Shown here: positions 1 to 64,000 of the stretch, piece after piece
Numbering within the stretch: the first letter of the stretch is position 1
How the letters are laid out: each line of letters begins with the position of its first letter
From: Bifidobacterium scardovii JCM 12489 = DSM 13734
Lineage (GTDB): Bacteria > Actinomycetota > Actinomycetes > Actinomycetales > Bifidobacteriaceae
Assembly: GCF_001042635.1 (NCBI RefSeq)
Contig: NZ_AP012331.1
Location: 1,054,001 to 1,118,000, forward strand
Reading direction: 5' to 3'
DNA: 64,000 nt
The notes under the pieces: generated by a model
Told to the model about the DNA's origin: nothing
Seen by the model: only the letters and a program-made list of their open reading frames with translations
Database searches by the model: none
Program-made: the position numbers and the translations under genes

Positions 1-1
1 T

Positions 2-1246
2 GCGAACGGATTCGCCAACTATGACGAAGCCACCGCTGCGCCTGCCGACTACAGTATGTCGGACGACGTGAAATCCACGTTCTACAACATCGGCAACTAC
101 GATCCCACCGAATTCGACAATACGGATGACCAGATGCCGACCACCGGCGCGAACAACGGACTGAGACTCGTGGACCTGCGCGGCGTGGACTATGACAACG
201 CGCAGTGGGACCAGCTACTCGACCAGCTCACCTTCGATGAGATGGATAACATCATCGCTAACGGCGGCTACCAGAACACAGCCATCAAATCCATCGGCAA
301 GATACGTCTGTCGGATGTGGATGGTCCGGCTGCCCTGAAAGACAATTTCACCGGTGTAAGCTCCATCGGCCTGCCCGCCAACATTGCGCTCGCCTGCTCG
401 TGGAACAAGGATCTGGCCCGCCAGTACGGCGAAACCATTGGTGACATGGCCCACGAAATGCAGGTGTCCGGCTGGTACGCGCCTTCCATCAACAATCATC
501 GTTCGGCATTCGGCGGTCGTAACTTCGAATACTTCTCGGAAGACCCCGTGCTGACCGCTGGACTTGCCTCCGAACAGGTGCTTGGCGCGGCCGACCGTGG
601 CGTGTACGCCTTCACCAAGCACTTCGCCCTGAACGAGCAGGAAAACGAGCGCAACGGGCAGCTGTGCACATGGTCGAACGAGCAGGCAATCCGCGAAATC
701 TACCTGCGTCCGTTCGAGGAAGTCGTCAAGGCCGACGGCGACGCGCAGGCCATGATGGGCGCGTTCAACTACATCGGCAACACCTACGCCAGCGCGCACG
801 TCGGACTGAACCAGACCATATTGCGCGAGGAATGGGGCTTCAAGGGCATGCTGGAAACCGATCACTTCTCCGGCCTGAACTACGGTTACCAGACCGCCGA
901 TCAGGCGATTCGCGGATACGCCGACATCATGCTCGCCTCCACCGAGACCACCAATCATGTGACCGATCACTCCGCCACCTCCGTGATCGCCATGCGTCGG
1001 GCCGTGCACAACATCCTGTACACAGCCGTCAACAGCTGGCGATACGCGGACGGTGAGCCCGCTGACCCGATGCCCGCATGGCAAATTGCGATGATCGTGG
1101 CCGACGTGGTGCTGGGCGTGGCGCTGGTTGGACTTGAGGCGATTGCCATCAAGCGGTTTGTGAGCCGTCGCCGTACCGGGGCCGGTGCTGTTGCCGGCGT
1201 GACTGCGCCGCCCACTACGGATACGCCCGAGCCGGACGCCGAATAA
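2..1246 (+). CDS. Glycoside hydrolase family 3 enzyme, C-terminal part, membrane-anchored (5' partial)
   Basis: The frame is open to the left edge, so the start lies outside the window and about 414 residues are visible. The visible part is the GH3 N-terminal-type catalytic barrel: a KHFALNEQE-like motif, the FxYFSEDP segment, and GMLETDHF, where the Asp is the expected nucleophile. It is followed by one hydrophobic helix (about 25 residues from PAWQIAMIV) and an Arg-rich cytoplasmic tail ending in a Pro/Thr-rich stretch. The barrel being the last folded domain means the domain order is inverted relative to canonical GH3 enzymes (barrel first), an arrangement I know from some gut-bacterial beta-glucosidases; the other domain should lie upstream. 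Probable role: surface-tethered beta-glucosidase or related exo-hydrolase. The substrate cannot be read from this fragment. A strong terminator follows. Confidence 0.85.
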   Translation, partial: ANGFANYDEATAAPADYSMSDDVKSTFYNIGNYDPTEFDNTDDQMPTTGANNGLRLVDLRGVDYDNAQWDQLLDQLTFDEMDNIIANGGYQNTAIKSIGKIRLSDVDGPAALKDNFTGVSSIGLPANIALACSWNKDLARQYGETIGDMAHEMQVSGWYAPSINNHRSAFGGRNFEYFSEDPVLTAGLASEQVLGAADRGVYAFTKHFALNEQENERNGQLCTWSNEQAIREIYLRPFEEVVKADGDAQAMMGAFNYIGNTYASAHVGLNQTILREEWGFKGMLETDHFSGLNYGYQTADQAIRGYADIMLASTETTNHVTDHSATSVIAMRRAVHNILYTAVNSWRYADGEPADPMPAWQIAMIVADVVLGVALVGLEAIAIKRFVSRRRTGAGAVAGVTAPPTTDTPEPDAE

Positions 1247-1335
1247 CCCCATACGTGGGTGACGGCGGTTCCTCCTACCGTCGCCCATCCTCAGCGGTGT
1301 GGATTCGCTGCCCTGAATCCATGCCCATGCCCATC

Positions 1336-1370
1336 AGGCGGCAGCCGACCTCCTCCGGCTGCCGCCTTTT
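1336..1370 (+). terminator. Rho-independent terminator after the GH3 gene
   Basis: A 12-bp GC-rich stem (AGGCGGCAGCCG paired with CGGCTGCCGCCT) with an 8-nt loop runs into TTTT, about 90 bases after the GH3 stop. The remaining 200 bases up to the convergent LysR gene show no gene that I can support. Confidence 0.85.
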
Positions 1371-1569
1371 CATATTCGTTCTCGAAGTCGGCATAGGTAC
1401 GGGCGGACGCGGAATGGATACGGGCATATAAAGTCAAAAACGGGCCCAAAACAATGGATACGCATGGATAAAGGCCGATACATTCCGATATTCGTGGGTG
1501 AGGGAACTCACTAAGGCTTCCGTGTAACGGGCTGGGCCAAGTTTGACTGAGAGCTTGGCGTAATGCGCC

Positions 1570-2436
1570 TCACCGCGACAGGAATCGGGCGAATTCGGCG
1601 GCGGCCGGCGAGGTCGCGGCCTGTTTCTTCCAGACGATGGACGAGCTGGTCTCCAGCGCGGGGGAGAGCGGGACGCTGCGCGTGCCCGGGTAGGCGATGC
1701 CCAAATCGATGCCGAGGAAGATGCCGAGGCCATTCGACACCATGATGAGGGCGTTGTTGGTCAGCGAGCAATAGCCGGCGATGTTCGCTCTGGCCTGGTC
1801 GGCATACCGGCCGAACCAGTTCAGCAGCAGATTGTGCACCGGTGTGCGTACCGGGAACAGCAGCGGGAAATCCTTGAGATCCTGCGGGGTCAGGGATGCG
1901 CGCATCGCGAGCGGATGGTTCTCGGGAACCATTGCTGCCCAAGGCTCCGTGGAGTCGGTGCGCCGATATTCGTATTGGCTCACGTCCACCGGGTCGGCGA
2001 GCAGCCCGAAATCCATAAGACGCTGCTCGAGCTGATCCTGAATGATGTCCGATGTGGTGCTGGTCACCCGGAACCGCACGCCGGGGTGCGGTTCGCGGAA
2101 CGCCGCCATGCGTTGGGACAACGTCGACATGCCGCGCAATTCGCCGCATCCGACGGCGATTTCACCGCTCAATTCGCCGCCGGATTGCCGCAGCTCGAAT
2201 TCGGTTTTGTCCGCCAAGGAGACGATGGTCTGCGCGCGTTCGCGCAGCAGCCGGCCTTCCTCGGTGAGCGTGATGGTATGGCTGCCGCGTTCGAACAGCG
2301 TGACGCCCAACTCCTCCTCCAGCTGTTTGAGCTGGCGGGAGAGCGTCGGCTGGGAGATGCGCAGCAGCTGGGCCGCCCATGTGATGTTGCCTTCCTCGGC
2401 GACCGCCAGAAAATAGCGCAGGACTCGCAGTTCCAT
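1570..2436 (-). CDS. LysR family transcriptional regulator
   Basis: 288 residues, the usual LysR length. The N-terminal winged helix-turn-helix is clear (MELRVLRYFLAVAEEGN, then SQPTLSRQLKQLEEELG at about residues 28-45), followed by a periplasmic-binding-like effector domain of about 200 residues (GEIAVGCGELRGM onward). It is divergent from the ABC exporter pair that begins 305 bases away, so it could control that operon as well as itself; this is inferred from position only. The effector is unknown. No lesion is seen. Confidence 0.9.
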   Translation of the reverse strand: MELRVLRYFLAVAEEGNITWAAQLLRISQPTLSRQLKQLEEELGVTLFERGSHTITLTEEGRLLRERAQTIVSLADKTEFELRQSGGELSGEIAVGCGELRGMSTLSQRMAAFREPHPGVRFRVTSTTSDIIQDQLEQRLMDFGLLADPVDVSQYEYRRTDSTEPWAAMVPENHPLAMRASLTPQDLKDFPLLFPVRTPVHNLLLNWFGRYADQARANIAGYCSLTNNALIMVSNGLGIFLGIDLGIAYPGTRSVPLSPALETSSSIVWKKQAATSPAAAEFARFLSR

Positions 2437-2504
2437 CCTTGGGACTCCTTTGGTGTGGACGCAGGCTTCCAGTATCTCACGTCGTTAATTCGTTTAGTAA
2501 TTCA

Positions 2505-2611
2505 GGCTCCCCTCTCCGAGGGGAGCTGTCGGCGTGGCCGACTGAGGGGAGCGCATGAGAGCCGGCTTGATCAGGCGTTCGCGGTAATGCTCCCCTCCAA
2601 GAGGGGAGCCA
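2505..2611. repeat. REP-like palindromic repeat, inverted pair
   Basis: This lies in the 305-base gap between the LysR gene and the ABC exporter. The first part (2505-2551) is a GGCTCCCCTC/GAGGGGAGC hairpin followed by a second small hairpin, GTCGGC..GCCGAC, and ACTGAGGGGAG. The second part (2589-2610) is another GCTCCCCTC/GAGGGGAGC hairpin. It belongs to a dispersed family with further members near 8319, 14671, 26183, 28426, 30161, 37411 and 44151. The rest of the gap holds the ABC promoter region, where I see no convincing hexamers. Confidence 0.7.
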
Positions 2612-2741
2612 GACATAGTACACGAACTTACGACGCAGGCTTCTAGTGGTCTGTCTCGTACAATTATGCCTTGCTGACCCGGCCGGGCGCGGACGCGGGC
2701 CTATACTGGGTTGACGGCGATTCTCGGGCATGAGGTGAACG

Positions 2742-4538
2742 ATGGGACTCATCTTTCGGTATATGCGCAGGCATTGGGCCATGGCCCTGACCGCGGTCTC
2801 GTTCCTGAGCATCGAGACCGTGGCCGACCTGCTGCAGCCCACGCTGATGTCGATGGTGGTGGATGACGGCGTGGCGAACCGCGACCTGAACCGGGTGCTC
2901 ATGTGGGGAGCGATGATGCTCGCCGTCGCGGCCGTTGGCGCGTTGGGTGCGGTCACGCGCAACATCTTCGCCTCCCGCGCCGCCCAGCTCATCGGCCGCG
3001 ACATCCGTTCCGACGCCTACCGCACGGTCATGTCCCTGAGCTGCGATCAGGTGGATCGCCTGCAACCCGGCGCCATCATCACGCGCATCACCAACGATGT
3101 GGTGCAGATCCAGAACTTCGCCCAAGGCCTGATGCGCATCATGCTCAAGGCGCCGATCACCTGCGTCGGCGCGATCGTGCTGATCGTGGTGCAGGTTCCC
3201 GGGCAGCTGCCGGTCGTCATCATGCTGCTTGCGGTGTCGGGCGTGCTCATCTGGCGCAACATGGCCGCCAGCTTCCCGCGGTTCCTCGCCGTGCAGCACG
3301 CGCTCGACCGGCTCGGCACCGTCAGCCGCGAATTCCTTCGCTCGGTGCGCGTGGTCAAGGCCTTCGGCATGGAACGGGAGGAGTCGGGCCGATTCGGGAC
3401 CTCCGCCGGCGATTTCGCGCAGGCGAACATCGCCGCCCAGCGGGTGAACGCCGTATACGGTCCGCTGATCAACCTGACGGTGAACCTCGGCATCGTCGCG
3501 CTGCTGTGGCTGTCGCGGGCCACCGATCCGGGGCGCATCGGCGCGCTGATGGCCTCCATGAACTACATGACGCAGGTGCTGTTCGCCTTGGGGCGCGTGT
3601 CGATGATCCTGAATTCGGCGGTCAGGGCCAGCGCGTCGGCCCGGCGCATCCAGGAGATCTTCGACCAGCCGGCCGCCTCCGATGCGGCTGCCGGCACGCA
3701 GGCCGATCCGGCGCGGGACTCCCGCCCGAGCGGCGGCCCGGACGACGGCCACGGCGATGGCACCGGCTCCGGACTGCGGTTCGACCATGTCACCTTCGCG
3801 TATGCGAACAGCCCGCGCCCGGCCCTGACCGATGTCAGCCTCGCCGTGCCCGAAGGCGGCACGCTGGGCGTCATCGGCCCGACCGGTTCCGGCAAGTCCA
3901 CGCTGGTCTCGCTGCTGCCGCGCTTCTACGCGCCGCAATCCGGGCACATCCTGTGGAATGGCCGTGACATCGCCGGCATGGACGTCGAACGGCTGCGCGC
4001 GGACATCGCGCTCGTGCCGCAAAAACCCGTGCTGTTCACCGGAAGCGTGCGGTCGAATCTCCTGTGGGGCGACCCGGACGCGGGCGACGAGCGGCTCGAG
4101 CGGGCCTGCCGGGAATCCTGCGCCGACGAATTCGTGCGCGAACTGCCGGGCGGGTACGGCGCCCCGATCGGTCAGGGCGGCGTGAATCTGTCCGGAGGCC
4201 AGAAGCAGCGGCTAAGTCTGGCCCGCGCGCTGATCCGCACGCCGCGCATGCTGATCCTCGACGACTGCACCAGCGCGCTCGACGCCATCACCGAACGGCG
4301 GGTGCTCGACCATGTGGCCGCGCTACGCGGGCTCACCGTGCTGCTCATCTCCCAACGCATCGCCACGGTTCGCCGGTGCGATCGCATCGCGGTCATGCAT
4401 GGCGGGCGTATCGCGGCGGTCGGCACCCATGCCGAGCTCATGGCCGCCTGCCCGCAATATCAGGCGATCTACGCCTCGCAGGTCGGCGTCGTCCGGCGTG
4501 CGCCCGCGCAATCCGATGGCAAGGAGGCCGTGCGATGA
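2742..4538 (+). CDS. ABC exporter subunit with degenerate Walker B (heterodimer partner A)
   Basis: 598 residues: a six-helix transmembrane domain (about residues 10-290), an Ala/Gly/Asp-rich linker, then the nucleotide-binding domain. Walker A is GPTGSGKST (about residue 380), the signature is LSGGQ (about 483) and Walker B is LILDDCTSALD. An Asp stands where the catalytic Glu is normally found. A degenerate site in one subunit, with Glu in the partner, is the hallmark of heterodimeric exporters of the TM287/288 or LmrCD type. The stop overlaps the next start (ATGA), so the pair is translationally coupled. Likely role: efflux of drugs, lipids or peptides across the cytoplasmic membrane; the substrate is unknown. 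Confidence 0.9.
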   Translation: MGLIFRYMRRHWAMALTAVSFLSIETVADLLQPTLMSMVVDDGVANRDLNRVLMWGAMMLAVAAVGALGAVTRNIFASRAAQLIGRDIRSDAYRTVMSLSCDQVDRLQPGAIITRITNDVVQIQNFAQGLMRIMLKAPITCVGAIVLIVVQVPGQLPVVIMLLAVSGVLIWRNMAASFPRFLAVQHALDRLGTVSREFLRSVRVVKAFGMEREESGRFGTSAGDFAQANIAAQRVNAVYGPLINLTVNLGIVALLWLSRATDPGRIGALMASMNYMTQVLFALGRVSMILNSAVRASASARRIQEIFDQPAASDAAAGTQADPARDSRPSGGPDDGHGDGTGSGLRFDHVTFAYANSPRPALTDVSLAVPEGGTLGVIGPTGSGKSTLVSLLPRFYAPQSGHILWNGRDIAGMDVERLRADIALVPQKPVLFTGSVRSNLLWGDPDAGDERLERACRESCADEFVRELPGGYGAPIGQGGVNLSGGQKQRLSLARALIRTPRMLILDDCTSALDAITERRVLDHVAALRGLTVLLISQRIATVRRCDRIAVMHGGRIAAVGTHAELMAACPQYQAIYASQVGVVRRAPAQSDGKEAVR

Positions 4539-6415
4539 GCGATCGCAAAGCACAGTCGGCGCAATCCACTCAGTCGGCGCAATCCGCCGGGGAGCCTTTC
4601 CCCGGTACCGGCGGCTTCGGCGGGCAGCGCCCCGGCCAGCCCCCGCAGATGGGCGGCGGCATGGCCCGGCGTGGGGCCGCCGTCGTCAAGCCCAAGGACA
4701 TGCGTGGCACGCTGCGCCGGCTCTACGACATCACGCGCGGCCATCGCCAAGGATTGGGATGGGTGTTCGCGCTGTCCGGGCTGTCCTCCGCCTCGGCGGT
4801 GCTTTCGCCGCTGCTCGTCGGGCTGGTGGTCAACGCCATCGCGGCAGGCGACCCGGTCGCCATGGCGCTTGCCCTGCTTGCCGCGGTGTACCTGCTGGAC
4901 TGGCTGGTCAATTTCGGCCAGCAGTACCTCATGGCCGCAGCCGGGCAGCGCATCGTGCTCCACCTGCGCATGTCCCTGTTCGATGCCCTCGCCACGCTGC
5001 CGCTGCGCTTCTTCGACCGGCACCAGCACGGCGAGCTGATGAGCCGCCTGACCAACGACGTGGACAATATATCCACCACGATCTCCGATTCGCTTGCGCA
5101 ACTCATGGTGTACGCGTTCACCATCGCCGGCACGCTCGTCTGCATGCTGGCGCTCAGTCCGGTGCTCACCGTGGTGTCGCTGCTGCCCGTGGCGCTGGTC
5201 TTCATCCTGACCAAGGTCGTCACCACACGCACCCGCCCGCTGTACGCGCGCCAGCAGCAGGTGCTTGGACGGCTCGACGGTCTGGTGGAGGAGAGCGTGT
5301 CCGGGCTCACGATGGTCAAGGCCTACGGGCGCGAGGAGCGGATGATCGCCGACTTCGAGAAGCTCAACGACGAGCTGTGCGACACCGGCGTCCGCGCGCA
5401 GACCTGGTCCGGATACCTGATGCCGCTGTCGAACGTGATCAACAACCTCGGCTTTCTGCTCGTGGCGGTGATCAGCGGGTTGATGGCCGTGCGCGGCTGG
5501 ATCGGCGTCGGCGTGATCGCCAGCTTCCTGCTGTACGTACGGCAGTTCTCCCGTCCGTTCGTGGACATCGCGAACATCTACAACACCTTCCAGACCGCGG
5601 TGGCCGGAGCCGAACGCATCTTCCAGATCATGGACGAGGAGCCGGAGCCCGCCGACCGGGCGGACGCGCTGCCGCTGGACAGCCCGAGAGGCGACATCGC
5701 GTTCGACCATGTGCGCTTCGGCTACGACCCCGGCAATCCGGTGATCCACGACCTGACCCTTGCGATCCCCGCCGGCACGCGCGTAGCGTTCGTGGGGGAG
5801 ACCGGTTCGGGCAAGACCACGCTGGTCAACCTGCTCGCCCGGTTCTACGATCCGGATGCCGGCCGCATCCTGCTCGACGGGCACGACCTGCGCGACTACC
5901 GGCTGGCCGATCTGCGCGCCGCCTTCGGCACGGTGCTGCAGGATCCGTCCCTGTTTGAGGACACCGTCGCCGCGAACATCGCCTACGGGCGGCCGGGAGC
6001 GGGCATGGACGCGATCCGCGTCGCGGCGAAGGCGGCGGGAGCCGACGCGTTCATCGAACGGCTGCCGGAGGGCTACGGCACGATGCTCGAAGGCGGCGGG
6101 GCTGCGCTGAGCCAGGGCGAGCGCCAGCTGCTCACCATCGCCCGCGCGCTGCTCGCCGACGCGCCGATCGTCATCCTCGACGAGGCGACCAGCGCGGTGG
6201 ACACCGTCACCGAGGCCGCGATCCGCGACGCGATGCTGGCGATGACCGCCGGGCGGACCAGTTTCGTCATCGCGCACCGCCTGTCCACCATCCGCGATTC
6301 CGATCTCATCGTGGTCATCGAGCACGGGCGCATCGCCGAACAGGGCACGCATGAGTCGCTGATGGCCGCGCACGGCATCTACGCGCGCATGGTCGCCGAT
6401 CAGAGCGGACGGTGA
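4535..6415 (+). CDS. ABC exporter subunit with canonical Walker B (heterodimer partner B)
   Basis: 626 residues from the ATG that overlaps the upstream stop by four bases. The N-terminal ~45 residues are a Gln/Ser then Gly/Pro-rich cytoplasmic extension. A six-helix domain (about 65-350) follows, then the ATPase domain with Walker A GETGSGKTT, signature LSQGE and Walker B IVILDEATS with the catalytic Glu present. LSQG instead of LSGG is also seen in the TM288 type of subunit and matches the degenerate partner upstream. Together the two genes should form one asymmetric exporter. Nothing downstream shares the operon: the next gene is convergent. Confidence 0.92.
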   Translation: MSDRKAQSAQSTQSAQSAGEPFPGTGGFGGQRPGQPPQMGGGMARRGAAVVKPKDMRGTLRRLYDITRGHRQGLGWVFALSGLSSASAVLSPLLVGLVVNAIAAGDPVAMALALLAAVYLLDWLVNFGQQYLMAAAGQRIVLHLRMSLFDALATLPLRFFDRHQHGELMSRLTNDVDNISTTISDSLAQLMVYAFTIAGTLVCMLALSPVLTVVSLLPVALVFILTKVVTTRTRPLYARQQQVLGRLDGLVEESVSGLTMVKAYGREERMIADFEKLNDELCDTGVRAQTWSGYLMPLSNVINNLGFLLVAVISGLMAVRGWIGVGVIASFLLYVRQFSRPFVDIANIYNTFQTAVAGAERIFQIMDEEPEPADRADALPLDSPRGDIAFDHVRFGYDPGNPVIHDLTLAIPAGTRVAFVGETGSGKTTLVNLLARFYDPDAGRILLDGHDLRDYRLADLRAAFGTVLQDPSLFEDTVAANIAYGRPGAGMDAIRVAAKAAGADAFIERLPEGYGTMLEGGGAALSQGERQLLTIARALLADAPIVILDEATSAVDTVTEAAIRDAMLAMTAGRTSFVIAHRLSTIRDSDLIVVIEHGRIAEQGTHESLMAAHGIYARMVADQSGR

Positions 6416-6484
6416 AGGCGATAGATATCGATGAATATGCCATCCGTGGGCGGAAGGCTTGTCGGACTGATGGGAAACCGTACG

Positions 6485-6772
6485 TCAGTCGTGTCGCGTC
6501 GCTGCGACCACGTCGTCGATTGAGCGGTAATACGGGTGTGAAAACAATACGTCAAAATCCTGCTCGCAGCCCAAGGCGAAAGCGATGCTGACCAGCGCAT
6601 TCAGCGATATCTCATGCAGCTGCTCGAATCGGCGAATCGACCCGAGGCTCACCCCTGACTTCTCGGCAAGACCGGACTGCGTCATGCCATGCTCTTTGCG
6701 CCTCTTGGCCATTCTTTGGGCGATTCCGGCCATTACCTCTCCCGGCAAGGGTGCATCCAGCAGATCATACAT
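6485..6772 (-). CDS. Orphan XRE/HipB-like HTH protein
   Basis: 95 residues, mostly one Cro/CI helix-turn-helix (KEHGMTQSGLAEKSGVSLGSIRRFEQ, about residues 27-52). The MYDLLDAPLPGEVM lead-in and the C-terminal VLFSHPYY-type tail resemble antitoxin-like regulators that normally sit directly upstream of a HipA-type kinase. No hipA follows: the gene runs head-on into the ABC exporter end. The promoter predicts a transcript beginning at the ATG itself (see 6773-6830). The likely role is an autoregulated DNA-binding protein, either an orphan antitoxin or a repressor. Function beyond DNA binding is inferred. Confidence 0.8.
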   Translation of the reverse strand: MYDLLDAPLPGEVMAGIAQRMAKRRKEHGMTQSGLAEKSGVSLGSIRRFEQLHEISLNALVSIAFALGCEQDFDVLFSHPYYRSIDDVVAATRHD

Positions 6773-6830
6773 ACTAATATATTAGCAATATTTGATAAAA
6801 TAGGCAATAACTACTACTATATTAGTATTT
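6773..6830 (-). promoter_or_regulatory. Leaderless promoter with palindromic operator for the HTH gene
   Basis: On the minus strand, TTGCCT (complement of 6802-6807) and TAATAT (complement of 6779-6784) are separated by 17 bases. Only six bases then remain before the ATG, so the expected transcription start is the start codon itself. The perfect palindrome CTAATATATTAG (6774-6785) covers the -10 element, and a second TACTAATATA-like copy in opposite orientation lies near 6816-6828, which fits autorepression. The stretch is strikingly AT-rich for this genome. Confidence 0.65.
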
Positions 6831-6928
6831 ATGTATGTCGATTGCGACGGTTGCCGGCGGGTGGCCTTGAAGGCCGGATGCTGGGACGGGGATGGTCGAA
6901 CCGCGGTCGTGCGAATAGCGTGGGTGGT

Positions 6929-7705
6929 ATGGTTACCTGGGATTCGGAACAGTATCTGCGATTCAAGAAGGAGCGCACGCAGCCGTCGCGTGATCTGGCG
7001 ATGCAGCTGCCGCCGGACGACGGCGGCGTCCGGCGCGTGCTCGACATCGGCTGCGGGCCGGGCAACAGCACGGCCGTGCTGCGCGAACGCTACCCGCACG
7101 CCGAGATTCTCGGCGTCGACAGTTCGCCCGACATGGTCGAAGCGGCGCGCAAAGCCTATCCGGACATCGATTTTCGGCTGTGTGACGTGTCCTCGCAATT
7201 GGGCGAGCTGCCCGGCGGTTTCGACGTGGTCTTCTCCAACGCGTGCATCCAGTGGGTGCCGGACCATCCGCATCTGATTCCCGGGTTGCTGGGCCTCCTC
7301 AGGGCCGGGGGAGTGCTGGCCGTGCAGACGCCGATGAACTACGAGGAGGCGATCCACCGCATCATCGGCCGGTTGGTGCATTCGCCGAAGTACGCCGACA
7401 AGCTGCCGCAGCAGCGCGAGTTCTACACCCTCACGCCGCCCGAGTACTGGGAGCTGCTGCACGCGCATGCCAGCGCCTTCCGCATATGGAAGATCACGTA
7501 CATGCACACGCTGCCCTCGCACGAGGCGATTATGGACTGGTATCGCGGCACCGGCATGCGGCCCTACCTGCAGGCGCTCGACGAGGCCGGGCGCAAGGAG
7601 TTCGAGGCGGAGGTCTTCGCGCAGGTGCGCGAGGAATACCCCGTGCAGTCGGACGGCAGCATCATCTTCCCGTTCCCGCGCTTCTTCTTCCTCGCTACGC
7701 GCTGA
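6929..7705 (+). CDS. tam: Trans-aconitate 2-methyltransferase-like SAM methyltransferase
   Basis: 258 residues from ATG 6929. Class I methyltransferase motif I is VLDIGCGPGNS (about residues 37-47), followed by an acidic ADxS loop (GVDSSPDMVE) and FSNACIQWVPDH. That last segment and the Rossmann spacing match Tam enzymes, which methylate trans-aconitate using S-adenosylmethionine and relieve aconitase inhibition. Earlier in-frame starts would run through the HTH promoter and are unlikely. It ends convergently with the TetR gene, overlapping it by 11 bases. Substrate specificity is family-level inference. Confidence 0.85.
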   Translation: MVTWDSEQYLRFKKERTQPSRDLAMQLPPDDGGVRRVLDIGCGPGNSTAVLRERYPHAEILGVDSSPDMVEAARKAYPDIDFRLCDVSSQLGELPGGFDVVFSNACIQWVPDHPHLIPGLLGLLRAGGVLAVQTPMNYEEAIHRIIGRLVHSPKYADKLPQQREFYTLTPPEYWELLHAHASAFRIWKITYMHTLPSHEAIMDWYRGTGMRPYLQALDEAGRKEFEAEVFAQVREEYPVQSDGSIIFPFPRFFFLATR

Positions 7706-8297
7706 CGTACCCGGCTTCCTGCGTGTGCGGCGTGATGCGGGGGAGCAGTTCCTCGGAGACGAAACTCCCGATTTCGGCGGGGTCGGTCATGATCGATCCG
7801 TTGAGCGCTGCGCGGAAGGTGCCGATGATGCCGGAGACGTAGAACTGCTTCAGGAGGATGCGGCGTTTGCGCTCGGCCGGATCGGCGATGGAATCGATAT
7901 CCGGCTCGCCGGGGAACAGTATCGATTGCAGGAACGGCCAGGCGGTCTCCTCGGCGCGCGTGATGAACGCCGGGTCCCCGTGCGGGCCGAGCAGCACATG
8001 GCCGTACGGCATGAGCATGGTCGCCAGGGCCGAGATGGCCGGGCCCATCTCCAGCGTGCCGTCGTGCAGGCATCGCTGCAATATGACGTCCCGCTGCGCG
8101 AGCAGGTCGTCCTCGATCTGCTCGCGCACGTCGCGCACCGATGAGAAGTACAGGTAGAACGTGGCGTGGTTGTAGCCGGCGAGTTCGGTGATCTGGCGCA
8201 CCGAGATCTTCTCGATCGGCTTGGTTTCGTACAACTGCCAGAACGCCTCCTGCATCTTCTCCGGCGCGGTTTGCTCATCCGATTTCGGTCGTCCCAT
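7695..8297 (-). CDS. TetR family transcriptional regulator
   Basis: 200 residues from ATG 8297, preceded by GAAAGGA at good spacing; an ATG 15 bases further upstream lacks such a site. The N-terminal HTH is KISVRQITELAGYNHATFYLYFSSVRDVREQI, with the typical TFYxYF signature, followed by a helical ligand-binding domain of no recognisable subtype. The gene upstream on the other strand is a truncated membrane protein, which could be the remains of its target. The target is unknown. Confidence 0.88.
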   Translation of the reverse strand: MGRPKSDEQTAPEKMQEAFWQLYETKPIEKISVRQITELAGYNHATFYLYFSSVRDVREQIEDDLLAQRDVILQRCLHDGTLEMGPAISALATMLMPYGHVLLGPHGDPAFITRAEETAWPFLQSILFPGEPDIDSIADPAERKRRILLKQFYVSGIIGTFRAALNGSIMTDPAEIGSFVSEELLPRITPHTQEAGYVSA

Positions 8298-8318
8298 GGC
8301 GTTTCCTTTCATGCTTGC

Positions 8319-8370
8319 GGCTCTCCGCTGGCGGGAAGCCGTCGGCTGTGCCGACTGAAGGGTGGTCGGC
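8319..8370. repeat. REP-like palindromic repeat at the border of a truncated gene
   Basis: GGCTCTCCGCTGGCGGGAAGC followed by GTCGGC..GCCGAC and ACTGAAGGGTGGT, the same two-hairpin plan as the other family members but more diverged. It sits eight bases before the point where the reading frame of the following 5'-truncated gene opens. Confidence 0.6.
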
Positions 8371-8377
8371 GAGATGA

Positions 8378-9052
8378 TCTCATCGACTCCTTCTAACCCA
8401 ACAGCAGATCGAATCCGCGACCACGCTCGCCCAGGCCATGACCAAGGCCCAGTCCGGCACCGCCACCAAGACCGACGACAAGAACACCCCGACCGTCACG
8501 CTGAAGGTCGACAACTCGAAGAGCCCGCTCGTCTCCAACCTGCTGCAGCAGAGCATCCCGACCGCGCTGGCATCGACCGGCGCCACCGTGAACGTCAAGG
8601 TGCTCAACAAGGGCAGCCTCAAGTCCCACAGCAGCCTGCGCACCGCCTCGATGATGAGCCAGAACGTGCTCATCATGCCGACCTACATGATGTCGATGCT
8701 CGTCGCGATCCTGCTCATTGGCGAATTCGGCCGTAAGTACTACGCCACCAAGTCGGAGCGCTGGATCGCCTTCGGACGCCAGCTCGTCGCCGCACTTGGC
8801 TGGTCGGCCGTCGTGGCATTCGGATCATGCTGCGCCCTGTGGATGACCGGTTCCGGCTTCCCTCCGGCCGCGATGTTCTGTTTCCTGTGGCTCGCCAGCT
8901 TCGCGCTGATGACCGTGTTCCTGGGCTTGCAGAACATCAGCAAGGTGCTCGGCACGGTCTGCGGTGCGCTTGGCATGGGCCTCGGCATGACCAGCGGCCT
9001 GCTGCCGCTCGCCAAGGCCAAGAAGGCCAAGGTCGAGGTCGAGGCCAAGTAG
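8378..9052 (+). pseudogene. 5'-truncated multi-spanning membrane protein (YhgE/Pip or ABC-2-like C-terminal part)
   Basis: The frame opens right after the repeat at 8319-8370 and has no start codon with a ribosome binding site. The first ATG (8438) lies inside what looks like continuous protein (QQQIESATTLAQAM before it). An extracytoplasmic-looking segment ends with NVKVLNKGSL, then come four or five hydrophobic helices (MLVAILLIGE, WSAVVAFGSCCALW, FLWLASFALMTVFLGL, TVCGALGMGLGM) and a Lys-rich tail. The pattern of a long soluble region then a helix bundle is that of YhgE/Pip or ABC-2-like permeases, which normally also have an N-terminal helix, missing here. It is probably a remnant; the family call is tentative. 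Confidence 0.55.
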
Positions 9053-9068
9053 CCGGCCCCGTTCGTCG

Positions 9069-9113
9069 AACACGCCGCTCAACGGGACCGACATGCTCCC
9101 CGGGGGGCGTGTT
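9069..9113 (+). terminator. Possible weak terminator
   Basis: AACACGCC and GGCGTGTT can pair as an eight-base stem around a long loop that itself contains CCCC/GGGG. It lies between convergent genes. The T run is short, so confidence is low. Confidence 0.35.
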
Positions 9114-9125
9114 TGTGCCGCCTGC

Positions 9126-11525
9126 TCAGTGGCGGCGGGGGCGCTGGCCGCCGCGCGCGGCGAGGGCGCGCTGCACGCCGATGATCGCGGCCGCCGCCGC
9201 GGCCATGATCGCCAGCGACACGGCGAACCATCCCCACATCGGCGCGCTGACCGCCGTCACCTCGAACAGGTGCGGCAGGATCAGCAGCGCGAGCGGCGTG
9301 CCGAGCGCCATCGTCGCACACACGAACGCGCGGATCCTCGTGAACGGCACGCAGCTGCGAACCACGGCGATCATGGACATGGCGATGAGCAGCGCGTACA
9401 TCACGGTCCGGTTCTGCGCTTCCGGGAACGGGGCGATCAGGCTGAACGCGACGATCATGCCGGTCACGGCCAGCGCGAACGGCGCGGCCTTGCCGAGCGC
9501 GGTCGGCAGGAATCGGCCGCGGATGCGGGCGGTGTCCGACTCGAAAATCGTCAGGAACGACGGCCACGCCTCGATGCAGGCGTCCACCAGCGTGATCTGG
9601 ATCGGGATGAACGGGAACGGGATGTTCAGCGCCAGGCAGAAGAACGAGACCAGCACCGAGTAGATCGTCTTGATGAAGAACACGGCGGCGGTGCGCGTCA
9701 CGTTGTTGACCACCTTGCGGCCCTCCAGCACCACCTGCGGCAGATGCGTGAAGTCGGATTCGAGCAGCACGATCTGCGCGATCTGGCGGGCGGCGTCCGA
9801 ACCGGAGGCGATGGCGATCGAGCAGTCGGCCTCGCGCAGCGCGAGCAGGTCGTTCACGCCGTCGCCGGTCATGGCCACCTGATGGCCGGCGCGCTGCATG
9901 GCCTGCACCAGCTGGCGCTTCTGCTTCGGCGTGACGCGGGAGAACACGGTGAAGCGGGCGGCCACGTCGTCGAACACGTCGTCCGGGGCGTCGGCTGGGA
10001 TGGCGGTCATGTCGATCACGTTGTTCCAGTGCTCTAGGCCGGCCTGCATGGTCACGGCGGCCACGGTGCGCGGATGGTCGCCGGAGATGACCTTCACCTC
10101 GACGCCCTGGTCGCGGAAGTACCGGAGCGTCTCCTTGGCGCGCGGGCGGATCGTGTCCTTGAGGGCGATCAGCGTCATCGGGCGCAGGGCCTCGGGCAGG
10201 CGCTCCTCGTCGCGCCAGTCGCCGGGAAGGTACCCCAGGGCGATCAGGCGCAGCCCGCGGTTCATCATGTCGGCGGCCTGATCGGGCAGGTCGGCGCCGA
10301 GAATGCGTTCTGGCGCGCCGAGGAACACGGTCACGGCGCCGCCGGCGGCGCCCGGCCCGGCTCCTTCGCCGCCGGGCAGCCCGGCGGCGAAGGAGATCGC
10401 GCCCCATTTGCGCTTCGACGAGAACGGTATGACATTGGCGGCGGCCGGGGTCGGGGCGCCGGCCGGGGACGCGGCCGCGCAGTATTCGCGCAGCGCGGTG
10501 ATGGTGGCGTTGTTGTCCTCGCTGGCATTCAGGTAAGCGCCGATCAGGCGGCGGGCGTCGGCGTCGGCGATGCCGCCGAGCGGCACCACCTGCTCGACGG
10601 CCATATTGCCGTCGGTCAGCGTGCCGGTCTTGTCAAGGCACAGCGTATCCACATGGGCGAGCGTCTCCAGCGCGTAGATGTTCTGCACGAGGATCCGTCT
10701 CTTCGCGAGCCGGATCACGCCGGTGGCCAGCGACACGGAGATCAGCAGCACCAGGCCCTTGGGCAGCATGCCGAGCAGCGCGGCCGCCGAGGCGACCACC
10801 GAATCGTACATGGCCGCGTGCCGCAGCAGCGTCGCCTCCGTAAACAGCGCGATGCCCAGCGGGATGATCAGGAAGCTGGTGAACTTGGTGACCTTGCGCA
10901 TCGAGTCGAGCAGCTCGGAGTGCACGCGCTTCTCCTTGCGCACCTCGTTGATCAGCGAGTTCGCGTAGTTCGCGTCGCCGACGTGCGTCACGCGCGCGTA
11001 GCAGCGGCCCGAAATCACCGAGCTTCCGGAGAACAGCTGGGCACCGGCCGTCTTGTCGACCGAGTCGCTTTCGCCGGTGAGCAGCGATTCGTTGACCTCC
11101 AGCGCCCCGGAGACGACCACCGCGTCGTTGCAGATCTGGCGGCCGGCATCGAGCACGATGATGTCGTCCTTGACGATGCCGGACGCCTCGATCTCGGTTT
11201 CGGCGCCGTCGCGCAGCACCACGGCCCGCGGCTGGTTGAGGATCGTCAGCTCGTCGACCAGCTTCTTCGCCTTGAGCTCCTGGGCGATGCCGATCACGAT
11301 GTTGAGGATGATGATCGCGATGAACAGCATGTTCGTGTAGGCGCCGACCATGAACAGGATGATCGCGATGGCGAAGTTCAGCGCGTTGAACAGCGTGCAG
11401 ATGTTCTCGCGCAGGATCGCGCCGACCGATTTGGTGACGCTGCGCGCGCCCGTCTCGCCCTCGCCGCGGGCCCGCCTCTCGGCGACCTCGGCGCCGGTCA
11501 GTCCGATGATATGTTCGTCTTGCAC
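9126..11525 (-). CDS. P-type cation-translocating ATPase, CtpE-like
   Basis: 799 residues from GTG 11525, which has GGAGGAAAC immediately upstream; an ATG 13 codons earlier (11564) has no such site. Landmarks: first helix pair (about 48-80), TGES (150-153) in the actuator domain, PKGL in the fourth helix (about 255-258, PEGL in calcium pumps), the phosphorylated Asp in DKTGT (298-302), and the TGDGVND hinge. It lacks a heavy-metal-binding N-terminal domain. The helix-four motif and overall layout most resemble the CtpE branch, described as calcium uptake ATPases in mycobacteria. The ion is inferred, not shown. It is followed on the same strand by an MFS pump. Confidence 0.88.
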   Translation of the reverse strand: MQDEHIIGLTGAEVAERRARGEGETGARSVTKSVGAILRENICTLFNALNFAIAIILFMVGAYTNMLFIAIIILNIVIGIAQELKAKKLVDELTILNQPRAVVLRDGAETEIEASGIVKDDIIVLDAGRQICNDAVVVSGALEVNESLLTGESDSVDKTAGAQLFSGSSVISGRCYARVTHVGDANYANSLINEVRKEKRVHSELLDSMRKVTKFTSFLIIPLGIALFTEATLLRHAAMYDSVVASAAALLGMLPKGLVLLISVSLATGVIRLAKRRILVQNIYALETLAHVDTLCLDKTGTLTDGNMAVEQVVPLGGIADADARRLIGAYLNASEDNNATITALREYCAAASPAGAPTPAAANVIPFSSKRKWGAISFAAGLPGGEGAGPGAAGGAVTVFLGAPERILGADLPDQAADMMNRGLRLIALGYLPGDWRDEERLPEALRPMTLIALKDTIRPRAKETLRYFRDQGVEVKVISGDHPRTVAAVTMQAGLEHWNNVIDMTAIPADAPDDVFDDVAARFTVFSRVTPKQKRQLVQAMQRAGHQVAMTGDGVNDLLALREADCSIAIASGSDAARQIAQIVLLESDFTHLPQVVLEGRKVVNNVTRTAAVFFIKTIYSVLVSFFCLALNIPFPFIPIQITLVDACIEAWPSFLTIFESDTARIRGRFLPTALGKAAPFALAVTGMIVAFSLIAPFPEAQNRTVMYALLIAMSMIAVVRSCVPFTRIRAFVCATMALGTPLALLILPHLFEVTAVSAPMWGWFAVSLAIMAAAAAAIIGVQRALAARGGQRPRRH

Positions 11526-11621
11526 GTTTCCTCCGTGTGCCTCATCGATGGTCAGATGAGACACATGCTATCGGCATGCCACTGAGACGGCGCTAAGAAA
11601 GACGGTCCCGAACGCCGCAGG

Positions 11622-13055
11622 TCAGATCTCGCCGTGCTCGCGGATCAGGAACGACAGCGCGAAGGCGAGTGCGATGACGCCGGTGGAGACCGCGAACACG
11701 GCGGACACGCCGTGCGCGAGGCCCGCCGCCTGGCTGCCGGCGACCGATGCCGGCAGGGTGTTCGTGGTCATGATCGTGAAGTACACGGCGGTGCCGATCG
11801 CGGCCATCGTCTGGCGCAGCGTGTTGTTCATCGCGGTGCCGTGCGGGATCAGCGGCCCGGTCAGCTGGTTCAGCGCCGTGGTGGTCAGCGGCATCAGGCT
11901 GAACGCCACGCCGACCATCATCAGCGTGAAGCATGTGGCCGGGTACCAGGCGGGGGAGTCGACGCCCAGGCGCGAGAGCGCGAGCATCGCCGCGAGCATC
12001 AGCGCCAGGCCGGGCGTGGCCAGACGCTTGGCGCCGAACCGGTCGAACAGGCGGCCGGCGATGGGGCTCAGCACGCCCTCGACCACGCCGCCGGCCATCA
12101 GCAGCAGGCCGGACTGCAGCGCCGTGAATCCCAGCACGTTCTGGATGTACATGGGCAGGATGCTCATCGTGGAGATGAACGTGACGAAGACCAGCACGAC
12201 CTCGATCATCGGCAGGGTGAACATCGGTCTGTCGAACACGCGGAAGTTGAGCATGGGCTGGCGCAGGCGCATCTGGCGCCCGATGAAGACGACCAACGAG
12301 ACCGCGCCGACGGCCAGCGCGCCGATCGTGGGCGGCGCGGACCAGCCGTTCTGGCCGGCGACGCTGAACCCGTACAGCAGGCCGCCGAAACCGAGCGTCG
12401 ACAGGACGATCGACGGGAGGTCGATGCGCGGATCGGTGCGTTCGGTCACGTTGCGCACGGTCGGGACCGCGACGGCGAGCACGGCGGCGGCGATGACGAT
12501 CAGCGGCACGAACAGGAAACGCCATGGCAGGAAATCGATGATCAGACCGGACAGGGTCGGGCCCAGCGCCGGCGCGAACGCGATGACCATGCCGAACCAG
12601 CCCATCGCGGTGCCGCGCTTGTTGGGCGGGAACACGACGAACAGCACGGTCTGCAGCAGCGGCATGAGGATGCCGGCGCCGGTGGCCTGCAGGATGCGGC
12701 CGAGCAGCAGCACCCCGAAACCGGGGGCGGCGGTGCACACGATGGTGCCGAACAGGAACATGCCGATCGCGTAGAAGAACAGCTGCCGTGTGGTGAAGCG
12801 CTGGATCAGGAACGCGGTGATCGGGATCATGATGCCGTTGGTGAGCATGAACGCGGTGGTCAGCCACTGCGCGGTGTTGCTGGTGATGCTGAACTCGGCC
12901 ATGAGATGCGGCAGCGCGGAGGTCATCAGCGTCTGGTTGAGGATCGCGGTGAAGCTGCCGACCATCATCACGAGGATGGGGATGAGCTCGCGTTTCGACG
13001 AAGGCGGCTGCGCGGCGGTGCGGCCGGACTGGTCCTTGAGCATGGTGATTTCCAT
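11622..13055 (-). CDS. MFS transporter, DHA2 (14-helix) drug efflux type
   Basis: 477 residues from ATG 13055, preceded by GAGGTG. It shows the MFS/DHA2 features NQTLMTSALPHLMAEF in helix 1, AQWLTTAFMLTNG, GRILQATGAGILMPLLQT and the antiporter motif GPTLSGLIIDFLPWRFLF, with 13-14 hydrophobic segments. Family members use the proton gradient to expel drugs or other toxic compounds from the cytoplasm. It shares strand with the ATPase downstream, 96 bases apart, so co-transcription is possible. No local regulator points at it except perhaps the TetR protein encoded 1 kb away. Confidence 0.9.
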   Translation of the reverse strand: MEITMLKDQSGRTAAQPPSSKRELIPILVMMVGSFTAILNQTLMTSALPHLMAEFSITSNTAQWLTTAFMLTNGIMIPITAFLIQRFTTRQLFFYAIGMFLFGTIVCTAAPGFGVLLLGRILQATGAGILMPLLQTVLFVVFPPNKRGTAMGWFGMVIAFAPALGPTLSGLIIDFLPWRFLFVPLIVIAAAVLAVAVPTVRNVTERTDPRIDLPSIVLSTLGFGGLLYGFSVAGQNGWSAPPTIGALAVGAVSLVVFIGRQMRLRQPMLNFRVFDRPMFTLPMIEVVLVFVTFISTMSILPMYIQNVLGFTALQSGLLLMAGGVVEGVLSPIAGRLFDRFGAKRLATPGLALMLAAMLALSRLGVDSPAWYPATCFTLMMVGVAFSLMPLTTTALNQLTGPLIPHGTAMNNTLRQTMAAIGTAVYFTIMTTNTLPASVAGSQAAGLAHGVSAVFAVSTGVIALAFALSFLIREHGEI

Positions 13056-13397
13056 AAGACACCTCGTTGCTTGCTGATACGACCCCAGCCGATCTCGGCC
13101 GGCGCGTGCGGTCCGCTCGGCGCGCTTCCCCCGACCCGTATCGCGCGGATCGGATGCGTGCCGAGCGGGACGGCCGCCCCGTGGCCCCTGCCGGTATTGC
13201 TCGCAACAGTCTATCGGCGTGGGGGACATTCGCATATCCGTTTCGCCATTCGTGTAATCGTTTCCAACGCGGCGGCATCCGGACCCGGCGGCCGGGGCTG
13301 GCCATGTGACACAATGGATGGTCGGGGCGATTCGCCGCAGGGACAGGTCGCCGAGTATCGAACCGTCGAGTATCAAACCGTCGAGTACAAGGAAGTG

Positions 13398-14084
13398 ATG
13401 ATGACCGATCCCCAGACTCCGGAGGCCGGCCGGCAGGCCGCGCCGGTTCCGCCCATGACCGATGAGCTCCGCGCGAAAATGGCGCCGATGTATTCCGGCG
13501 ACGTCTATCTGCCGGACGATATGGAGGATTTCTTCGCCGTGCAGGCGGCCCAGCGCGATCTGCAGCTGGAGCTCAACGCCACGCCGTTGACCGACCGGCC
13601 GCGCCGTGCCGCGCTGATGAAGGCGTTCTTCGGCGCCGCGGGCGAGAACCTGTACCTGGAATGCCCCGTCTATGCGAACTGGGGCTGCAACACGTATTGG
13701 GGCGCGCACTGCTATGCGAACTTCAACCTGACGCTGGTGGACGACGGCGAGATCTTCATCGGCGACCATACCATGATCGGGCCGAACGTCACGCTGGTGG
13801 CCACGGGGCACCCGGTGCGCCCCGACCTGCGCCGCATCTACGCCCAGTACTCCCTGCCCATCCACATCGGCGCGAACGTGTGGATCGGCGCGAACGTGAC
13901 GGTGCTGCCCGGCGTCACGATCGGCGACAACGCCGTGATCGGCGCCGGATCGCTGGTCACCAAGGACATCCCGGCCGACACGGTGGCGTACGGCAGCCCG
14001 TGCAGGGTGGTGCGCGAGATCAACGAGCACGACGACGTCTATTATTGGCGCGACCGCAAGCTCGGCGAGCGCTTCGCCCGGTAG
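13398..14084 (+). CDS. Maltose/galactoside O-acetyltransferase (LacA/Maa family)
   Basis: 228 residues with AAGGAAG before tandem ATG codons. The N-terminal Mac domain (MAPMYSGDVYLPDD... about 25-80) is followed by a left-handed beta-helix of hexapeptide repeats (GDHTMIGPNVTL, GANVWIGANVTVLPGVTIGDNAVIGAGSLV). The catalytic His is in ATGHPVRPDLR. It transfers acetyl from acetyl-CoA to a sugar hydroxyl, probably to detoxify non-metabolisable sugars. The leader holds three copies of a 15-base repeat (GTCGAGTATCAAACC-like, 13352-13388). A TetR gene follows after 23 bases and is probably co-transcribed. Confidence 0.88.
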   Translation: MMTDPQTPEAGRQAAPVPPMTDELRAKMAPMYSGDVYLPDDMEDFFAVQAAQRDLQLELNATPLTDRPRRAALMKAFFGAAGENLYLECPVYANWGCNTYWGAHCYANFNLTLVDDGEIFIGDHTMIGPNVTLVATGHPVRPDLRRIYAQYSLPIHIGANVWIGANVTVLPGVTIGDNAVIGAGSLVTKDIPADTVAYGSPCRVVREINEHDDVYYWRDRKLGERFAR

Positions 14085-14107
14085 CGCGCGATCGGGAGGG
14101 GGAACGC

Positions 14108-14665
14108 ATGGCCGAAACGACCCGTCGGGTCGACCCGGAGCGCAAGCAGCGCATCATCGACGCATGCCTCGACGTGATCGCCGAGCGCGGCGTGACCGGC
14201 ACCTCGCACCGCGTGGTCGCCGCGGCCGCGCATGTGCCGCTCGGGTCGATGACCTACTATTTCGACGGCATGGCCGATCTGCTGCATCAGGCATTCGAGC
14301 AGTTCGCGCAGCAGGCCATCGACCAGTTCGGCCGGCGCATCGACGGCGCCTCGACCGCATCACAGGCGTGCGAGGCGATCGCCGTGCACATCGAAGGCGA
14401 TCTGCTGCGCACGCAGCGTGATCTCAACCTCAATCTTGAGCTGTACACGCTGGCCGCGCGCGATCCCGCCTACCGCGATATCGGCGAGCGGTGGATGGCC
14501 GCCAGCCGCACCCAGTACGAGCGGTTCTTCGACCATGAGACCGCGGTGCTGCTCGACGCGATGGTCGAAGGCCTCACCCTGCACCGCGCGCTCGGCAACG
14601 TGGCGCGCGATCCGGCGATCATCCGCGAGGGCATCCGCCGCATCGTCGCGCGCGAAGCCGTCTGA
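14108..14665 (+). CDS. TetR family transcriptional regulator
   Basis: 185 residues. The HTH is RIIDACLDVIAERGVTGTSHRVVAAAAHVPLGSMTYYFDG, with the TYYF signature; the helical C-terminal domain resembles TetR_C proteins found beside efflux genes. It has a very good ribosome binding site (GGGAGGGGG). It lies 23 bases after the acetyltransferase gene, same strand, so the two form a small operon that it may regulate together with the divergent DHA2 pump. That target is inferred. Confidence 0.87.
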   Translation: MAETTRRVDPERKQRIIDACLDVIAERGVTGTSHRVVAAAAHVPLGSMTYYFDGMADLLHQAFEQFAQQAIDQFGRRIDGASTASQACEAIAVHIEGDLLRTQRDLNLNLELYTLAARDPAYRDIGERWMAASRTQYERFFDHETAVLLDAMVEGLTLHRALGNVARDPAIIREGIRRIVAREAV

Positions 14666-14670
14666 TATCC

Positions 14671-14753
14671 GGCTCCCCTCAGGGAAGCTGAGCCGCGAAA
14701 CAGACAGGTAGACGACTGGCATTCCGTCTGGCTCCCCTCTCTGAGGGGGAGCC
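14671..14753. repeat. REP-like palindromic repeats between convergent genes
   Basis: Two copies of the GGCTCCCCTC-type palindrome (14671-14690, imperfect, and 14730-14753, an uninterrupted hairpin) lie between the stops of the TetR gene and the convergent lyase gene. They may double as a bidirectional terminator, but no T run is present. Confidence 0.6.
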
Positions 14754-14764
14754 AGACAGGAGAT

Positions 14765-16072
14765 TCAGCGCAGCGCTTCCAGGCCGGCGGTGAGGCGGCG
14801 CAGACCCTCGCGCATGCGGGCGCGCTGGGTGGCGACGTTGATGCGGATGAAATCACGGCCGTCGCCGCCGAACTGCGCGCCGGGGGAGAAGAACACGCGG
14901 TGTTCGCGCCGCAGATAGTCGCACAGCCCGTCCGTATCGGCGAATGAGACGGAATCCGCGGTGTCGCGGGCGATATCCGGGTCGGCGAGCGACAGCGCGG
15001 CGTCGAAGGGGTCGACGTCCGGCTCGCCGGCTTCCGCGCCGGCCTGCGCCTTGCCGCCACGCGTGAACGCCGAGCAGTCGAGCCACATCAGATACGTGGC
15101 ATGGCCCTCGAGCAGCCTGACCTGGCGGTTGAGCGGCGCCGAGGCGTTGTAGGCGTCGATCATGGCATGTGCCTCGCGCTTGTTGTCGGCCAGATAGGCG
15201 CGCAGGGCGTCGAGCCACTCGCCGCCGCGCCCGAACGCGGCGATCGCCGCATCCACCGCGAAGGCGTTCGGTTCGGCGACCTCGTCGGTGTTGAGCCCGC
15301 GCCACACCTTGTGCCGTAGCACCGGATCGGGCGCCATGACGGCTGCCGTGTGCAACCCGGCGATATTGAAGGTCTTGGTCGGCGCGAGGCAGGTCACCGA
15401 ATTCATCGCGCAATGCTCGCCGGCCGAGGCGAACGGCACATACCCGTATCCCGGGTCGGTCAGATCGCAGTGGATCTCGTCGCTGATCACCGTGACGTGG
15501 TGCTTCCAGCACAGCTCGCCCAGCCGCGCCAGCGTCGCGCGGTCCCAGATCATGCCGGTCGGGTTGTGCGGGTTGCACAGGATCATCAGCGTGGTCTGCG
15601 GGTCGGCCAGCTTGGACTCCAGATCGTTCCAGTCGACCGAGTAATGGCCGCGGCCGTCGTAGGCCAGGGGCGCCTCGAGCGCGCGGCGGCCGTTGTTGAG
15701 GATCGAATTGAAGAAGATATTGTACACCGGCGTCTGGATCAGCACGTTCTCGGCCGGCGTCGTCAGCTTGCGCACCATGCTCGAGATCGCCGGAATCACG
15801 CCGGTGGTGAAGATCAGCGATTCCGGGTCGATCGTCAGGCCGTGGCGGTCCTTCCACCAGTCGGCGTAGGCGCGGTTCCATTCCGGCGGCACGATCGAAT
15901 AGCCGAACACGCCGTGGTCGAGCCGCCGGCGCAGCGCCTCGCGGATCGCCGGCGCGGTGGCGAAGTCCATATCCGCCACCCACATCGGCAGCGCGTCGCC
16001 GGCCTCCTCCCACTTGAGGGAGAACGTGCCCGACCGGTCGATCGGTGTATCGAAGTCAAAGCCAGCAGCCAT
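14765..16072 (-). CDS. MalY/PatB-type pyridoxal-phosphate C-S lyase / aminotransferase
   Basis: 435 residues from ATG 16072, with GAAAGGAC upstream. Fold-type I motifs: MWVADMDF near the N-terminus, HNPTGMIW, ISDEIHCDL, and SVTCLAPTKTFNIAGLHTA with the PLP-binding Lys in APTKTFN. MalY/PatB enzymes cleave cystathionine or cysteine-S conjugates, releasing pyruvate, ammonia and a thiol. Compared with typical members there is an Ala/Asp-rich insert near the C-terminus (KAQAGAEAGEPDVDPFDAALS). It lies 19 bases downstream of the DUF3737 gene on the same strand, and these two families often neighbour each other, so they probably form one operon. Confidence 0.88.
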   Translation of the reverse strand: MAAGFDFDTPIDRSGTFSLKWEEAGDALPMWVADMDFATAPAIREALRRRLDHGVFGYSIVPPEWNRAYADWWKDRHGLTIDPESLIFTTGVIPAISSMVRKLTTPAENVLIQTPVYNIFFNSILNNGRRALEAPLAYDGRGHYSVDWNDLESKLADPQTTLMILCNPHNPTGMIWDRATLARLGELCWKHHVTVISDEIHCDLTDPGYGYVPFASAGEHCAMNSVTCLAPTKTFNIAGLHTAAVMAPDPVLRHKVWRGLNTDEVAEPNAFAVDAAIAAFGRGGEWLDALRAYLADNKREAHAMIDAYNASAPLNRQVRLLEGHATYLMWLDCSAFTRGGKAQAGAEAGEPDVDPFDAALSLADPDIARDTADSVSFADTDGLCDYLRREHRVFFSPGAQFGGDGRDFIRINVATQRARMREGLRRLTAGLEALR

Positions 16073-16091
16073 GTCCAGTCCTTTCAAGCGG

Positions 16092-16970
16092 CTATTCGCG
16101 CGGCGTCTCGCCGGTGATGATCGTCGTGGCGCCCGGATCGATCCGGTCCGCCTCGAGCGCGAGTTCGTCGATGCGCTCGGCGCGGATCACCCCGCCCGCG
16201 GGGTTGACCACGCCGTCGATGGCGCCCTGCACATCGGCGTCGACCGTCGAATATTCGAAGGCCCGTGTGGTGTTGATCAGGCGGCAGCGCTTCAGCACGA
16301 GATTGTCGATGTAGCACAGGCCCTGCAGGCTTTCGATCGTGCAGTTCTCGAAGGTGAGGTTGCGCGAGTTCCAGCCGAGGTACTCGCCCGAGATGTAGGA
16401 GTCGCGCACGGTGACGTTCTCGGTGTTCCAGAAGGCGTCCTTGCTGATGAGCCGCGAATTGGTGACGGTGATGTCGCGGGCCCCGTCGAAGGGATAGTTG
16501 CCGACCAGCCTGAGGCTGTGGGCGGTGACGTTCGTGCAGTTCATGGCGAAGTAGTCGCCGCGCGCCACCACGTCGTCCAGTTCCACGTCGGTGCAGCTCC
16601 AGAAGGTCTCCTCGGCGTTGGTCAGGTCGGTGCGCAGCAGGGCGACGCCGTTGCAGCGGCGGAAGTTCTTGGGCGCCTCGATCGTGGAGTCCTCGACGTG
16701 GATGTGGTTCGTGTACCACACGCCGGCGCGCGCCATCTCGAACCAGGTGCAGCCGCGCGCGACGATGTTCTCGGCGTACCACAGCGGGTATTTCCACTGG
16801 AACGCGCTGTCGATCAGCTCGATGTCGCGCGAGTGCTTCAGCGGCGATTCGCCGTCGGCGAAGATCGTGTCGGTGTATACGGCGTCGTGCGCGAAGAATT
16901 CGGCGCGCTCGCCGGTCAGACGGGCCTGACGCACCTGCCGGCGCGCCTGATTGGCATTGCTCACTGTCAT
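16092..16970 (-). CDS. DUF3737 beta-helix protein
   Basis: 292 residues. The sequence is a run of short strands with Asn/Asp turns (DITVTNSRLISKDAFWNTENVTVRD, NLTFENCTIESLQGL), typical of the DUF3737 family and suggestive of a right-handed beta-helix. No signal peptide is visible, so it should be cytoplasmic. No catalytic activity is established for the family to my knowledge. It is first in a two-gene operon with the C-S lyase, which hints at a role in sulfur amino acid or amino-sugar chemistry, but that is inference. It has an AGGAGCATGACAGTG-type start context. Confidence 0.85.
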   Translation of the reverse strand: MTVSNANQARRQVRQARLTGERAEFFAHDAVYTDTIFADGESPLKHSRDIELIDSAFQWKYPLWYAENIVARGCTWFEMARAGVWYTNHIHVEDSTIEAPKNFRRCNGVALLRTDLTNAEETFWSCTDVELDDVVARGDYFAMNCTNVTAHSLRLVGNYPFDGARDITVTNSRLISKDAFWNTENVTVRDSYISGEYLGWNSRNLTFENCTIESLQGLCYIDNLVLKRCRLINTTRAFEYSTVDADVQGAIDGVVNPAGGVIRAERIDELALEADRIDPGATTIITGETPRE

Positions 16971-17135
16971 GCTCCTTGTGTTGTGCTGAGCAACAACCTA
17001 GAAACCTCAAGCACTCGAAGTCAAACGGAAGATCGTGTTTTGTCGAGGGCGTAATGCGTGGCGGCGGGACGGTTCCGATCCGGCCCGCCGCGAACGCCCA
17101 AAGCCGCCGATCGGGGGTTTGTGCCTGTGCCCACC

Positions 17136-17873
17136 CTATCGGTGGTAGGAGCAGCGGACGCGGCCGGCCGTGTACGCGTCCATCATGCGGTGGTAGATCT
17201 CCCGGTCGCCGCGCAGCAGCCCGGTCAGCGGCTCCGGGTCGGACGGGAAACGCTTCAGGGCCCGTGCGTATTCGTCGCGGTGGTAGCTCAGCGGCACCAC
17301 CGGCACGGCGTCGATGCGCAGCAGTTCCTTGAACAGGACCAGCCCGGCGAGCCTGCCGTCGCCGTCGGCGAACGGGTCGGCGGCCGCGAGCGCATGGTAT
17401 GCGACGGCTATGGCGGCCGGGTCGTCGGCAAGGGACGCGCAGCGGGCGAGCGCCTGGTCCAAGTCCGCAGAGGATGCGACCGTTCCGGGCACGGCGGCCG
17501 CATCGGCCGTGGCGGATCCGTCGGACGTGGCCGCCGTGGCCGGCGTCCGGCCGTCGCCGTGCCGCAGCATATCGTGGAGCGTGCCGATCAGACCGGCGTC
17601 GAGCGGATCGTCGACATGCCCGAGCAGCCAGTCGAACGCGCGGAAATGGTTGACGGCCGCGGTGACGTCGGCCGCCGGAGCGTCGGCGTCCAGGTCGCCC
17701 GGGCGCAACGAGCCGGTGACGAACAGCAGGGAGATCTGCGCCGGCGTCAGCGTGGAACCCGCCATGCGGTTCGCGTGATAGGCGAACAGCACCTACGTGT
17801 TGTAGTACAGCCCGTGGTCCCGGTACTGCCCGCGCTCGTACGTCAGCCAATCGACGAGTCTCATGCGTCCCAT
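17136..17873 (-). pseudogene. Fic-family protein, inactivated by an amber codon and active-site decay
   Basis: Reading from ATG 17873 (AAGGAT upstream), the frame gives MGRMRLVDWLTYERGQYRD then stops at TAG (17795-17793). It continues in the same frame for 218 codons with clear Fic homology (FAYHANRMAGSTLT). The Fic core HPFxxGNGRxxR is degraded to DPFADGDGRLAG: the catalytic His, the Asn and the last Arg are all changed. The inhibitory S/TxxxE-G motif is also lost (ANRMAG). A low-complexity Ala/Asp/Thr insert splits the domain. AMPylation activity is therefore very unlikely. The 305-base GC-rich gap up to the glucuronidase gene holds no other gene. Confidence 0.75.
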
Positions 17874-18178
17874 ATCCTTCCGCCCTTCCTTGGCTCCGGC
17901 GCGGTGCGGCCGGTTGCGGCATGCGCCGCCCGCCGACGGGCATGCCGATTCCGGGCCGGCGGGGCCGTGGCCGTCCCCGCGCATCCCGCGCGTGATTCCT
18001 ACGCACAGTGTAGTCCGGCCGGCCGCGTTGCCGCCGCATGCGTGCGGCATGCGGCGCCGCGGGGGCGGCGGCTCCGGACAAATCAGCCCATCGGCGCAAA
18101 CCGAAGGGGAACGGCGCCTCTGTGGGGCGCGATCGGCTATCGTGAAAACGGGAATGTTCCATTGATGGCCAAGGAGGC

Positions 18179-20011
18179 ATGAGTATGGATGGCGCACTGT
18201 TGTACCCGCAGGTCACCGCGACGCGGCGCGTGCAGGGCATGGACGGCATGTGGGGGTTCCGCTTCGATCCCGAAGGCGTGGGGGAGCGCGACGGCTGGGC
18301 GGCGAACGGCCTGCCCGATCCGGTCGCGATGCCGGTGCCCGCCAGCTTCAACGACCTGTTCATCGACAAGGCGAGCCGCGACTACGCCGGGGATTTCTGG
18401 TACGAGACGGATGTCACGGTCCCCGGCGAATGGAGGGACAAGGATCTGTTCCTGCGCTTCGATGCGGCGACCCACCGCGCCACGGTGTTCGTCAACGGGG
18501 TGAAGGTCGGCTCGCACGAGGGCGGATTCACGCCGTTCGCGGTGCGCATCAACGACGTCGCCCGCTTCGACGAGCCCAACCATGTGGCGGTTCGGCTCAA
18601 CAACGAGCTCAGCCACGCCTCGCTGCCGGCCGGTACCGGCGGCGCGCTGCCGGATGGTACGAAGCTGGCCGGCCCGTACTTCGACTTCTTCAACTACGCC
18701 GGGCTGCAGCGCCCGGTGCGTCTGCTCGCCGTGCCGAAGGAGGCGCTCACCGGGTACTCGACCACCTACGCCATTCACGGCGACGGTTCCGCCGACGTGC
18801 GGTACGAGGCCGAAACCAACGGCGGGCACCGGGTGGAGGCGCGGCTGTACGACGCCGGCGGCGCGCTCGTAGCCCGGGCCGACGGGGCGAAGGGCACGCT
18901 GCATGTGCCCGACGCGCATCTGTGGAACGTGCGCGCGGCCTACCTGTACCGCATCGAATTCACCATCGTCGGCGACGGCGGGGCCGTCATCGACCGCTAT
19001 TTCGACGAGATCGGCATCCGCACGGTCGAGGTCAGCGGCCGGTCGATCCTTGTCAACGGCAAGCCGGTGTACCTCAAGGGATTCGGCCGCCACGAGGACA
19101 GCATCGTCAACGGCCGCGGCGAGAACCCGGCCGTGATCAAGCGCGACTTCGAACTTATGAAGTGGATCGGCGCGAACTCGTTCCGCACCTCGCACTACCC
19201 GTACAGCGAGGAGAACCTCAGAATGGCCGACCGCGAGGGCTTCCTGGTCATCGACGAATGCGCGGCCGTCGGCTTCATGGCCAGCCTCATGAACTTCCTC
19301 GACGCGGCCAACGATGCCAATCCGAACCGTGACCGCGGCTTCTTCGACGACCCGGTGGTGCGCGGCAAGACCATCGCCGTGCACAAGGAGGCGGTGCGCG
19401 AGCTGTTCGAACGCGACCGCAACCATCCGAGCGTGATCATGTGGAGCCTGATGAACGAGCCGGATTCCGCGGCCGACGCGGCCGTGCCGTATTTCAGGGA
19501 GATCTTCGGCTACGCGCGCACGCTCGACCCGCAGGGGCGGCCGCTGACCTACACGAACCTGATGTCGGCTGCGGCCGGCAAGGACAAGTGCCACCAGTTC
19601 GCGGACGTGATCTGCCTCAACCGCTACTACGGGTGGTACGTGCAGGGCGGCTACCAGCTGGCCGGCGCGAGGAAGGCCTTCATCGACGAGATGAACCGGT
19701 GGATGGAGGTCGAGCCGGACAAGCCCTTCGTCTTCACCGAATACGGCGCGGACACGGACGCCGGCGTGCACAAGCTGCCGAGCGTGCAGTGGAGCGAGGA
19801 ATACCAGTGCGAGTACCTGGACATGCAGCACGAAGTGTTCGACATGTTCGACGCGGTGGTTGGCGAGCAGATGTGGAACCTGTGCGACTTCCAGACCGGC
19901 GAGGGCATCATGCGCGTCGACGGCAACAAGAAGGGCGCCTTCACCCGCGACCGCCAGCCCAAGGAGGCCGCCTTCCTGCTCAAGCGCCGCTGGGAGCGCA
20001 AGGGCGCCTAG
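18179..20011 (+). CDS. uidA: Beta-glucuronidase, glycoside hydrolase family 2
   Basis: 610 residues, close to the usual ~600, from ATG 18179 with AAGGAGGC immediately before. Order: GH2 sugar-binding jelly roll, Ig-like domain, TIM barrel. The acid/base is the Glu in SLMNEPDS (about residue 425), the nucleophile is the Glu in FTEYGAD (about 520), and the NxK motif that contacts the glucuronate carboxylate is present (GNKKGAF, about 583). That motif separates true glucuronidases from beta-galactosidases. No signal peptide, so it is intracellular and removes glucuronic acid from imported conjugates or glycans. It stands alone, with no transporter adjacent. A small palindrome GGAATGTTCC lies just upstream (18151-18160). 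Confidence 0.93.
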   Translation: MSMDGALLYPQVTATRRVQGMDGMWGFRFDPEGVGERDGWAANGLPDPVAMPVPASFNDLFIDKASRDYAGDFWYETDVTVPGEWRDKDLFLRFDAATHRATVFVNGVKVGSHEGGFTPFAVRINDVARFDEPNHVAVRLNNELSHASLPAGTGGALPDGTKLAGPYFDFFNYAGLQRPVRLLAVPKEALTGYSTTYAIHGDGSADVRYEAETNGGHRVEARLYDAGGALVARADGAKGTLHVPDAHLWNVRAAYLYRIEFTIVGDGGAVIDRYFDEIGIRTVEVSGRSILVNGKPVYLKGFGRHEDSIVNGRGENPAVIKRDFELMKWIGANSFRTSHYPYSEENLRMADREGFLVIDECAAVGFMASLMNFLDAANDANPNRDRGFFDDPVVRGKTIAVHKEAVRELFERDRNHPSVIMWSLMNEPDSAADAAVPYFREIFGYARTLDPQGRPLTYTNLMSAAAGKDKCHQFADVICLNRYYGWYVQGGYQLAGARKAFIDEMNRWMEVEPDKPFVFTEYGADTDAGVHKLPSVQWSEEYQCEYLDMQHEVFDMFDAVVGEQMWNLCDFQTGEGIMRVDGNKKGAFTRDRQPKEAAFLLKRRWERKGA

Positions 20012-20020
20012 TCATATAAC

Positions 20021-20061
20021 ATGGGCGCCGCCCGGCCGGAGAGAGGCTGGGCGGCGCCCAT
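20021..20061. terminator. Bidirectional stem-loop between convergent genes
   Basis: A perfect 13-bp inverted repeat (ATGGGCGCCGCCC / GGGCGGCGCCCAT) with a 15-nt loop sits between the glucuronidase and aldo/keto reductase stops. There is no long T run on either strand, but position and stem strength support termination. Confidence 0.65.
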
Positions 20062-20083
20062 GGGAATTGCAGGGCCGCGCGGA

Positions 20084-21091
20084 TCAGCGCTTGGCGATCT
20101 CGTCGATCGCGGCGAGCTCCTCGGCGCTGAACTCGGTGTTCTTGAGCGCGCCGATGTTGTCGAGGATCTGCTGCGGCTTGGAGGCACCGGCGAGCACGCT
20201 GGTCACCGCGTCGTCGTGCAGCAGCCATGCGAGGGACATCTCGGCCAGCGTCTGGCCGCGCTGCTGCGCGATCTCGTGCAGGGCCACGATCTTGCCGTGC
20301 TCCTTCTCCACGTCGGTGGGCGTCAGGAAGCGTGGGTCGTGCGCGGCGCGCGAGTCGGCCGGAATGCCGTCGAGATAGCGCTCGGTGAGCAGGCCCTGCT
20401 GCAGCGGGCTGAAGATGATCAGCCCCTTGCCCAGGCGCTTGGCTGTATCCTTGAGCCCGTTGTTCTCGATCGTGCGGTCGAGGATGTTGTACTTGTTCTG
20501 GTTGATGACGAACGGCACATGCAGCTCGCTCAGGATCGCGCTCGCCTTCTCGAGGCGCTCGCCGTCGTAGTTGCTCAGGCCCACGTACAGCGCCTTGCCG
20601 CTGGTGACGGCCTGCGCGAGCGCGCCCATCGTCTCCTCCAGCGGGGTCTCCGGGTCCGGGCGGTGGTGGTAGAAGATGTCCACGTAGTCCAGGCCGAGGC
20701 GCTCGAGCGACTGGTCGAGGCTGGCGAGCAGGTACTTGCGGCTGCCCCAGTCGCCGTAGGGGCCGGTCCACATCTCGTAGCCGGCCTTGGTGGAGACGAT
20801 CAGCTCGTCGCGGTGCTTGGCGAAGTACTGGTGGATCAGGCGGCCGGCGCTCTTCTCGGCCGCACCGGGCTCGGGGCCGTAGTTGTTGGCCAGGTCGAAG
20901 TGGGTGATGCCGTTGTCGAAGGCGGTGAAGACGAGCTGCTTCATCTGCTCGTACGGCGTGATGTCGCCGAAGTTGTGCCAGAAGCCCAGCGAGATCGCGG
21001 GCAGCTTCAGTCCGCTGGCGCCGCAGCGGTTGTAGCGCATCGAGTCGTAGCGGGTCGGTGCCGGCGTGTAGTCGTTGGTCGGTTCGAGCAT
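20084..21091 (-). CDS. Aldo/keto reductase, YghZ/GpR-like
   Basis: 335 residues. The catalytic tetrad is readable: Asp in HFDLANNYG, Tyr in NNYG, Lys in STKAGYEMW and His in YHHRPDPET. The GDWGSRKYLLASLDQSLERLG segment and C-terminal SVLAGASKPQQ match the YghZ branch, which uses NADPH to reduce glyceraldehyde-3-phosphate, methylglyoxal or related aldehydes. It is transcribed away from a MerR gene with a typical MerR operator between them, so it is probably induced by electrophile stress. The substrate is inferred from the family. Confidence 0.9.
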   Translation of the reverse strand: MLEPTNDYTPAPTRYDSMRYNRCGASGLKLPAISLGFWHNFGDITPYEQMKQLVFTAFDNGITHFDLANNYGPEPGAAEKSAGRLIHQYFAKHRDELIVSTKAGYEMWTGPYGDWGSRKYLLASLDQSLERLGLDYVDIFYHHRPDPETPLEETMGALAQAVTSGKALYVGLSNYDGERLEKASAILSELHVPFVINQNKYNILDRTIENNGLKDTAKRLGKGLIIFSPLQQGLLTERYLDGIPADSRAAHDPRFLTPTDVEKEHGKIVALHEIAQQRGQTLAEMSLAWLLHDDAVTSVLAGASKPQQILDNIGALKNTEFSAEELAAIDEIAKR

Positions 21092-21199
21092 AATGCCTCC
21101 GTATGTCGTCTGGTGTCATCGGATGCCCGCGGCGAGGGCCGGGGCGCCCGAGGTCGTCATTGATGGGACGAGTATCGTGTTGCGTGTTCCATCATGGAC

Positions 21200-21218
21200 C
21201 CTCAAGTACACTTGAAGG
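21200..21218. promoter_or_regulatory. MerR-type operator between the reductase and its regulator
   Basis: CCTCAAGTACACTTGAAGG, a near-perfect inverted repeat, lies in the divergent intergenic region. CTCAAGT..ACTTGAG-type dyads placed between -35 and -10 are typical for aldehyde- or electrophile-sensing MerR regulators. Confidence 0.65.
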
Positions 21219-21338
21219 CAAGTCGGCGATCGGTACGGTGTGCCGGCGCTGCGGTTCGCGGGTTCCCGCGGGCCGCCTGATGGCCGTGGACGATGGCTGC
21301 CGGCGCCGCGATGGCGCCCGGCGAAGGGAGCGATTGCG

Positions 21339-21818
21339 ATGTCGGATGACGAGCGGAACAAGGCGCTGGAAAACGCGTGCGGCGAGGATGGGGGCCGGCG
21401 GTATTCGATCCGCCAGGTCGCCGATATGTTCGATATGGAGCCGTCGACGCTGCGCTACTACGAGGACGCCGGCCTGCTGACGAACGTCGAGCGCACGTCG
21501 ACCGGGCAGCGCGTCTATCGGCAGGGCCATATCAATCGGCTGAGCTCGATCTGCTGCTTCAAGCATGCCGGCATGTCGATCGCCGACCTGAAGCGGTTCT
21601 TCGTCTACGAGGCCGATGAGCGCACGCATATCGACGACATGATGACGCTGCTTGAGGAGCGCCACGACGCGATCGACGAGCAGCTGCGCGCGCTGGAGGA
21701 GGCCCATGCGCATGTGCTGCGCAAGCTGCATTTCTACGGTGATATCCGCGAGCACCTGCGCGGCAACGCGCCCGCGCCCGATTGGGACGATTACCGCAAC
21801 GCCCATTTCGAGGACTGA
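21339..21818 (+). CDS. MerR family transcriptional regulator
   Basis: 159 residues from ATG 21339 with GAAGGGAG upstream. The winged HTH is YSIRQVADMFDMEPSTLRYYEDAGLL (about 21-46), with the diagnostic TLRYYE, followed by GMSIADLKRFF and a long dimerisation helix (about 85-130). There is no metal-binding Cys cluster: the two adjacent Cys at about 72-73 could be redox sensors, as in NmlR/AdhR-like proteins. It is divergent from the aldo/keto reductase and very likely controls it. Confidence 0.9.
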   Translation: MSDDERNKALENACGEDGGRRYSIRQVADMFDMEPSTLRYYEDAGLLTNVERTSTGQRVYRQGHINRLSSICCFKHAGMSIADLKRFFVYEADERTHIDDMMTLLEERHDAIDEQLRALEEAHAHVLRKLHFYGDIREHLRGNAPAPDWDDYRNAHFED

Positions 21819-21897
21819 ACGGGTTTCCGCCGGGCCGGCGATCTGACATGCCGGTGGGCCCCGCATCGACATTGGACGGAAAATGCGTTACACTATT

Positions 21898-22035
21898 CGG
21901 TAAGGGCTTACCGTAGAGCTGTGGCAATGGTCGTTTCGATGGAAACGACACACTGATTGATTTCGGTGATGTTTCAGCAATATGGGTATGTCCAAACAGA
22001 TACTGTCGTCAACAAGTTAAACGGAAAACGTTTCC
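21898..22035. promoter_or_regulatory. Three palindromic operators upstream of the 2-hydroxyacid dehydrogenase
   Basis: CGGTAAGGGCTTACCG (21898-21913, perfect), TCGTTTCGATGGAAACGA (21931-21948, perfect 7-base arms) and GGAAAACGTTTCC (22023-22035) precede the gene. The GGTAAG/CTTACC arms match sites near 24904-25017, 46417, 46568 and 49518, so a LacI protein shared among these loci is likely. The third site overlaps the leader just 23 bases before the ATG and would block transcription or elongation. Confidence 0.6.
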
Positions 22036-22057
22036 CAGAGTGGGGAAGGTGGAGATT

Positions 22058-23065
22058 ATGACCGAATCCAAGCCCAATGTCGTCCTGACCATGCAGCCGC
22101 CGGAACTGGTGAACAAGCTGATGAACGATACGCAGTGGGCGCGTCTTGAGTCCGTCGCCAATGTGGACCGCGACGTCATCACCGATTTTCATGTGGAGGG
22201 TCTCGACGAGCGCCTCGCCGCCGTCGACTACATCTTCTCAGGCTGGGGCCCCGATGCCAGGATCGACGCCGATGTCTTGGCCAAGATGCCGAACCTCAAG
22301 GGCATCGCCGCCGCTGCCGGCAACGCGTGGCGCCTGCTCACCCCGGAGGCGCTCGACGGGGTCAAGAAGCGCGGCATCCTGCTGTCCAACTCCGGCTATG
22401 TCAATGGCATCCCGGTCGCCGAATACTGCATGGCCATGATCCTCATGGCCAACAAGGATTTCTTCCGCGCCGAGCGCATCTACCGCGAGCGCCGCGAGTA
22501 CATCAACCGCGAGGTCGAGTTCCCGACCGCCGGCAACTACCAGAAGACCGTCGGCCTGGTGACCGCCGGCGCCCGCATCGCGCGCCACCTGATGGGCCTG
22601 CTCAAGGGCTACCGCCTGAACGTGCTCGCTGAATCCCGCTCGATGAGCGAGGAGGAGGCCGCCTCCTACGGCGCCAAGAAGGCCGATCTGGAGACCATCT
22701 TCCGCGAGTCCGACATCGTCTCGCTGCACACCCCGAGCCTGCCCGCCACCAAGGGCATGATCACGGCCAAGTACTTCAAGATGATGAAGGACGGCGCCTG
22801 GTTCATCAACTCCGCCCGCGGCGCCGTGGTCGATGCCGACGCGATGACCGCCGAGCTCAAGACCGGCCGTATCAACGCGATCCTCGACGTGACCGATCCG
22901 GACGAGCCGCTGAACGCCGATTCGCCGCTGTGGGACATGCCGAACGTGATCCTCACCCCGCACATCGCCGGTTCCGAAGGCACCGAGCTGCAGGGCATGG
23001 GCGAGAACGTGGTCAACGAGCTCACCCACATGATCAAGGGCGAAGCGCTCGAATTCAGCGAGTGA
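22058..23065 (+). CDS. D-isomer-specific 2-hydroxyacid dehydrogenase family protein
   Basis: 335 residues from ATG 22058 (AAGGTGGAG upstream). The family fold is shown by NSARGAVVDADAM (catalytic Arg), DPDEPLNADSPLWDMPN and LTPHIAGS (catalytic His). The nucleotide-binding glycine loop is unusual: TVGLVTAGARIARHLM where family members have VGIIGFGxIG, so one expected Gly is replaced. It resembles hydroxypyruvate/glyoxylate-type reductases, but the substrate is uncertain. The protein beginning at 62949 is a paralogue with the same deviation (TVGLVCASSRIGRRLM). Glycerate kinase 2 kb downstream suggests linked three-carbon acid metabolism. A hairpin array follows. Confidence 0.82.
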   Translation: MTESKPNVVLTMQPPELVNKLMNDTQWARLESVANVDRDVITDFHVEGLDERLAAVDYIFSGWGPDARIDADVLAKMPNLKGIAAAAGNAWRLLTPEALDGVKKRGILLSNSGYVNGIPVAEYCMAMILMANKDFFRAERIYRERREYINREVEFPTAGNYQKTVGLVTAGARIARHLMGLLKGYRLNVLAESRSMSEEEAASYGAKKADLETIFRESDIVSLHTPSLPATKGMITAKYFKMMKDGAWFINSARGAVVDADAMTAELKTGRINAILDVTDPDEPLNADSPLWDMPNVILTPHIAGSEGTELQGMGENVVNELTHMIKGEALEFSE

Positions 23066-23122
23066 CGCCGGGCGCCGGCTGGCTGCGTGGGTTGCGGCCG
23101 CCTTGGAAGCTCTGCCTGATCG

Positions 23123-23627
23123 GAGACATTTCTGCCATGAGATGGCGGTGATGGCTTGACGAGTATGGCCTTATTGAGAGGTTCCTGCCTGTATATGGCG
23201 GGAGCCTCTTTTGTGTTGTCGTGATGCGTTCGATATCCGCCGCCGCGTGGAAGCTATCTCTCGCTGACAGGTGCTCTGGCAAGATGTTTTTGCCGGTATA
23301 TGGCGATTGGTTCTTGCGTGGATCCGCGGGTGAGAGGTGCTTGCCGTCATGTGGCGGGCATCTCTCGCTGGGGTCTGTCTCGCCGGGAGTTGCATGCCAT
23401 TGGGTGGCGGTTGTCTCTTGATGGATCTCATGTGCGAGAGGTGTTTGCCTCTGAGGGGCGGGTGTCTCTCGGCGCGGGGCAGCTTGGCGAGAGGTGCCTG
23501 CCATTGGGTGGCGGTTGTCTCTTGATGGATCTCATGCATGAGATGTGTTTGCCTCTGCGCGGCAGGTGTCTCTCGTTGCGGTATGGCTGGGCGAGAGGTG
23601 CCTGCCGTCATGTGGCGGGTATCTCTC
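23123..23627 (+). repeat. Tandem array of ten ~52-nt units, each an RNA-type hairpin
   Basis: Units start at 23123, 23176, 23228, 23280, 23332, 23385, 23436, 23489, 23540 and 23593 (steps of 51-53). Each has a 14-base arm like GAGAGGTGCCTGCC, a 7-base loop and an arm like GGCGGGTATCTCTC, then a 16-18-base spacer. Loops vary (GTCATGT, ATTGGGT, TCTGAGG, TGTATAT). Arms differ between units, yet in five they pair along nearly the full stem if G-U is allowed on the + strand. The second unit (23176-23212) ends in TCTTTT and looks like the dehydrogenase terminator. The period is not a multiple of three, so this is not a repetitive protein. The 668-base gap holds nothing else I can support. Confidence 0.75.
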
Positions 23628-23733
23628 GCTGGAGTTGGATGCATAAGCGGTTCTGCCGGCAATAATGCCGGCTCTAACGCCAAAGCCGGTGCCACCGTCA
23701 AAAAAGCAAACGCCGGCCACCGGCCCCCTCGGC

Positions 23734-24855
23734 TCAGCGCCTCGGCAGGGACTCGCGCAGCACGATATCGGGCGCGCTCTGCACGAAGATCAGGCGGTTG
23801 CCCGCCGCGGAATCCGCGGCGCCGGCGTCGTCCCGGTCCGCCAGCACGCAGTCGACGGCCGCTTGGCCTATTTCGGCGAGGGGCAGGTGCACGGTCGTCA
23901 GGGACGGGTGCACATCCGCGGAATAGGGGATGTCGCCGAATCCGGTGATCCCGACCTCGCGGCCGGGTTCGATGCCGTTGGCGCGCAGCGCGGTCATCGC
24001 GCCGATGCCCATCACGTCGTTGAGCGCGATCACCGAATCGATGCCGGCCCCGTCATAGGCGGCGTCGCCGCCCGGCGCAAGCAATCCGGCGCGGGCCATC
24101 TGCATGATCGCCGCATAGCCTTCGGTGCGGCTGAACCTACCGTTGGCGATGACGCGCGGATCGACGGTGATGCCCGCCTTGCCGAGCACGTCCATCACCC
24201 CGGCGAGGCGTTCCTTCGACGAGCGGTGGTTGTCGTCGCCCTTGAGGATCGCCGGGCGCGTGTACCCCGAGTCGACGAACAGCTTGGCGATGGCCCGCGC
24301 GCCGACCTCGTTGGCCACGTCGACGGCGGGGAAGGGCAGGTTGCGGTTGAGGATGAACACGGCCCGGCCGCCGGATGCCTCGTATTGGCGGAGTTCGCGC
24401 TCCAGTTCGGCCCGTTCGGGCGCGTCGATGTATTCGCTTTCGGAGATGATGATGCCGCGCGGGCGCGTGGCCACCGACTTGCGTACGCTCTCCAGCTCGG
24501 CCTTGGCGTTCGCGGCGACGCCGATGGTCACCGAGACGCCCTGTTCGCCGGCCGCCTTGACCACGCTCTGCGACACGGAGGCGAAGTACGGGTCGGAGAT
24601 ATCGGAGACGAGCAGCACGATGTTCGGCGCCGTGCCCTTGGCCACGGCCTGCGCGTAGGCGTTCGGCCGGTAGTTGAGTTTGGTCGCGGCCTCCATGACT
24701 TTCACGTAGGAGTCGTTGCGCACCTTGCGTGTGCTGCCGTTGAGTACGCGGGACGCCGTGGCGATGGAGACGCCGGCCTTGGCGGCCACGTCCATCAGCG
24801 TTGCGGGGGAGGAGGGCTTGTCCGCCCTGTCGTCCTTGTCGGTATGCTGCGCCAC
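23734..24855 (-). CDS. LacI family transcriptional regulator
   Basis: 373 residues from GTG 24855, which has AGGAG eight bases upstream; another GTG six codons earlier would place that site inside the gene. HTH: TLMDVAAKAGVSIATASRVLNGSTRKV, with the hinge helix (YRPNAYAQAVAKG), then the two-lobed sugar-binding domain. It is divergent from glycerate kinase with GGTAAGCG/CGCTTTCC-type sites between them, so it most likely represses that gene and itself, perhaps also the dehydrogenase at 22058. The effector is probably a sugar or sugar acid of the GH36/GH43 pathway; this is inferred from context. Confidence 0.88.
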   Translation of the reverse strand: MAQHTDKDDRADKPSSPATLMDVAAKAGVSIATASRVLNGSTRKVRNDSYVKVMEAATKLNYRPNAYAQAVAKGTAPNIVLLVSDISDPYFASVSQSVVKAAGEQGVSVTIGVAANAKAELESVRKSVATRPRGIIISESEYIDAPERAELERELRQYEASGGRAVFILNRNLPFPAVDVANEVGARAIAKLFVDSGYTRPAILKGDDNHRSSKERLAGVMDVLGKAGITVDPRVIANGRFSRTEGYAAIMQMARAGLLAPGGDAAYDGAGIDSVIALNDVMGIGAMTALRANGIEPGREVGITGFGDIPYSADVHPSLTTVHLPLAEIGQAAVDCVLADRDDAGAADSAAGNRLIFVQSAPDIVLRESLPRR

Positions 24856-24903
24856 GTTCTCTGCTCCTTGCACCGCTGCGTCGCACGCAAAACGGAAAAC
24901 TGT

Positions 24904-25018
24904 CTTAAGCGTTTACCATGCATTGTAGCGCCATTCGACGCCGATGTCTCGAATAAGCGTTGCCGTGTGTTGCCGATTAAGGGATATATCGTGACAAAAT
25001 ATCGGTAAGCGCTTTCCG
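24904..25018. promoter_or_regulatory. LacI-type operators in the divergent LacI/glycerate kinase region
   Basis: CTTAAGCGTTTACC (24904-24917) and GGTAAGCGCTTTCC (25004-25017) are imperfect copies of one dyad, GGTAAGCGCTTACC. The second lies about 30 bases before the glycerate kinase ATG; a TACGCT hexamer (25038-25043) six bases before that ATG could give a very short or absent leader. Confidence 0.6.
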
Positions 25019-25049
25019 TTTTGGCGTGTCGTGCGGTACGCTTGAAGCC

Positions 25050-26180
25050 ATGACGCGATACTTATGCGCCCCCGATTCCTTCAAGGAAAGCCTGACCGCC
25101 AAAGAGGCCGCTGAGGCGATGGCACGGGGCATCACACAAGCCGACCCGGCGGCGCAGGTCCGGTGCCTGCCCATGGCCGACGGGGGAGAAGGCACGGCCC
25201 AAGCCCTGGCAGACGCCACGGGCGGCGCCATGCATGCGGTCGACGCGCACGACCCCCTCGGCCGGCCCGTCCGCGCGAGCTATGCGATGCTCGGCGACGG
25301 ATCCACCGCGGTCGTGGAAACGGCCGAAGCCAGCGGCTTGGCGTTGCTCGCCCCCGAGGAGCGCGATCCGCTCGTCGCCGCATCGTACGGCACCGGCGAG
25401 CTGATCCGGGCCGCGCTGGACGCCGGCGCACGCACCATCATCGTCGGGCTCGGCGGCAGCGCCACCAACGACGCCGGCGCCGGCCTGCTGCAGGCCCTTG
25501 GCGTGCGCCTGCTCGACGCGAGCGGGCGGGAACTGCCCCGCGGCGGCGCCGCGCTGGCGAAGCTGGCGCTGATCGATATGGGAGGGCTCGACCCGCGCCT
25601 TGGCGAGACGACCGTGATCGCCGCCTGCGACGTGACCAATCCTCTGGTCGGCCCGAACGGCGCCAGCGCCGTGTTCGGACCGCAAAAAGGCGCCTCCGCC
25701 GCCGACGTGGCGCTGCTGGACAAGGCGCTGACCCGTTTCGCCATCGTCGCCGAACGCCAGCTTGGCGTGCGCGTATCGAATTGGCCGGGCGGTGGCGCGG
25801 CCGGCGGCATCGGCGCCGCGCTGCTGTCGTTCCTCCACGCCTCCTTCAAACCCGGCATCGATCTGGTGATCGAACGGTCGGGGCTGGACGAGGCCGCGCA
25901 GTGGGCCGACGTGGTGTTCACCGGCGAAGGGTCGATCGACTTCCAGACCAAGTTCGGCAAGACCCCGGCCGGCGTGGCGGCCACGGCGAAACGGCACGGC
26001 AAGCCGGTGATCGCCGTGGCCGGGCATATCGGCGAAGGCATCGGCGAACTGCACGACTGCGGCATCGACGCGATCTTCGGCATCGCTCCGGGCGCGGCCA
26101 GCCTCGAAGAACTGCTGGCCGATGCGGCCTCCAACGTGACCCGCACCACCGAACAGATCGTGCGAATCCTGCAACTGTGA
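25050..26180 (+). CDS. Glycerate kinase (GlxK/GarK family)
   Basis: 376 residues, the normal length. Family motifs: APDSFKESLTAKEAAEAMARG at the N-terminus, PMADGGEGT, VGLGGSATNDAGAGLLQALG, FGPQKGA and FTGEGSIDFQTKFGKTP. It phosphorylates D-glycerate with ATP, normally to 2-phosphoglycerate, feeding lower glycolysis. No ribosome binding site better than GAAG is visible, matching the possibility of a near-leaderless transcript. It is followed by GH36, GH43 and an isomerase-like gene on the same strand, with REP-like repeats in the gaps. Confidence 0.92.
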   Translation: MTRYLCAPDSFKESLTAKEAAEAMARGITQADPAAQVRCLPMADGGEGTAQALADATGGAMHAVDAHDPLGRPVRASYAMLGDGSTAVVETAEASGLALLAPEERDPLVAASYGTGELIRAALDAGARTIIVGLGGSATNDAGAGLLQALGVRLLDASGRELPRGGAALAKLALIDMGGLDPRLGETTVIAACDVTNPLVGPNGASAVFGPQKGASAADVALLDKALTRFAIVAERQLGVRVSNWPGGGAAGGIGAALLSFLHASFKPGIDLVIERSGLDEAAQWADVVFTGEGSIDFQTKFGKTPAGVAATAKRHGKPVIAVAGHIGEGIGELHDCGIDAIFGIAPGAASLEELLADAASNVTRTTEQIVRILQL

Positions 26181-26182
26181 AC

Positions 26183-26280
26183 AGGCCCCCGCTGGCGGGG
26201 CTGCCGGGCATTGCTCGACTGGGGCCGGTGCCGAACCACCCTCAGTCCCGCTACGCGAGACAGCTCCCGCCAGCGGGAGC
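26183..26280. repeat. REP-like palindromic repeats
   Basis: A short GGCCCCCGCTGGCGGGGCT copy (26183-26202) is followed by a full inverse copy (26236-26280: CCACCCTCAGTC, a small hairpin, then GCTCCCGCCAGCGGGAGC). They lie between the glycerate kinase stop and the GH36 ribosome binding site. Confidence 0.7.
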
Positions 26281-26299
26281 AAGTATCGGAAAGGAAAAC

Positions 26300-28414
26300 A
26301 TGCGTACCACACTGGAAACCGTGAGCTGCGGCGAACTATCCGCCGTCTACCGCAAGGACGACGAGACCGGAGCCGTGGAGCTGGTATTGGTCCCGACCGC
26401 GCGCATCGACGACGTCGTGCGCGACGACTGCGCCGCCGAACCGCTCGTGCAGTCCAAGATCGTCGGCGACGACTATCCGTTCGGCTTCAGCCAGGGCCGC
26501 ACGATGCGCAACGCGAAAACCGTGACCGACCATATGTCGTACGGCGATCCCGTCGTCTCCCGCAATGCGTCGGACGGCTCACTCGCCGTGGTCACCCGCA
26601 TCGACGACGCGCGCGGCTGGCATTACGAGCACACGCTCACCATGACCCCGGCCAGCGGTGCCGCGGAGATCCGCACCGCGGTGGTCAACGAATCCAACCG
26701 CCCGATCACCCTGGAGATGCTCTCGAGCTTCACGCTCGGATCGATCTCGCCGTTCGCCAGGGGACTCGACCCGGAGAACCTGATCCTGCATCGTCTGCGC
26801 AGCACCTGGAGCGCCGAGGGACGGCTGCTCTCGCAGCCGGTCGAGAATCTTGAACTGGAACCCAGCTGGCAGAAGTACAGCGCGAACTCCGTGCGCTTCG
26901 GCTCGGTCGGCAGCTTCCCGGTGCGCGAATGGGTGCCATTCGCCGCCGTCGAGGACCAGCACGCGGGCGTCACCTGGGCCGTGGCCACCACGCACGCCTC
27001 CAGCTGGCAGATCGAGGCGTACCGCCGCGATGACGGACTGAGCCTGTCCGGCGGCATCGCCGACCGCGAATTCGGCCAGTGGACCAAGACCCTCGCCCCC
27101 GGCGAGCGCTTCGACGCTCCGTACGCGGTCGCCACCGCCGTGGTCGGCGGCGTCGACAAGGCCTCGCAGGTTCTGGCCGGCAATGTGCGCAAGGACCTGA
27201 AACTGCCGCAGAGCGAAGCTCATCTTCCGGTGATCTTCAACGAATTCTGCTCCACTTGGGGCACGCCGACCGAGCGGAGCGTCACCGAGCAGCTCGACGC
27301 CGTCAAGGCGCTCGGCGTGGAGTACTTCGTCATCGACGCCGGCTGGTTCGACGACCAGGCCTTCGAGGCGGCCAGCCGCTTCGGCAAGTGGGAGGTCAGC
27401 GCAACCGCGTTCCCGCACGGCATGAAGCCGGTGGTCGACAGGATCCACGATGCGGGTCTCAAGGCCGGCATCTGGTTCGAATTCGAGGTCGCCGGCCGCG
27501 AGGAGCCGGATTGCTTCAACAAGGCCGAATGGCTGCTGAAGCGCGACGGCCTGCCCATCACCTCCGGCAACCGCCGCTGGTGGGACATGCGCAATCCGGA
27601 GGTCCGGGAATACCTGGCGCACAAGGTCATCGACTTCCTCAAGGACAACGGCTTCGACTACATGAAGGTCGACTACAACGACACGATCGGCATCGGCTGC
27701 GAGACGCCCGGCGATCCGAACGCCTCGCTCGGCGAGGGCCTGTACGACCAGATCCAGGCGTCGCAGGCGTTCTTCCGCCGCATCCGCGAGGAACTGCCCG
27801 ACCTCATGATCGAGATCTGCGCCTCCGGCGGCCACCGCCTGGTGCAGAGCTTCATGGAGATCGGCGCCATGGCCAGCTTCTCCGACGCCCACGAATGCGA
27901 CTACATCCCGGTCGTGGCCGCCAACATGCACCGCATGATCCTGCCGCGCCAGTCGCAGATCTGGGCCGTGGTGCGCGAGGAGGCCTCGGCCGACAAGCTC
28001 TACTACCAGATCTGCTCCGGCCTCCTGGGCCGCCTGTGCTTCAGCGGCGACCCGAACGGGTTCACGGGCCGCAAGAACGACATCATCAAGGAAGGCGTCG
28101 CGTTCTACCACAAGGCCGCGCCGGTCATCGACCACGGCGAGAGCCGCTGGTACGGCTTGCAGCTCGGCAGCTACAGCCGGCCGGTCGGCTGGCAGGCCAT
28201 CGCCCGCGTCGGCGAGGCCGGCACCGAGGCGGAGGGCCGCACGCTCGTCGTGCTGCATACCTTCCACGACGCCCCCAGCGTGATCGACCTGCCGGTGCTC
28301 GGCCGGGTCGTCGGCGTCTTCCACCGCGACGGCATCCGGGTCGAGCGTTCCGGCCGCCAGCTGCGCATCACCGACCTGTCCGACTTCGACGGCGTCGCCG
28401 TCCTGCTGGAATAG
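26300..28414 (+). CDS. Alpha-galactosidase-like glycoside hydrolase family 36
   Basis: 704 residues from ATG 26300 (GAAAGGAAAAC upstream). N-terminal beta-sandwich (about 1-300), then a TIM barrel: FVIDAGWFDD, GIWFEFEVAG, the nucleophile Asp in MKVDYND (about 458) and the acid/base Asp in FSDAHECDY (about 529), then a C-terminal beta domain. GH36 covers alpha-galactosidases, alpha-N-acetylgalactosaminidases and raffinose-family synthases. No signal peptide is seen, so it should act on imported oligosaccharides. The lack of a neighbouring transporter means substrate entry is provided elsewhere. It is probably co-transcribed with the GH43 gene. Confidence 0.9.
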   Translation: MRTTLETVSCGELSAVYRKDDETGAVELVLVPTARIDDVVRDDCAAEPLVQSKIVGDDYPFGFSQGRTMRNAKTVTDHMSYGDPVVSRNASDGSLAVVTRIDDARGWHYEHTLTMTPASGAAEIRTAVVNESNRPITLEMLSSFTLGSISPFARGLDPENLILHRLRSTWSAEGRLLSQPVENLELEPSWQKYSANSVRFGSVGSFPVREWVPFAAVEDQHAGVTWAVATTHASSWQIEAYRRDDGLSLSGGIADREFGQWTKTLAPGERFDAPYAVATAVVGGVDKASQVLAGNVRKDLKLPQSEAHLPVIFNEFCSTWGTPTERSVTEQLDAVKALGVEYFVIDAGWFDDQAFEAASRFGKWEVSATAFPHGMKPVVDRIHDAGLKAGIWFEFEVAGREEPDCFNKAEWLLKRDGLPITSGNRRWWDMRNPEVREYLAHKVIDFLKDNGFDYMKVDYNDTIGIGCETPGDPNASLGEGLYDQIQASQAFFRRIREELPDLMIEICASGGHRLVQSFMEIGAMASFSDAHECDYIPVVAANMHRMILPRQSQIWAVVREEASADKLYYQICSGLLGRLCFSGDPNGFTGRKNDIIKEGVAFYHKAAPVIDHGESRWYGLQLGSYSRPVGWQAIARVGEAGTEAEGRTLVVLHTFHDAPSVIDLPVLGRVVGVFHRDGIRVERSGRQLRITDLSDFDGVAVLLE

Positions 28415-28425
28415 CCTCCCCATGC

Positions 28426-28450
28426 TGGCTCCCCTCAAAGAGGGGAGCCA
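28426..28450. repeat. REP-like hairpin
   Basis: TGGCTCCCCTC and GAGGGGAGCCA, joined by AAA, form an 11-base perfect stem between the GH36 and GH43 genes. It is the short version of the dispersed palindrome family and may reduce read-through. Confidence 0.65.
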
Positions 28451-28493
28451 AGACTCAGAACTTAAGACTTAAGCAACCAAGCAAGGAACACCA

Positions 28494-30152
28494 ATGACCA
28501 CGATGATCAAGAACCCGATCCTGCCGGGCTTCCACCCGGATTCGAGCGCCCTGCGCGTCGGCGACGACTACTACATCGCCAACTCCACCTTCGAATGGTG
28601 GCCGGGCATCGACATCTACCACTCCAAGGACCTCGTCAACTGGGAGTGGGTCGCCTCGCCGGTCAACCGCGAATCCCAGGTCGATCTCAAGGGCAACTAC
28701 GACTCCGGCTCCCTGTGGGCGCCCCACCTGAGCTACGCCGACGGCAGGTTCTGGCTCGTCTACACCGACGTGAAAACCTACGCGCCGTTCAAGGACACCC
28801 TGAACTACGTGATCACCGCGCCGTCCATCACCGGCCCGTGGAGCGAACCGCACTTCCTGACCGCCTCCGGCTTCGATCCGGCCATCTTCCACGATGATGA
28901 CGGCCGCAAGTGGTTCCTCAACATGCTCTATGACTACCGCCCCGGCCACGCCATGTTCGCCGGCACCGTGATCCAGGAGTTCGACCCCGAGTCGATGACC
29001 CTGATCGGCGAGCGCAAGCACTTTTACAAGGGCACCAAGCTCGGCGTGTGCGAGGGCCCGCAGATCCTCAAGAAGGACGGGTACTACTATCTGCTGTGCG
29101 CCGCCGGCGGCACCGGCTACATGCACGCCGCCACCGTGGCCCGCGCCCGTTCGCTCGAGGGCCCGTTCGAGGATTCGCCGTACACGCCGTTGATGACCAC
29201 GCGCGACGAGCCGGGCAACCCGCTGCAGAAGTCCGGCCACTGCTGCTTCCTGCAGATCGGCGACGAATGGTACGTCACCCAGATCTGCGGTCGCCCGCTG
29301 ACCGAGCGCGGCAACTGCACGCTGGGACGCGAGACCGCCATCCAGAAGATCTACTGGACCGAGGACGGCTGGCCGCGCCTGATCAACGACACCATCAGCC
29401 CCGACCTCGAGGTCCCGGCCCCCAAGATCGCCCGGAACGTGGTGCAGAACATGGACCATTCCGAGCGCGTGGAGTTCGAGCTGGACGGCGTGGCGCAGGC
29501 CAACGCGCCCCTCACCTCCGTGACCGACCCGGCCATCCCGCCGAGCCTGAAGACCCTGCGCACCGCCCTCACGGCCGAAGAGCACTACAGCCTCACCGCC
29601 CGCCCCGGCTGGCTGCGCCTCTACGGCGCCCAGTCGCTGCGCTCCCAGCACCTGCAGACCCTGTTCGCCCGCCGTTGGGAGGCCTATGATTTCGACGTCG
29701 AAACCGTGCTCGACTTCGACCCGGCCAACTACCAGCAGATGGCCGGCCTGATCCTCTACTACGACACGCAGAACTGGATCTACGCCTACGTCTCCTTCGA
29801 CTCCGAAGGCAGCGACAAGCGCATCATCCAGGTGCTGCGCTGCGACCACGAGCGGCTGGAATACGGTTCCGAGGCCATCGCGCTCGAGGACGGGCCGGTG
29901 CGCATCAAGGTCGAGGTGCGCCACGACAAGGCGAACTTCTTCTATGCGCAAGGCGAGAACATGCACGCCGACAACGCTCCGTGGAAGGCGGTGGGCGGCG
30001 CACAGCCCGCCGACCACATCAGCGACGACTACGTGGAGAGCCAGATCATGGGCTGTGCGTTCACCGGCGCCATGGTAGGCATCTGCGCGCAGGACATGGA
30101 CGCCCATCTCTCGCACGCCGACTTCCAATACCTCGACTACCGGGAGAAATAA
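28494..30152 (+). CDS. Glycoside hydrolase family 43 beta-xylosidase-like
   Basis: 552 residues with AAGGA upstream. Five-bladed propeller with the three family acids: Asp in GFHPDSS (about residue 15), Asp in GFDPAIFHDDDG (about 126) and Glu in GVCEGPQ (about 186). The C-terminal beta-sandwich (about 340-552), ending in a DFQYLDYREK-type tail, is typical of the XynB-like beta-D-xylosidase group (GH43 subfamily 11). No export signal, so it is cytoplasmic and releases xylose (or arabinose) from imported xylo-oligosaccharides. It lies between GH36 and a TIM-barrel isomerase gene on the same strand. Confidence 0.92.
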   Translation: MTTMIKNPILPGFHPDSSALRVGDDYYIANSTFEWWPGIDIYHSKDLVNWEWVASPVNRESQVDLKGNYDSGSLWAPHLSYADGRFWLVYTDVKTYAPFKDTLNYVITAPSITGPWSEPHFLTASGFDPAIFHDDDGRKWFLNMLYDYRPGHAMFAGTVIQEFDPESMTLIGERKHFYKGTKLGVCEGPQILKKDGYYYLLCAAGGTGYMHAATVARARSLEGPFEDSPYTPLMTTRDEPGNPLQKSGHCCFLQIGDEWYVTQICGRPLTERGNCTLGRETAIQKIYWTEDGWPRLINDTISPDLEVPAPKIARNVVQNMDHSERVEFELDGVAQANAPLTSVTDPAIPPSLKTLRTALTAEEHYSLTARPGWLRLYGAQSLRSQHLQTLFARRWEAYDFDVETVLDFDPANYQQMAGLILYYDTQNWIYAYVSFDSEGSDKRIIQVLRCDHERLEYGSEAIALEDGPVRIKVEVRHDKANFFYAQGENMHADNAPWKAVGGAQPADHISDDYVESQIMGCAFTGAMVGICAQDMDAHLSHADFQYLDYREK

Positions 30153-30160
30153 CCGTTCTC

Positions 30161-30255
30161 GGCTCCCCTCTGGAGGGGAGCTGTCGCGAAGCGACTGAGG
30201 GGAGGTCACGAACCACCCTCAGTCAGCTGCGCTGACAGCTCCCGCCAGCGGGAGC
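30161..30255. repeat. REP-like palindromic repeats, facing pair
   Basis: One copy reads GGCTCCCCTC..GAGGGGAGC, GTCGCGAAGCGAC, TGAGGGGAGG (30161-30205). A second, inverted copy (30213-30255) reads ACCACCCTCAGTCAGC..GCTGACAGCTCCCGCCAGCGG. The facing arrangement is the clearest example of the family in the window. Confidence 0.75.
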
Positions 30256-30282
30256 GGAACCCCAACGAAAGGACAAACAACA

Positions 30283-31170
30283 ATGACATGGGAACTGGCT
30301 GCGTCGACCCTCGGCGCTCCGTACGATTCGATGGACGAGCTCGCCAAGACCTTCAAGGCCACCGGCGTCAAGCAGATCGAGGTGGCCGTCGGCGATGAGA
30401 TGAAGTTCACGATGGCCTCCACCGACGACGAGCTCAAGGCCATGCGCGACGAACTGGCCGAGAAAGCCGGCGTCTCCATCTTCGCCGTCGACTCGCGCGT
30501 GCAGGTGTGCAACACCGCCCGCGAGGACGACGAACTGGTCGAAAGTCTCGAGCACTGCCTGCACATGGCCGACGTGCTCGGCGCCAAGTACGTGCGCGTC
30601 TTCCCGACCGCGCCGCTCGAGTCGAGCTGGGATCCGGACCGCCTGCCCGGCATGGTGCTGCCCGAAGGCATGAACCTGGCCGGCGTCTCCAAGCGCGGCG
30701 CCGAGATCATCGCCCGCGCCCTGCCGACCGCCGACAAGCTCGGCGTCCAGCCGCTCATCGAAACGCACGACAGCCACACCAACGGCGAGCGCAACGCGAT
30801 CATCCACTACTACCTCGATAAGCTGGCCCCGGGCAACCAGGCCGGCTCCATCTGGGATATCGCCCACCCGTGGCGCGTGGGCGAGGCTCCGGCCAAGACC
30901 TTCGAATACCTCAAGCCGTACCTGGTGGGTGGCCGCGGCGTCGTCCAGATCAAGGACTGCGCGTTCCCCGGCGACCAGACCCCGGTGCTGCAGGGCACCG
31001 GCCGCGTGCCGCTGGCCGAATGCTGCAAGCTCCTCAAGGACGGCGGCTACACCGGCCCGCTGTCTCTGGAGTGGGAGCGCCGCTGGTACCCGCAGGTCGA
31101 GCCGCTCGAGGAGGCCCTGAAGGCCGCCCGCAAGGCCATCGAGGCCCTGCCCGCCGAATCCCAGCGGTGA
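30283..31170 (+). CDS. Xylose isomerase-like TIM-barrel sugar isomerase/epimerase
   Basis: 295 residues; GAAAGGACAAACAACA precedes the ATG. AP endonuclease 2 / sugar phosphate isomerase fold: GAKYVRVFP, LIETHDSHTNG (metal-ligand Glu and His), GSIWDIAHPWRVGE (Asp/His) and LSLEWERRW (last Glu). These four positions match the divalent-metal site of hydroxypyruvate isomerase and ketose 3-epimerase relatives. The precise substrate cannot be told. With glycerate kinase and a hydroxyacid dehydrogenase nearby, a role in hydroxypyruvate or tartronate semialdehyde interconversion is conceivable, but a pentose step is as likely. A terminator follows. Confidence 0.85.
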   Translation: MTWELAASTLGAPYDSMDELAKTFKATGVKQIEVAVGDEMKFTMASTDDELKAMRDELAEKAGVSIFAVDSRVQVCNTAREDDELVESLEHCLHMADVLGAKYVRVFPTAPLESSWDPDRLPGMVLPEGMNLAGVSKRGAEIIARALPTADKLGVQPLIETHDSHTNGERNAIIHYYLDKLAPGNQAGSIWDIAHPWRVGEAPAKTFEYLKPYLVGGRGVVQIKDCAFPGDQTPVLQGTGRVPLAECCKLLKDGGYTGPLSLEWERRWYPQVEPLEEALKAARKAIEALPAESQR

Positions 31171-31212
31171 GCTGACCTGAGCTGACCGTTTCGTTTTCCT
31201 GTTTCATATCGG

Positions 31213-31263
31213 CGTATGGCCCGTCGAACGCATCGCGTATCGCTGCGTTCGACGGGCCATACG
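31213..31263 (+). terminator. Terminator closing the GH36-GH43-isomerase unit
   Basis: A 19-base perfect inverted repeat (CGTATGGCCCGTCGAACGC and its complement) with a 13-base loop, followed by TTT. It is one of the longest perfect stems in the window. Confidence 0.75.
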
Positions 31264-31329
31264 TTTCGGATCATGCGTTTGTTGACCCCGCTCGTCGTCC
31301 CGGTCTGTTCCCGACTATGTGAATTTGCG

Positions 31330-31395
31330 GAAAAGTGCAGAAAACTCGCATTTGAAATTACTGAAAAGTGCAGAAATCACTGATTTGAAATTGAG
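31330..31395 (+). repeat. 33-bp direct repeat upstream of the DUF4143 ATPase
   Basis: GAAAAGTGCAGAAA occurs at 31330-31343 and 31363-31376, and ATTTGAAATT at 31350 and 31383, both exactly 33 bases apart. A third partial GAGGAAAAA copy follows at 31393. The AT-rich repeat lies 60 bases before the ATPase start and covers its likely promoter. Confidence 0.7.
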
Positions 31396-31451
31396 GAAAA
31401 ATGTGATTCAGGATATCATCAAACTAGGTGTGGCATGAAAGGCGGGCGCTG

Positions 31452-32771
31452 ATGGCATTGAAACGCAAGGCATATGAACGCTTTGAGTTCTGGAAGCGGA
31501 ACAAGTCGAAGCAGGCGTTGCTGGTAACCGGGGCTCGTCAGGTCGGCAAGACGTATCTGGTTCGCGAGCTCATGCAGTCCCATTATCCGAATTCCGTGGA
31601 GATCAACCTTGCCGACGATGCCGCCGCACGCAGATCATTCGAGGCGGCCACCGATGCCGATGACCTGATGCTCAGAATTTCCGTGGCGGCGGATGCGCAT
31701 TTGGTGCCGCATGAGACGGCGATTTTCCTCGATGAGATCCAGGAATGCCCCAATGTGATGGAACATATCAAACTGCTCGTGGACAGAGGGGAATACGACT
31801 TCATACTGTCCGGTTCCTTGCTTGGCGTGAAATTGGAAGGTGCGGACTCGCTGCCTGGCGGATATCTGACCCAAGTGGAGATGTTCCCCCTTGATTTCGA
31901 GGAATTCTGCTGGGCGAACGGACTGCCCGAGGCGGCTTGGGACGGGGCCTGCAAGGCGTTCGTGTCACGCACGCCCGTTCCGGATTTCATCCATGAGAAG
32001 TTGCTGAAGCTGTTCCATCGTTACTTGTTGGTGGGAGGCATGCCGGATGCGGTGAATGCGTTCCTTGGCAGCGGCGTCATCGATCAGGTGCGTGTGTCGC
32101 AATCGGAGATCATCCGCGTCTACAAACGCGATATCGCCAAGTACGCGCCCAAGGAGAACCGGCTGGTCATTCAGAACATCTATGACTTGATACCCAGCGA
32201 ATTGACCGGAACCAGCAAACGCTTTAAATTCAGTTCGATTGAGAACGTGAAGCGATTCGATCAGGTGACCGACGAGTTCCTATGGCTTATTAATGCGGGC
32301 GTGGCCATCGCCACCTATAATGCTTCGGAACCCAGGCATCCATTGCTCATTGCAAAGAACGACAGCAGATTCAAGTTGTTCTATTCCGATGTGGGTCTTT
32401 TGACCAGCACATTCATTAAACGAGCCTCCATCGATCTGCTCGATGGCGGAACCAATATGAACGTCGGGGGCGTGTACGAGAACGCGGTGGCGCAGGAACT
32501 CAACACTCATGGTCTCTCGACGTACTATTGCGCGAGCAAACGCATGGGCGAGCTTGACTTCGTAACGGAACGAGCCGATGGCGGCGTCATCATGTTCGAG
32601 GTGAAATCGGGGTCCTCGTATCGAACGCATGCCTCTCTCACCAATGCGCTGAATGTAGCGAACAACGGTATCGATGAGGCGTATGTCCTTGCCGAGACCA
32701 ATGTGGAGGTCTCTGGCCCTGTGGTATATCTGCCGATATACATGGTGTCCATGTTCCATTTCGGCGACTGA
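31452..32771 (+). CDS. AAA ATPase with C-terminal DUF4143
   Basis: 439 residues from ATG 31452; the GTG 24 bases earlier lacks a ribosome binding site. Walker A is TGARQVGKT (26-34), Walker B IFLDEIQE (91-98), then LSGSLLG and a MFPLDFEEF segment typical of the family. The C-terminal half is DUF4143, with an ending resembling restriction-endonuclease-fold proteins (ELDFVTERADGGVIMFEVKSG: E...D...EvK). No function is firmly established for this large family. Codon use is less GC-rich than its neighbours, suggesting transfer. It stands alone in its transcription unit. Confidence 0.85.
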   Translation: MALKRKAYERFEFWKRNKSKQALLVTGARQVGKTYLVRELMQSHYPNSVEINLADDAAARRSFEAATDADDLMLRISVAADAHLVPHETAIFLDEIQECPNVMEHIKLLVDRGEYDFILSGSLLGVKLEGADSLPGGYLTQVEMFPLDFEEFCWANGLPEAAWDGACKAFVSRTPVPDFIHEKLLKLFHRYLLVGGMPDAVNAFLGSGVIDQVRVSQSEIIRVYKRDIAKYAPKENRLVIQNIYDLIPSELTGTSKRFKFSSIENVKRFDQVTDEFLWLINAGVAIATYNASEPRHPLLIAKNDSRFKLFYSDVGLLTSTFIKRASIDLLDGGTNMNVGGVYENAVAQELNTHGLSTYYCASKRMGELDFVTERADGGVIMFEVKSGSSYRTHASLTNALNVANNGIDEAYVLAETNVEVSGPVVYLPIYMVSMFHFGD

Positions 32772-32888
32772 GGCCGGGATGGTCGGCGTGGTGCTCTCCG
32801 TCTTCGATGCGGGTCGGGAGTCGGTTCAATGCCTTTCGGCGATCTCCTTGGCGTCGATGGCCGCCGGCTCGTCGCTGACTCCCCGCCG

Positions 32889-32969
32889 GACAAGCTGCTC
32901 GACAACATCCAGGAGCGGACCGTCAACGATCTGAAGCGGAAGGGAGCGAGCGTGGAGCCCGCCGGCTGA
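32889..32969 (+). pseudogene. Remnant of a solute-binding protein C-terminus
   Basis: Twenty-six codons ending in TGA encode DKLLDNIQERTVNDLKRKG followed by ASVEPAG. The same region of the downstream solute-binding gene, at 34407-34484, reads EQMLDTIQEWTLNDLKQKG followed by ISAESV. Nothing recognisable precedes it, so this is the tail of a second, mostly deleted copy of that gene. Confidence 0.7.
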
Positions 32970-33045
32970 ATCAAAAAACGACACGCCGGACGCCTGGCTT
33001 GATTGCGCAAACAACCGTTGTGAAACCTTGGCCAACAGACTTCTA

Positions 33046-33128
33046 TGTAACTAGTTTTATCGTTGATTTGACAACGATTTTACCGAGATGTTAGCTTGTA
33101 GTTGTTTCAGTGATGAAACTAGTTACAA
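33046..33128 (+). promoter_or_regulatory. Promoter with two LacI-type operators before the solute-binding gene
   Basis: TTGACA (33068-33073) is a consensus -35; a weak -10 (TAGCTT) follows at about 18 bases. TGTAACTAGTTTTA (33046-33059) upstream and GAAACTAGTTACAA (33115-33128) downstream are copies of the dyad TGTAACTAGTTACA found perfectly at 36551. Flanking sites would permit loop repression, most likely by the LacI protein encoded at 37557. Confidence 0.65.
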
Positions 33129-33153
33129 AGAAGAACCAAGGAAGGTTTTCGCA

Positions 33154-34484
33154 ATGAGCACTTCACGTCGTTGGACCAAGATCGCCGTCTCCGCCGCAGC
33201 CGCTGCAGGCATGCTCGTACCGCTCGCCGCATGCGGCTCCGGCACCGCCGGCAACGGCTCCGCCGATGCGAACGGCGTCACCACCATCGAGTGGTGGGGC
33301 TGGGAGCAGGGCCAGCAGGAACAGGCCGATGCCTTCAACAAGTCGTAGGACAAGATCAAGGTCGTCTTCAAGAAGCGGGCCTCCAACGTCAAGGCGGAGG
33401 AGTCGCTCGTCAACACCGTCAAGGCCGGCAGCGGCGTGCCCGACTTGGTCGAGGTCGACAAGGACTCGGCCATCTCGCTGCTCGCGGACGGCACCATCTA
33501 GGACATCAGCCAGTTCAACCCTGACCTGTCCAAGCTGAACCCGAACGTCGTGGACTCCTTCAAGGTGGGCGACCAGCTGGCCGCCATCCCGTTCCAGGCG
33601 GCCCCGCAGTTCATCATCGTCAACCAGAAGACCTTCGACGACAACGGCGTGAAGGTGCCAACCACGTGGGACGAGCTCATCCAGGCCGGCAAGGACCTGA
33701 AGGCCAAGAACCCGGACATCAAGATCCTGAACCTGGCCGGCGAGGACGCATCCACGCTGGTGATGCTGGCCCAGCAGTTCGGCGCCAAATGGTATTCGGT
33801 CAAGGGCGACAAGTGGGTCATCGACATCAACGGCCCCGAGTCCAAGAAGGCCGTGGACTACCTGCAGCAGATCGTGGACAACGACATGTTCAGCCAGAAG
33901 ACCTTCATCGAATGGGACGCGCTGATGCAGTTCTTCCAGTCCGGCAACCTGGCCATCATCCCTACCTCCACCTGGCAGCTGAGCGCCTACCAGTCCAACT
34001 TCCAGAACTCGCTGGGAGACTGGGTGGCCTATGACTGGCCGAAGGAATCCGCCGATTCCGACGTCGTCTCCCCGCTGAACGCCACCGGTTACGGCATCCC
34101 GAAGGGCGCCAAGAACACCGCGGCCGCCGTCACCTTCGCCGAATGGCTCACCATCGATGACGAGGCGTTGAAGATCGCGGCCGACCCGACCAAGGGCAGC
34201 GGCACGTTCCCGGCCCTGAAGGACGCGTCCGACTACATCGCCGCCTCCCTGCCCGACAAGCTCCTCAAGGACAAGTCACAGGCCGATGCCGTGGTCAAGA
34301 AGTCCGCCGAGACCGTCACCCCATACTCCCCGGCGTGAACTGGTCCTCGATGTGCAAGCAGCTGCAGGATCAGTGGGCCAAGTTCCTGAGCAAGCAGGTC
34401 ACCGGCGAGCAGATGCTCGACACCATCCAGGAGTGGACCCTGAACGACTTGAAGCAGAAGGGCATCAGCGCCGAATCCGTCTGA
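33154..34484 (+). pseudogene. Sugar ABC transporter solute-binding protein with two amber codons and a frameshift
   Basis: From ATG 33154 (AAGGAAGG upstream): lipoprotein signal with LAACGSG lipobox, then CUT1-type binding protein sequence (TTIEWWGWEQGQQEQADAFN). In-frame TAG occurs at 33346-33348 and 33499-33501. The same frame continues to TGA at 34336, where a one-base loss shifts the reading frame; in the next frame the expected ending (SSMCKQLQDQWAKFL to NDLKQKG and ISAESV) runs to 34484. Apart from the three lesions the protein is well preserved, at about 443 codons in total. Both amber codons could arise from CAG by C-to-T. Homologous to the intact protein at 49732. Confidence 0.85.
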
Positions 34485-34548
34485 CCGGCCAAGGCCCCGA
34501 GTCGCAACCGCAATCACGGCCGACCGCAGCCATCCCTCCGTCCTCAAC

Positions 34549-34583
34549 CGGCGCTCCCCGGTCCACAAGACAGGGGAGCGCCG
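34549..34583 (+). terminator. Stem-loop between solute-binding and permease genes
   Basis: CGGCGCTCCCC / GGGGAGCGCCG, an 11-base perfect stem with a 13-base loop and no T run. Such hairpins after the binding-protein gene usually lower downstream expression and stabilise the upstream message. The homologous operon at 49732 has one in the same place (51099-51140). Confidence 0.6.
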
Positions 34584-34600
34584 CCCATACCACCATCAAT

Positions 34601-34644
34601 CCGACCAATCACATCCGACCAATTACATCACCAACCAATCACAT
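34601..34644 (+). repeat. Three 14-bp direct repeats before the permease start
   Basis: CCGACCAATCACAT, CCGACCAATTACAT and CCAACCAATCACAT in tandem, ending 20 bases before the permease start codon. Unstructured CA-rich leader; its role is unknown. Confidence 0.6.
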
Positions 34645-34664
34645 CACTGAGCAATGGAGTTATC

Positions 34665-35612
34665 GTGAGTGCAACAAACTCTTCGGCCAGGCCCGCGGAA
34701 GTGAAAACCAACGCCACTCCCGTGTGGAAGAAGAGGCTTGGCCTGAAAGGCGCCCTGTTCGGCGTCCCGTTCTTCGGCCTGTTCCTGTTCTCGTTCATCA
34801 TCCCGTTCCTGTACGCCCTGTGGGAGAGCCTGTTCGTCAAGAAGTCCAGCGGGCTGGGCGTCGGCAGTGCCACCCTCCACTTCGCGGGTCTGAGCCAGTA
34901 CCTGCGCGTCTTCAAGGACGGCGCGTTCTGGTCCGGTATGGGCCGGGTCGCCCTGTTCACCTGCGTGGTGACCCCACTGATCATGATCTTCGCGCTCGTC
35001 GAGGCCCTGCTGCTGGACTCCGCGCGCAAGAAGGCCAAGAAGGCCTGCCGCTTCCTGCTGCTCGTGCCCTACATGGTGCCCTCCATCGTCTCCACGCTGA
35101 TCTGGGTGTACATGTACTCGCCGGACATCGGCCCGCTCAAGAAGTTCTTCGCCGTCTTCGGGCTGACGGTCAACTTCTTCAGCCCGCAGATGCTGTGGGT
35201 CTCCATGGCCAACCTGCTGCTGTGGATCAACATCGGTTTCAACATGCTGATCCTCTACGGTTCGCTCACCTCCATCGACCCCTCGCTCTACGAGAGCGCC
35301 AAGGTGGACGGCGCCGGCGAGTTCCGCATCGCCTGGCCCATCAAGATACCGATGGTGCGCGGCACCCTGGTGCTGACCGGCCTGCTCTCGATGATCGGCA
35401 TGCTCCAGCTCTTCGACCAGCCGCTGCTGTTCCGCTCCGCCTCGCCCGAGACGGTCACCGCGAACTTCACGCCGATCATGACCATCTACAACTACACGTT
35501 CACCGCCGGCGGCGACTACAACTATGCGGCGGCCCTGTCGGTCGTGCTCGCCATCGTCATCGCCATCATCTCCGCCATCGTCTACGGAGCCACCAACAAG
35601 AAGGGCAAGTGA
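34665..35612 (+). CDS. Sugar ABC transporter permease (MalF-like)
   Basis: 315 residues from GTG 34665 with GGAG upstream. Six hydrophobic helices and the CUT1 EAA loop ESAKVDGAGEFRIAWPIKIPM (about 208-228), which docks onto a shared ATPase encoded elsewhere. It pairs with the permease that starts five bases after its stop. The pair closely resembles that at 51199 and 52154, so the two transporters are paralogous. The binding protein upstream is broken, so import through this system needs either suppression or a borrowed binding protein. Confidence 0.92.
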   Translation: MSATNSSARPAEVKTNATPVWKKRLGLKGALFGVPFFGLFLFSFIIPFLYALWESLFVKKSSGLGVGSATLHFAGLSQYLRVFKDGAFWSGMGRVALFTCVVTPLIMIFALVEALLLDSARKKAKKACRFLLLVPYMVPSIVSTLIWVYMYSPDIGPLKKFFAVFGLTVNFFSPQMLWVSMANLLLWINIGFNMLILYGSLTSIDPSLYESAKVDGAGEFRIAWPIKIPMVRGTLVLTGLLSMIGMLQLFDQPLLFRSASPETVTANFTPIMTIYNYTFTAGGDYNYAAALSVVLAIVIAIISAIVYGATNKKGK

Positions 35613-35617
35613 GTGAT

Positions 35618-36514
35618 ATGAGCAACGCGATTATGCAGTCCAAGTACGGCGCTGGCGCAAGCAACAAGCCGAAGTCCAAGTGGAGCCGCCCCGGCATCCT
35701 GATCGCCCTGGCGGTCCTCACCTTCTATTCGATCGCCCCGCTGTGGTGGCTGGTGGTCTCCGTGACCAAGAGCCGCGTGGAGCTCTACAACACCAACGGC
35801 CTGTGGTTCGGCAAGGAGAACCACCTCGTCGAGAACTTCCAGCAGCTGTTCACCTACGAGAACGGCATCTTCTTCAAGTGGATGCTCAACTCGATCCTGT
35901 ACGCGGGCGTCGGCTCCCTGGTGTGCATGGTCATCTCCATCATGGCCGGCTATTCGCTGAGCAAGTTCGAGTTCCGCGGCAAGGCCGTCGAGATGGGCCT
36001 GGTCATGTCGTCCTTCCTGGTACCCACCGCGCTGCTCACGCTGCCGATGTACCTGCTGTTCTCCGGCCTGCACCTGACCGACACCGTCTGGGCCGTGCTC
36101 ATCCCGTCCTTCGTCAACACCTTCGACGTGTACCTGGCCAAGGAATACATCGACGGCTCCGTGCCGGACGAACTGCTCGAGGCCGCCCGCGTGGACGGCG
36201 CCGGCGAGTTCCACATCTTCCGCAAGATCGTCATGCCGCTGCTGCCGACCCCGGCCGCCACCATCTTCATCCTGACCTTCGTGCTGCAGTGGAACAACTT
36301 CTACCTGCCGATCACTAGGCTGCGCGGCAGCGACAAGTGGACCCTGTCCCTGGGCCCCTACAGCTTCATGCAGACCAAGCAATCCTCGCTGTTCGACCCG
36401 ACCACCATCGCCTTGGCGGGCGCGGTGCTCTCCATCATTCCGTTGGCCGTGGTGATGATCGCCATGCAGCGGTTCTGGAAGTTCGGCGTGGCCCTCGGCG
36501 GCGTGAAGGGCTGA
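35618..36514 (+). CDS. Sugar ABC transporter permease (MalG-like)
   Basis: 298 residues. Long first helix (ILIALAVLTFYSIAPLWWLVVSV), six helices in all, and EAA loop EAARVDGAGEFHIFRKIVMPLLPT (about 185-208). The C-terminus ends in the family-typical GVALGGVKG. Translated from an ATG five bases after the stop of the MalF-like partner. Intact despite the pseudogenised binding protein in the same operon, which suggests recent inactivation. Located in the cytoplasmic membrane. Confidence 0.92.
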   Translation: MSNAIMQSKYGAGASNKPKSKWSRPGILIALAVLTFYSIAPLWWLVVSVTKSRVELYNTNGLWFGKENHLVENFQQLFTYENGIFFKWMLNSILYAGVGSLVCMVISIMAGYSLSKFEFRGKAVEMGLVMSSFLVPTALLTLPMYLLFSGLHLTDTVWAVLIPSFVNTFDVYLAKEYIDGSVPDELLEAARVDGAGEFHIFRKIVMPLLPTPAATIFILTFVLQWNNFYLPITRLRGSDKWTLSLGPYSFMQTKQSSLFDPTTIALAGAVLSIIPLAVVMIAMQRFWKFGVALGGVKG

Positions 36515-36550
36515 TCGCCGCCGCATCGGCCCGTCTGCCGACGCAAATGT

Positions 36551-36566
36551 CTGTAACTAGTTACAG
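36551..36566. promoter_or_regulatory. Perfect LacI-type operator CTGTAACTAGTTACAG
   Basis: A 16-base perfect palindrome in the gap before the alpha/beta hydrolase gene. It defines the consensus for the imperfect sites at 33046, 33115 and 37496, all around this transporter locus. Confidence 0.75.
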
Positions 36567-36615
36567 AATGGATATGGGCAAGCCGGGTGGCTTGCATCAG
36601 GGGAGTTCAATCATC

Positions 36616-37407
36616 ATGGAATCGAAACAGGTATATGCCGTGCTGATCCACGGCTGGGCGGGCTCGGTACGGGTCTGGGACCACATCGGGTGGCCCGACG
36701 ACTGGACCGTGCTGCCGTACGAGCTGCCGGGCCATGGCAGCCGCAGGGACGAGGGCCCCTGGACCATTCCCGGCGCCGGCGAGGATCTGGCGGAGTTCAT
36801 CCGCCGCAACGTTCCCGCGGGGGAGCGGGCCATACTCATCGGGCACTCCATGGGCGGCCAGCTCTCGCTCTACGTGCATGTGCACTATCCCGAGCTGGTG
36901 GCCGGCGAGGTCGTCATGGACCCCGCCCTGGGCGCCGAGGACGCCGAGATCGCCGGCCAGCCGACCCTGCTCAAGGCGCTGACCGATGACGCCTACGGCA
37001 CCACGGAGGGCTTCATCCAAGGCGCGTTCTCGCCGTACACGCCGCAGAGCGTGCGCGAGATGGTCGTGGGGGACGTGCGCCGCACCAACCCGCAGGCCAT
37101 CGCCGACTACTTCCGTTCGGAGTACATGGATCCCGAGTCGTTCGGCAACCGCAAGCCGGCCGTCGCCATGGGGCTGAAGCGCACCAAGCCCACGCTCGGC
37201 ATCTACCTGACGCCGGCCCGGGCCGGATTCGAGCGCGAGTGCGGCACCGCGGACGTGGAGATCTGGTCCGGCGGCCACGGGCACTTCATGTTCCTCGAGG
37301 ACCCGGTCCGCTTCTCCGACGAGGTGGTCAGCTGGGCCATCAGCCGGGGGCTGTACGAGAACGCTGACGCGGAACTGCGGCTGGTCTCCGCCGCGCTCGC
37401 TGTGTGA
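36616..37407 (+). CDS. Alpha/beta hydrolase
   Basis: 263 residues. Oxyanion segment LIHGWAGSVRVWD near the N-terminus, nucleophile elbow GHSMGG (about residues 75-80), candidate acid Asp in MDPALG and catalytic His in GGHGHFM (about 224). Fold and length match serine esterase/lipase-like hydrolases. It sits behind its own operator copy and between the ABC permeases and the LacI gene, so it is probably induced with the transporter. It could deacylate an imported glycoside, but no substrate can be read from sequence. Confidence 0.82.
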   Translation: MESKQVYAVLIHGWAGSVRVWDHIGWPDDWTVLPYELPGHGSRRDEGPWTIPGAGEDLAEFIRRNVPAGERAILIGHSMGGQLSLYVHVHYPELVAGEVVMDPALGAEDAEIAGQPTLLKALTDDAYGTTEGFIQGAFSPYTPQSVREMVVGDVRRTNPQAIADYFRSEYMDPESFGNRKPAVAMGLKRTKPTLGIYLTPARAGFERECGTADVEIWSGGHGHFMFLEDPVRFSDEVVSWAISRGLYENADAELRLVSAALAV

Positions 37408-37410
37408 TTC

Positions 37411-37429
37411 GGCTCCCGCTTGCGGGAAC
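37411..37429. repeat. Short REP-like palindrome
   Basis: GGCTCCCGCTTGCGGGAAC, a single short hairpin of the dispersed family, directly after the hydrolase stop codon. Confidence 0.5.
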
Positions 37430-37495
37430 GATGCGCATGCGCAGGATATTGAGGGGTGACGTTGCGGTCGCCCTTTTCCATACTCTGCGTAAGAT

Positions 37496-37509
37496 GAAAA
37501 CAGTTACAC
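37496..37509 (+). promoter_or_regulatory. Imperfect operator upstream of LacI gene
   Basis: GAAAACAGTTACAC, a half-conserved copy of TGTAACTAGTTACA, 48 bases before the LacI start. It suggests autoregulation. Confidence 0.45.
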
Positions 37510-37556
37510 ACTCGATGTTCACCGATGACGTGTGAAGGATATGGAGCGATTCCCCG

Positions 37557-38645
37557 ATGACAGACGCACAGCCAGGGGCGGCTTCCGCGCATTCGGCGGG
37601 CAACGGCAAAAGCCGCAAGGGCCCGGCCAAGACCGCCGGCGCGAACATCCGCGACATCGCGGCGGCGGCCGGCGTCTCAGTGGCCACCGTCTCCCGCGTG
37701 ATGCGCGGCAACGCCAAGGTCTCCGACGAGACGCGCGCCAAGGTCGAACAGGCGGTCAAGGACCTCGGCTACGTGCCCAACGCCCACGCCCTCGCCCTGA
37801 CCACCCCGCCCAACTCGGTCACCCTGGTGATGCGTTCGATCACCGGCGGCACCTATAGCGAGATGGCCGGCGCGGTCGCCGATGAGGCCATACGCCGGGG
37901 CATGACCTTCCGGCTCATCGCCACAGGCGGCGCCCGGGTGGACGGCAAGGCGGTGCTTACCGACCTGCTGGCGCAGCGCCCGCGCGTGGCCATCATCGTG
38001 GCCGACGACGACCCCGGCTCCATCAAGGACGCCGAGCTCAACGAATACGTGGGCCAGTTCGAATCGATGGGCACCACGCTGGTGGCCCTGGCCCGGCCCC
38101 GCATCGATCTGGCCGATCGGATCGGCGTGGTGGACTACGCGAACGAGCGCGGCGTGTACATGATGACCAAATACCTGATTTCCTTAGGCCATCGGGACAT
38201 GCTGTTCGTCGGCGTGCGCACGGCCTCGCCCATTTTCACCCAGCGCTATCAGGGATTCCTGAAGGCGTTGGCGGATGCCGGCATCGACCATGATCCCGCC
38301 GGCGACCTGCCCTTCGACGGCAACCGTGCGGCTGACGCCGCCAACGTCGTCGCCCGATATCGGGATGGCAGCCCGTTCACCGCCGTGGTCGGCGTCACCG
38401 ACGTGGCCGCGCTCGACTCCATCAACGCCCTGCAGTCCCTTGGGGTCGCCGTGCCCGGGCAGATCTCCGCCGGAGGCTTCGACGACATGCCCTACGCCGG
38501 CGATCTCATCGTGCCCCTGACCACCGTGCATGTGCCCTTCGCGGACATGGGCGCCACCGCCGTGCGCATTGGTCTCGGCAACCTCAAGGATGTGATGATG
38601 CCCGCCGAACTGGTCGTCCGCAAATCCACCGGGCCGGTGAACTGA
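37557..38645 (+). CDS. LacI family transcriptional regulator of the 33-37 kb transporter locus
   Basis: 362 residues from ATG 37557. A basic, Ala/Gly-rich N-terminal extension of about 28 residues precedes the HTH NIRDIAAAAGVSVATVSRVMRGNAKVS. The effector domain is complete (PNSVTLVMRSITGG to GFDDMPYAGDLIVPLTTV). Four copies of the TGTAACTAGTTACA dyad surround the locus (33046, 33115, 36551, 37496), so these are its likely operators. Expected effector: the sugar carried by the adjacent ABC transporter. Confidence 0.88.
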   Translation: MTDAQPGAASAHSAGNGKSRKGPAKTAGANIRDIAAAAGVSVATVSRVMRGNAKVSDETRAKVEQAVKDLGYVPNAHALALTTPPNSVTLVMRSITGGTYSEMAGAVADEAIRRGMTFRLIATGGARVDGKAVLTDLLAQRPRVAIIVADDDPGSIKDAELNEYVGQFESMGTTLVALARPRIDLADRIGVVDYANERGVYMMTKYLISLGHRDMLFVGVRTASPIFTQRYQGFLKALADAGIDHDPAGDLPFDGNRAADAANVVARYRDGSPFTAVVGVTDVAALDSINALQSLGVAVPGQISAGGFDDMPYAGDLIVPLTTVHVPFADMGATAVRIGLGNLKDVMMPAELVVRKSTGPVN

Positions 38646-38744
38646 TCCCCGATCGCCCCCGTGGAATAGCGGCATGATCGTAAGTCAGCGGGAAGGTCGG
38701 ATTCGTGGCGGGTCGCGTGTGCGGCGGAGACTTGCGGGCAGGGT

Positions 38745-39893
38745 TCATGCGCGCGGCGGGACGATGGACTCGCGGGCGTGGAACGTCACCGGAAACACCG
38801 GGTGTTCGCCCTGGTCGACGGGCAATCCCAGCGCCAGTCGGGCGCTGTACCGGCCGATGTCCTCGTAGGGGACGGCCACGCTGCTCAGTCTCGGGATGAG
38901 GACCTCGTTGCTGGACAGGTCGTCGAAGCCGGTGATCGACAGATCCTCCGGAATACGCAAGCCGTATCGCCGGGCGATCGAATACACGCAGTAGGCGGCG
39001 AAATCGGTGACGCAGACGATGGCGGTCGGGCGCCGGTCCGGGGCCATGCGCAGCAGGCGATCCATGGCCGGAGCCAAGGTGTCCTTGAAGTTGTCGGAAT
39101 GGCCGACCAGTGCGCTTCGGTTGTCAACATATTGCCCATTGGCCTGCAGGGCGTCGCGATATCCCAGAAAGCGCTCCCGTGCGGTCGAGCGGTCGTCGTA
39201 CCCCAGAAAGGCGATGCGGCGGTGACCGGCTTGGAGCAGCGCTGTGGTCGCTTCCCGAACGCCGCCACGCTGATCGTAGGCCACGGACGGCACCTCGTCC
39301 AAGCCGGGGATGCGCGAGACGCCGCACAGCACCAGCGATGCGCCGACGGAGGCCAGAATATCCCGGCAGACGGCGATATGCGCCCGGTACGACGCGCTTG
39401 CCGTTCGGGAGCCGATGAGCAACACGCCCGAAACCCGTTGCCGGGCGAGCAGTTCGATGGATTCGCGTTCGTCCGCCATGTCGGTGTGCGACGAATTGGT
39501 CAGCAGCATGGTGCGGTGGCTTCTGGCCACGCCGTCCACGCTCTGGGCGATGCGCGCGAATGGTTCGGCGAGAAAGGCGTTCGTGACGAAGGCCAGCGTC
39601 TTGGTGCCGGCCCCGGACATCGACTGCGCCAGGCCGTTGACCACATAATTGAGATTCCGGGCCTCCTGCGCGACCCTCGCCCGCGTATCCGCGCTGATCA
39701 TCGTGTTGCCGGCAAGGGCCCGCGAGGCGGTGGAGACGGACACCCCGGCGGCTTTCGCCACATCCTTCAGGGCGGCGTCGGCGTGTTTCCGGGGGCCGGG
39801 CAGGGGCGTGCGCGGTATGGTGAACGCAGCCGCTTTCCGGCTTCTGAGGAAATCACAGGCCCCGTGTGCTTCGCGCGCACGGGGCCTTGTCAT
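38745..39893 (-). CDS. LacI family transcriptional regulator (start uncertain)
   Basis: HTH is ALKDVAKAAGVSVSTASRALAGNTMIS, followed by a complete effector domain ending SITGFDDLSSNEVLIPRLSSVAVPYED. I place the start at ATG 39893 (382 residues), but no good ribosome binding site is visible, and the ~40 residues before the HTH are not typical. An imperfect 12-base hairpin (GGCCCCGTGTGC / GCGCACGGGGCC) lies within those codons at about 39859-39886, so the true start could be a rare codon nearer the HTH. No obvious target gene adjoins; the nearest are the two small proteins upstream. Confidence 0.78.
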   Translation of the reverse strand: MTRPRAREAHGACDFLRSRKAAAFTIPRTPLPGPRKHADAALKDVAKAAGVSVSTASRALAGNTMISADTRARVAQEARNLNYVVNGLAQSMSGAGTKTLAFVTNAFLAEPFARIAQSVDGVARSHRTMLLTNSSHTDMADERESIELLARQRVSGVLLIGSRTASASYRAHIAVCRDILASVGASLVLCGVSRIPGLDEVPSVAYDQRGGVREATTALLQAGHRRIAFLGYDDRSTARERFLGYRDALQANGQYVDNRSALVGHSDNFKDTLAPAMDRLLRMAPDRRPTAIVCVTDFAAYCVYSIARRYGLRIPEDLSITGFDDLSSNEVLIPRLSSVAVPYEDIGRYSARLALGLPVDQGEHPVFPVTFHARESIVPPRA

Positions 39894-40037
39894 ATCCGGT
39901 GGCTGCGATGCAGCGTGCCGTTCGGTCGGGACTCGTTTGGATGCGTAAGGGGAGTCGGACGATTGGTCGCGTGCGGAAAGCGGGGTGGCGTGAAACAAGA
40001 AGATGATGAAAACAAGAATATATGGACGCCGTTGTCC

Positions 40038-40147
40038 GGTTATCGTTCAGTTATCGATTCAGCTATCGGTTCGGTTATCGGTTCGGTTATCGCTCAGTCA
40101 TCGCCGTCCGGTTGCTGCCGTCCGGTTGCTGCCGTCCGGTTGTCGCG
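40038..40147. repeat. Two adjacent microsatellite-type tandem repeats (12 bp and 14 bp)
   Basis: About five and a half copies of GTTATCGGTTCG-like 12-mers (40038-40103) are followed by three copies of GTCCGGTTGCTGCC (40106-40147). They lie in the 333-base gap between the LacI gene start and the first small gene, where I see no other feature. Neither lies in a supported reading frame. Confidence 0.75.
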
Positions 40148-40226
40148 ATGCCGAATCATGCGGTCGAAGTCGACCGATGGGGGCTTGCCGTTCGGGGCAA
40201 ACTCGTGGCGGCCGCCAAACGGATGT

Positions 40227-40358
40227 TCAGCGGGCGCTCTTGTTGACTCCGTTGACGATGTCGGCGAACATCTTGGAGTTGGCGTAGCCGGAACGGGCCA
40301 TGGCGTCCATGCCGTAGAGCGCGAGACCGTGGACCATCGAATCCTTGAGAGACATCAT
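40227..40358 (-). CDS. Small protein of 43 residues, paralogue 1
   Basis: Tandem ATG codons at 40358 and 40355, with GAAAGGAAATATC directly upstream. The product begins MMSLKDSMVHGLALYGMDAM and ends NGVNKSAR. The second small gene, 118 bases upstream on the same strand, begins MSFKDSMIRGLAMYGMSAMS and ends EADKSAR, so the two are clearly homologous at both ends with a diverged middle. Met-rich and probably helical, with no signal peptide or Cys. I do not recognise the family. The parallel ribosome binding sites and conserved ends argue that both are translated. Confidence 0.7.
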   Translation of the reverse strand: MMSLKDSMVHGLALYGMDAMARSGYANSKMFADIVNGVNKSAR

Positions 40359-40475
40359 GATATTTCCTTTCGTCGTGAATTGTCATTGCGCAAGGCCGTT
40401 GCGGGCTTTGCGGTCGTATCGCCGTAAGGCGGGTCAGTCTTCCGGGCGTCCGGGGACCGGGTTGCGGAATGGGGC

Positions 40476-40604
40476 TCAGCGGGCGCTCTTGTCGGCCTCG
40501 TCGATCATGTCGCGCATCATCGTGGTGGTGGGGCGGCCGTGCTGGCTCATCGCGCTCATGCCGTACATCGCGAGACCGCGGATCATCGAATCCTTGAAGG
40601 ACAT
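40476..40604 (-). CDS. Small protein of 42 residues, paralogue 2
   Basis: ATG 40604 with GGAAAGGAAATACG upstream, nearly the same leader as its sister. It begins MSFKDSMIRGLAMYGMSAMS, has a Thr/Met-rich middle (TTTMMRDM) and an acidic EADKSAR end. It is first in a likely two-gene unit, transcribed away from a LacI gene, with a perfect 20-base palindrome 66 bases before its start. Function unknown; size and charge would fit a regulatory peptide or a small membrane-surface protein, but there is no evidence for either. Confidence 0.7.
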   Translation of the reverse strand: MSFKDSMIRGLAMYGMSAMSQHGRPTTTMMRDMIDEADKSAR

Positions 40605-40669
40605 CGTATTTCCTTTCCTTGGGTCAAGCTCGGGAGCTTGACTGTGTTGTGTTATTCTGTTCGGCTTCT

Positions 40670-40689
40670 TTCTGAAACCGGTTTCAGAA
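40670..40689. promoter_or_regulatory. Perfect 20-bp palindrome in the small-protein/LacI divergent region
   Basis: TTCTGAAACCGGTTTCAGAA, an uninterrupted palindrome with a central CCGG, typical of LacI operators. It lies 66 bases upstream of the small-protein start and 237 bases before the LacI start. The rest of this 321-base gap shows no gene. Confidence 0.75.
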
Positions 40690-40925
40690 TAGCGCATATC
40701 GTCGACGAATGCAAGGGCGCGTTTGTCGCCCACGGCGTTTCGGCCGCGATGCCGGCCCTGATCGGGCGGCGGGCGCCGGCTGGTCGGATCGCGTCGATGC
40801 GTCTTGCGGCGGTTTCCGGACTCCTCGCCCTGTCTTACAATATGGCTGTGCCGCGGGATCGGGTGGCTCGGTATGACCTGAATCGCCGTCGGCCAAATGA
40901 CGACTACGGGAATGGAAAGGTTTCG

Positions 40926-41948
40926 ATGGCGAAAAGCAAGGGCCGTACGCGGCCGGTGATCAAGGACGTCGCCAAGCTCGCCGGCGTGTCCGCGCCGACG
41001 GTCTCCCGCTACCTCAACGGCACGGTCAACGTCACCGAGGACAAGCGCGAGCGCATCGCCAGGGCCATCGAGGAACTGGGCTACGAGCCGAGCGTCGTGG
41101 CGCGCGCCCTGTCGAACCGGGAGATGGATTCCGTGGTGGTGTTCGCCGCCAATCCCTCGGCCTTCTCCACGTCCGAGACGAACCACGGCGTGGAGGCCGC
41201 CGCCCGCAAGCGCGGTTTCCTGATCAACATCGTCTCGCTGGACGAATCGGATATGGATTCCGTCGAGGCGCGCGTGCGCATGGGGCTGTCGGTCAGGCCG
41301 GCCGGCGTCATCGTCTACGAGTACGACAAATCCGGCATCAAGGCGCTCGAACACGTCCCGCAGGGCGTGCCGACCGTCGTGGTCGGCGGCAGCTTCGGCG
41401 ACGGCGACTACCAGATCATCAACGCCGAGCGCGATGGCGGCCGGTGGATGACCATGCATCTGCTGAATCTGGGACATCGAACCGTATTCCATGTGGCGCG
41501 CGCGCAGGGGCCCACCGACAACACGCGCACCAATGGCTGGCTCGACGCGTTGACGGAATGCGGCATCGAGCCGCCCGACCCGATCATCGTCTCCGACGCC
41601 GACCTGGACGAGGCGGTGCGCGCCGGGCGCAGCCTGGGCGAGCGGGACGACGTGACCGCGATCTTCGCCGGCAACGACGAGACCGCCATCGCGGTGATGC
41701 GGGGGTTGCGCGAAGCCGGGCGCCGGGTGCCGGGCGACGTCAGCGTCGTGGGCTTCGACAACCGGAACTTCGCCTCCATGTGGGAGCCGGCGCTGACCAG
41801 TTACACGCAGAATTTCCTGGACATGGGGGAGCGGGCGTTCCGCATGGTGTTCGAGCAGATCCGGGCCAAGCGCGCGGGCGCCGAAATGCCGCCGGCCCGG
41901 GTCGAGGTGGTGCAGGGGCGCCCGTGCCTGCGCGATTCGGAACGCTGA
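40926..41948 (+). CDS. LacI family transcriptional regulator
   Basis: 340 residues from ATG 40926 with GGAAAGG upstream. HTH: VIKDVAKLAGVSAPTVSRYLNGTVNVT; hinge YEPSVVARALS; the effector domain ends VVGFDNRNFASMWEPALTSYTQ. Divergent from the small-protein pair and separated from it by the 20-base palindrome, which is the best candidate operator. No transporter or hydrolase adjoins, which is unusual for a LacI protein in this window. Confidence 0.88.
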   Translation: MAKSKGRTRPVIKDVAKLAGVSAPTVSRYLNGTVNVTEDKRERIARAIEELGYEPSVVARALSNREMDSVVVFAANPSAFSTSETNHGVEAAARKRGFLINIVSLDESDMDSVEARVRMGLSVRPAGVIVYEYDKSGIKALEHVPQGVPTVVVGGSFGDGDYQIINAERDGGRWMTMHLLNLGHRTVFHVARAQGPTDNTRTNGWLDALTECGIEPPDPIIVSDADLDEAVRAGRSLGERDDVTAIFAGNDETAIAVMRGLREAGRRVPGDVSVVGFDNRNFASMWEPALTSYTQNFLDMGERAFRMVFEQIRAKRAGAEMPPARVEVVQGRPCLRDSER

Positions 41949-42023
41949 CGGATTGATGCGATTCCGGCGGGAAATATCGCATCCCGCCGCTGTGGCCCGG
42001 TTTCCCACGATCGCGACATGCCG

Positions 42024-42076
42024 ACGATATATCGCGATATATCGTGTTATAGTGATGTCAAACGCGATATATTGCG
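42024..42076 (+). promoter_or_regulatory. 22-bp perfect palindrome and half-copy upstream of the DUF4097-PadR operon
   Basis: A perfect 22-base palindrome (42024-42045; half-site ACGATATATCG) is followed at 42063-42076 by CGCGATATATTGCG, an imperfect copy. The AT-rich cores suit a PadR-type dimer, so the PadR protein of the same operon probably binds here. Confidence 0.7.
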
Positions 42077-42122
42077 AACAATCTATCCGGCGCCGCGAGG
42101 CGCCGGGGAATGCGAGGGCATC

Positions 42123-43172
42123 ATGTCGTACACGATGGATGATCGTGATCGGATTCAGGGCCATGGCCGGGATGATGGTGACATGCACCGCGGCGGCGAG
42201 CGGTGGGTCGTCGGGGAAGGGGAATCCAAGACCTTCGATCTCGACGGCGTCGAGCGGCTCAAGGTCTCGCTGCTCAAGGGGCGCATCGACGTGATCGGCC
42301 ACGACGACGAGAGCTGCCGTCTGGAGATCACCAAGGTGAAGGGCGCACCGGTGAACGTCTCCTTCGACGGCCGCAGGCTCGTCATCGCCAACGACGACAA
42401 GGTATCCAATGGCGTGCTGTCTTTCCTGGGCATTCATGTCAGCTTCGGCGGGGTTCCGCGGACGATGACCGCGCGTGCCGACGTCAGCCTGCTGGTGCCG
42501 CGCGATGTGGCGGCGAAGATCTCCACGATCAGCGGCGATGCGCTGATCAGCGGCCTGACGTGCGGCGCCAAGCTGGACACCGTGTCCGGCACGCTGCTCA
42601 GCGACGGCGTGTCCGGCGCGCTGAACATGGATACGGTCAGCGGCAAGGTCGAGGCGCGCAACCACCACGGCTCGGTGCGGGCGAAGACGGTCGGCGGCGA
42701 CGTGGTCGTCAGCGGCAACTGCACGGACGTCTCCGCCGAGGCGGTCAGCGGCAACCTGTATGTGGATGCGTTCGGCGCGCCGGAGCGGATCCGCTACCAC
42801 GCGGTCAGCGGCAGCATGGCCGTGCGGCTCGACCCCGAGGTGCGCGCCACGTACAAGGCCAGCTCGATCGGGGGCCGCGCGCGCATCGGCGCGCAGGAAT
42901 TCAAGATCCGCGACGCGCTGAACTTCGCGGACGGGCCCGAGCACGGCCGCCCGGTGAACATCGAGTTCAATGCGGTCGGCGGCAGCCTGAAGGTCGTCCG
43001 CCGGGCCTTCGAGCCGTTCGACCCGGACGGCGGTGAGACCGGCGACGATGATGGTTCGGACGGCGGCCGGGGGAGCGGCGCTGCTCGCGGCGCTCGCGGC
43101 GAGGGGATCGCGGATGATTCGGGCGCGTCGGATTCCTCGGACGGCGTCCGCGGTGAGGAAAGCGCATCATAA
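42123..43172 (+). CDS. DUF4097 family beta-sheet repeat protein
   Basis: 349 residues from ATG 42123. After a polar N-terminus there is a series of short beta repeats with a recurring VSG core (KISTISGDALISG, LDTVSGTLLSDG, MDTVSGKVEARN, AEAVSGNLYVD, YHAVSGSMAV), the signature of DUF4097/adhesin-like cytoplasmic proteins. A Gly/Asp/Arg-rich disordered tail follows. No signal peptide or membrane helix. The family usually accompanies PadR or anti-sigma-like regulators; its function is not established. Its stop (TAA) shares one base with the PadR start (TAATG), so the two are translationally coupled. Confidence 0.85.
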   Translation: MSYTMDDRDRIQGHGRDDGDMHRGGERWVVGEGESKTFDLDGVERLKVSLLKGRIDVIGHDDESCRLEITKVKGAPVNVSFDGRRLVIANDDKVSNGVLSFLGIHVSFGGVPRTMTARADVSLLVPRDVAAKISTISGDALISGLTCGAKLDTVSGTLLSDGVSGALNMDTVSGKVEARNHHGSVRAKTVGGDVVVSGNCTDVSAEAVSGNLYVDAFGAPERIRYHAVSGSMAVRLDPEVRATYKASSIGGRARIGAQEFKIRDALNFADGPEHGRPVNIEFNAVGGSLKVVRRAFEPFDPDGGETGDDDGSDGGRGSGAARGARGEGIADDSGASDSSDGVRGEESAS

Positions 43173-43966
43173 TGGCCGCGCCGATTTTCGCGCACGGGCA
43201 GATGCGGCTCTATCTGCTCACGCTGCTCGCCGAGTCGCCGATGCACGGCTACGAGCTGATGCAGGCGATCGAGCAGCGATTCGACGGCACATACGTGCCC
43301 AGCGCCGGCACGATCTATCCGCGCTTGGCCAAGCTCGCCGATGACGGGCTGATCACCAAGCGGACGGTCGGCCGCAAGACCGTCTATGAGATCACCGATG
43401 AGGGGCGGGCCGAGCTGGACCGGCGCAAGCCGGAGACCGACCGACTGGAGGACGACATCGACTCATCCGTGCATCGGCTGGCCGATCAGCTGCGCTCCGA
43501 CGTGCGCAGCTCCATGAGGTCGCTCAAGGATGATCTCGACGCCGAGTTCTCCTCGCCGTCGGGCGCGGATGCGTCGTGGATGCCGTTCGACGCCGGCGGT
43601 CGGGACGCTCGGCGTGGCCGGTCCGGCCGGTCCGACAGCGCCGATTGGCGACGATCCGACCAGCGCGGCGGTTCCCGTGCCGGCTTCCGGGGCGATCCCC
43701 GTAGCGATTCGTTTGACGATGCGTTCGGCGAAGGACGTGAGGGCGGTCGCGGCGGAGGCGATGCTCCCGGCGATGATGCGCGGCAACCGGGGCGCGGATC
43801 CGTCGGGACCGCGGAACGGATGATATACCGGTTCGGAATGGATATGCGGGACACGTTGCGCGCGGCCGACGCGGCCGGAACGCTGTCGGCCGACGCGGTG
43901 CGCGCCCTGGACGAGGATCTGCGGCGCACGGCGCGGCATATCCGTTCGCTGATCGCCGGCCGCTGA
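43172..43966 (+). CDS. PadR family transcriptional regulator with long C-terminal extension
   Basis: 264 residues. The PadR winged HTH is at the N-terminus (RLYLLTLLAESPMHGYELMQAIEQRF, then SAGTIYPRLAKLADDGLITK). A helical region (about 90-130) is followed by a ~90-residue Arg/Gly/Ser-rich low-complexity stretch and a final helical segment (MIYRFGMDMRDTLRAADAAGTL). Typical PadR proteins stop near residue 110-180, so the extension is notable. Likely represses its own operon through the 42024 palindrome. The 364-base gap after it contains only a REP-like repeat. Confidence 0.88.
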   Translation: MAAPIFAHGQMRLYLLTLLAESPMHGYELMQAIEQRFDGTYVPSAGTIYPRLAKLADDGLITKRTVGRKTVYEITDEGRAELDRRKPETDRLEDDIDSSVHRLADQLRSDVRSSMRSLKDDLDAEFSSPSGADASWMPFDAGGRDARRGRSGRSDSADWRRSDQRGGSRAGFRGDPRSDSFDDAFGEGREGGRGGGDAPGDDARQPGRGSVGTAERMIYRFGMDMRDTLRAADAAGTLSADAVRALDEDLRRTARHIRSLIAGR

Positions 43967-44150
43967 ACGGATCCGGCATATCGGGCCGGCCGCATCCGTC
44001 CCTGTGTTTTTTCGGATGGGCCGGTTGCCGTCGACGGATCATCGTCGGCGGCGATGCGGAGTTTCGGCGATATGGGATTCCGGCGATGCGAATCGTGTAG
44101 GCGCTGCCTTCCCGCAGGTGCGTGCTTGTTCCGCTCGGCCGAGTCCGTCA

Positions 44151-44198
44151 TGCTCCCGCCGGCGGGAGCTGGCTCGCGAAGAGAGACTGAGGATGGTC
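44151..44198. repeat. REP-like palindromic repeat
   Basis: GCTCCCGCCGGCGGGAGC followed by a small TGGCTCGCGAAGAGAGAC element and TGAGGATGGTCC, in the gap between the PadR and MFS genes. Confidence 0.6.
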
Positions 44199-44330
44199 CA
44201 TGCTTCTCCGGTCGGCTTCGCCGACGGCTCTATCGCAGGGGCATGATATGCCGATTCCGGCTTATCGAATCACATTTTCTATTTTCCGCATGATATTTCA
44301 CAACATGTGTTATCGATCGAGGATCTGATC

Positions 44331-45710
44331 ATGAAGCAATCATCACACTCTGGCGCGAGCCTGCCCGAAAACGACCATGCTGGCATCGTGGCCGACGATG
44401 CGCGCCCCTCATTGTGGAAAACGACCGACTACGGTCCGTGGCTGGTGGCCGATACGTCCGGCACGCTCGGCGCGAGCATGGCCGGCTTCGCGATACCGCT
44501 GATCGTGCTGGCGGTGACCGGGTCGGCGGCGCAGGCCTCGCTGGTCAGCGCGGTGCAAAGCTGCGTTTCCGCGGCGACGAATATTCCCGGCGGGCTGCTG
44601 CAGGACCGTTGCGACCGGCGCATGCTGCTGCTGATCTGGTCGGCGACCGGTGTGCTGCTGTTCGGCGGCGCCGGGCTGCTCGGGCGGATGGGCTGGCTGG
44701 GTGTCGCGGGGCTGATGGTTCTCGCCATACTGCTCGGCCTGCGTTCCGGCCTGCTGGGCAACACCTCGAACGCGATGCTGCGCGGCGTCGTTCCCGACAG
44801 GGAACTGGCTCGCGCCATGTCGCTCAACAGCGCCCGGGACGCCGTGATCAACCTGGCCAGTGACCCGATCAGCGGCATGCTCATGCATATGGGCAATACG
44901 GTGCCATTGCTGTCCGGCGCCGTGATGAACGTGATCTCGATGATCGGCGCGTGGCGCATTCGCCGCTATTGGAAGGTCGGTGACGACGATGGGAATGGAG
45001 ATGGTGGCGATGGCGGGCGTCACGGCGGTCCGAGTGGCAGTACTGTTCGAAAGGAGATGGAGATCGGCTGGCGAGTCGCGTTCTCCGGCATGGAATGGCT
45101 GTTCCGCTGGCCGTTCCAGCGTTGCGTCATCATCGCATCCATGGCGTTCAACGGTTCGATCAACGCGCTGCTGCTCATCACGCAGATGCAGGTGACCCGG
45201 CAGACCGGCAGCACCTTCGTCGCGGCCATGGTGGGGACCATCGGGTCGGTCGGCATGCTGATCGGCGCCGCTGCGGCGGCCGGTATCATCGACAGGTTGC
45301 GGGGCGGCATCATCATTTGCCTGTCGTTCTGGCTGATGGCCGTCGGGTCGTTCGGTGTGGCGCTAATGCCCAACGTGTGGGGCAAGGGGCTGCTGCTGTT
45401 CGTCGGCCTGCTGATGCTGCCGGCCGGCAACGCGGTGGCCGGCGGATACCTGAGCATACTGGTGTCCAAGGGCAATCAGGGGCGGCTCGGTGCGGCCCAG
45501 ACCCTGTGCGGTATGGGTGCGTACGCGCTGCTGACCGCGGCCGGCGGCGTGATGATGGATCGTTTCGGATATACGACCGCCGCGTTGGCGCTCGCCGGGA
45601 TCATGGGCATTGCCGCGCTGATCGCCTCGTCGAATGGCGTGCTTCGCTCGATTCCCAAGCCTGACGCGTGGCAGGGGCATATCGAGCGGTGCGGCCTGCA
45701 GCGGTTCTGA
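44331..45710 (+). CDS. MFS transporter
   Basis: 459 residues from ATG 44331 (GAGGATC upstream). Twelve-helix MFS plan: first half from WLVADTSGTLGASMAGFAIPLIV with the loop 2-3 motif GGLLQDRCDRRMLL, a Gly/Asp-rich central loop (GDDDGNGDGGDGG) and a second half of six helices. The DRCDRR variant and overall pattern resemble MefA/enterobactin-exporter-like (MFS_3) efflux proteins. The substrate is unknown. It is followed directly by the second hairpin array. Confidence 0.85.
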   Translation: MKQSSHSGASLPENDHAGIVADDARPSLWKTTDYGPWLVADTSGTLGASMAGFAIPLIVLAVTGSAAQASLVSAVQSCVSAATNIPGGLLQDRCDRRMLLLIWSATGVLLFGGAGLLGRMGWLGVAGLMVLAILLGLRSGLLGNTSNAMLRGVVPDRELARAMSLNSARDAVINLASDPISGMLMHMGNTVPLLSGAVMNVISMIGAWRIRRYWKVGDDDGNGDGGDGGRHGGPSGSTVRKEMEIGWRVAFSGMEWLFRWPFQRCVIIASMAFNGSINALLLITQMQVTRQTGSTFVAAMVGTIGSVGMLIGAAAAAGIIDRLRGGIIICLSFWLMAVGSFGVALMPNVWGKGLLLFVGLLMLPAGNAVAGGYLSILVSKGNQGRLGAAQTLCGMGAYALLTAAGGVMMDRFGYTTAALALAGIMGIAALIASSNGVLRSIPKPDAWQGHIERCGLQRF

Positions 45711-45734
45711 CCGGTGGCTTTCCGGCGGAGTGGG

Positions 45735-46300
45735 TGTTGCCTCGCATGTGGGTGTTGCCTTGCGTGTGGCCTTTGCCGGCGGGGCGCGTACCTTGGAGGA
45801 TATGGGTTGTGCCTCGCCGGGAAGGCTGTGGGCAGGGCGGTTCTTCTAGAGGATGTGGGTGTTGCTGCGCGTGCAGATTATTGGCGGGGTGTTTGTTGTA
45901 GGAGGTATGAGACGCGCTTCGCTTGGGGTGTTGTGAGTGGGGCGTGCCTTCTATAGGGTGTGGGTGCTGCTTTGCCGATGGTGTATTGGTGGGGCGTGTG
46001 TTCTGGGGGATGTGAGGGATGGTCCGCTTGGGGTATTGCTGGCGGGGTGGTTCTTCTATGGGCTGTGTGATGTGCTTCGCTTGCATTTTTCGGTGATCCG
46101 ATTGTTCTGGAGGATGGGGATTATGCCCCGCTTGGGATGCCATGGGCGGGGTGGTTCTTCTATAGGTTGTGGGTGTTGCTTTGCCGATGGTGTATTGGTG
46201 GGGCGTGTGTTCTGGAGGATGTGAGAGCTGCTCCGCCTGTGGTGTTGCAGTCGGAGTGGTTCTTCTATGGACTATTTGGGTTGCTCGCACGTGGGCTACC
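45735..46300 (+). repeat. Second tandem array with ~52-nt period, degenerate hairpin units
   Basis: The anchor TTCTTCTA or TGTTCTGG recurs at 45841, 45893, 45946, 45998, 46051, 46102, 46155, 46207 and 46260 (steps of 51-53), with one or two weaker units before. Units carry hairpins that pair on the + strand when G-U is allowed: GCTTTGCCGAT with ATTGGTGGGGC (45969-45995, repeated at about 46179), GCTTCGCTT with GAGTGGGGC, and CTCCGCCTG with CAGTCGGAG. The period is not divisible by three. The 892-base gap between the two MFS genes contains this array and the promoter region of the next gene, nothing else. Confidence 0.7.
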
Positions 46301-46416
46301 GGTGGGCTGGGGCTCTGAGCACTGAGCAGCGCATCCTGTGTATCCAAGGCACTTCGCGTCAAACGCATCATCCGGTGCGTTGCCGTGCGTCATGCGCAAC
46401 ATGGCGTTCCAAAATC

Positions 46417-46596
46417 GGCAAACGCTTACCTAAAACAATCGGCTATAGGAAAATTACCTGCGTGCGACCCACGCTATGTTAAGAGTTTTATCGCGGTTAT
46501 CCTTGCGATAACTCGGTTCTACGAGCGTTCAAACGCAATCTCAGAAAAGCAGAGTGTGGACCATTATGGCAAGCGCTTACCAAAATGGTGTATATT
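46417..46596 (+). promoter_or_regulatory. Two LacI-type operators and a leaderless promoter for the DHA2 gene
   Basis: GGCAAACGCTTACC (46417-46430) and GGCAAGCGCTTACC (46568-46581) match the GGTAAGCGCTTACC dyads near 21898 and 25004. A TATATT -10 (46591-46596) lies six bases before the ATG, predicting a transcript starting at the start codon; no ribosome binding site is present. The second operator covers the -35 position. TTATCGC..GCGATAA (about 46490) is a further dyad. Confidence 0.6.
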
Positions 46597-46602
46597 GGAA
46601 TC

Positions 46603-48234
46603 ATGACTTCCGAAGTATCAGCAATTGCTCCAACAGCCGTTTCTGTGGCTCCCGGCGCTTCCAGCTCCGCCGGCACTTCCACCGGCGCTTCCACCGGCGC
46701 TTCCACCGGCGCTCCCGACGCCGCGGCCAACGCCGCGGCCAACGCCCAGTCCAACACCCACCCCAATGCACCAACCGTCGGCGCCGCCGATGCCGCCATG
46801 CGCGCCGCCAAGGACGAGCGCATCCCCGGCAAGCTCATCGGCGCGATCGTGGCGGTCGGATCGCTGGCCTTCTTCGGCATTCTCACCGAAACCGTGATGA
46901 ACGTGCTGTTCCCGCAACTGATGGGCACGATGCACGTCAGCGCCGCCACGATCCAATGGCTCACCACCGGCTACCTGCTTGTCGTGTCGATCACCGTGCC
47001 GCTGAGTCCGTGGCTGCGCCGTCGCTTCCTGCAGCGTGATATCTTCATCGCGGCGGATCTGTTCTCCATCGCCGGATGCGTGGTGATGGCGGTCGGCGCC
47101 GCGTTCCCCGTGCTGCTGTTCGCGCGCGTGCTCGGGGGCATCGGCGCGGGACTCGCCCTGCCGCTCATGTTCAACATCATCCTCGAACAGGCGCCGCATT
47201 CCAAGATCGGCCAGCTCATGGGCCTCGGAACGCTGGTTGTCGGCACCGCGCCGGCGCTTGGCCCCGCGGTCGGCGGGTTCGTGTCGGCCTATGTCTCGTG
47301 GCGCGTGATCTTCATCGCGCTCATCCCCATCATGCTCGCGTGCCTGGCGCTGGGCGTCGCCACCATCGAGCAGAAGCGCGAGGTCGGCAAGCCGAAGTTC
47401 ATGTACATCCAGTTCCTTGAGCTGTCGCTCGGCTTCTGCGGCCTCATCGTCTTCATCAACCAAGGCGCGGAGGCGGTCAGCGTGTCGCGCGGCGGCGGAT
47501 CGGTCGCCACGCCCGCTGCGCTGTGCGTGGTCGGAGCGCTTGTCGGACTCGGCGGTCTGGCCGCGTTCGGGCACCGGACCGGGCATTCGCCAACGCCGAT
47601 GATCCGTCTCGGCGTGCTGCGCAACGGCGCGTTCCGCTGCCACCTGCTCTCGTACATGCTCTACCAGGGCGTGACGATCGGCTTCGGCTACATCATCCCG
47701 AACGTACCGCAGATGAGCATGGGCACGCCGATGCTCGTCGCCGGGCTGCTGATCCTGCCCGGATCGCTGGTCGGGGCGCTGTTCTCGCCGGTCGGCGGCA
47801 TGCTGCTCGACCGGTTCGGCGCGCGCAAGCCGATCCTGAGCGCCTCGGTGCTCGCCGTGGCGGCGCTGGCGGCGCTCGCCGTGCTCGGGCAGATGATGAC
47901 CCCGGCCCTGCTCGCCGTGCTGTACGTGGTGTATATGGTCGGATTCTCGCTGTGCTACGCGAACATCATGACCAGCGGCCTGTCGCTGCTGTCCGTCGAT
48001 GCGCGGCCGGATGGCAACGCGATGTTCAGCACGCTTCAGCAGTTCGCCGGCGCGGCCGGCACCACGGTCGTCGCCACCGTGATCTCCGTGTTCCAGTCCG
48101 GCTCCGGCAAGATCGGCTCCCCGGCGTATGCCGCGGCGACTAGGACCGGCGCGCAGATCGACTATGCGATCATGGCCGTCATCATCGTGGTCGTGCTGGT
48201 CGCCATGACCCGCGCCCTGCGCCGCCGCGACTGA
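46603..48234 (+). CDS. MFS transporter, DHA2 family
   Basis: 543 residues from ATG 46603. A Ser/Thr/Ala/Gly-rich N-terminus contains a coded tandem repeat (STGASTGASTGA, from three 15-base copies) ahead of 14 predicted helices. Motifs: TETVMNVLFPQLMGTMHV, IQWLTTGYLLVVS, LGGIGAGLALPLMFNIIL and GTAPALGPAVGGFVSAYVSWRVIF, an antiporter motif. Drug- or metabolite-efflux by proton antiport is the family role; however, control by sugar-type LacI operators suggests export of a sugar-pathway product or a catabolic link. Not preceded by a Shine-Dalgarno sequence. Confidence 0.88.
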   Translation: MTSEVSAIAPTAVSVAPGASSSAGTSTGASTGASTGAPDAAANAAANAQSNTHPNAPTVGAADAAMRAAKDERIPGKLIGAIVAVGSLAFFGILTETVMNVLFPQLMGTMHVSAATIQWLTTGYLLVVSITVPLSPWLRRRFLQRDIFIAADLFSIAGCVVMAVGAAFPVLLFARVLGGIGAGLALPLMFNIILEQAPHSKIGQLMGLGTLVVGTAPALGPAVGGFVSAYVSWRVIFIALIPIMLACLALGVATIEQKREVGKPKFMYIQFLELSLGFCGLIVFINQGAEAVSVSRGGGSVATPAALCVVGALVGLGGLAAFGHRTGHSPTPMIRLGVLRNGAFRCHLLSYMLYQGVTIGFGYIIPNVPQMSMGTPMLVAGLLILPGSLVGALFSPVGGMLLDRFGARKPILSASVLAVAALAALAVLGQMMTPALLAVLYVVYMVGFSLCYANIMTSGLSLLSVDARPDGNAMFSTLQQFAGAAGTTVVATVISVFQSGSGKIGSPAYAAATRTGAQIDYAIMAVIIVVVLVAMTRALRRRD

Positions 48235-48323
48235 TTTGGTCCGGCTACGGCGCCGATGGCGGTGGCGCAGCCGGCTGACGATGCCGTCAGTCAATGACGC
48301 CACCGGTCAACGGCGCCGTCGGG

Positions 48324-49376
48324 TCAGTCCTTCGCCCCGACGGTGGACTCGCCTATCCGCAGCCGATACCCGACGGTGACGTGCTGCGGATCGGTCGGTG
48401 CGCCCTCGTCGTCATCGTTGTCTTCGGCGTTGCCGATGCGCCGCATCAGCAGATCGACCGCGCGGCGGGCCACCTCGTCGATGTCCGTTTCGATCGTCGT
48501 GAGCGTGGGGGAGCAGTACCGGCCGGTGGCGATGCCGTCGAAGCCGACCACGGCCACGTCGTCGGGCACGCGGACGCCGCATTCGAGCAGTCCGCGGATG
48601 AATCCAAGGGCCACCGTGTCGGTGGCGCAGATGGCGCTGTCGAAGATGCAGCGCCGCTCGACCAGCTCGTGCGCCTTGAGCCGGGCCTGTTCGATGTCCC
48701 AGGCGGGCAGCGGCTCGATGCGCCGTTTGTTCAGCCGCATGCCGTGGTTCGCATAGGCCGCATAGCAGCTTGCCAGAAAACGGTACCGCCCCGGCTGTGC
48801 GGCGATGATCTCCTTCCTGGAGAGCCGATCGGCCCCGATGATCAGCGCGTCGGTCCTGCCGATGGAGACCAGATGGCCGACCAGGGCGTTTTCGCCTTCC
48901 TCGCGCGGGTTGAGGACGGTGTCGTACCGTTTGATCGAGACGTCGTCGAGCACGACGACCGGCTTGCCCTTGCTCAGGGCGTCGATCTCGGATTCCGGCA
49001 CGCCGGCCGAACACAGCAGCAGACCGTCGCTGTACTGGTTGGCCATGCTGCGGATGAACGCGCGTTCGCGCTCGTCGGAATAGGAGATCTGCTGGACGAG
49101 CGCCTGCCGTCCATGCTTCGCCGCCTCGTTGCCGATGGCATAGGCCAAGGTGGCCGGATACTCGCGGCGCAGCTCGAACATGGCGACGCCGATGATGCCG
49201 CTCTTTCCCCTGCGCAGACTGCGCGCCGCGAAATTGCCGGTGTAGTGCAGCGCGCGGGCGGCCTTGCGCACCCGCCTCGCGGTCTCCTCGGTGACCTTGG
49301 AACTGCCGGACAGCGCATAGGAGGCGGCCGCCGGTGATACGCCAGCGGCGTTCGCCACGTCTCGCAATGTAACCAT
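48324..49376 (-). CDS. LacI family transcriptional regulator of the 49.7-54.8 kb locus
   Basis: 350 residues from ATG 49376 with AAGGAC upstream. HTH: TLRDVANAAGVSPAAASYALSGSSKVT; the hinge helix (YTGNFAARSLRRG) leads into a full effector domain (DDVAVVGFDGIATGRYCSPTLTTIE). Divergent from an ABC transporter operon and flanked by TTCACCGGTGAA palindromes at 49468 and 49651, its likely operators, giving autoregulation and control of transport. The effector should be the imported sugar, perhaps a galacturonide given the GH28-like gene. Confidence 0.88.
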   Translation of the reverse strand: MVTLRDVANAAGVSPAAASYALSGSSKVTEETARRVRKAARALHYTGNFAARSLRRGKSGIIGVAMFELRREYPATLAYAIGNEAAKHGRQALVQQISYSDERERAFIRSMANQYSDGLLLCSAGVPESEIDALSKGKPVVVLDDVSIKRYDTVLNPREEGENALVGHLVSIGRTDALIIGADRLSRKEIIAAQPGRYRFLASCYAAYANHGMRLNKRRIEPLPAWDIEQARLKAHELVERRCIFDSAICATDTVALGFIRGLLECGVRVPDDVAVVGFDGIATGRYCSPTLTTIETDIDEVARRAVDLLMRRIGNAEDNDDDEGAPTDPQHVTVGYRLRIGESTVGAKD

Positions 49377-49467
49377 GATCGTCCTTGGTGTCGGGGGAGG
49401 GGCCGTGGGAACCGTATGCGCTGTTCCGCCGCGCCGTTGAGCGCATCTTAGCACGACGGTGAAGATG

Positions 49468-49662
49468 TTCACCGGTGAAATGATTCACTTCGTGCTATGG
49501 GTGGGTTCCACGATATCGGAAAACGCTTGCCTAAATGGTACGGCGTGTCGCGCCATAATCGCTGAAAAACATTGGAATTCCAGCGTTAAGTATAACGATA
49601 ACCCCTTTCCAATTTGACACGATTCACCGAGGGTGTTTTAATTGAAGCCATTCACCGGTGAA
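49468..49662. promoter_or_regulatory. Divergent promoter region with TTCACCGGTGAA operators
   Basis: TTGACA (49614-49619), 17 bases and TTTAAT (49637-49642) form a good promoter toward the solute-binding gene. The perfect dodecamer TTCACCGGTGAA occurs at 49468-49479 near the LacI start and at 49651-49662 just after the -10, with imperfect copies at 49623 and 49666-49681. A separate GGAAAACGCTTGCC dyad (49518-49531) belongs to the GGTAAGCGCTTACC class, so two LacI proteins may converge here. This explains most of the 355-base gap. Confidence 0.72.
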
Positions 49663-49731
49663 TGGATTCACTAACTGGTGAACGAAAGCAGAAAACCAAC
49701 GAGGTTTTTCGTGAAGGAAGGAAATAGAACC

Positions 49732-51075
49732 ATGAAGCGTTCTACGTTTGGGGCAACGATGAAGCGCGTCGGCGCCGGCGTCGCCGCCGTGGCGACACTG
49801 GTCGGCATGGCCGCATGCGGCTCGAGCTCGAACGGCGACGACACGTCGTCGAAGTCCTCCGGCCCGACCGAGATCGAGGTGTGGAGCTGGAGCACCACCG
49901 GCCAGCAGCAGGCGGATGCGTTCAACAAGGCGCAGAGCGACGTCAAGGTCAAGTTCGTGCTGCAGGCCTCCAACACCGCCCAGCAGCAGAACTTCCGCAA
50001 TGCGTTCGAAGCCAAGGGCAAGCTGCCCGATCTGGTCCAGGGCTTCGCGCCGCTGACCACCAACGTGTCCAACGGCTGGGCCGAGGACATCACCGACTCC
50101 ATCAAGCCGATCCTGGGCATCTTCAACGAGGGCGCCAAGGCGAACGCCCAGCTGAACGGCAAGTACTACGGCATCCCCGTCGCCCCGGCCGGCCAGTACA
50201 GCATCTCCGACGCCGACGTGCTCGCCAAGTACGGCGTCGAGGCCCCGAAGACCTGGGACGACCTGCTGGCCCTCGGCAAGAGGGCCAACGCCGACGGCGT
50301 CAAGATCTTCAACCTCGCGGGCGAGGATCCGTCCGTGCTCGAGCAGCTGGCCCAGGAGGCCGGCGGCAACTGGTTCAAGATCAAGGGCGACAAGTGGCAG
50401 GTCAACTTCCTCGATGACGGCACGCTCAAGGCGGCCGACATCATCCAGCAGATGATCGACGGCAAGATGGTCTCCAACGAGACCTGGACCGACACCGGCT
50501 CGCTGTACAAGTTCTTCGACTCCGGCAAGCTCGCGTTCATGACCACGCAGTACTGGTCCGTGCCGAACTTCAAGACCAACATGCCGAACACCTCCGGCAA
50601 GTGGGAAATCTCCGCATACCCGACCATCGACGGCACCTTCAAGGTGCCGGGCGTCGTCAGCCAGGTCGACTTCGTGCCGAAGGGCACCGACAAGGCCCAC
50701 CAGGACGCCGTGATGAAGTGGGAGAAGTACATCAACTCCGACGAGGGCCTTGAGGCCGGCCGCGACAAGGCCAGCAACACCATCCCGCTGCCGTCCGGCC
50801 TGTCCGGCGACCTGACCAAGTACGTCAAGGCCAACATCCCCGACGGCTTCTACTCCAATCCCGACGCCGCCGTCGACATCATCGGCACCGCGACCAAGGA
50901 CGTGATGGGCGGCTTCAACCTCGGCCCGAACTACGACGCTTGGTTCCCGGAGCTGCAGGACCAGTGGGGCAAGGCCGTCAACGGCCAGATCACGGTGAAG
51001 GACGCGCTGAAGAACACGCAGGACTTCGTCGCCAAGGACCTCAAGTCCAAGGGCATCAACTACACGATCGGCTGA
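49732..51075 (+). CDS. Sugar ABC transporter solute-binding lipoprotein
   Basis: 447 residues from ATG 49732 (GAAGGAAATAG upstream). Signal peptide with lipobox GMAACGSS, so the protein is lipid-anchored outside the membrane. CUT1 binding-protein sequence: IEVWSWSTTGQQQADAFN, AEDITDSIKP, YYGIPVAPAGQYSISDADVLAKYGV and a PNTSGKWEISAYP segment. Homologous to the broken protein at 33154. First gene of an operon with two permeases and a GH28-like gene, which suggests an oligogalacturonide or similar ligand; this is inferred. Confidence 0.92.
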   Translation: MKRSTFGATMKRVGAGVAAVATLVGMAACGSSSNGDDTSSKSSGPTEIEVWSWSTTGQQQADAFNKAQSDVKVKFVLQASNTAQQQNFRNAFEAKGKLPDLVQGFAPLTTNVSNGWAEDITDSIKPILGIFNEGAKANAQLNGKYYGIPVAPAGQYSISDADVLAKYGVEAPKTWDDLLALGKRANADGVKIFNLAGEDPSVLEQLAQEAGGNWFKIKGDKWQVNFLDDGTLKAADIIQQMIDGKMVSNETWTDTGSLYKFFDSGKLAFMTTQYWSVPNFKTNMPNTSGKWEISAYPTIDGTFKVPGVVSQVDFVPKGTDKAHQDAVMKWEKYINSDEGLEAGRDKASNTIPLPSGLSGDLTKYVKANIPDGFYSNPDAAVDIIGTATKDVMGGFNLGPNYDAWFPELQDQWGKAVNGQITVKDALKNTQDFVAKDLKSKGINYTIG

Positions 51076-51098
51076 CACGGCCGGTCCCGTCCGATCCA

Positions 51099-51140
51099 CA
51101 GGGCCGCAGCGGCATTTCTCCTCCTGCTGCTGCGGCCCTG
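51099..51140 (+). terminator. Stem-loop between solute-binding and permease genes
   Basis: CAGGGCCGCAGC / GCTGCGGCCCTG, a 12-base perfect stem with an 18-base loop and no T run. It probably attenuates or stabilises transcripts, giving excess binding protein over permease. Confidence 0.65.
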
Positions 51141-51198
51141 CCATGGGCGGGTCATGCCGATGCCACTCGTCCGAGTTCGTTATTAAGGAGCATTGCAG

Positions 51199-52152
51199 AT
51201 GTCGAACGCGAAATCCGCCGCGGCGGTGCCGACGCCCGCGCCAGCGAAGCGCAAGGGCGGCCACGTTTCCTGGCGTACGCTCGAGGCCCTCAAGGGCGCC
51301 TCGTTCACCTGGCCGTTCCTGGCCGGCTTCATATTCTTCGTCATCATCCCCGTGGTGATGGCATTGCAGGTGTCGCTGTACTCCAAGCAGAAATCCGGCC
51401 TTGGACTCGGCGAGGCGACGACCAAGTTCGTCGGCCTGCAGAACATCCTCAACGCGATGAGGGACACGACCTTCTGGGCCGGCCTGGGGCGCGTGGCGCT
51501 GTACGCCGTCATCGTGGTGCCGCTCACTCAGATCCTGTCGATGGCCATCGCGCTGCTGATCGACGCGTCGTCGCGCAAGATGGCCGGCCGGTTCCGCATT
51601 TTCCTGCTGCTGCCGTACATGACCCCCGGCATCGTGGCCACCACGATCTGGATCTACCTGTACAGCCCGTCGGTCGGCCCGCTCACCCCGTTCTTCAAGG
51701 CGATCGGCCTTAACGTGAACTTCTTCTCCTCGAACATGGTGTGGGGATCCATCGGCCAGATGGCCATCTGGGGCGGTCTCGGATTCAACATGCTCATCAT
51801 GTACGGCTCGCTGCAGGCCATTCCGGGCGAGGTTATCGAGGCCGCCCGCCTGGACGGCGCCTCCGAGTTCCGCATCGCCCGTTCGATCAAGGTGCCCTAC
51901 ATGCTCACCTCCGTGGCGCTGACCACCATGCTCAACATCATCGGCACCGTGCAGCTGTTCGATCAGCCGTTCCTGTTCCGCTCGGTCAGCCCGCAGACCA
52001 TCACCAAGGACTTCACCCCGGCGATGATGATCTACAACCAGGCGTTCCAGGTCGGCAACCTCAACTACGCGACCGCGCTGTCGATCGTGCTCGCCGTGAT
52101 CATGGGCATCGCATCCGGCATCATCTACAAGCTGCAGAACAGGGAGAAGTGA
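51199..52152 (+). CDS. Sugar ABC transporter permease (MalF-like)
   Basis: 317 residues from ATG 51199; AAGGAG lies nine bases upstream. Six helices with EAA loop EAARLDGASEFRIARSIKVPYM (about 215-236). Close paralogue of the permease at 34665, including the FDQPFLFRSVSPQTITKDFTP segment near the C-terminus. It forms the membrane channel with the next gene, which starts one base after its stop. No transport ATPase is encoded here, as is usual for CUT1 systems sharing an MsmK-like ATPase. Confidence 0.93.
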   Translation: MSNAKSAAAVPTPAPAKRKGGHVSWRTLEALKGASFTWPFLAGFIFFVIIPVVMALQVSLYSKQKSGLGLGEATTKFVGLQNILNAMRDTTFWAGLGRVALYAVIVVPLTQILSMAIALLIDASSRKMAGRFRIFLLLPYMTPGIVATTIWIYLYSPSVGPLTPFFKAIGLNVNFFSSNMVWGSIGQMAIWGGLGFNMLIMYGSLQAIPGEVIEAARLDGASEFRIARSIKVPYMLTSVALTTMLNIIGTVQLFDQPFLFRSVSPQTITKDFTPAMMIYNQAFQVGNLNYATALSIVLAVIMGIASGIIYKLQNREK

Positions 52153-52153
52153 T

Positions 52154-53074
52154 ATGGCTGCCACAGCAACGAAGAAGTCACTGTTCCACCGCGAGAGGGA
52201 AAACTCGCAGATCGGCGAATCCACCGCGAACCAGGCCAAGGGCGCCTCGAAATGGGGCGTGCTCACCATCCTCATCATCCTGACCGTCTACGCGGTCGGT
52301 CCGCTGTGGTGGCTCATCGTCTCGGTCACGAAGAACAAGCAGGAGCTGTACACCACCAACGGGCTGTGGTTCGCCAAGGACTTCAACCTGGTCAAGAACC
52401 TGCATGACCTGTTCACCTACCAGGACGGCATCTACGGCCAGTGGCTGTGGAACACGATCTGGATCTCGCTGGTGTGCTCCGCCGGCGTGACGCTCATCAC
52501 CGTGACCGCCGGCTACGGCCTCGCCAAGTACAGGTTCCACACCCGCGGCCTGATCATGGGCATGATCATCGTGTCCTTCCTGATCCCCGGCTCGCTGCTC
52601 ATCGTCCCCTCGTTCATCCTGTTCAACAAGGTCGGCATGTACGACACCTGGTGGGTGATGCTGCTGCCGGGCATGTTCACGCCGATGAACGTCTATCTTG
52701 CCAAGGTCTACGCCGAGGGATCGGTGCCGACCGAGCTGATGGAGGCCGCTCGCGTCGACGGTGCCGGCGAGTACCGCATCTTCTGGCAGATCTCCTCGCG
52801 CCTGCTGGTCACCCCGGCGGCCACGATCTTCCTGCTGTCGTTCGTGGGCAACTGGAACTCCTTCATGTGGCCCATGGTCTTCCTGAAGGATTACCACAAG
52901 TGGACCGTGATGCTGGGCCTGCAGTCCTGGATCGCGCGCGGCACCGACTCCCAGTACGATCTGACGATCCTGGTGCTGACCGGCGCGTTCATCTCGATGA
53001 TCCCGGTGGTGTGCCTGATGATCGCGCTGCAGCGCTACTGGAAGTCCGGCGTGACGGTCGGTAGCCTGAAGTGA
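52154..53074 (+). CDS. Sugar ABC transporter permease (MalG-like)
   Basis: 306 residues. The N-terminal ~35 residues are polar, then six helices start at VLTILIILTVYAVGPLWWLIVSV. The EAA loop is EAARVDGAGEYRIFWQISSRLL and the end is the family-typical SGVTVGSLK. Overlap-style spacing (one base after the preceding stop) indicates translational coupling. Paralogue of the gene at 35618. The next gene is GH28-like, after a stem-loop. Confidence 0.93.
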   Translation: MAATATKKSLFHRERENSQIGESTANQAKGASKWGVLTILIILTVYAVGPLWWLIVSVTKNKQELYTTNGLWFAKDFNLVKNLHDLFTYQDGIYGQWLWNTIWISLVCSAGVTLITVTAGYGLAKYRFHTRGLIMGMIIVSFLIPGSLLIVPSFILFNKVGMYDTWWVMLLPGMFTPMNVYLAKVYAEGSVPTELMEAARVDGAGEYRIFWQISSRLLVTPAATIFLLSFVGNWNSFMWPMVFLKDYHKWTVMLGLQSWIARGTDSQYDLTILVLTGAFISMIPVVCLMIALQRYWKSGVTVGSLK

Positions 53075-53124
53075 TGTAGGGCATGGCCGGTCCGTTGCGT
53101 GGCCGGTTTGAATATGAAGAGATT

Positions 53125-53158
53125 CGCGGGGCGAGGAGCGTTGTTTCCTCGCCCCGCG
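53125..53158 (+). terminator. Stem-loop after the permease genes
   Basis: CGCGGGGCGAGG / CCTCGCCCCGCG, a 12-base perfect stem with a 10-base loop, between the second permease and the GH28-like gene. No T run, so termination would be partial. Confidence 0.6.
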
Positions 53159-53208
53159 TGTTGCGGGGGCGTGGCGCGCCGGCGCGACTGTGTGAAGGGT
53201 GTTATCTG

Positions 53209-54759
53209 ATGAGTGAATCGAGTGAGACGCTGAACGGGACGAATCCGTCGGTCCGCGTGTACCCGGCCCCCGAGGGCGCGGTGCTCCGCGACGAGTACGC
53301 GGTGCGCGTCCGCCCGCTTCGGGATGCCGGGGACGGCGCGCGCGTTGATGCCGGTGATGGCTCCGTCGCCGATGCCGGCTGACGGGAGGTCCCGGTCTAC
53401 CGCGTGAAGGTCAACATGCATGACGTGCGCGAATCGTCGATGTGCTACTTCGACTTCGACGGACGCGTCGAGGTCGAGGTGCGCGTCAAGGGCTGGTACA
53501 CCATGTACCGCGCGGACATCCGCCCCCTGTCGCTCGGCGTCGAACCGCGCCTGGCGGAGGCGAACCGTCTGGTGTTCACGCTCGACAAGCCGGCGAACCT
53601 GAGCGTGGAGATCAACCGCGAACGCCAGCACAACCTGCACGTCTTCGCCGGTTCGCTGCGCTGCGCGCCCGATCCGGAATCCGGCGCCGAACCCGCCGAC
53701 GTGACCGTGCCCGGCTCCCTCACCCGCCCGTCCACGCTCGGGTGCTATGAGGTCAACGAGCGTATCGAGGCCGCGCTGGATACCGGGCGCCCCCGCGCCG
53801 TCGTGCTCATCGAGCCCGGCTACCACTACCTCGCCGACGGCGTGTGGAACATCCCCTCGCACACCGATGTGATCATCGAGGGTGGCGCGGTGCTCGAGGG
53901 ATCGCTGGTCATCGACCACGCCGAGGACGTGCGCGTGCGGGGCAGGGGAGTGCTCTACCTCGCCGATTTCAAGCGGTTCTCCGGTACGAGCGGCGTCGTC
54001 GTCACCTTCTCCAAGAACGTGACGCTTGAGGACCTTATCCTCATCAATCCGCCGCACTACACGGTGTTCATGGGCTCGTCGCGCGATGTGGCGATCAGCG
54101 GCGTCAAAACGTTCAGCTGCGAGGGATGGTCCGACGGCATCGACATGATGGCCTGCGCGGACGTGCGCATCGCCGACTGCTTCCTGCGTACCTCCGACGA
54201 CTGCATCGCCGTGTACGGCAGCCGTTGGCAGTACCGTGGCGGGTCGAGCGACGTGAGCGTGCGCGATTGCACGCTGTGGGCCGATGTGGCGCATCCGATG
54301 ATGATCGGCACGCACGGCGACCACGAGCACGATGGCGATGTACTGGAACGGCTTCGCTTCGAGAACATCGACGTGCTGGAACACAACGAATACCAGAGCG
54401 GATATCTGGGCGTGATGGCGATCAACGCCGGCGACAAGAACACGGTGCGCGACGTGTTGTGGCGGTCCATCCGCATCGAACGCATCTCGCGCGGCCGCGT
54501 GTTCGACATCGAAACCAAGTGGAACACGGACTACAACCCCGCGCCGGGGCGCCTGATCGAAAACGTGCGCATCGAGGATGTGGACGTGACCACCGGAGGC
54601 GACGAGGAACCGTCGCTGATCGGCGGATACGACGCCGAACATCCGGTGCGCGGCGTGACCATCCGCGGCATGCGCCGCGACGGGCGCGCGTGCGGGAGCC
54701 TTGCCGAGGCCAACGCGCAGGTACTCGCCAATGCCGAAGGTGTGGAACTGTCCCGCTGA
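53209..54759 (+). pseudogene. GH28-like (galacturonidase-type) hydrolase interrupted by in-frame TGA
   Basis: From ATG 53209 (GAAGGGTG upstream) the frame encodes an N-terminal beta domain (VRVYPAPEGAVLRDEYAVRVR), an Asp/Ala/Gly repeat insert, then TGA at 53380-53382. It continues in the same frame with REVPVYRVKVNMHDVRESS and a complete right-handed beta-helix to 54759. In relatives I know, the stop position is a conserved Trp (GEW before the VYxVKVxMH strand), so TGG-to-TGA is the simplest cause. GH28 catalytic region: GWSDGIDMMACADV and SDDCIAVYG (the DD pair), then MMIGTHGDHEHDG. Reinitiation at GTG 53404 would omit the first domain. Possibly still partly expressed, but classed as broken. 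Confidence 0.75.
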
Positions 54760-54866
54760 GGGCCTGATTCGGCGGCAACGGCCGTTGACGGCCGGCCGTC
54801 TGCCGATCGGGCGGGGCGGCGCATGGCCGAGCAGACGGATTCGTGGGCATGAATGCGCGGAGGATG

Positions 54867-54983
54867 CGAGTTGTCGGTGCGTGATGCCGGAGACCAAGGC
54901 GTTTTCGTATCAAATTATATTGATAAACGATATAAATCGAATCTAAAACAACTGGGTCTACAAAGGCGCGCACCGACAACTCG
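54867..54983. mobile_element. MITE-like element: 15-bp terminal inverted repeats around an AT-rich core
   Basis: CGAGTTGTCGGTGCG (54867-54881) and its exact complement CGCACCGACAACTCG (54969-54983) bracket a 117-base unit whose centre (about 54905-54960) is unusually AT-rich for this genome. It lies in the 348-base gap between two convergent genes. No flanking target duplication is evident, and it could instead be a large cruciform terminator. A small CCCGGCA..TGCCGGG hairpin follows at 55064-55084. Confidence 0.5.
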
Positions 54984-55107
54984 AACCTACGCCGCATCGG
55001 ACGGTGTCCTGCGCGATTTCCCGGCCGGCATGCGGTCTGGTTCGGGTTCCCGGTCGGCCGTATCCCGGCACCGGCTATGCCGGGACCCGGCAGAGCTTTG
55101 ATGCGGC

Positions 55108-56232
55108 CTAGCGCGTGGAACCCCGCGGTATCAGCCTGAACGGAATGTTGTCGTGCGCTACGGGCGGCAGCGGTTCATGGTGGTTGCGAGCCTCGATCAT
55201 GCTCAGCATGCGCAGAATGACGGTCTGCGCCATGGCCGGAACGTCCATCTCCACCGTGCTGATCGAAGGATTGGCGTATGCGGACATGGGGATGCCGTCA
55301 AAGCCCATGATCTTGGCGGTGGCCGGCACCGGCACGTCGTGGTCCGCCAGGGCGCGCAGCGCGCCCAGCGCGATGGTGTCGGACAGGCACAGGATGCCGA
55401 TGCCCGGAGCGCCGGCCGCGCTGACGTCGGCGGCCCATGACGGATCGGCCAGCATGCGCTGCGCCGCGTCATGGCCTCCCTGCAAGGTGCGCTCGCAATC
55501 CACGCACTGCGAGGCCGCAAGCTCCACGCCATGGCGTTGCAGCGCCTCGTCGATCGCCGCCATGCGTCGGGGGGCGAAGCCGTTGCCGCTGCCGTGGCGC
55601 AGGGATTGCAGCGACGGATGCGCCGCGCCGAGCACGCGGAACGTGCGGCAGCCCTGCTGCCACAGATGTTCCACGGCCATCGCCGATCCCTGCACGCACG
55701 CGGTGTCCATGGAATTAATGCGGATGAACGAGGCGCAGTCGCCGATGACCAGCACCGGCTTGCTCTGCACATGCTCCAGCACCTGCTGTTCGGTGATGTT
55801 CGGCGCATCCAGGATGATGCCGTCGTACAACAGGCCGGGAGTCGATTTCAGCGCTCGGACCTCTTCGCGTTCCAAGCTGGACGACTGGCGTACCAGCAGC
55901 TGGTAGCCGTATCCCGTGGCGGCCTGGGCGAGGTATTTGGCGATGCGCGCATGGAAGGGCACCTCGAAATCGTCGACCACGACCTGGATGATGCCGCTGC
56001 GGTTGTTGCGCAGTATGGTGGCCGCGACGTTCGCCTGATAGCCCATCTCCTGCGCCACCTGCTTGATCCTGGCCCGGTTCTTGGCACTGACCTTGGGCTT
56101 GTCCCTCAAGGCGTTGGACACCGTCATCTGGGAGAATCCCGTCACCCTGGCGATGTCGGCCAAGGTGACGGGATTCTCGAACTCGGAACGATCGTTGCTG
56201 TGCTCGGACTGGCCACTCATGGTATTCATCAT
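55108..56232 (-). CDS. LacI family transcriptional regulator
   Basis: 374 residues from ATG 56232; in-frame ATGs at 56229 and 56220 are alternatives and none has a strong ribosome binding site. HTH: TLADIARVTGFSQMTVSNALRDKPKVS, with MTVSNAL in place of the commoner TVSRVL; the effector domain is complete (AKIMGFDGIPMSAYANPSISTVEMD). It follows the GH39 gene by 89 bases on the same strand, so it is probably the local regulator of the AEC-GH39 unit. Confidence 0.87.
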   Translation of the reverse strand: MMNTMSGQSEHSNDRSEFENPVTLADIARVTGFSQMTVSNALRDKPKVSAKNRARIKQVAQEMGYQANVAATILRNNRSGIIQVVVDDFEVPFHARIAKYLAQAATGYGYQLLVRQSSSLEREEVRALKSTPGLLYDGIILDAPNITEQQVLEHVQSKPVLVIGDCASFIRINSMDTACVQGSAMAVEHLWQQGCRTFRVLGAAHPSLQSLRHGSGNGFAPRRMAAIDEALQRHGVELAASQCVDCERTLQGGHDAAQRMLADPSWAADVSAAGAPGIGILCLSDTIALGALRALADHDVPVPATAKIMGFDGIPMSAYANPSISTVEMDVPAMAQTVILRMLSMIEARNHHEPLPPVAHDNIPFRLIPRGSTR

Positions 56233-56321
56233 AGATGATCGGCTTTCGAATTCGGGTTGACGGGGTTGTGATGGCCGGTGCCGGCTTGCAGCGTCGCAGG
56301 CCGGCACCGGCCGCGCCCCGG

Positions 56322-57998
56322 TCAGGCGGCGCGCAGCGTCAGCAGCGAGATGGCGTGGGCCGGCATGGAGAAGCGCAGCGTGGCGCCCGCCTCGTCGTCC
56401 GAACCGGCCACGTCGAGCACCCGTTCCGGTTCCAGCTCCTGAAGCGCCCCGGCGCTCTTGATCGTCTCGTACTGCGCCCCTTGCGGGTACTTGGGCCGGC
56501 CTTCGGCCTGCCATACGGTGTGCGCGTTCGAGTGGTCGCCGTCGATGCGATAGTGCGAGAGCCGGTACTGGCCGGGCTTCAGGCCCCGGACGTGCAGCTC
56601 GACCTCATGCTCGCCCTGCCGGTCGATGTCGTCGCAGTGCGAGTAGACGAGGATCTGCGTCGCGCCGTCGTCCGAACGGGATGCGTACCCGGACAGCACG
56701 GTCTGTGCCCCGGCGCCGTCGTAATGGGAGGGCGCCTCCTCGTCGAAGTCGTCGATCAGCCTGCGGTCGTAAGCCGGATCCGCCTCGTCGCTGCTCGTCA
56801 TCGCCAGCTCGTGGGAGCCCATGCGCGAGAGCATGCGGAACAGGTTGAACACCGGCTTGTCGATGCCCTGCGTGGAGAAGGTGCGCGTGCCGGCGAAGCA
56901 TTCCTCCTGCGGGAACATGAACGCCCACGCCAGCGGGTACACGTTGGCGCCGAGCTCGCGGCCGAGCTTGTGGATGCCGTTGTATGTGGCGGCCACGTAG
57001 GAGGCATAGTACTCGCTGTTGCGGTACTTCATGTTGGGGTTGTCGGCGATGCCGCCGGCGGCCCATCCGTCCGGGTCCGCCTCGGAGATGACCACGTCGA
57101 GGTCCGAGTACCCCTCCTGGGCGATCACTTCGAGGCCGAGCCGCACCTGATGGACTAGGCTGCCCACGCTGGGCACCGCCTTGGTGGCGGTCACGTCGGC
57201 GGGGAAGACCGATCCCTTGGCGTGGAAGGTGATGAAGTCGAGGCGGGTGCCGGTCTGGCCGGTGCGGGCGTTGCGGCCCTCGCGGCAGTGCCTGAAGAAC
57301 TGCTTCATGAACGCGTTCGCGCCGTTGTGCAGGAAGATGCCGGTGCAGGCCGGGCCGGAGAGGCGGGCTCCGGGCAGCGCCTCGTGCAGGACGTGCTCGG
57401 TGTTGTCGTACAGCGTGCAGTATTCGTCGACGGTGCCCGACCAGTAGAAGATGTCGGGTTCGTTCCACAGCTCGAAATACCATGTGGCGATCTCGTCGGC
57501 GCCGTAGCGCTCGGCCAGATGCCTCGCGGTGGTGAGGATGAAGTCGTGCCACTTGCCGTAGTCCTCGGGCGGGTACGTCCAGCCGATCTCCTTGTATACG
57601 TCCAAGCCGGCGAGCGACGGCTGCTCGTGGTACTTCGGATCGGCGAGATGCTGCGGCATGAAGCCGAGCTCGACGAACGGCTTGTTGCCGGACTCCAGGA
57701 TCGAGTCGAGGATGAGATCGTAGTAGGTGAAGTCGTAGATCACCCTGCCGTCGGAGAGCTCGCGGTAGATGTTCGTCGAGCCGAACTTCTGGGTTCCGGT
57801 GCAGCTGCCGTTGCAGAACATGAAGTGGGTGCGCACGTAGTACGGGGCGTCGTCCAGTCCGCCGAACTTGGCGAGCAGCTCCTTGCCTTCGGGCATGTAG
57901 GTGTAGTTGCACTCGTCGTATCCGATGAAGCGCCACGAATGATCCAGCTCTCCGACCGTCGTTGCGGCGTCGACGCTGATGCGGCAGGTATCGACCAT
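56322..57998 (-). CDS. Glycoside hydrolase family 39 beta-xylosidase-like
   Basis: 558 residues with AAGGAGAACAATC before ATG 57998. TIM barrel with acid/base Glu180 in YFELWNEPD and nucleophile Glu306 in DVVISEADPDG, both at GH39 positions; the C-terminal ~150 residues form a beta-sandwich (ILVYSHCDDIDRQGEHEVELHV). GH39 enzymes release xylose (or iduronate in animals); length and motifs fit bacterial beta-xylosidases. No signal peptide, so it is cytoplasmic. Lies between an AEC carrier and a LacI gene, all on the minus strand. Confidence 0.92.
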   Translation of the reverse strand: MVDTCRISVDAATTVGELDHSWRFIGYDECNYTYMPEGKELLAKFGGLDDAPYYVRTHFMFCNGSCTGTQKFGSTNIYRELSDGRVIYDFTYYDLILDSILESGNKPFVELGFMPQHLADPKYHEQPSLAGLDVYKEIGWTYPPEDYGKWHDFILTTARHLAERYGADEIATWYFELWNEPDIFYWSGTVDEYCTLYDNTEHVLHEALPGARLSGPACTGIFLHNGANAFMKQFFRHCREGRNARTGQTGTRLDFITFHAKGSVFPADVTATKAVPSVGSLVHQVRLGLEVIAQEGYSDLDVVISEADPDGWAAGGIADNPNMKYRNSEYYASYVAATYNGIHKLGRELGANVYPLAWAFMFPQEECFAGTRTFSTQGIDKPVFNLFRMLSRMGSHELAMTSSDEADPAYDRRLIDDFDEEAPSHYDGAGAQTVLSGYASRSDDGATQILVYSHCDDIDRQGEHEVELHVRGLKPGQYRLSHYRIDGDHSNAHTVWQAEGRPKYPQGAQYETIKSAGALQELEPERVLDVAGSDDEAGATLRFSMPAHAISLLTLRAA

Positions 57999-58109
57999 GA
58001 TTGTTCTCCTTGTGGGGTTGGTGTTATTGCAAAATTGTAGATTGGATGGTGATCGGGTGCGGTGCAGGGCGGTGCGGTGCGGTGCCGTGCGGGACCGTGC
58101 GACCTGACG

Positions 58110-59105
58110 TCACATCATCATGTGCAGTCCGGTCATCAGGAACATCGCGATGAAACTGGTGGTGGCCAGCGTGAATCCGGCGAGTTTGGCGTTGTCGAGC
58201 ACGCGGTCGGTGAACAGCGTGCAGAACACGGCGGTCGGCGCGAAGCACATCAGCGCGACGGCCTGCCGGGTCACCGGGTCGAGCGGCAGCAGGAACCACG
58301 CCGCAAGGGCGAACAGCACGCCGAACGGCAGTCTCCAGCCGATGACCTGCAGCAGGTCGCGCACGTCCTTGCCGTTGGCCGGCAGCTCCATGAGCATGCC
58401 GACCATGAGCATCGAGCAGAAGGGATTGGCGTTCGCGAGCGGTTCCAGCACGTCGGACAGCAGAGCGGGGATCGGCAGGTTGAACAGCACCACCAGCGTC
58501 ATGATCATGTACATGTCGAAGGGGCCGGATTTGAGGAATCCCAGGGCGATCGTCCTGAGCCGGGCGCGCAGCAGCGCGCGGCTTTCCTGCTTGGTCGCCG
58601 GCTTGCGGTAGGGGAGCGTCGGCGCGTCGCCGGCATTCTGCTCGGTGAGGGGCTTGTTCGGGTCGATGTGCAGCAGCGAGGTGGTCATCACATTGCTGCC
58701 GGCCGTGGTCATGATCGCGTTGCCGATATCGAACATCGCGCCGGTCACGATGGCTCCGCCGCCGTAGAAGGCCTGCAGCAGCGGGAAGCAGAAGTTGCCG
58801 ATGTTGTAGCCGGAGGAGTTCAGCATCAGGAACGCGCGGTCGGCGACCGGGCGCTTGCGCGAGGCCAGGAACACGAACGGCACGGGGATGAACGCCGCCA
58901 GAAAACCGAACAGGGTGACCCACAGCAGGCTCGCGCTGTTCGGGTTGGTGGCGAACGAGACTAGGATGGACGCCGGCAGCGTGCAGTCGAACACCACCAC
59001 CTGCATGATGCGGTAGTCGCGCGGCCCAAACAGGCCGCACCGCTTGAGCAGGTAGCCGATCAAAATGATCAGCAGGAAGGTCGCTGGTTTAAGTAGCTGT
59101 TGCAC
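58110..59105 (-). CDS. AEC (auxin efflux carrier-type) transporter
   Basis: 331 residues from GTG 59105, with AGGAGC five bases upstream; an earlier ATG (59174) lacks one. About ten hydrophobic helices in two five-helix halves: TFLLIILIGYLLKRCGLFG, FDCTLPASILVSF, a cytoplasmic middle loop with KPATKQESRALLRARL, then FDMYMIMTLVVLFNLPIPALL. NSSGYNIGNFCFPLLQAFYGG is the family core. AEC proteins move organic acids such as malate or malonate. The pairing with GH39 is unusual and hints at export of a sugar-acid or fermentation acid; unproven. Confidence 0.85.
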   Translation of the reverse strand: MQQLLKPATFLLIILIGYLLKRCGLFGPRDYRIMQVVVFDCTLPASILVSFATNPNSASLLWVTLFGFLAAFIPVPFVFLASRKRPVADRAFLMLNSSGYNIGNFCFPLLQAFYGGGAIVTGAMFDIGNAIMTTAGSNVMTTSLLHIDPNKPLTEQNAGDAPTLPYRKPATKQESRALLRARLRTIALGFLKSGPFDMYMIMTLVVLFNLPIPALLSDVLEPLANANPFCSMLMVGMLMELPANGKDVRDLLQVIGWRLPFGVLFALAAWFLLPLDPVTRQAVALMCFAPTAVFCTLFTDRVLDNAKLAGFTLATTSFIAMFLMTGLHMMM

Positions 59106-59616
59106 GATGTGCTCCTGAGAAAGAAATATATGGAGAGATCCATCAACATAGTCGTTTGTCGTTAAACTATACATGAGTTTGCGATAAAAGTATATCCCTG
59201 CGTGTCTTGCAAGTCCGATGAGACGAGAGAGATGGCTGAAAACCTTTTACTTGCAGTACTTATAGCAGGGTTGTCTTCATGTTGCGATCGGTTGCCTGGA
59301 TTCGGATAAAGAAATGAAAACTTAGACTGACTGAAAAAAAATAGGTTTATCTCCGTGAATATTCTTGTTTTTAGACGTAGATTCGCGTAGTGATCTCGAC
59401 GTACTGCTGGAGGTTCTTTGAATTTTCGGCGACGCTCACGGAATGCTGCCGGAGAAGCCAGAACAATGAACGTTCTCTGAAGACACGCCGTGAAAATACT
59501 GTAATTACAGCGAAATACAGCATAATGCGAGAGAGCGTGTTAGAGTTGGGTGCATTCGATGTTGAATCCAAATCCCACTTGTTCAAAGATGAAGTCAGCG
59601 CAAAGGAGCAATTGAG
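59106..59616. other. AT-rich divergent intergenic region
   Basis: A 511-base gap between the AEC gene and the ABC operon, clearly poorer in GC than the rest of the window. It contains the perfect palindrome CTGTAATTACAG (59499-59510) as a possible operator and AAAGGAG (59602-59608) as the ribosome binding site of the next gene. Short open frames here lack ribosome binding sites and recognisable similarity, so I do not call them. Confidence 0.6.
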
Positions 59617-60545
59617 TTGATCGTTAAACGGAATCTGAGCAAAACAGCCAGTCCAGCGGAAAAACGCCGGGGGGGGGGGTAGACCTCGCTCCGTTCTGGT
59701 TCCTCCTGCCGATCATTGCCGTATTCACGGTAATGATTGCAGTTCCAATGATGAGGACGTTCTATTATTCGTTCACTGACTACAACGGATTTAGTCTTCA
59801 TCCAAAATTTATTGGTCTAACTAATTACAAAACCGTGTTTATGGATAAATCTATCCTGACCGGTCTTGGATTCACAATTCTCTTTGCGGTTTGCACGACA
59901 TTTTTCATCACGATCTTTGCCATTCTGCTTGCCGTCGAATTGAATAAGAAATTCTGGGGATGCAATTTCGCCAGGTCCATGTTCTTCTTCTTTTCGGTAC
60001 CGTCGATGGCCCTTCTTGGTTTGGTCTGGCGGTACATCTTCTCCCCGTTGGACACTGGCGTGGTCAATACGGTGATCCGCTGGTTTGGCGGGGAATCCGT
60101 GCCGTGGCTTTCCAACTCCCACTTGGCAAGGTTTTGCGTCATCTTTATCGCCATCTGGGCGCAGATAGGATGGCATGCCACACTGTACATCGCTTACTTG
60201 CAGGCGATTCCCAGCGATTTATATGAGCAGGCCGAAGTGGACGGCGCCTCCTCGCGCCAGCAGTTCATCCATATCACCTTGCCGCAGCTTATGCCTGGCA
60301 TCGTGGTGTCGACATTCCTACTGATGAACGGCGGTTTGAAGATTTATGATCTGCCGTTTGCCATGCTCAACGGAGGCCCGGGTTTCGCGACGAATACCGT
60401 GACCCAATCCATCATCATCCAAGGTATTTCGCAGGGACGGTACGGCATTGGCTCCGCGTTGTCGGTGTTGTTCACCATCGCCGTTGCCGTGGTCGTATTC
60501 GTGCAAATGGGTGTCTCCACCTTTATCGAGAAGAGGTTTGAATAA
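59617..60545 (+). CDS. Sugar ABC transporter permease with poly-G frameshift (likely phase-variable, OFF as given)
   Basis: AAAGGAG is followed, eight bases on, by TTG 59617, reading IVKRNLSKTASPAEKRRGGG and then TAG (59680-59682) straight after a run of 11 G. In the next frame the permease continues without interruption: VDLAPFWFLLPIIAVFTV, six helices in total, EAA loop EQAEVDGASSRQQFIHITLPQL, to 60545. Nine or 12 G would join the frames into a normal 308-309-residue protein. The internal ATG at 59733 would lose most of the first helix. Probably switched by slipped-strand mispairing or rescued by transcriptional slippage. Partner permease starts two bases later. Confidence 0.85.
59669..59679 (+). 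repeat. 11-G homopolymer inside the permease 5' coding region
   Basis: Eleven consecutive G residues, the longest homopolymer I found in the window, placed 18 codons into the gene and immediately followed by TAG in the initiating frame. Confidence 0.95.
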
Positions 60546-60547
60546 TC

Positions 60548-61399
60548 ATGCGCAAGGCATCGAATCTGGGTCGGTCCGCTCGCGAACGGCGCGAATCCAT
60601 ACTGCGGTCCGCCATCATATTACCCATCACCATCGTATGCGCCATTCCGTTATGGTATGTGGTCATCAACACCTTCAAAACCATCAATGACATGGCCAGC
60701 AATCCTCTGGGGCTGCCGACCAAGTGGACATTGGACAACTATCGGCACATTCTGGAGACAATCCCCGTCGGACGCAGTTTCATGAACACCATTATCGTGA
60801 CCGTCGTGGCAGTGGCGATTGAAGTGATCATCGGTTCTATGGCGGCATACGGCATGATCCTGAGGAAGTCGTGGTTCACCGCGGCGATCGGCACTTTGCT
60901 GATGATCGCGTTCGTCATTCCGACACAGGCTATTCTGATCCCGCTGTACAAAATGGAATCGGAGCTGCACCTGGTCAATACGTTGCAGGGACTGATCCTG
61001 CTGTACCTTGGCGGTGCGGTGTTCTGCTACTTCCTGATTGTCGGATATATGCGCAAGCTGCCGTACGAGCTCATCGAGGCGGCCAGAATAGACGGCGCCG
61101 GCCCGCTCCGTATCTATTGGCAAATCGTATTGCCGCTGATCCGGCCCATTCTGGTGACCGTGATCGTGTTCCAGACCATGGGAACGTGGAACAACTTCAT
61201 GTATCCGAACGTGTTCCTGTCGTCGTCGGAGTTGCAGACGATCATCGTGCAGACGTACAACGCGGTGGGGGAGTTCACCACCGATTGGCCGTCCTATATG
61301 ACTATGACGCTCATCGCGCTGATTCCGGTCTTCGTGTTCTTCATCCTATGCCAGCGTTGGATCGTGGCCGGATTGATCGCCGGTTCGGTGAAGGGCTGA
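60548..61399 (+). CDS. Sugar ABC transporter permease (MalG-like)
   Basis: 283 residues. First helix SAIILPITIVCAIPLWYVVINTF, six helices, EAA loop EAARIDGAGPLRIYWQIVLPLIRP (about 178-201) and the terminal GLIAGSVKG. Starts two bases after the stop of the poly-G permease, so its translation may depend on ribosomes finishing that gene; OFF-phase frameshifting could therefore also reduce it. Base composition is less GC-rich than in the other ABC loci here, suggesting a separate, possibly transferred, origin. Confidence 0.92.
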   Translation: MRKASNLGRSARERRESILRSAIILPITIVCAIPLWYVVINTFKTINDMASNPLGLPTKWTLDNYRHILETIPVGRSFMNTIIVTVVAVAIEVIIGSMAAYGMILRKSWFTAAIGTLLMIAFVIPTQAILIPLYKMESELHLVNTLQGLILLYLGGAVFCYFLIVGYMRKLPYELIEAARIDGAGPLRIYWQIVLPLIRPILVTVIVFQTMGTWNNFMYPNVFLSSSELQTIIVQTYNAVGEFTTDWPSYMTMTLIALIPVFVFFILCQRWIVAGLIAGSVKG

Positions 61400-61494
61400 T
61401 CTTCAGTATCACAACAGTTTCCAATCCGGTGGGGTGCCATTCGGCCTCATCATCGGTCAGACAATATTTTGCAGTAATCCAGAAAGGAATAACA

Positions 61495-62739
61495 ATGAAG
61501 TTACGTAACAAGGTGATCGCTGCGGTTTCGATCGTCGGTATGCTCTCGGGGCTTGCCGCATGCGGCAGCGCAAGCGGCGCGACCGGGCAGACCACCATAT
61601 CGTATTTCTCGACATGGAACGGTTCCATGATCAAGCCGGTCATCGAGGAATTCGAGAAGGACAACCCCAATATCAAAGTCGATGTGAGCTTCGCCGCGAA
61701 TCCGGCGCAGTACGCGCAGACGCTGCGTACGCGCATCTCCGGCAATCAGACTCCGGATGTGTTCATGCTTGCTTCGGAAATCCGCGACCAGATGATCGAC
61801 AGTGGCTACACCTTGGATGTCACCAACGAGCCGTTCGTGAAGAACCTGTCGGATAGCAACCGCGAGTATCTGACCAGAAAGGGCAAGGTGTATGGTGCTT
61901 CGATCGGAGCGTGGTCGAACGCCATGGCGTATAACCCCGATCTGCTGGCCAAGGTGGGATACTCGGAGTTTCCGACGACCTGGGATGACTTCATGACCAT
62001 GCTTGAGAAACTCAAGGACGCCGGGATCGCCCCATATGTAACTCCGGTCGATCAGACCCCGCACGAGTTCCAGGCCATGTTGGGGGCACACTATGCCGCT
62101 ACGGGCGACAAGGCGGGTGAGCGTAAGGTGTTCGACGGCAAGTCGACTTTCGAAAAGGAATACACGCCGTACCTGACCAAGTGGAACGATTTGTTCGACA
62201 AGGGATTGGTCAGCCGAGACATGGTCGGTGCCAACGGTGACGATCTGTTCGCGATGTTCACCGCCGGCAAGGTTGCGGTGTACAAGTCCGGCACGTGGGA
62301 TCTGGACCGATTGAAGCAGTCGGGCGTGAAGTTCGGTCTTGCGCCAAACCCTTCCGTAAATGGGGAAGGACAGTATCTGTCCGGCAATGCCTCACAGGGT
62401 ATCGCAATCGCGGCCACTGCCAAGGGTGCCAAGCTCGAGGCTGCCAAGAAGCTCCTGACATTCCTCACCAGTGAAAAGGGTCTGGCTCTTCTGGAGAAGA
62501 ATACGGCGACGGTGATCACTGCGAAGAACTACAAGACCGATGTCATTCCCGAATACAAGGATCTGTATGACAATTACCTGATGAAGGGCAAGTACTATCT
62601 GTCGGTGAACAACTGGCCGAGGGGTACGGATGTGCTGCAGGCCGAGATGTACGCTCAGGTGCAGCGTATGGTTCAGGGTGAGATCACTCCGGCTGAGGTC
62701 GGCAAGGCGATGGATGAGAAACTCGCTACTGTCGGCTGA
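61495..62739 (+). CDS. Sugar ABC transporter solute-binding lipoprotein
   Basis: 414 residues from ATG 61495 with GAAAGGAATAAC upstream. Lipobox GLAACGSA. Binding-protein landmarks: TTISYFSTWNGSMIKPVIEEFEKDNPNIKVDV, PDVFMLASEIRDQMIDSGYTLDVT, VYGASIGAWSNAMAYNPDLLAKVGY and AGKVAVYKSGTWDLDRLKQSG. Last in the operon after both permeases, an order different from the two other ABC loci here (binding protein first). Only distantly similar to those two proteins. A terminator closes the unit. The ligand is unknown. Confidence 0.92.
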   Translation: MKLRNKVIAAVSIVGMLSGLAACGSASGATGQTTISYFSTWNGSMIKPVIEEFEKDNPNIKVDVSFAANPAQYAQTLRTRISGNQTPDVFMLASEIRDQMIDSGYTLDVTNEPFVKNLSDSNREYLTRKGKVYGASIGAWSNAMAYNPDLLAKVGYSEFPTTWDDFMTMLEKLKDAGIAPYVTPVDQTPHEFQAMLGAHYAATGDKAGERKVFDGKSTFEKEYTPYLTKWNDLFDKGLVSRDMVGANGDDLFAMFTAGKVAVYKSGTWDLDRLKQSGVKFGLAPNPSVNGEGQYLSGNASQGIAIAATAKGAKLEAAKKLLTFLTSEKGLALLEKNTATVITAKNYKTDVIPEYKDLYDNYLMKGKYYLSVNNWPRGTDVLQAEMYAQVQRMVQGEITPAEVGKAMDEKLATVG

Positions 62740-62767
62740 TCTACGGCGACGTGTCTGAACGTGTTGC

Positions 62768-62810
62768 AAAGGTCGTGTGCGCAATGCTTGCATCGCGCAC
62801 ACGACCTTTT
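62768..62810 (+). terminator. Rho-independent terminator after the ABC operon
   Basis: AAAGGTCGTGTGCGC and its exact complement form a 15-base stem with a 12-base loop, ending in TTTT. Confidence 0.88.
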
Positions 62811-62948
62811 GACGACTGATGATGCCGCATGCGAATTTCAGGATGACGTTTTGAAAAAAGGCATAAAGACCATTGCGCAATGTCGTCGGGCGGCTCTTTC
62901 GGCGTACAATTCACATTGATTGCATCGCCACCATGCAAAGGAGCCGTT

Positions 62949-64000
62949 ATGGCACAGTCGCCGTCGTTGGAATCATCGTTGGAATCATCGGCCACGTCGG
63001 CCGCTGTGCCGTCCGAACGGCCCGATGGGCCGTCGGTGGTCTTCTCGTTCCGTCCGGCCGATCTGATCGGGAAAATCATGGGGGCAGATGCGTGGCGGAC
63101 GCTTGCTTCCGTCGCCGCGTTCGACCACGACTCGAACGGCGGCATCCCGGTGGTGGAGGATTTCCATGACCCCGTGCACGCGGAACGCATCGCCGCCGCC
63201 AGTTACATCATCACCGGGTGGGGCGCCGAGGGACTGCTCGACGCGGCGGCGCTGGACGCCATGCCGAAGCTGCGGGGCATCTTCGCGGCCAGCGGCGCCG
63301 CCGATCGCATCTTCGCCGATGACCGGGCCAAGGAGACGGCGAGGGAGCGCGGCGTTGCGCTGTCGAACTCCGGGTACCTCAACGGATTGCCGGTGGCGGA
63401 GTACTGTTTCGCGAACATCTTGCTGGCCAACAAGTCGTTCTTCCGGGCCGAGCGCATGTACCATGAGCAACGCGGTTGGGGAGCGTGGGTAGACGTGCAG
63501 AGCGTGTTCGCCAACGTCGGCAACTATGAGAAGACGGTCGGACTCGTCTGCGCGTCCTCGCGCATCGGACGCCGGCTCATGACCATGCTGCAGATGACCC
63601 GTCTGGACGTGCTGGCCTACGCCATCGACATGTCCGCCGATGAGACCGCGTCGTACGGCGCGACCAAGGCCAGTCTCGACGAGGTCATGGGCCGCGGCGA
63701 TATCGTCTCCCTTCATGCGCCGGATATTCCGCCGTTGCGTGGCATGATCGGCGCTCGCGAGCTGGGGCTCATGAAGGACGGCGCCACGCTGCTCAATTCG
63801 GCGCGCGGCCGTGTGGTGGACCACGACGCCCTGATCGCGGAACTCAGGACCGGCAGAATCAACGCGATCCTCGACGTCACCTGGCCCGAGCCGCTGCCGG
63901 GCGATTCGCCGCTGTGGGACATGCCCAACGTGATCCTCACCCCGCATATCGCCGGATCCACCGGCAGCGAACTGCATGCGATGGGACTCAACGTGGCCGA
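62949..64000 (+). CDS. D-isomer-specific 2-hydroxyacid dehydrogenase family protein (3' partial)
   Basis: ATG 62949 with AAAGGAG upstream; the frame is open to the window end (about 350 codons). A Ser/Glu-rich lead (SPSLESSLESS) precedes a sequence collinear with the protein at 22058: SNSGYLNGLPVAEYCFANILLANKSFFRAER, NSARGRVVDHDAL (catalytic Arg), PLPGDSPLWDMPNVILTPHIAGS (catalytic His). It shares the non-standard nucleotide-binding loop (TVGLVCASSRIGRRLM). The two are paralogues that differ in their N-terminus and flanks. Substrate unknown. Probably transcribed separately from the ABC operon, whose terminator lies 140 bases upstream. Confidence 0.85.
   Translation, partial: MAQSPSLESSLESSATSAAVPSERPDGPSVVFSFRPADLIGKIMGADAWRTLASVAAFDHDSNGGIPVVEDFHDPVHAERIAAASYIITGWGAEGLLDAAALDAMPKLRGIFAASGAADRIFADDRAKETARERGVALSNSGYLNGLPVAEYCFANILLANKSFFRAERMYHEQRGWGAWVDVQSVFANVGNYEKTVGLVCASSRIGRRLMTMLQMTRLDVLAYAIDMSADETASYGATKASLDEVMGRGDIVSLHAPDIPPLRGMIGARELGLMKDGATLLNSARGRVVDHDALIAELRTGRINAILDVTWPEPLPGDSPLWDMPNVILTPHIAGSTGSELHAMGLNVA

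Follow-up and report, generated by a model that had tools for sequence, protein, structure and literature searches.

A candidate poly-G phase-variation switch at the head of a sugar importer operon in Bifidobacterium scardovii

The Importer Operon and Its Low-GC Island

The window analyzed here is a 64-kb stretch (64,000 nucleotides) of the Bifidobacterium scardovii JCM 12489T genome, and positions are counted from its first letter. Three genes on the forward strand encode a carbohydrate ABC importer, as one operon combines a PF01547 binding protein with two permeases of PF00528. The frame of permease 1 (59628..60545) is open over 305 codons and matches BPD_transp_1 (PF00528, E 5e-18). Its product is 58-68% identical to the 31 bifidobacterial permeases examined, and its solved relatives, judged by sequence, include AlgM1, a permease of an ABC sugar transporter, and SugA, a permease for trehalose. 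Permease 2 (PF00528, 60548..61399) begins with an ATG 2 bp past the permease 1 stop, and is followed by a solute-binding lipoprotein (PF01547, 61495..62739) whose nearest solved relative is 3quf (E 8e-82). None of the three genes (0 of 3) encodes an ATPase; in bifidobacteria the ATPase is usually encoded elsewhere and shared by importers. Apart from the frame change described below, no stop or frameshift was found in the three operon genes. An inverted repeat after the operon (62768..62809, forward strand) is a likely terminator; it was detected as a reverse-strand self-match and is absent from the pattern-scan output. Upstream of the operon, a promoter scan of the forward strand found no sigma-70-like promoter, which counts against a switch at this site.

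The operon lies in an island of low GC content (59175..62850, ends approximate), with a GC of 0.526 versus 0.643 for the window. The region before the operon has a GC of 0.43 and the three genes 0.51, 0.55, and 0.56, while the flanking genes range from 0.62 to 0.66. When the window is read in 3.7-kb steps, the lowest step coincides with the island (0.523) and the lowest elsewhere reaches 0.582. Such a composition suggests horizontal acquisition. A donor was not found within the genus, where the longer DNA matches are at most 76% identical. Outside the island, a Mem_trans carrier is encoded on the reverse strand (58110..59174), and beyond it lie a GH39 gene (56322-57998) and a LacI regulator. 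Two homologous loci (L030 and L031) adjoin GH43 genes, one with LacI regulators and one with a Melibiase_2 gene.

The G Run and the Reading Frames

Direct reading confirmed a homopolymer of 11 G at 59669-59679 (genome positions 1113669-1113679) on the forward strand, with CGCC before it and TAG after it. Translation of the operon's first gene is predicted to begin at TTG 59617, which has a Shine-Dalgarno-like AAAGGAG 8 nt upstream (59602..59608, forward strand, read directly). In the frame of this TTG the leader ORF (59617..59682) ends at the TAG (59680-59682) directly 3' of the run, giving an "off" product of 21 aa. The run thus occupies nucleotides 52-62 downstream of the operon's first start. 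A previous reading of the sequence alone (the sequence-only reading) had placed 11 G at 18 codons after a well-placed start; the 11 G stand, the start has a good ribosome site, and the distance is corrected to 17 full codons plus one base.

Past the run, the three frames contain 0, 32, and 287 codons before a stop. The TTG frame is the one that closes at once, and the intact permease lies in a different frame with 287 open codons, both as had been claimed. Only one frame of the three yields permease, and it is joined to TTG 59617 by run lengths divisible by three, which bears out the earlier statement that 9 or 12 G would restore a protein of normal length. A rescue start is not apparent, since no ATG, GTG, or TTG was found in the permease frame upstream of ATG 59733. 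Translation from that ATG would begin within the first hydrophobic segment and lose most of it, and no clear ribosome site was found upstream of the ATG. The run itself is placed in the poorly conserved tail that precedes the first membrane segment of permease 1; therefore in-frame length changes should be tolerated.

From these features it had been proposed that the poly-G run makes the permease phase-variable. A homopolymer of at least 8 residues in the 5' part of a coding region, beyond chance, is indeed present; only some of its lengths join start and gene, and the gene downstream of it is otherwise intact. The 287 permease codons, permease 2, and the binding protein have all remained intact, which argues for a switch.

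A Second Importer and the Lipobox Design

Further evidence comes from a second importer of the same genome. On the minus strand at genome positions 2242227-2242236, a run of 10 G directly follows the cysteine that ends the lipobox (SLAAC) in a sugar-binding protein, and the mature protein (PF01547, E 7e-31) lies in another frame than its lipobox start. This gene heads an operon, all on one strand, of two PF00528 permeases, a melibiase/GH31-like gene, and an AraC regulator. The GC of the operon is 0.45-0.50, versus 0.62-0.68 in its surroundings. In two low-GC islands of one genome, an importer operon thus has its first gene put out of frame by a G run close to the start, and the second case argues that the first is a switch as well.

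The placement after the lipobox was searched for in 112 Bifidobacterium genomes with four 15-base patterns, each consisting of two lipobox-type codons and nine G. The patterns matched 8 places in 6 genomes, versus 2 places in total for reversed control patterns. Three of the 8 are binding proteins with a lipobox, and in the other 5 no lipobox-type signal was found. One of the three is the B. scardovii protein just described, and the other two come from other Bifidobacterium genomes. In one (G037), 10 G follow the lipobox and leave an SBP_bac_5 protein (E 1e-62) out of frame, ahead of two ABC ATPase and two permease genes. In the other (G059), 9 G follow the lipobox of an SBP_bac_1 protein (E 1e-37) that remains in frame, ahead of two permease genes and one for a GH38 alpha-mannosidase. 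This in-frame example suggests that a G run is tolerated at the spot after the lipobox. The design shared by these two genomes is a further argument for switching.

Chance Expectation and Reliability of the Count

In the 64-kb window, G/C runs have lengths of 1-6 and then 11, with none between. A first-order model predicts 0.048 runs of at least 11 in 64 kb, and models of orders 3-5 predict 0.001-0.005; for the low-GC island the first-order expectation is 0.0016. The run is also the sole one longer than 5 in the 3.7-kb island. Both its length, 11 versus 6 for the next longest, and its position as the island's only such run, near the first start, support the switch. A plain scan for an 8-G word is by itself not significant, as it gave 4 overlapping matches and at least 4 were obtained in 46 of 100 shuffles.

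A different concern is that the count is wrong. 454 data are weak on homopolymers, and an assembly or sequencing error could hide a real count that is in frame and fixed, with the gene always on. The genome of B. scardovii JCM 12489T (3,158,347 bases) is a hybrid assembly of 9.0-fold Sanger and 28.8-fold 454 data (PMC4392160), and Penno et al. caution that deposited homopolymer counts can be wrong (PMC9187656). That the G count rests on these data weighs against a switch. Conversely, Sanger coverage is nine-fold and the stated error is below 1 in 10,000 (PMC4392160), a run this long should slip regardless of the exact number of G, and the error would have to have occurred in the second importer as well. 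On balance an error of this kind is quite unlikely. The whole genome is a single contig, with 16 runs of at least 9 G when both strands are counted.

Homologues, Paralogues, and Runs Across the Genus

The genomes compared were 112 from Bifidobacterium, one per species, so that B. scardovii is represented by one strain. Viral contigs contained no match to an exact 22-base pattern taken from beside the G run. The close homologues of permease 1 that were examined numbered 31, consisting of 29 loci (the best per genome among the matches listed) and two paralogues of the same genome. The 11-G run is absent from all 31 examined, which counts against a switch; in the 210 nt around the tail, the longest G/C run is 2-5 in these homologues and in one paralogue of 30% identity. 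In seven named-species loci, which largely overlap the homologue set, no runs of at least 6 were found. The two paralogous importer loci lie at 2.74 and 2.92 Mb, have permeases that are 67% identical, and show a GC of 0.64 over 10 kb, close to that of the genome; within these 10 kb no G/C run of at least 8 was found. That these two loci are without such a run speaks for a switch in the island operon.

The absence of the run from the relatives examined would also suit a recent loss of function, in which an acquired operon is decaying and the G run represents a single frameshift in a gene that is turning into a pseudogene. The operon is low in GC and possibly acquired, and the run is out of frame in the one B. 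scardovii sequence examined. Decay is nevertheless unlikely, given that the three genes carry no other stop or frameshift and that runs of 11 and 10 G near the first-gene starts of two operons are unlike random damage.

At least one run of at least 10 G occurs in 108 of the 112 genomes, with 0 to 49 per genome and some at contig ends. From 150 places listed, 80 regions of 10 genomes were surveyed, with one run per region; the survey omitted every place of G002 (35) and of G004 (19), as well as 16 more, most of which lay close to a contig end or next to another run on the list. No ABC-importer gene adjoining a run was found in the 80 regions, 33 of which were covered by tblastn alone. When nine transporter proteins were compared by tblastn with these regions and with 30 partly overlapping one-per-genome loci, one permease-like match was obtained, 878 nt from the run. 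Within 47 of the 80 regions, Pfam searches covered 62 ORFs of at least 110 aa downstream of a run. Of the 65 Pfam-tested members, one each matched BPD_transp_1, SBP_bac_1, and SBP_bac_5, which equals the number of such proteins that had been added, and one MFS protein was matched among the 25 of 31 families listed for the survey set.

A genus-wide habit of placing runs in ABC importers is thus not supported, and because no importer gene was found adjoining a run in the 80 regions, importers appear to be rare targets, which weighs against a switch in this operon. The survey agrees with the earlier remark that a switch in a nutrient ABC transporter is unusual, but phase-variable transporter or nutrient genes have been published for Mycoplasma fermentans, Bacteroides, and Gardnerella, so the remark holds in part.

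Runs were also seen beside other kinds of genes. In L003:1469-3008 (genome 416117), a 10-G run follows an ATG leader and precedes a large out-of-frame protein that begins like a secretion signal and matches no Pfam family. The layout resembles that of the pilus genes and suggests a further switched surface protein. In L027:1390-3009 (genome 2553588), the N-terminal part of a sugar transferase (PF02397) contains an in-frame 9-G run, which may switch a surface polysaccharide. Two runs with C on the coding strand lie upstream of apparent starts, one of 10 about 70 nt before a serpin (L021, genome 2278051) and one of 9 about 33 nt before a GH127 protein (L029, genome 2877324); these could tune expression. 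An 11-G run of L023 (genome 2381464) lies in a small ORF, and the adjacent frame continues with a CPRC motif. In G088, a nine-G stretch occurs in three similar copies with alike flanks within about 30 kb (L099, L100, and L101) and belongs to a repeated element.

Comparison With Known Phase-Variable Systems

Slippage of poly-G runs was said to switch pilus genes in bifidobacteria, and this has been demonstrated experimentally in B. breve (Penno et al., PMC9187656). In a single-colony culture the G11 pilus locus was reported to be mixed, with 37% G11, 59% G12, and 3% G10, in-frame constructs make pilus-like structures so that the frame controls pili, and transcription drops past the leader stop (PMC9187656). 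Like bbr_0113 and bbr_1889 of B. breve, which carry G11 and G10 runs in the first gene of an operon, the B. scardovii locus has a leader ORF with start signals and an out-of-frame downstream ORF without translation signals of its own (Penno et al., 2022, PMC9187656). This published precedent supports a switch. In B. breve the genes encode surface pili, and both the length mixture and the phenotype were demonstrated (PMC9187656); the present genes encode a nutrient importer with a candidate switch. Pilus clusters of B. dentium are also described with poly-G stretches (PMC12104195).

Homopolymers can also cause transcriptional slippage or ribosomal frameshifting, by which every cell would make some full permease from unchanged DNA. 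A stop codon placed immediately 3' of the run would fit such a shift. In B. breve, by contrast, pili were reported to appear when the G count of the DNA joined the frames and not in the parent (PMC9187656), and for the B. scardovii run such recoding is highly improbable.

Other bacteria offer parallels to a switched transporter. In p78 of Mycoplasma fermentans (Theiss and Wise, 1997, as cited in PMC2831843), a 5' homopolymer in a gene of an ABC transporter operon causes frameshift switching; the tract there is a poly-A of 7 and the gene codes for a surface lipoprotein, whereas in B. scardovii a poly-G lies in a permease and, at the sister locus, in a binding lipoprotein. The glycan-use genes of Bacteroides likewise make nutrient acquisition phase-variable in a gut bacterium, through DNA inversion rather than the slippage proposed for B. 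scardovii (PMC11868660). The same 2025 review also mentions phase variation of a Gardnerella sialidase and of GlpK from M. tuberculosis (PMC11868660).

Gardnerella is a relative within the bifidobacterial family. Its tract genes have runs of at least 8, with length variation shown for one gene, and predicted transporters and pullulanases are tract-associated; unlike the intragenic run of B. scardovii, about 70% of its G/C runs lie upstream of genes (PMC11287997).

A literature search of listed titles and abstract openings did not find a switched sugar importer or permease in Bifidobacterium. Other G runs inside genes of B. breve are noted by Penno et al. without being specified, so switched importer genes may already have been noticed (PMC9187656). 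The slippage mechanism and phase-variable transporters are already known, and a switched bifidobacterial sugar permease would be the new part. Also new are the low-GC island, the second out-of-frame importer of the genome, and the lipobox design in two further Bifidobacterium genomes.

The Proposed Switch and Its Implications

Taken as a whole, the locus is probably best explained as a permease-permease-binding-protein operon whose first gene undergoes slipped-strand phase variation. The proposal that poly-G makes the permease phase-variable is supported in part: sequence, geometry, the B. breve precedent (PMC9187656), and the fit of the second importer all favor it. In this model the 11-G run would be a contingency locus that often gains or loses Gs during replication. 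At lengths not divisible by three, translation from the TTG would stop soon past the run, while lengths divisible by three would give complete permease 1. In the off state permease 1 would be missing, about 860 nt of its gene would go untranslated, and permease 2 would probably be lowered by polarity; the importer would then be non-working and uptake lost even with the binding protein made. Within a clonal population, some cells would use a particular sugar or oligosaccharide and others would not, presumably to the benefit of the population. Since slippage in B. breve was reported to be unaffected by carbon source (PMC9187656), selection rather than induction would be expected in B. scardovii.

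A broader idea, offered tentatively and open to considerable doubt, is that in bifidobacteria nutrient importers come under slippage control when they are newly acquired, whereas paralogues of long residence remain constitutive, so that clonal populations might hedge over foreign diets. The run would arise where the first gene tolerates changes in length, either in the permease tail or at the position after the lipobox cysteine. The lipobox placement provides a simple pattern for finding more switched importers.

If the run varies, sugar use in B. scardovii would change at random and reversibly and be inherited, and deposited genomes would misreport the sugars that strains can use. In that case run lengths in population DNA could reveal selection by diet.
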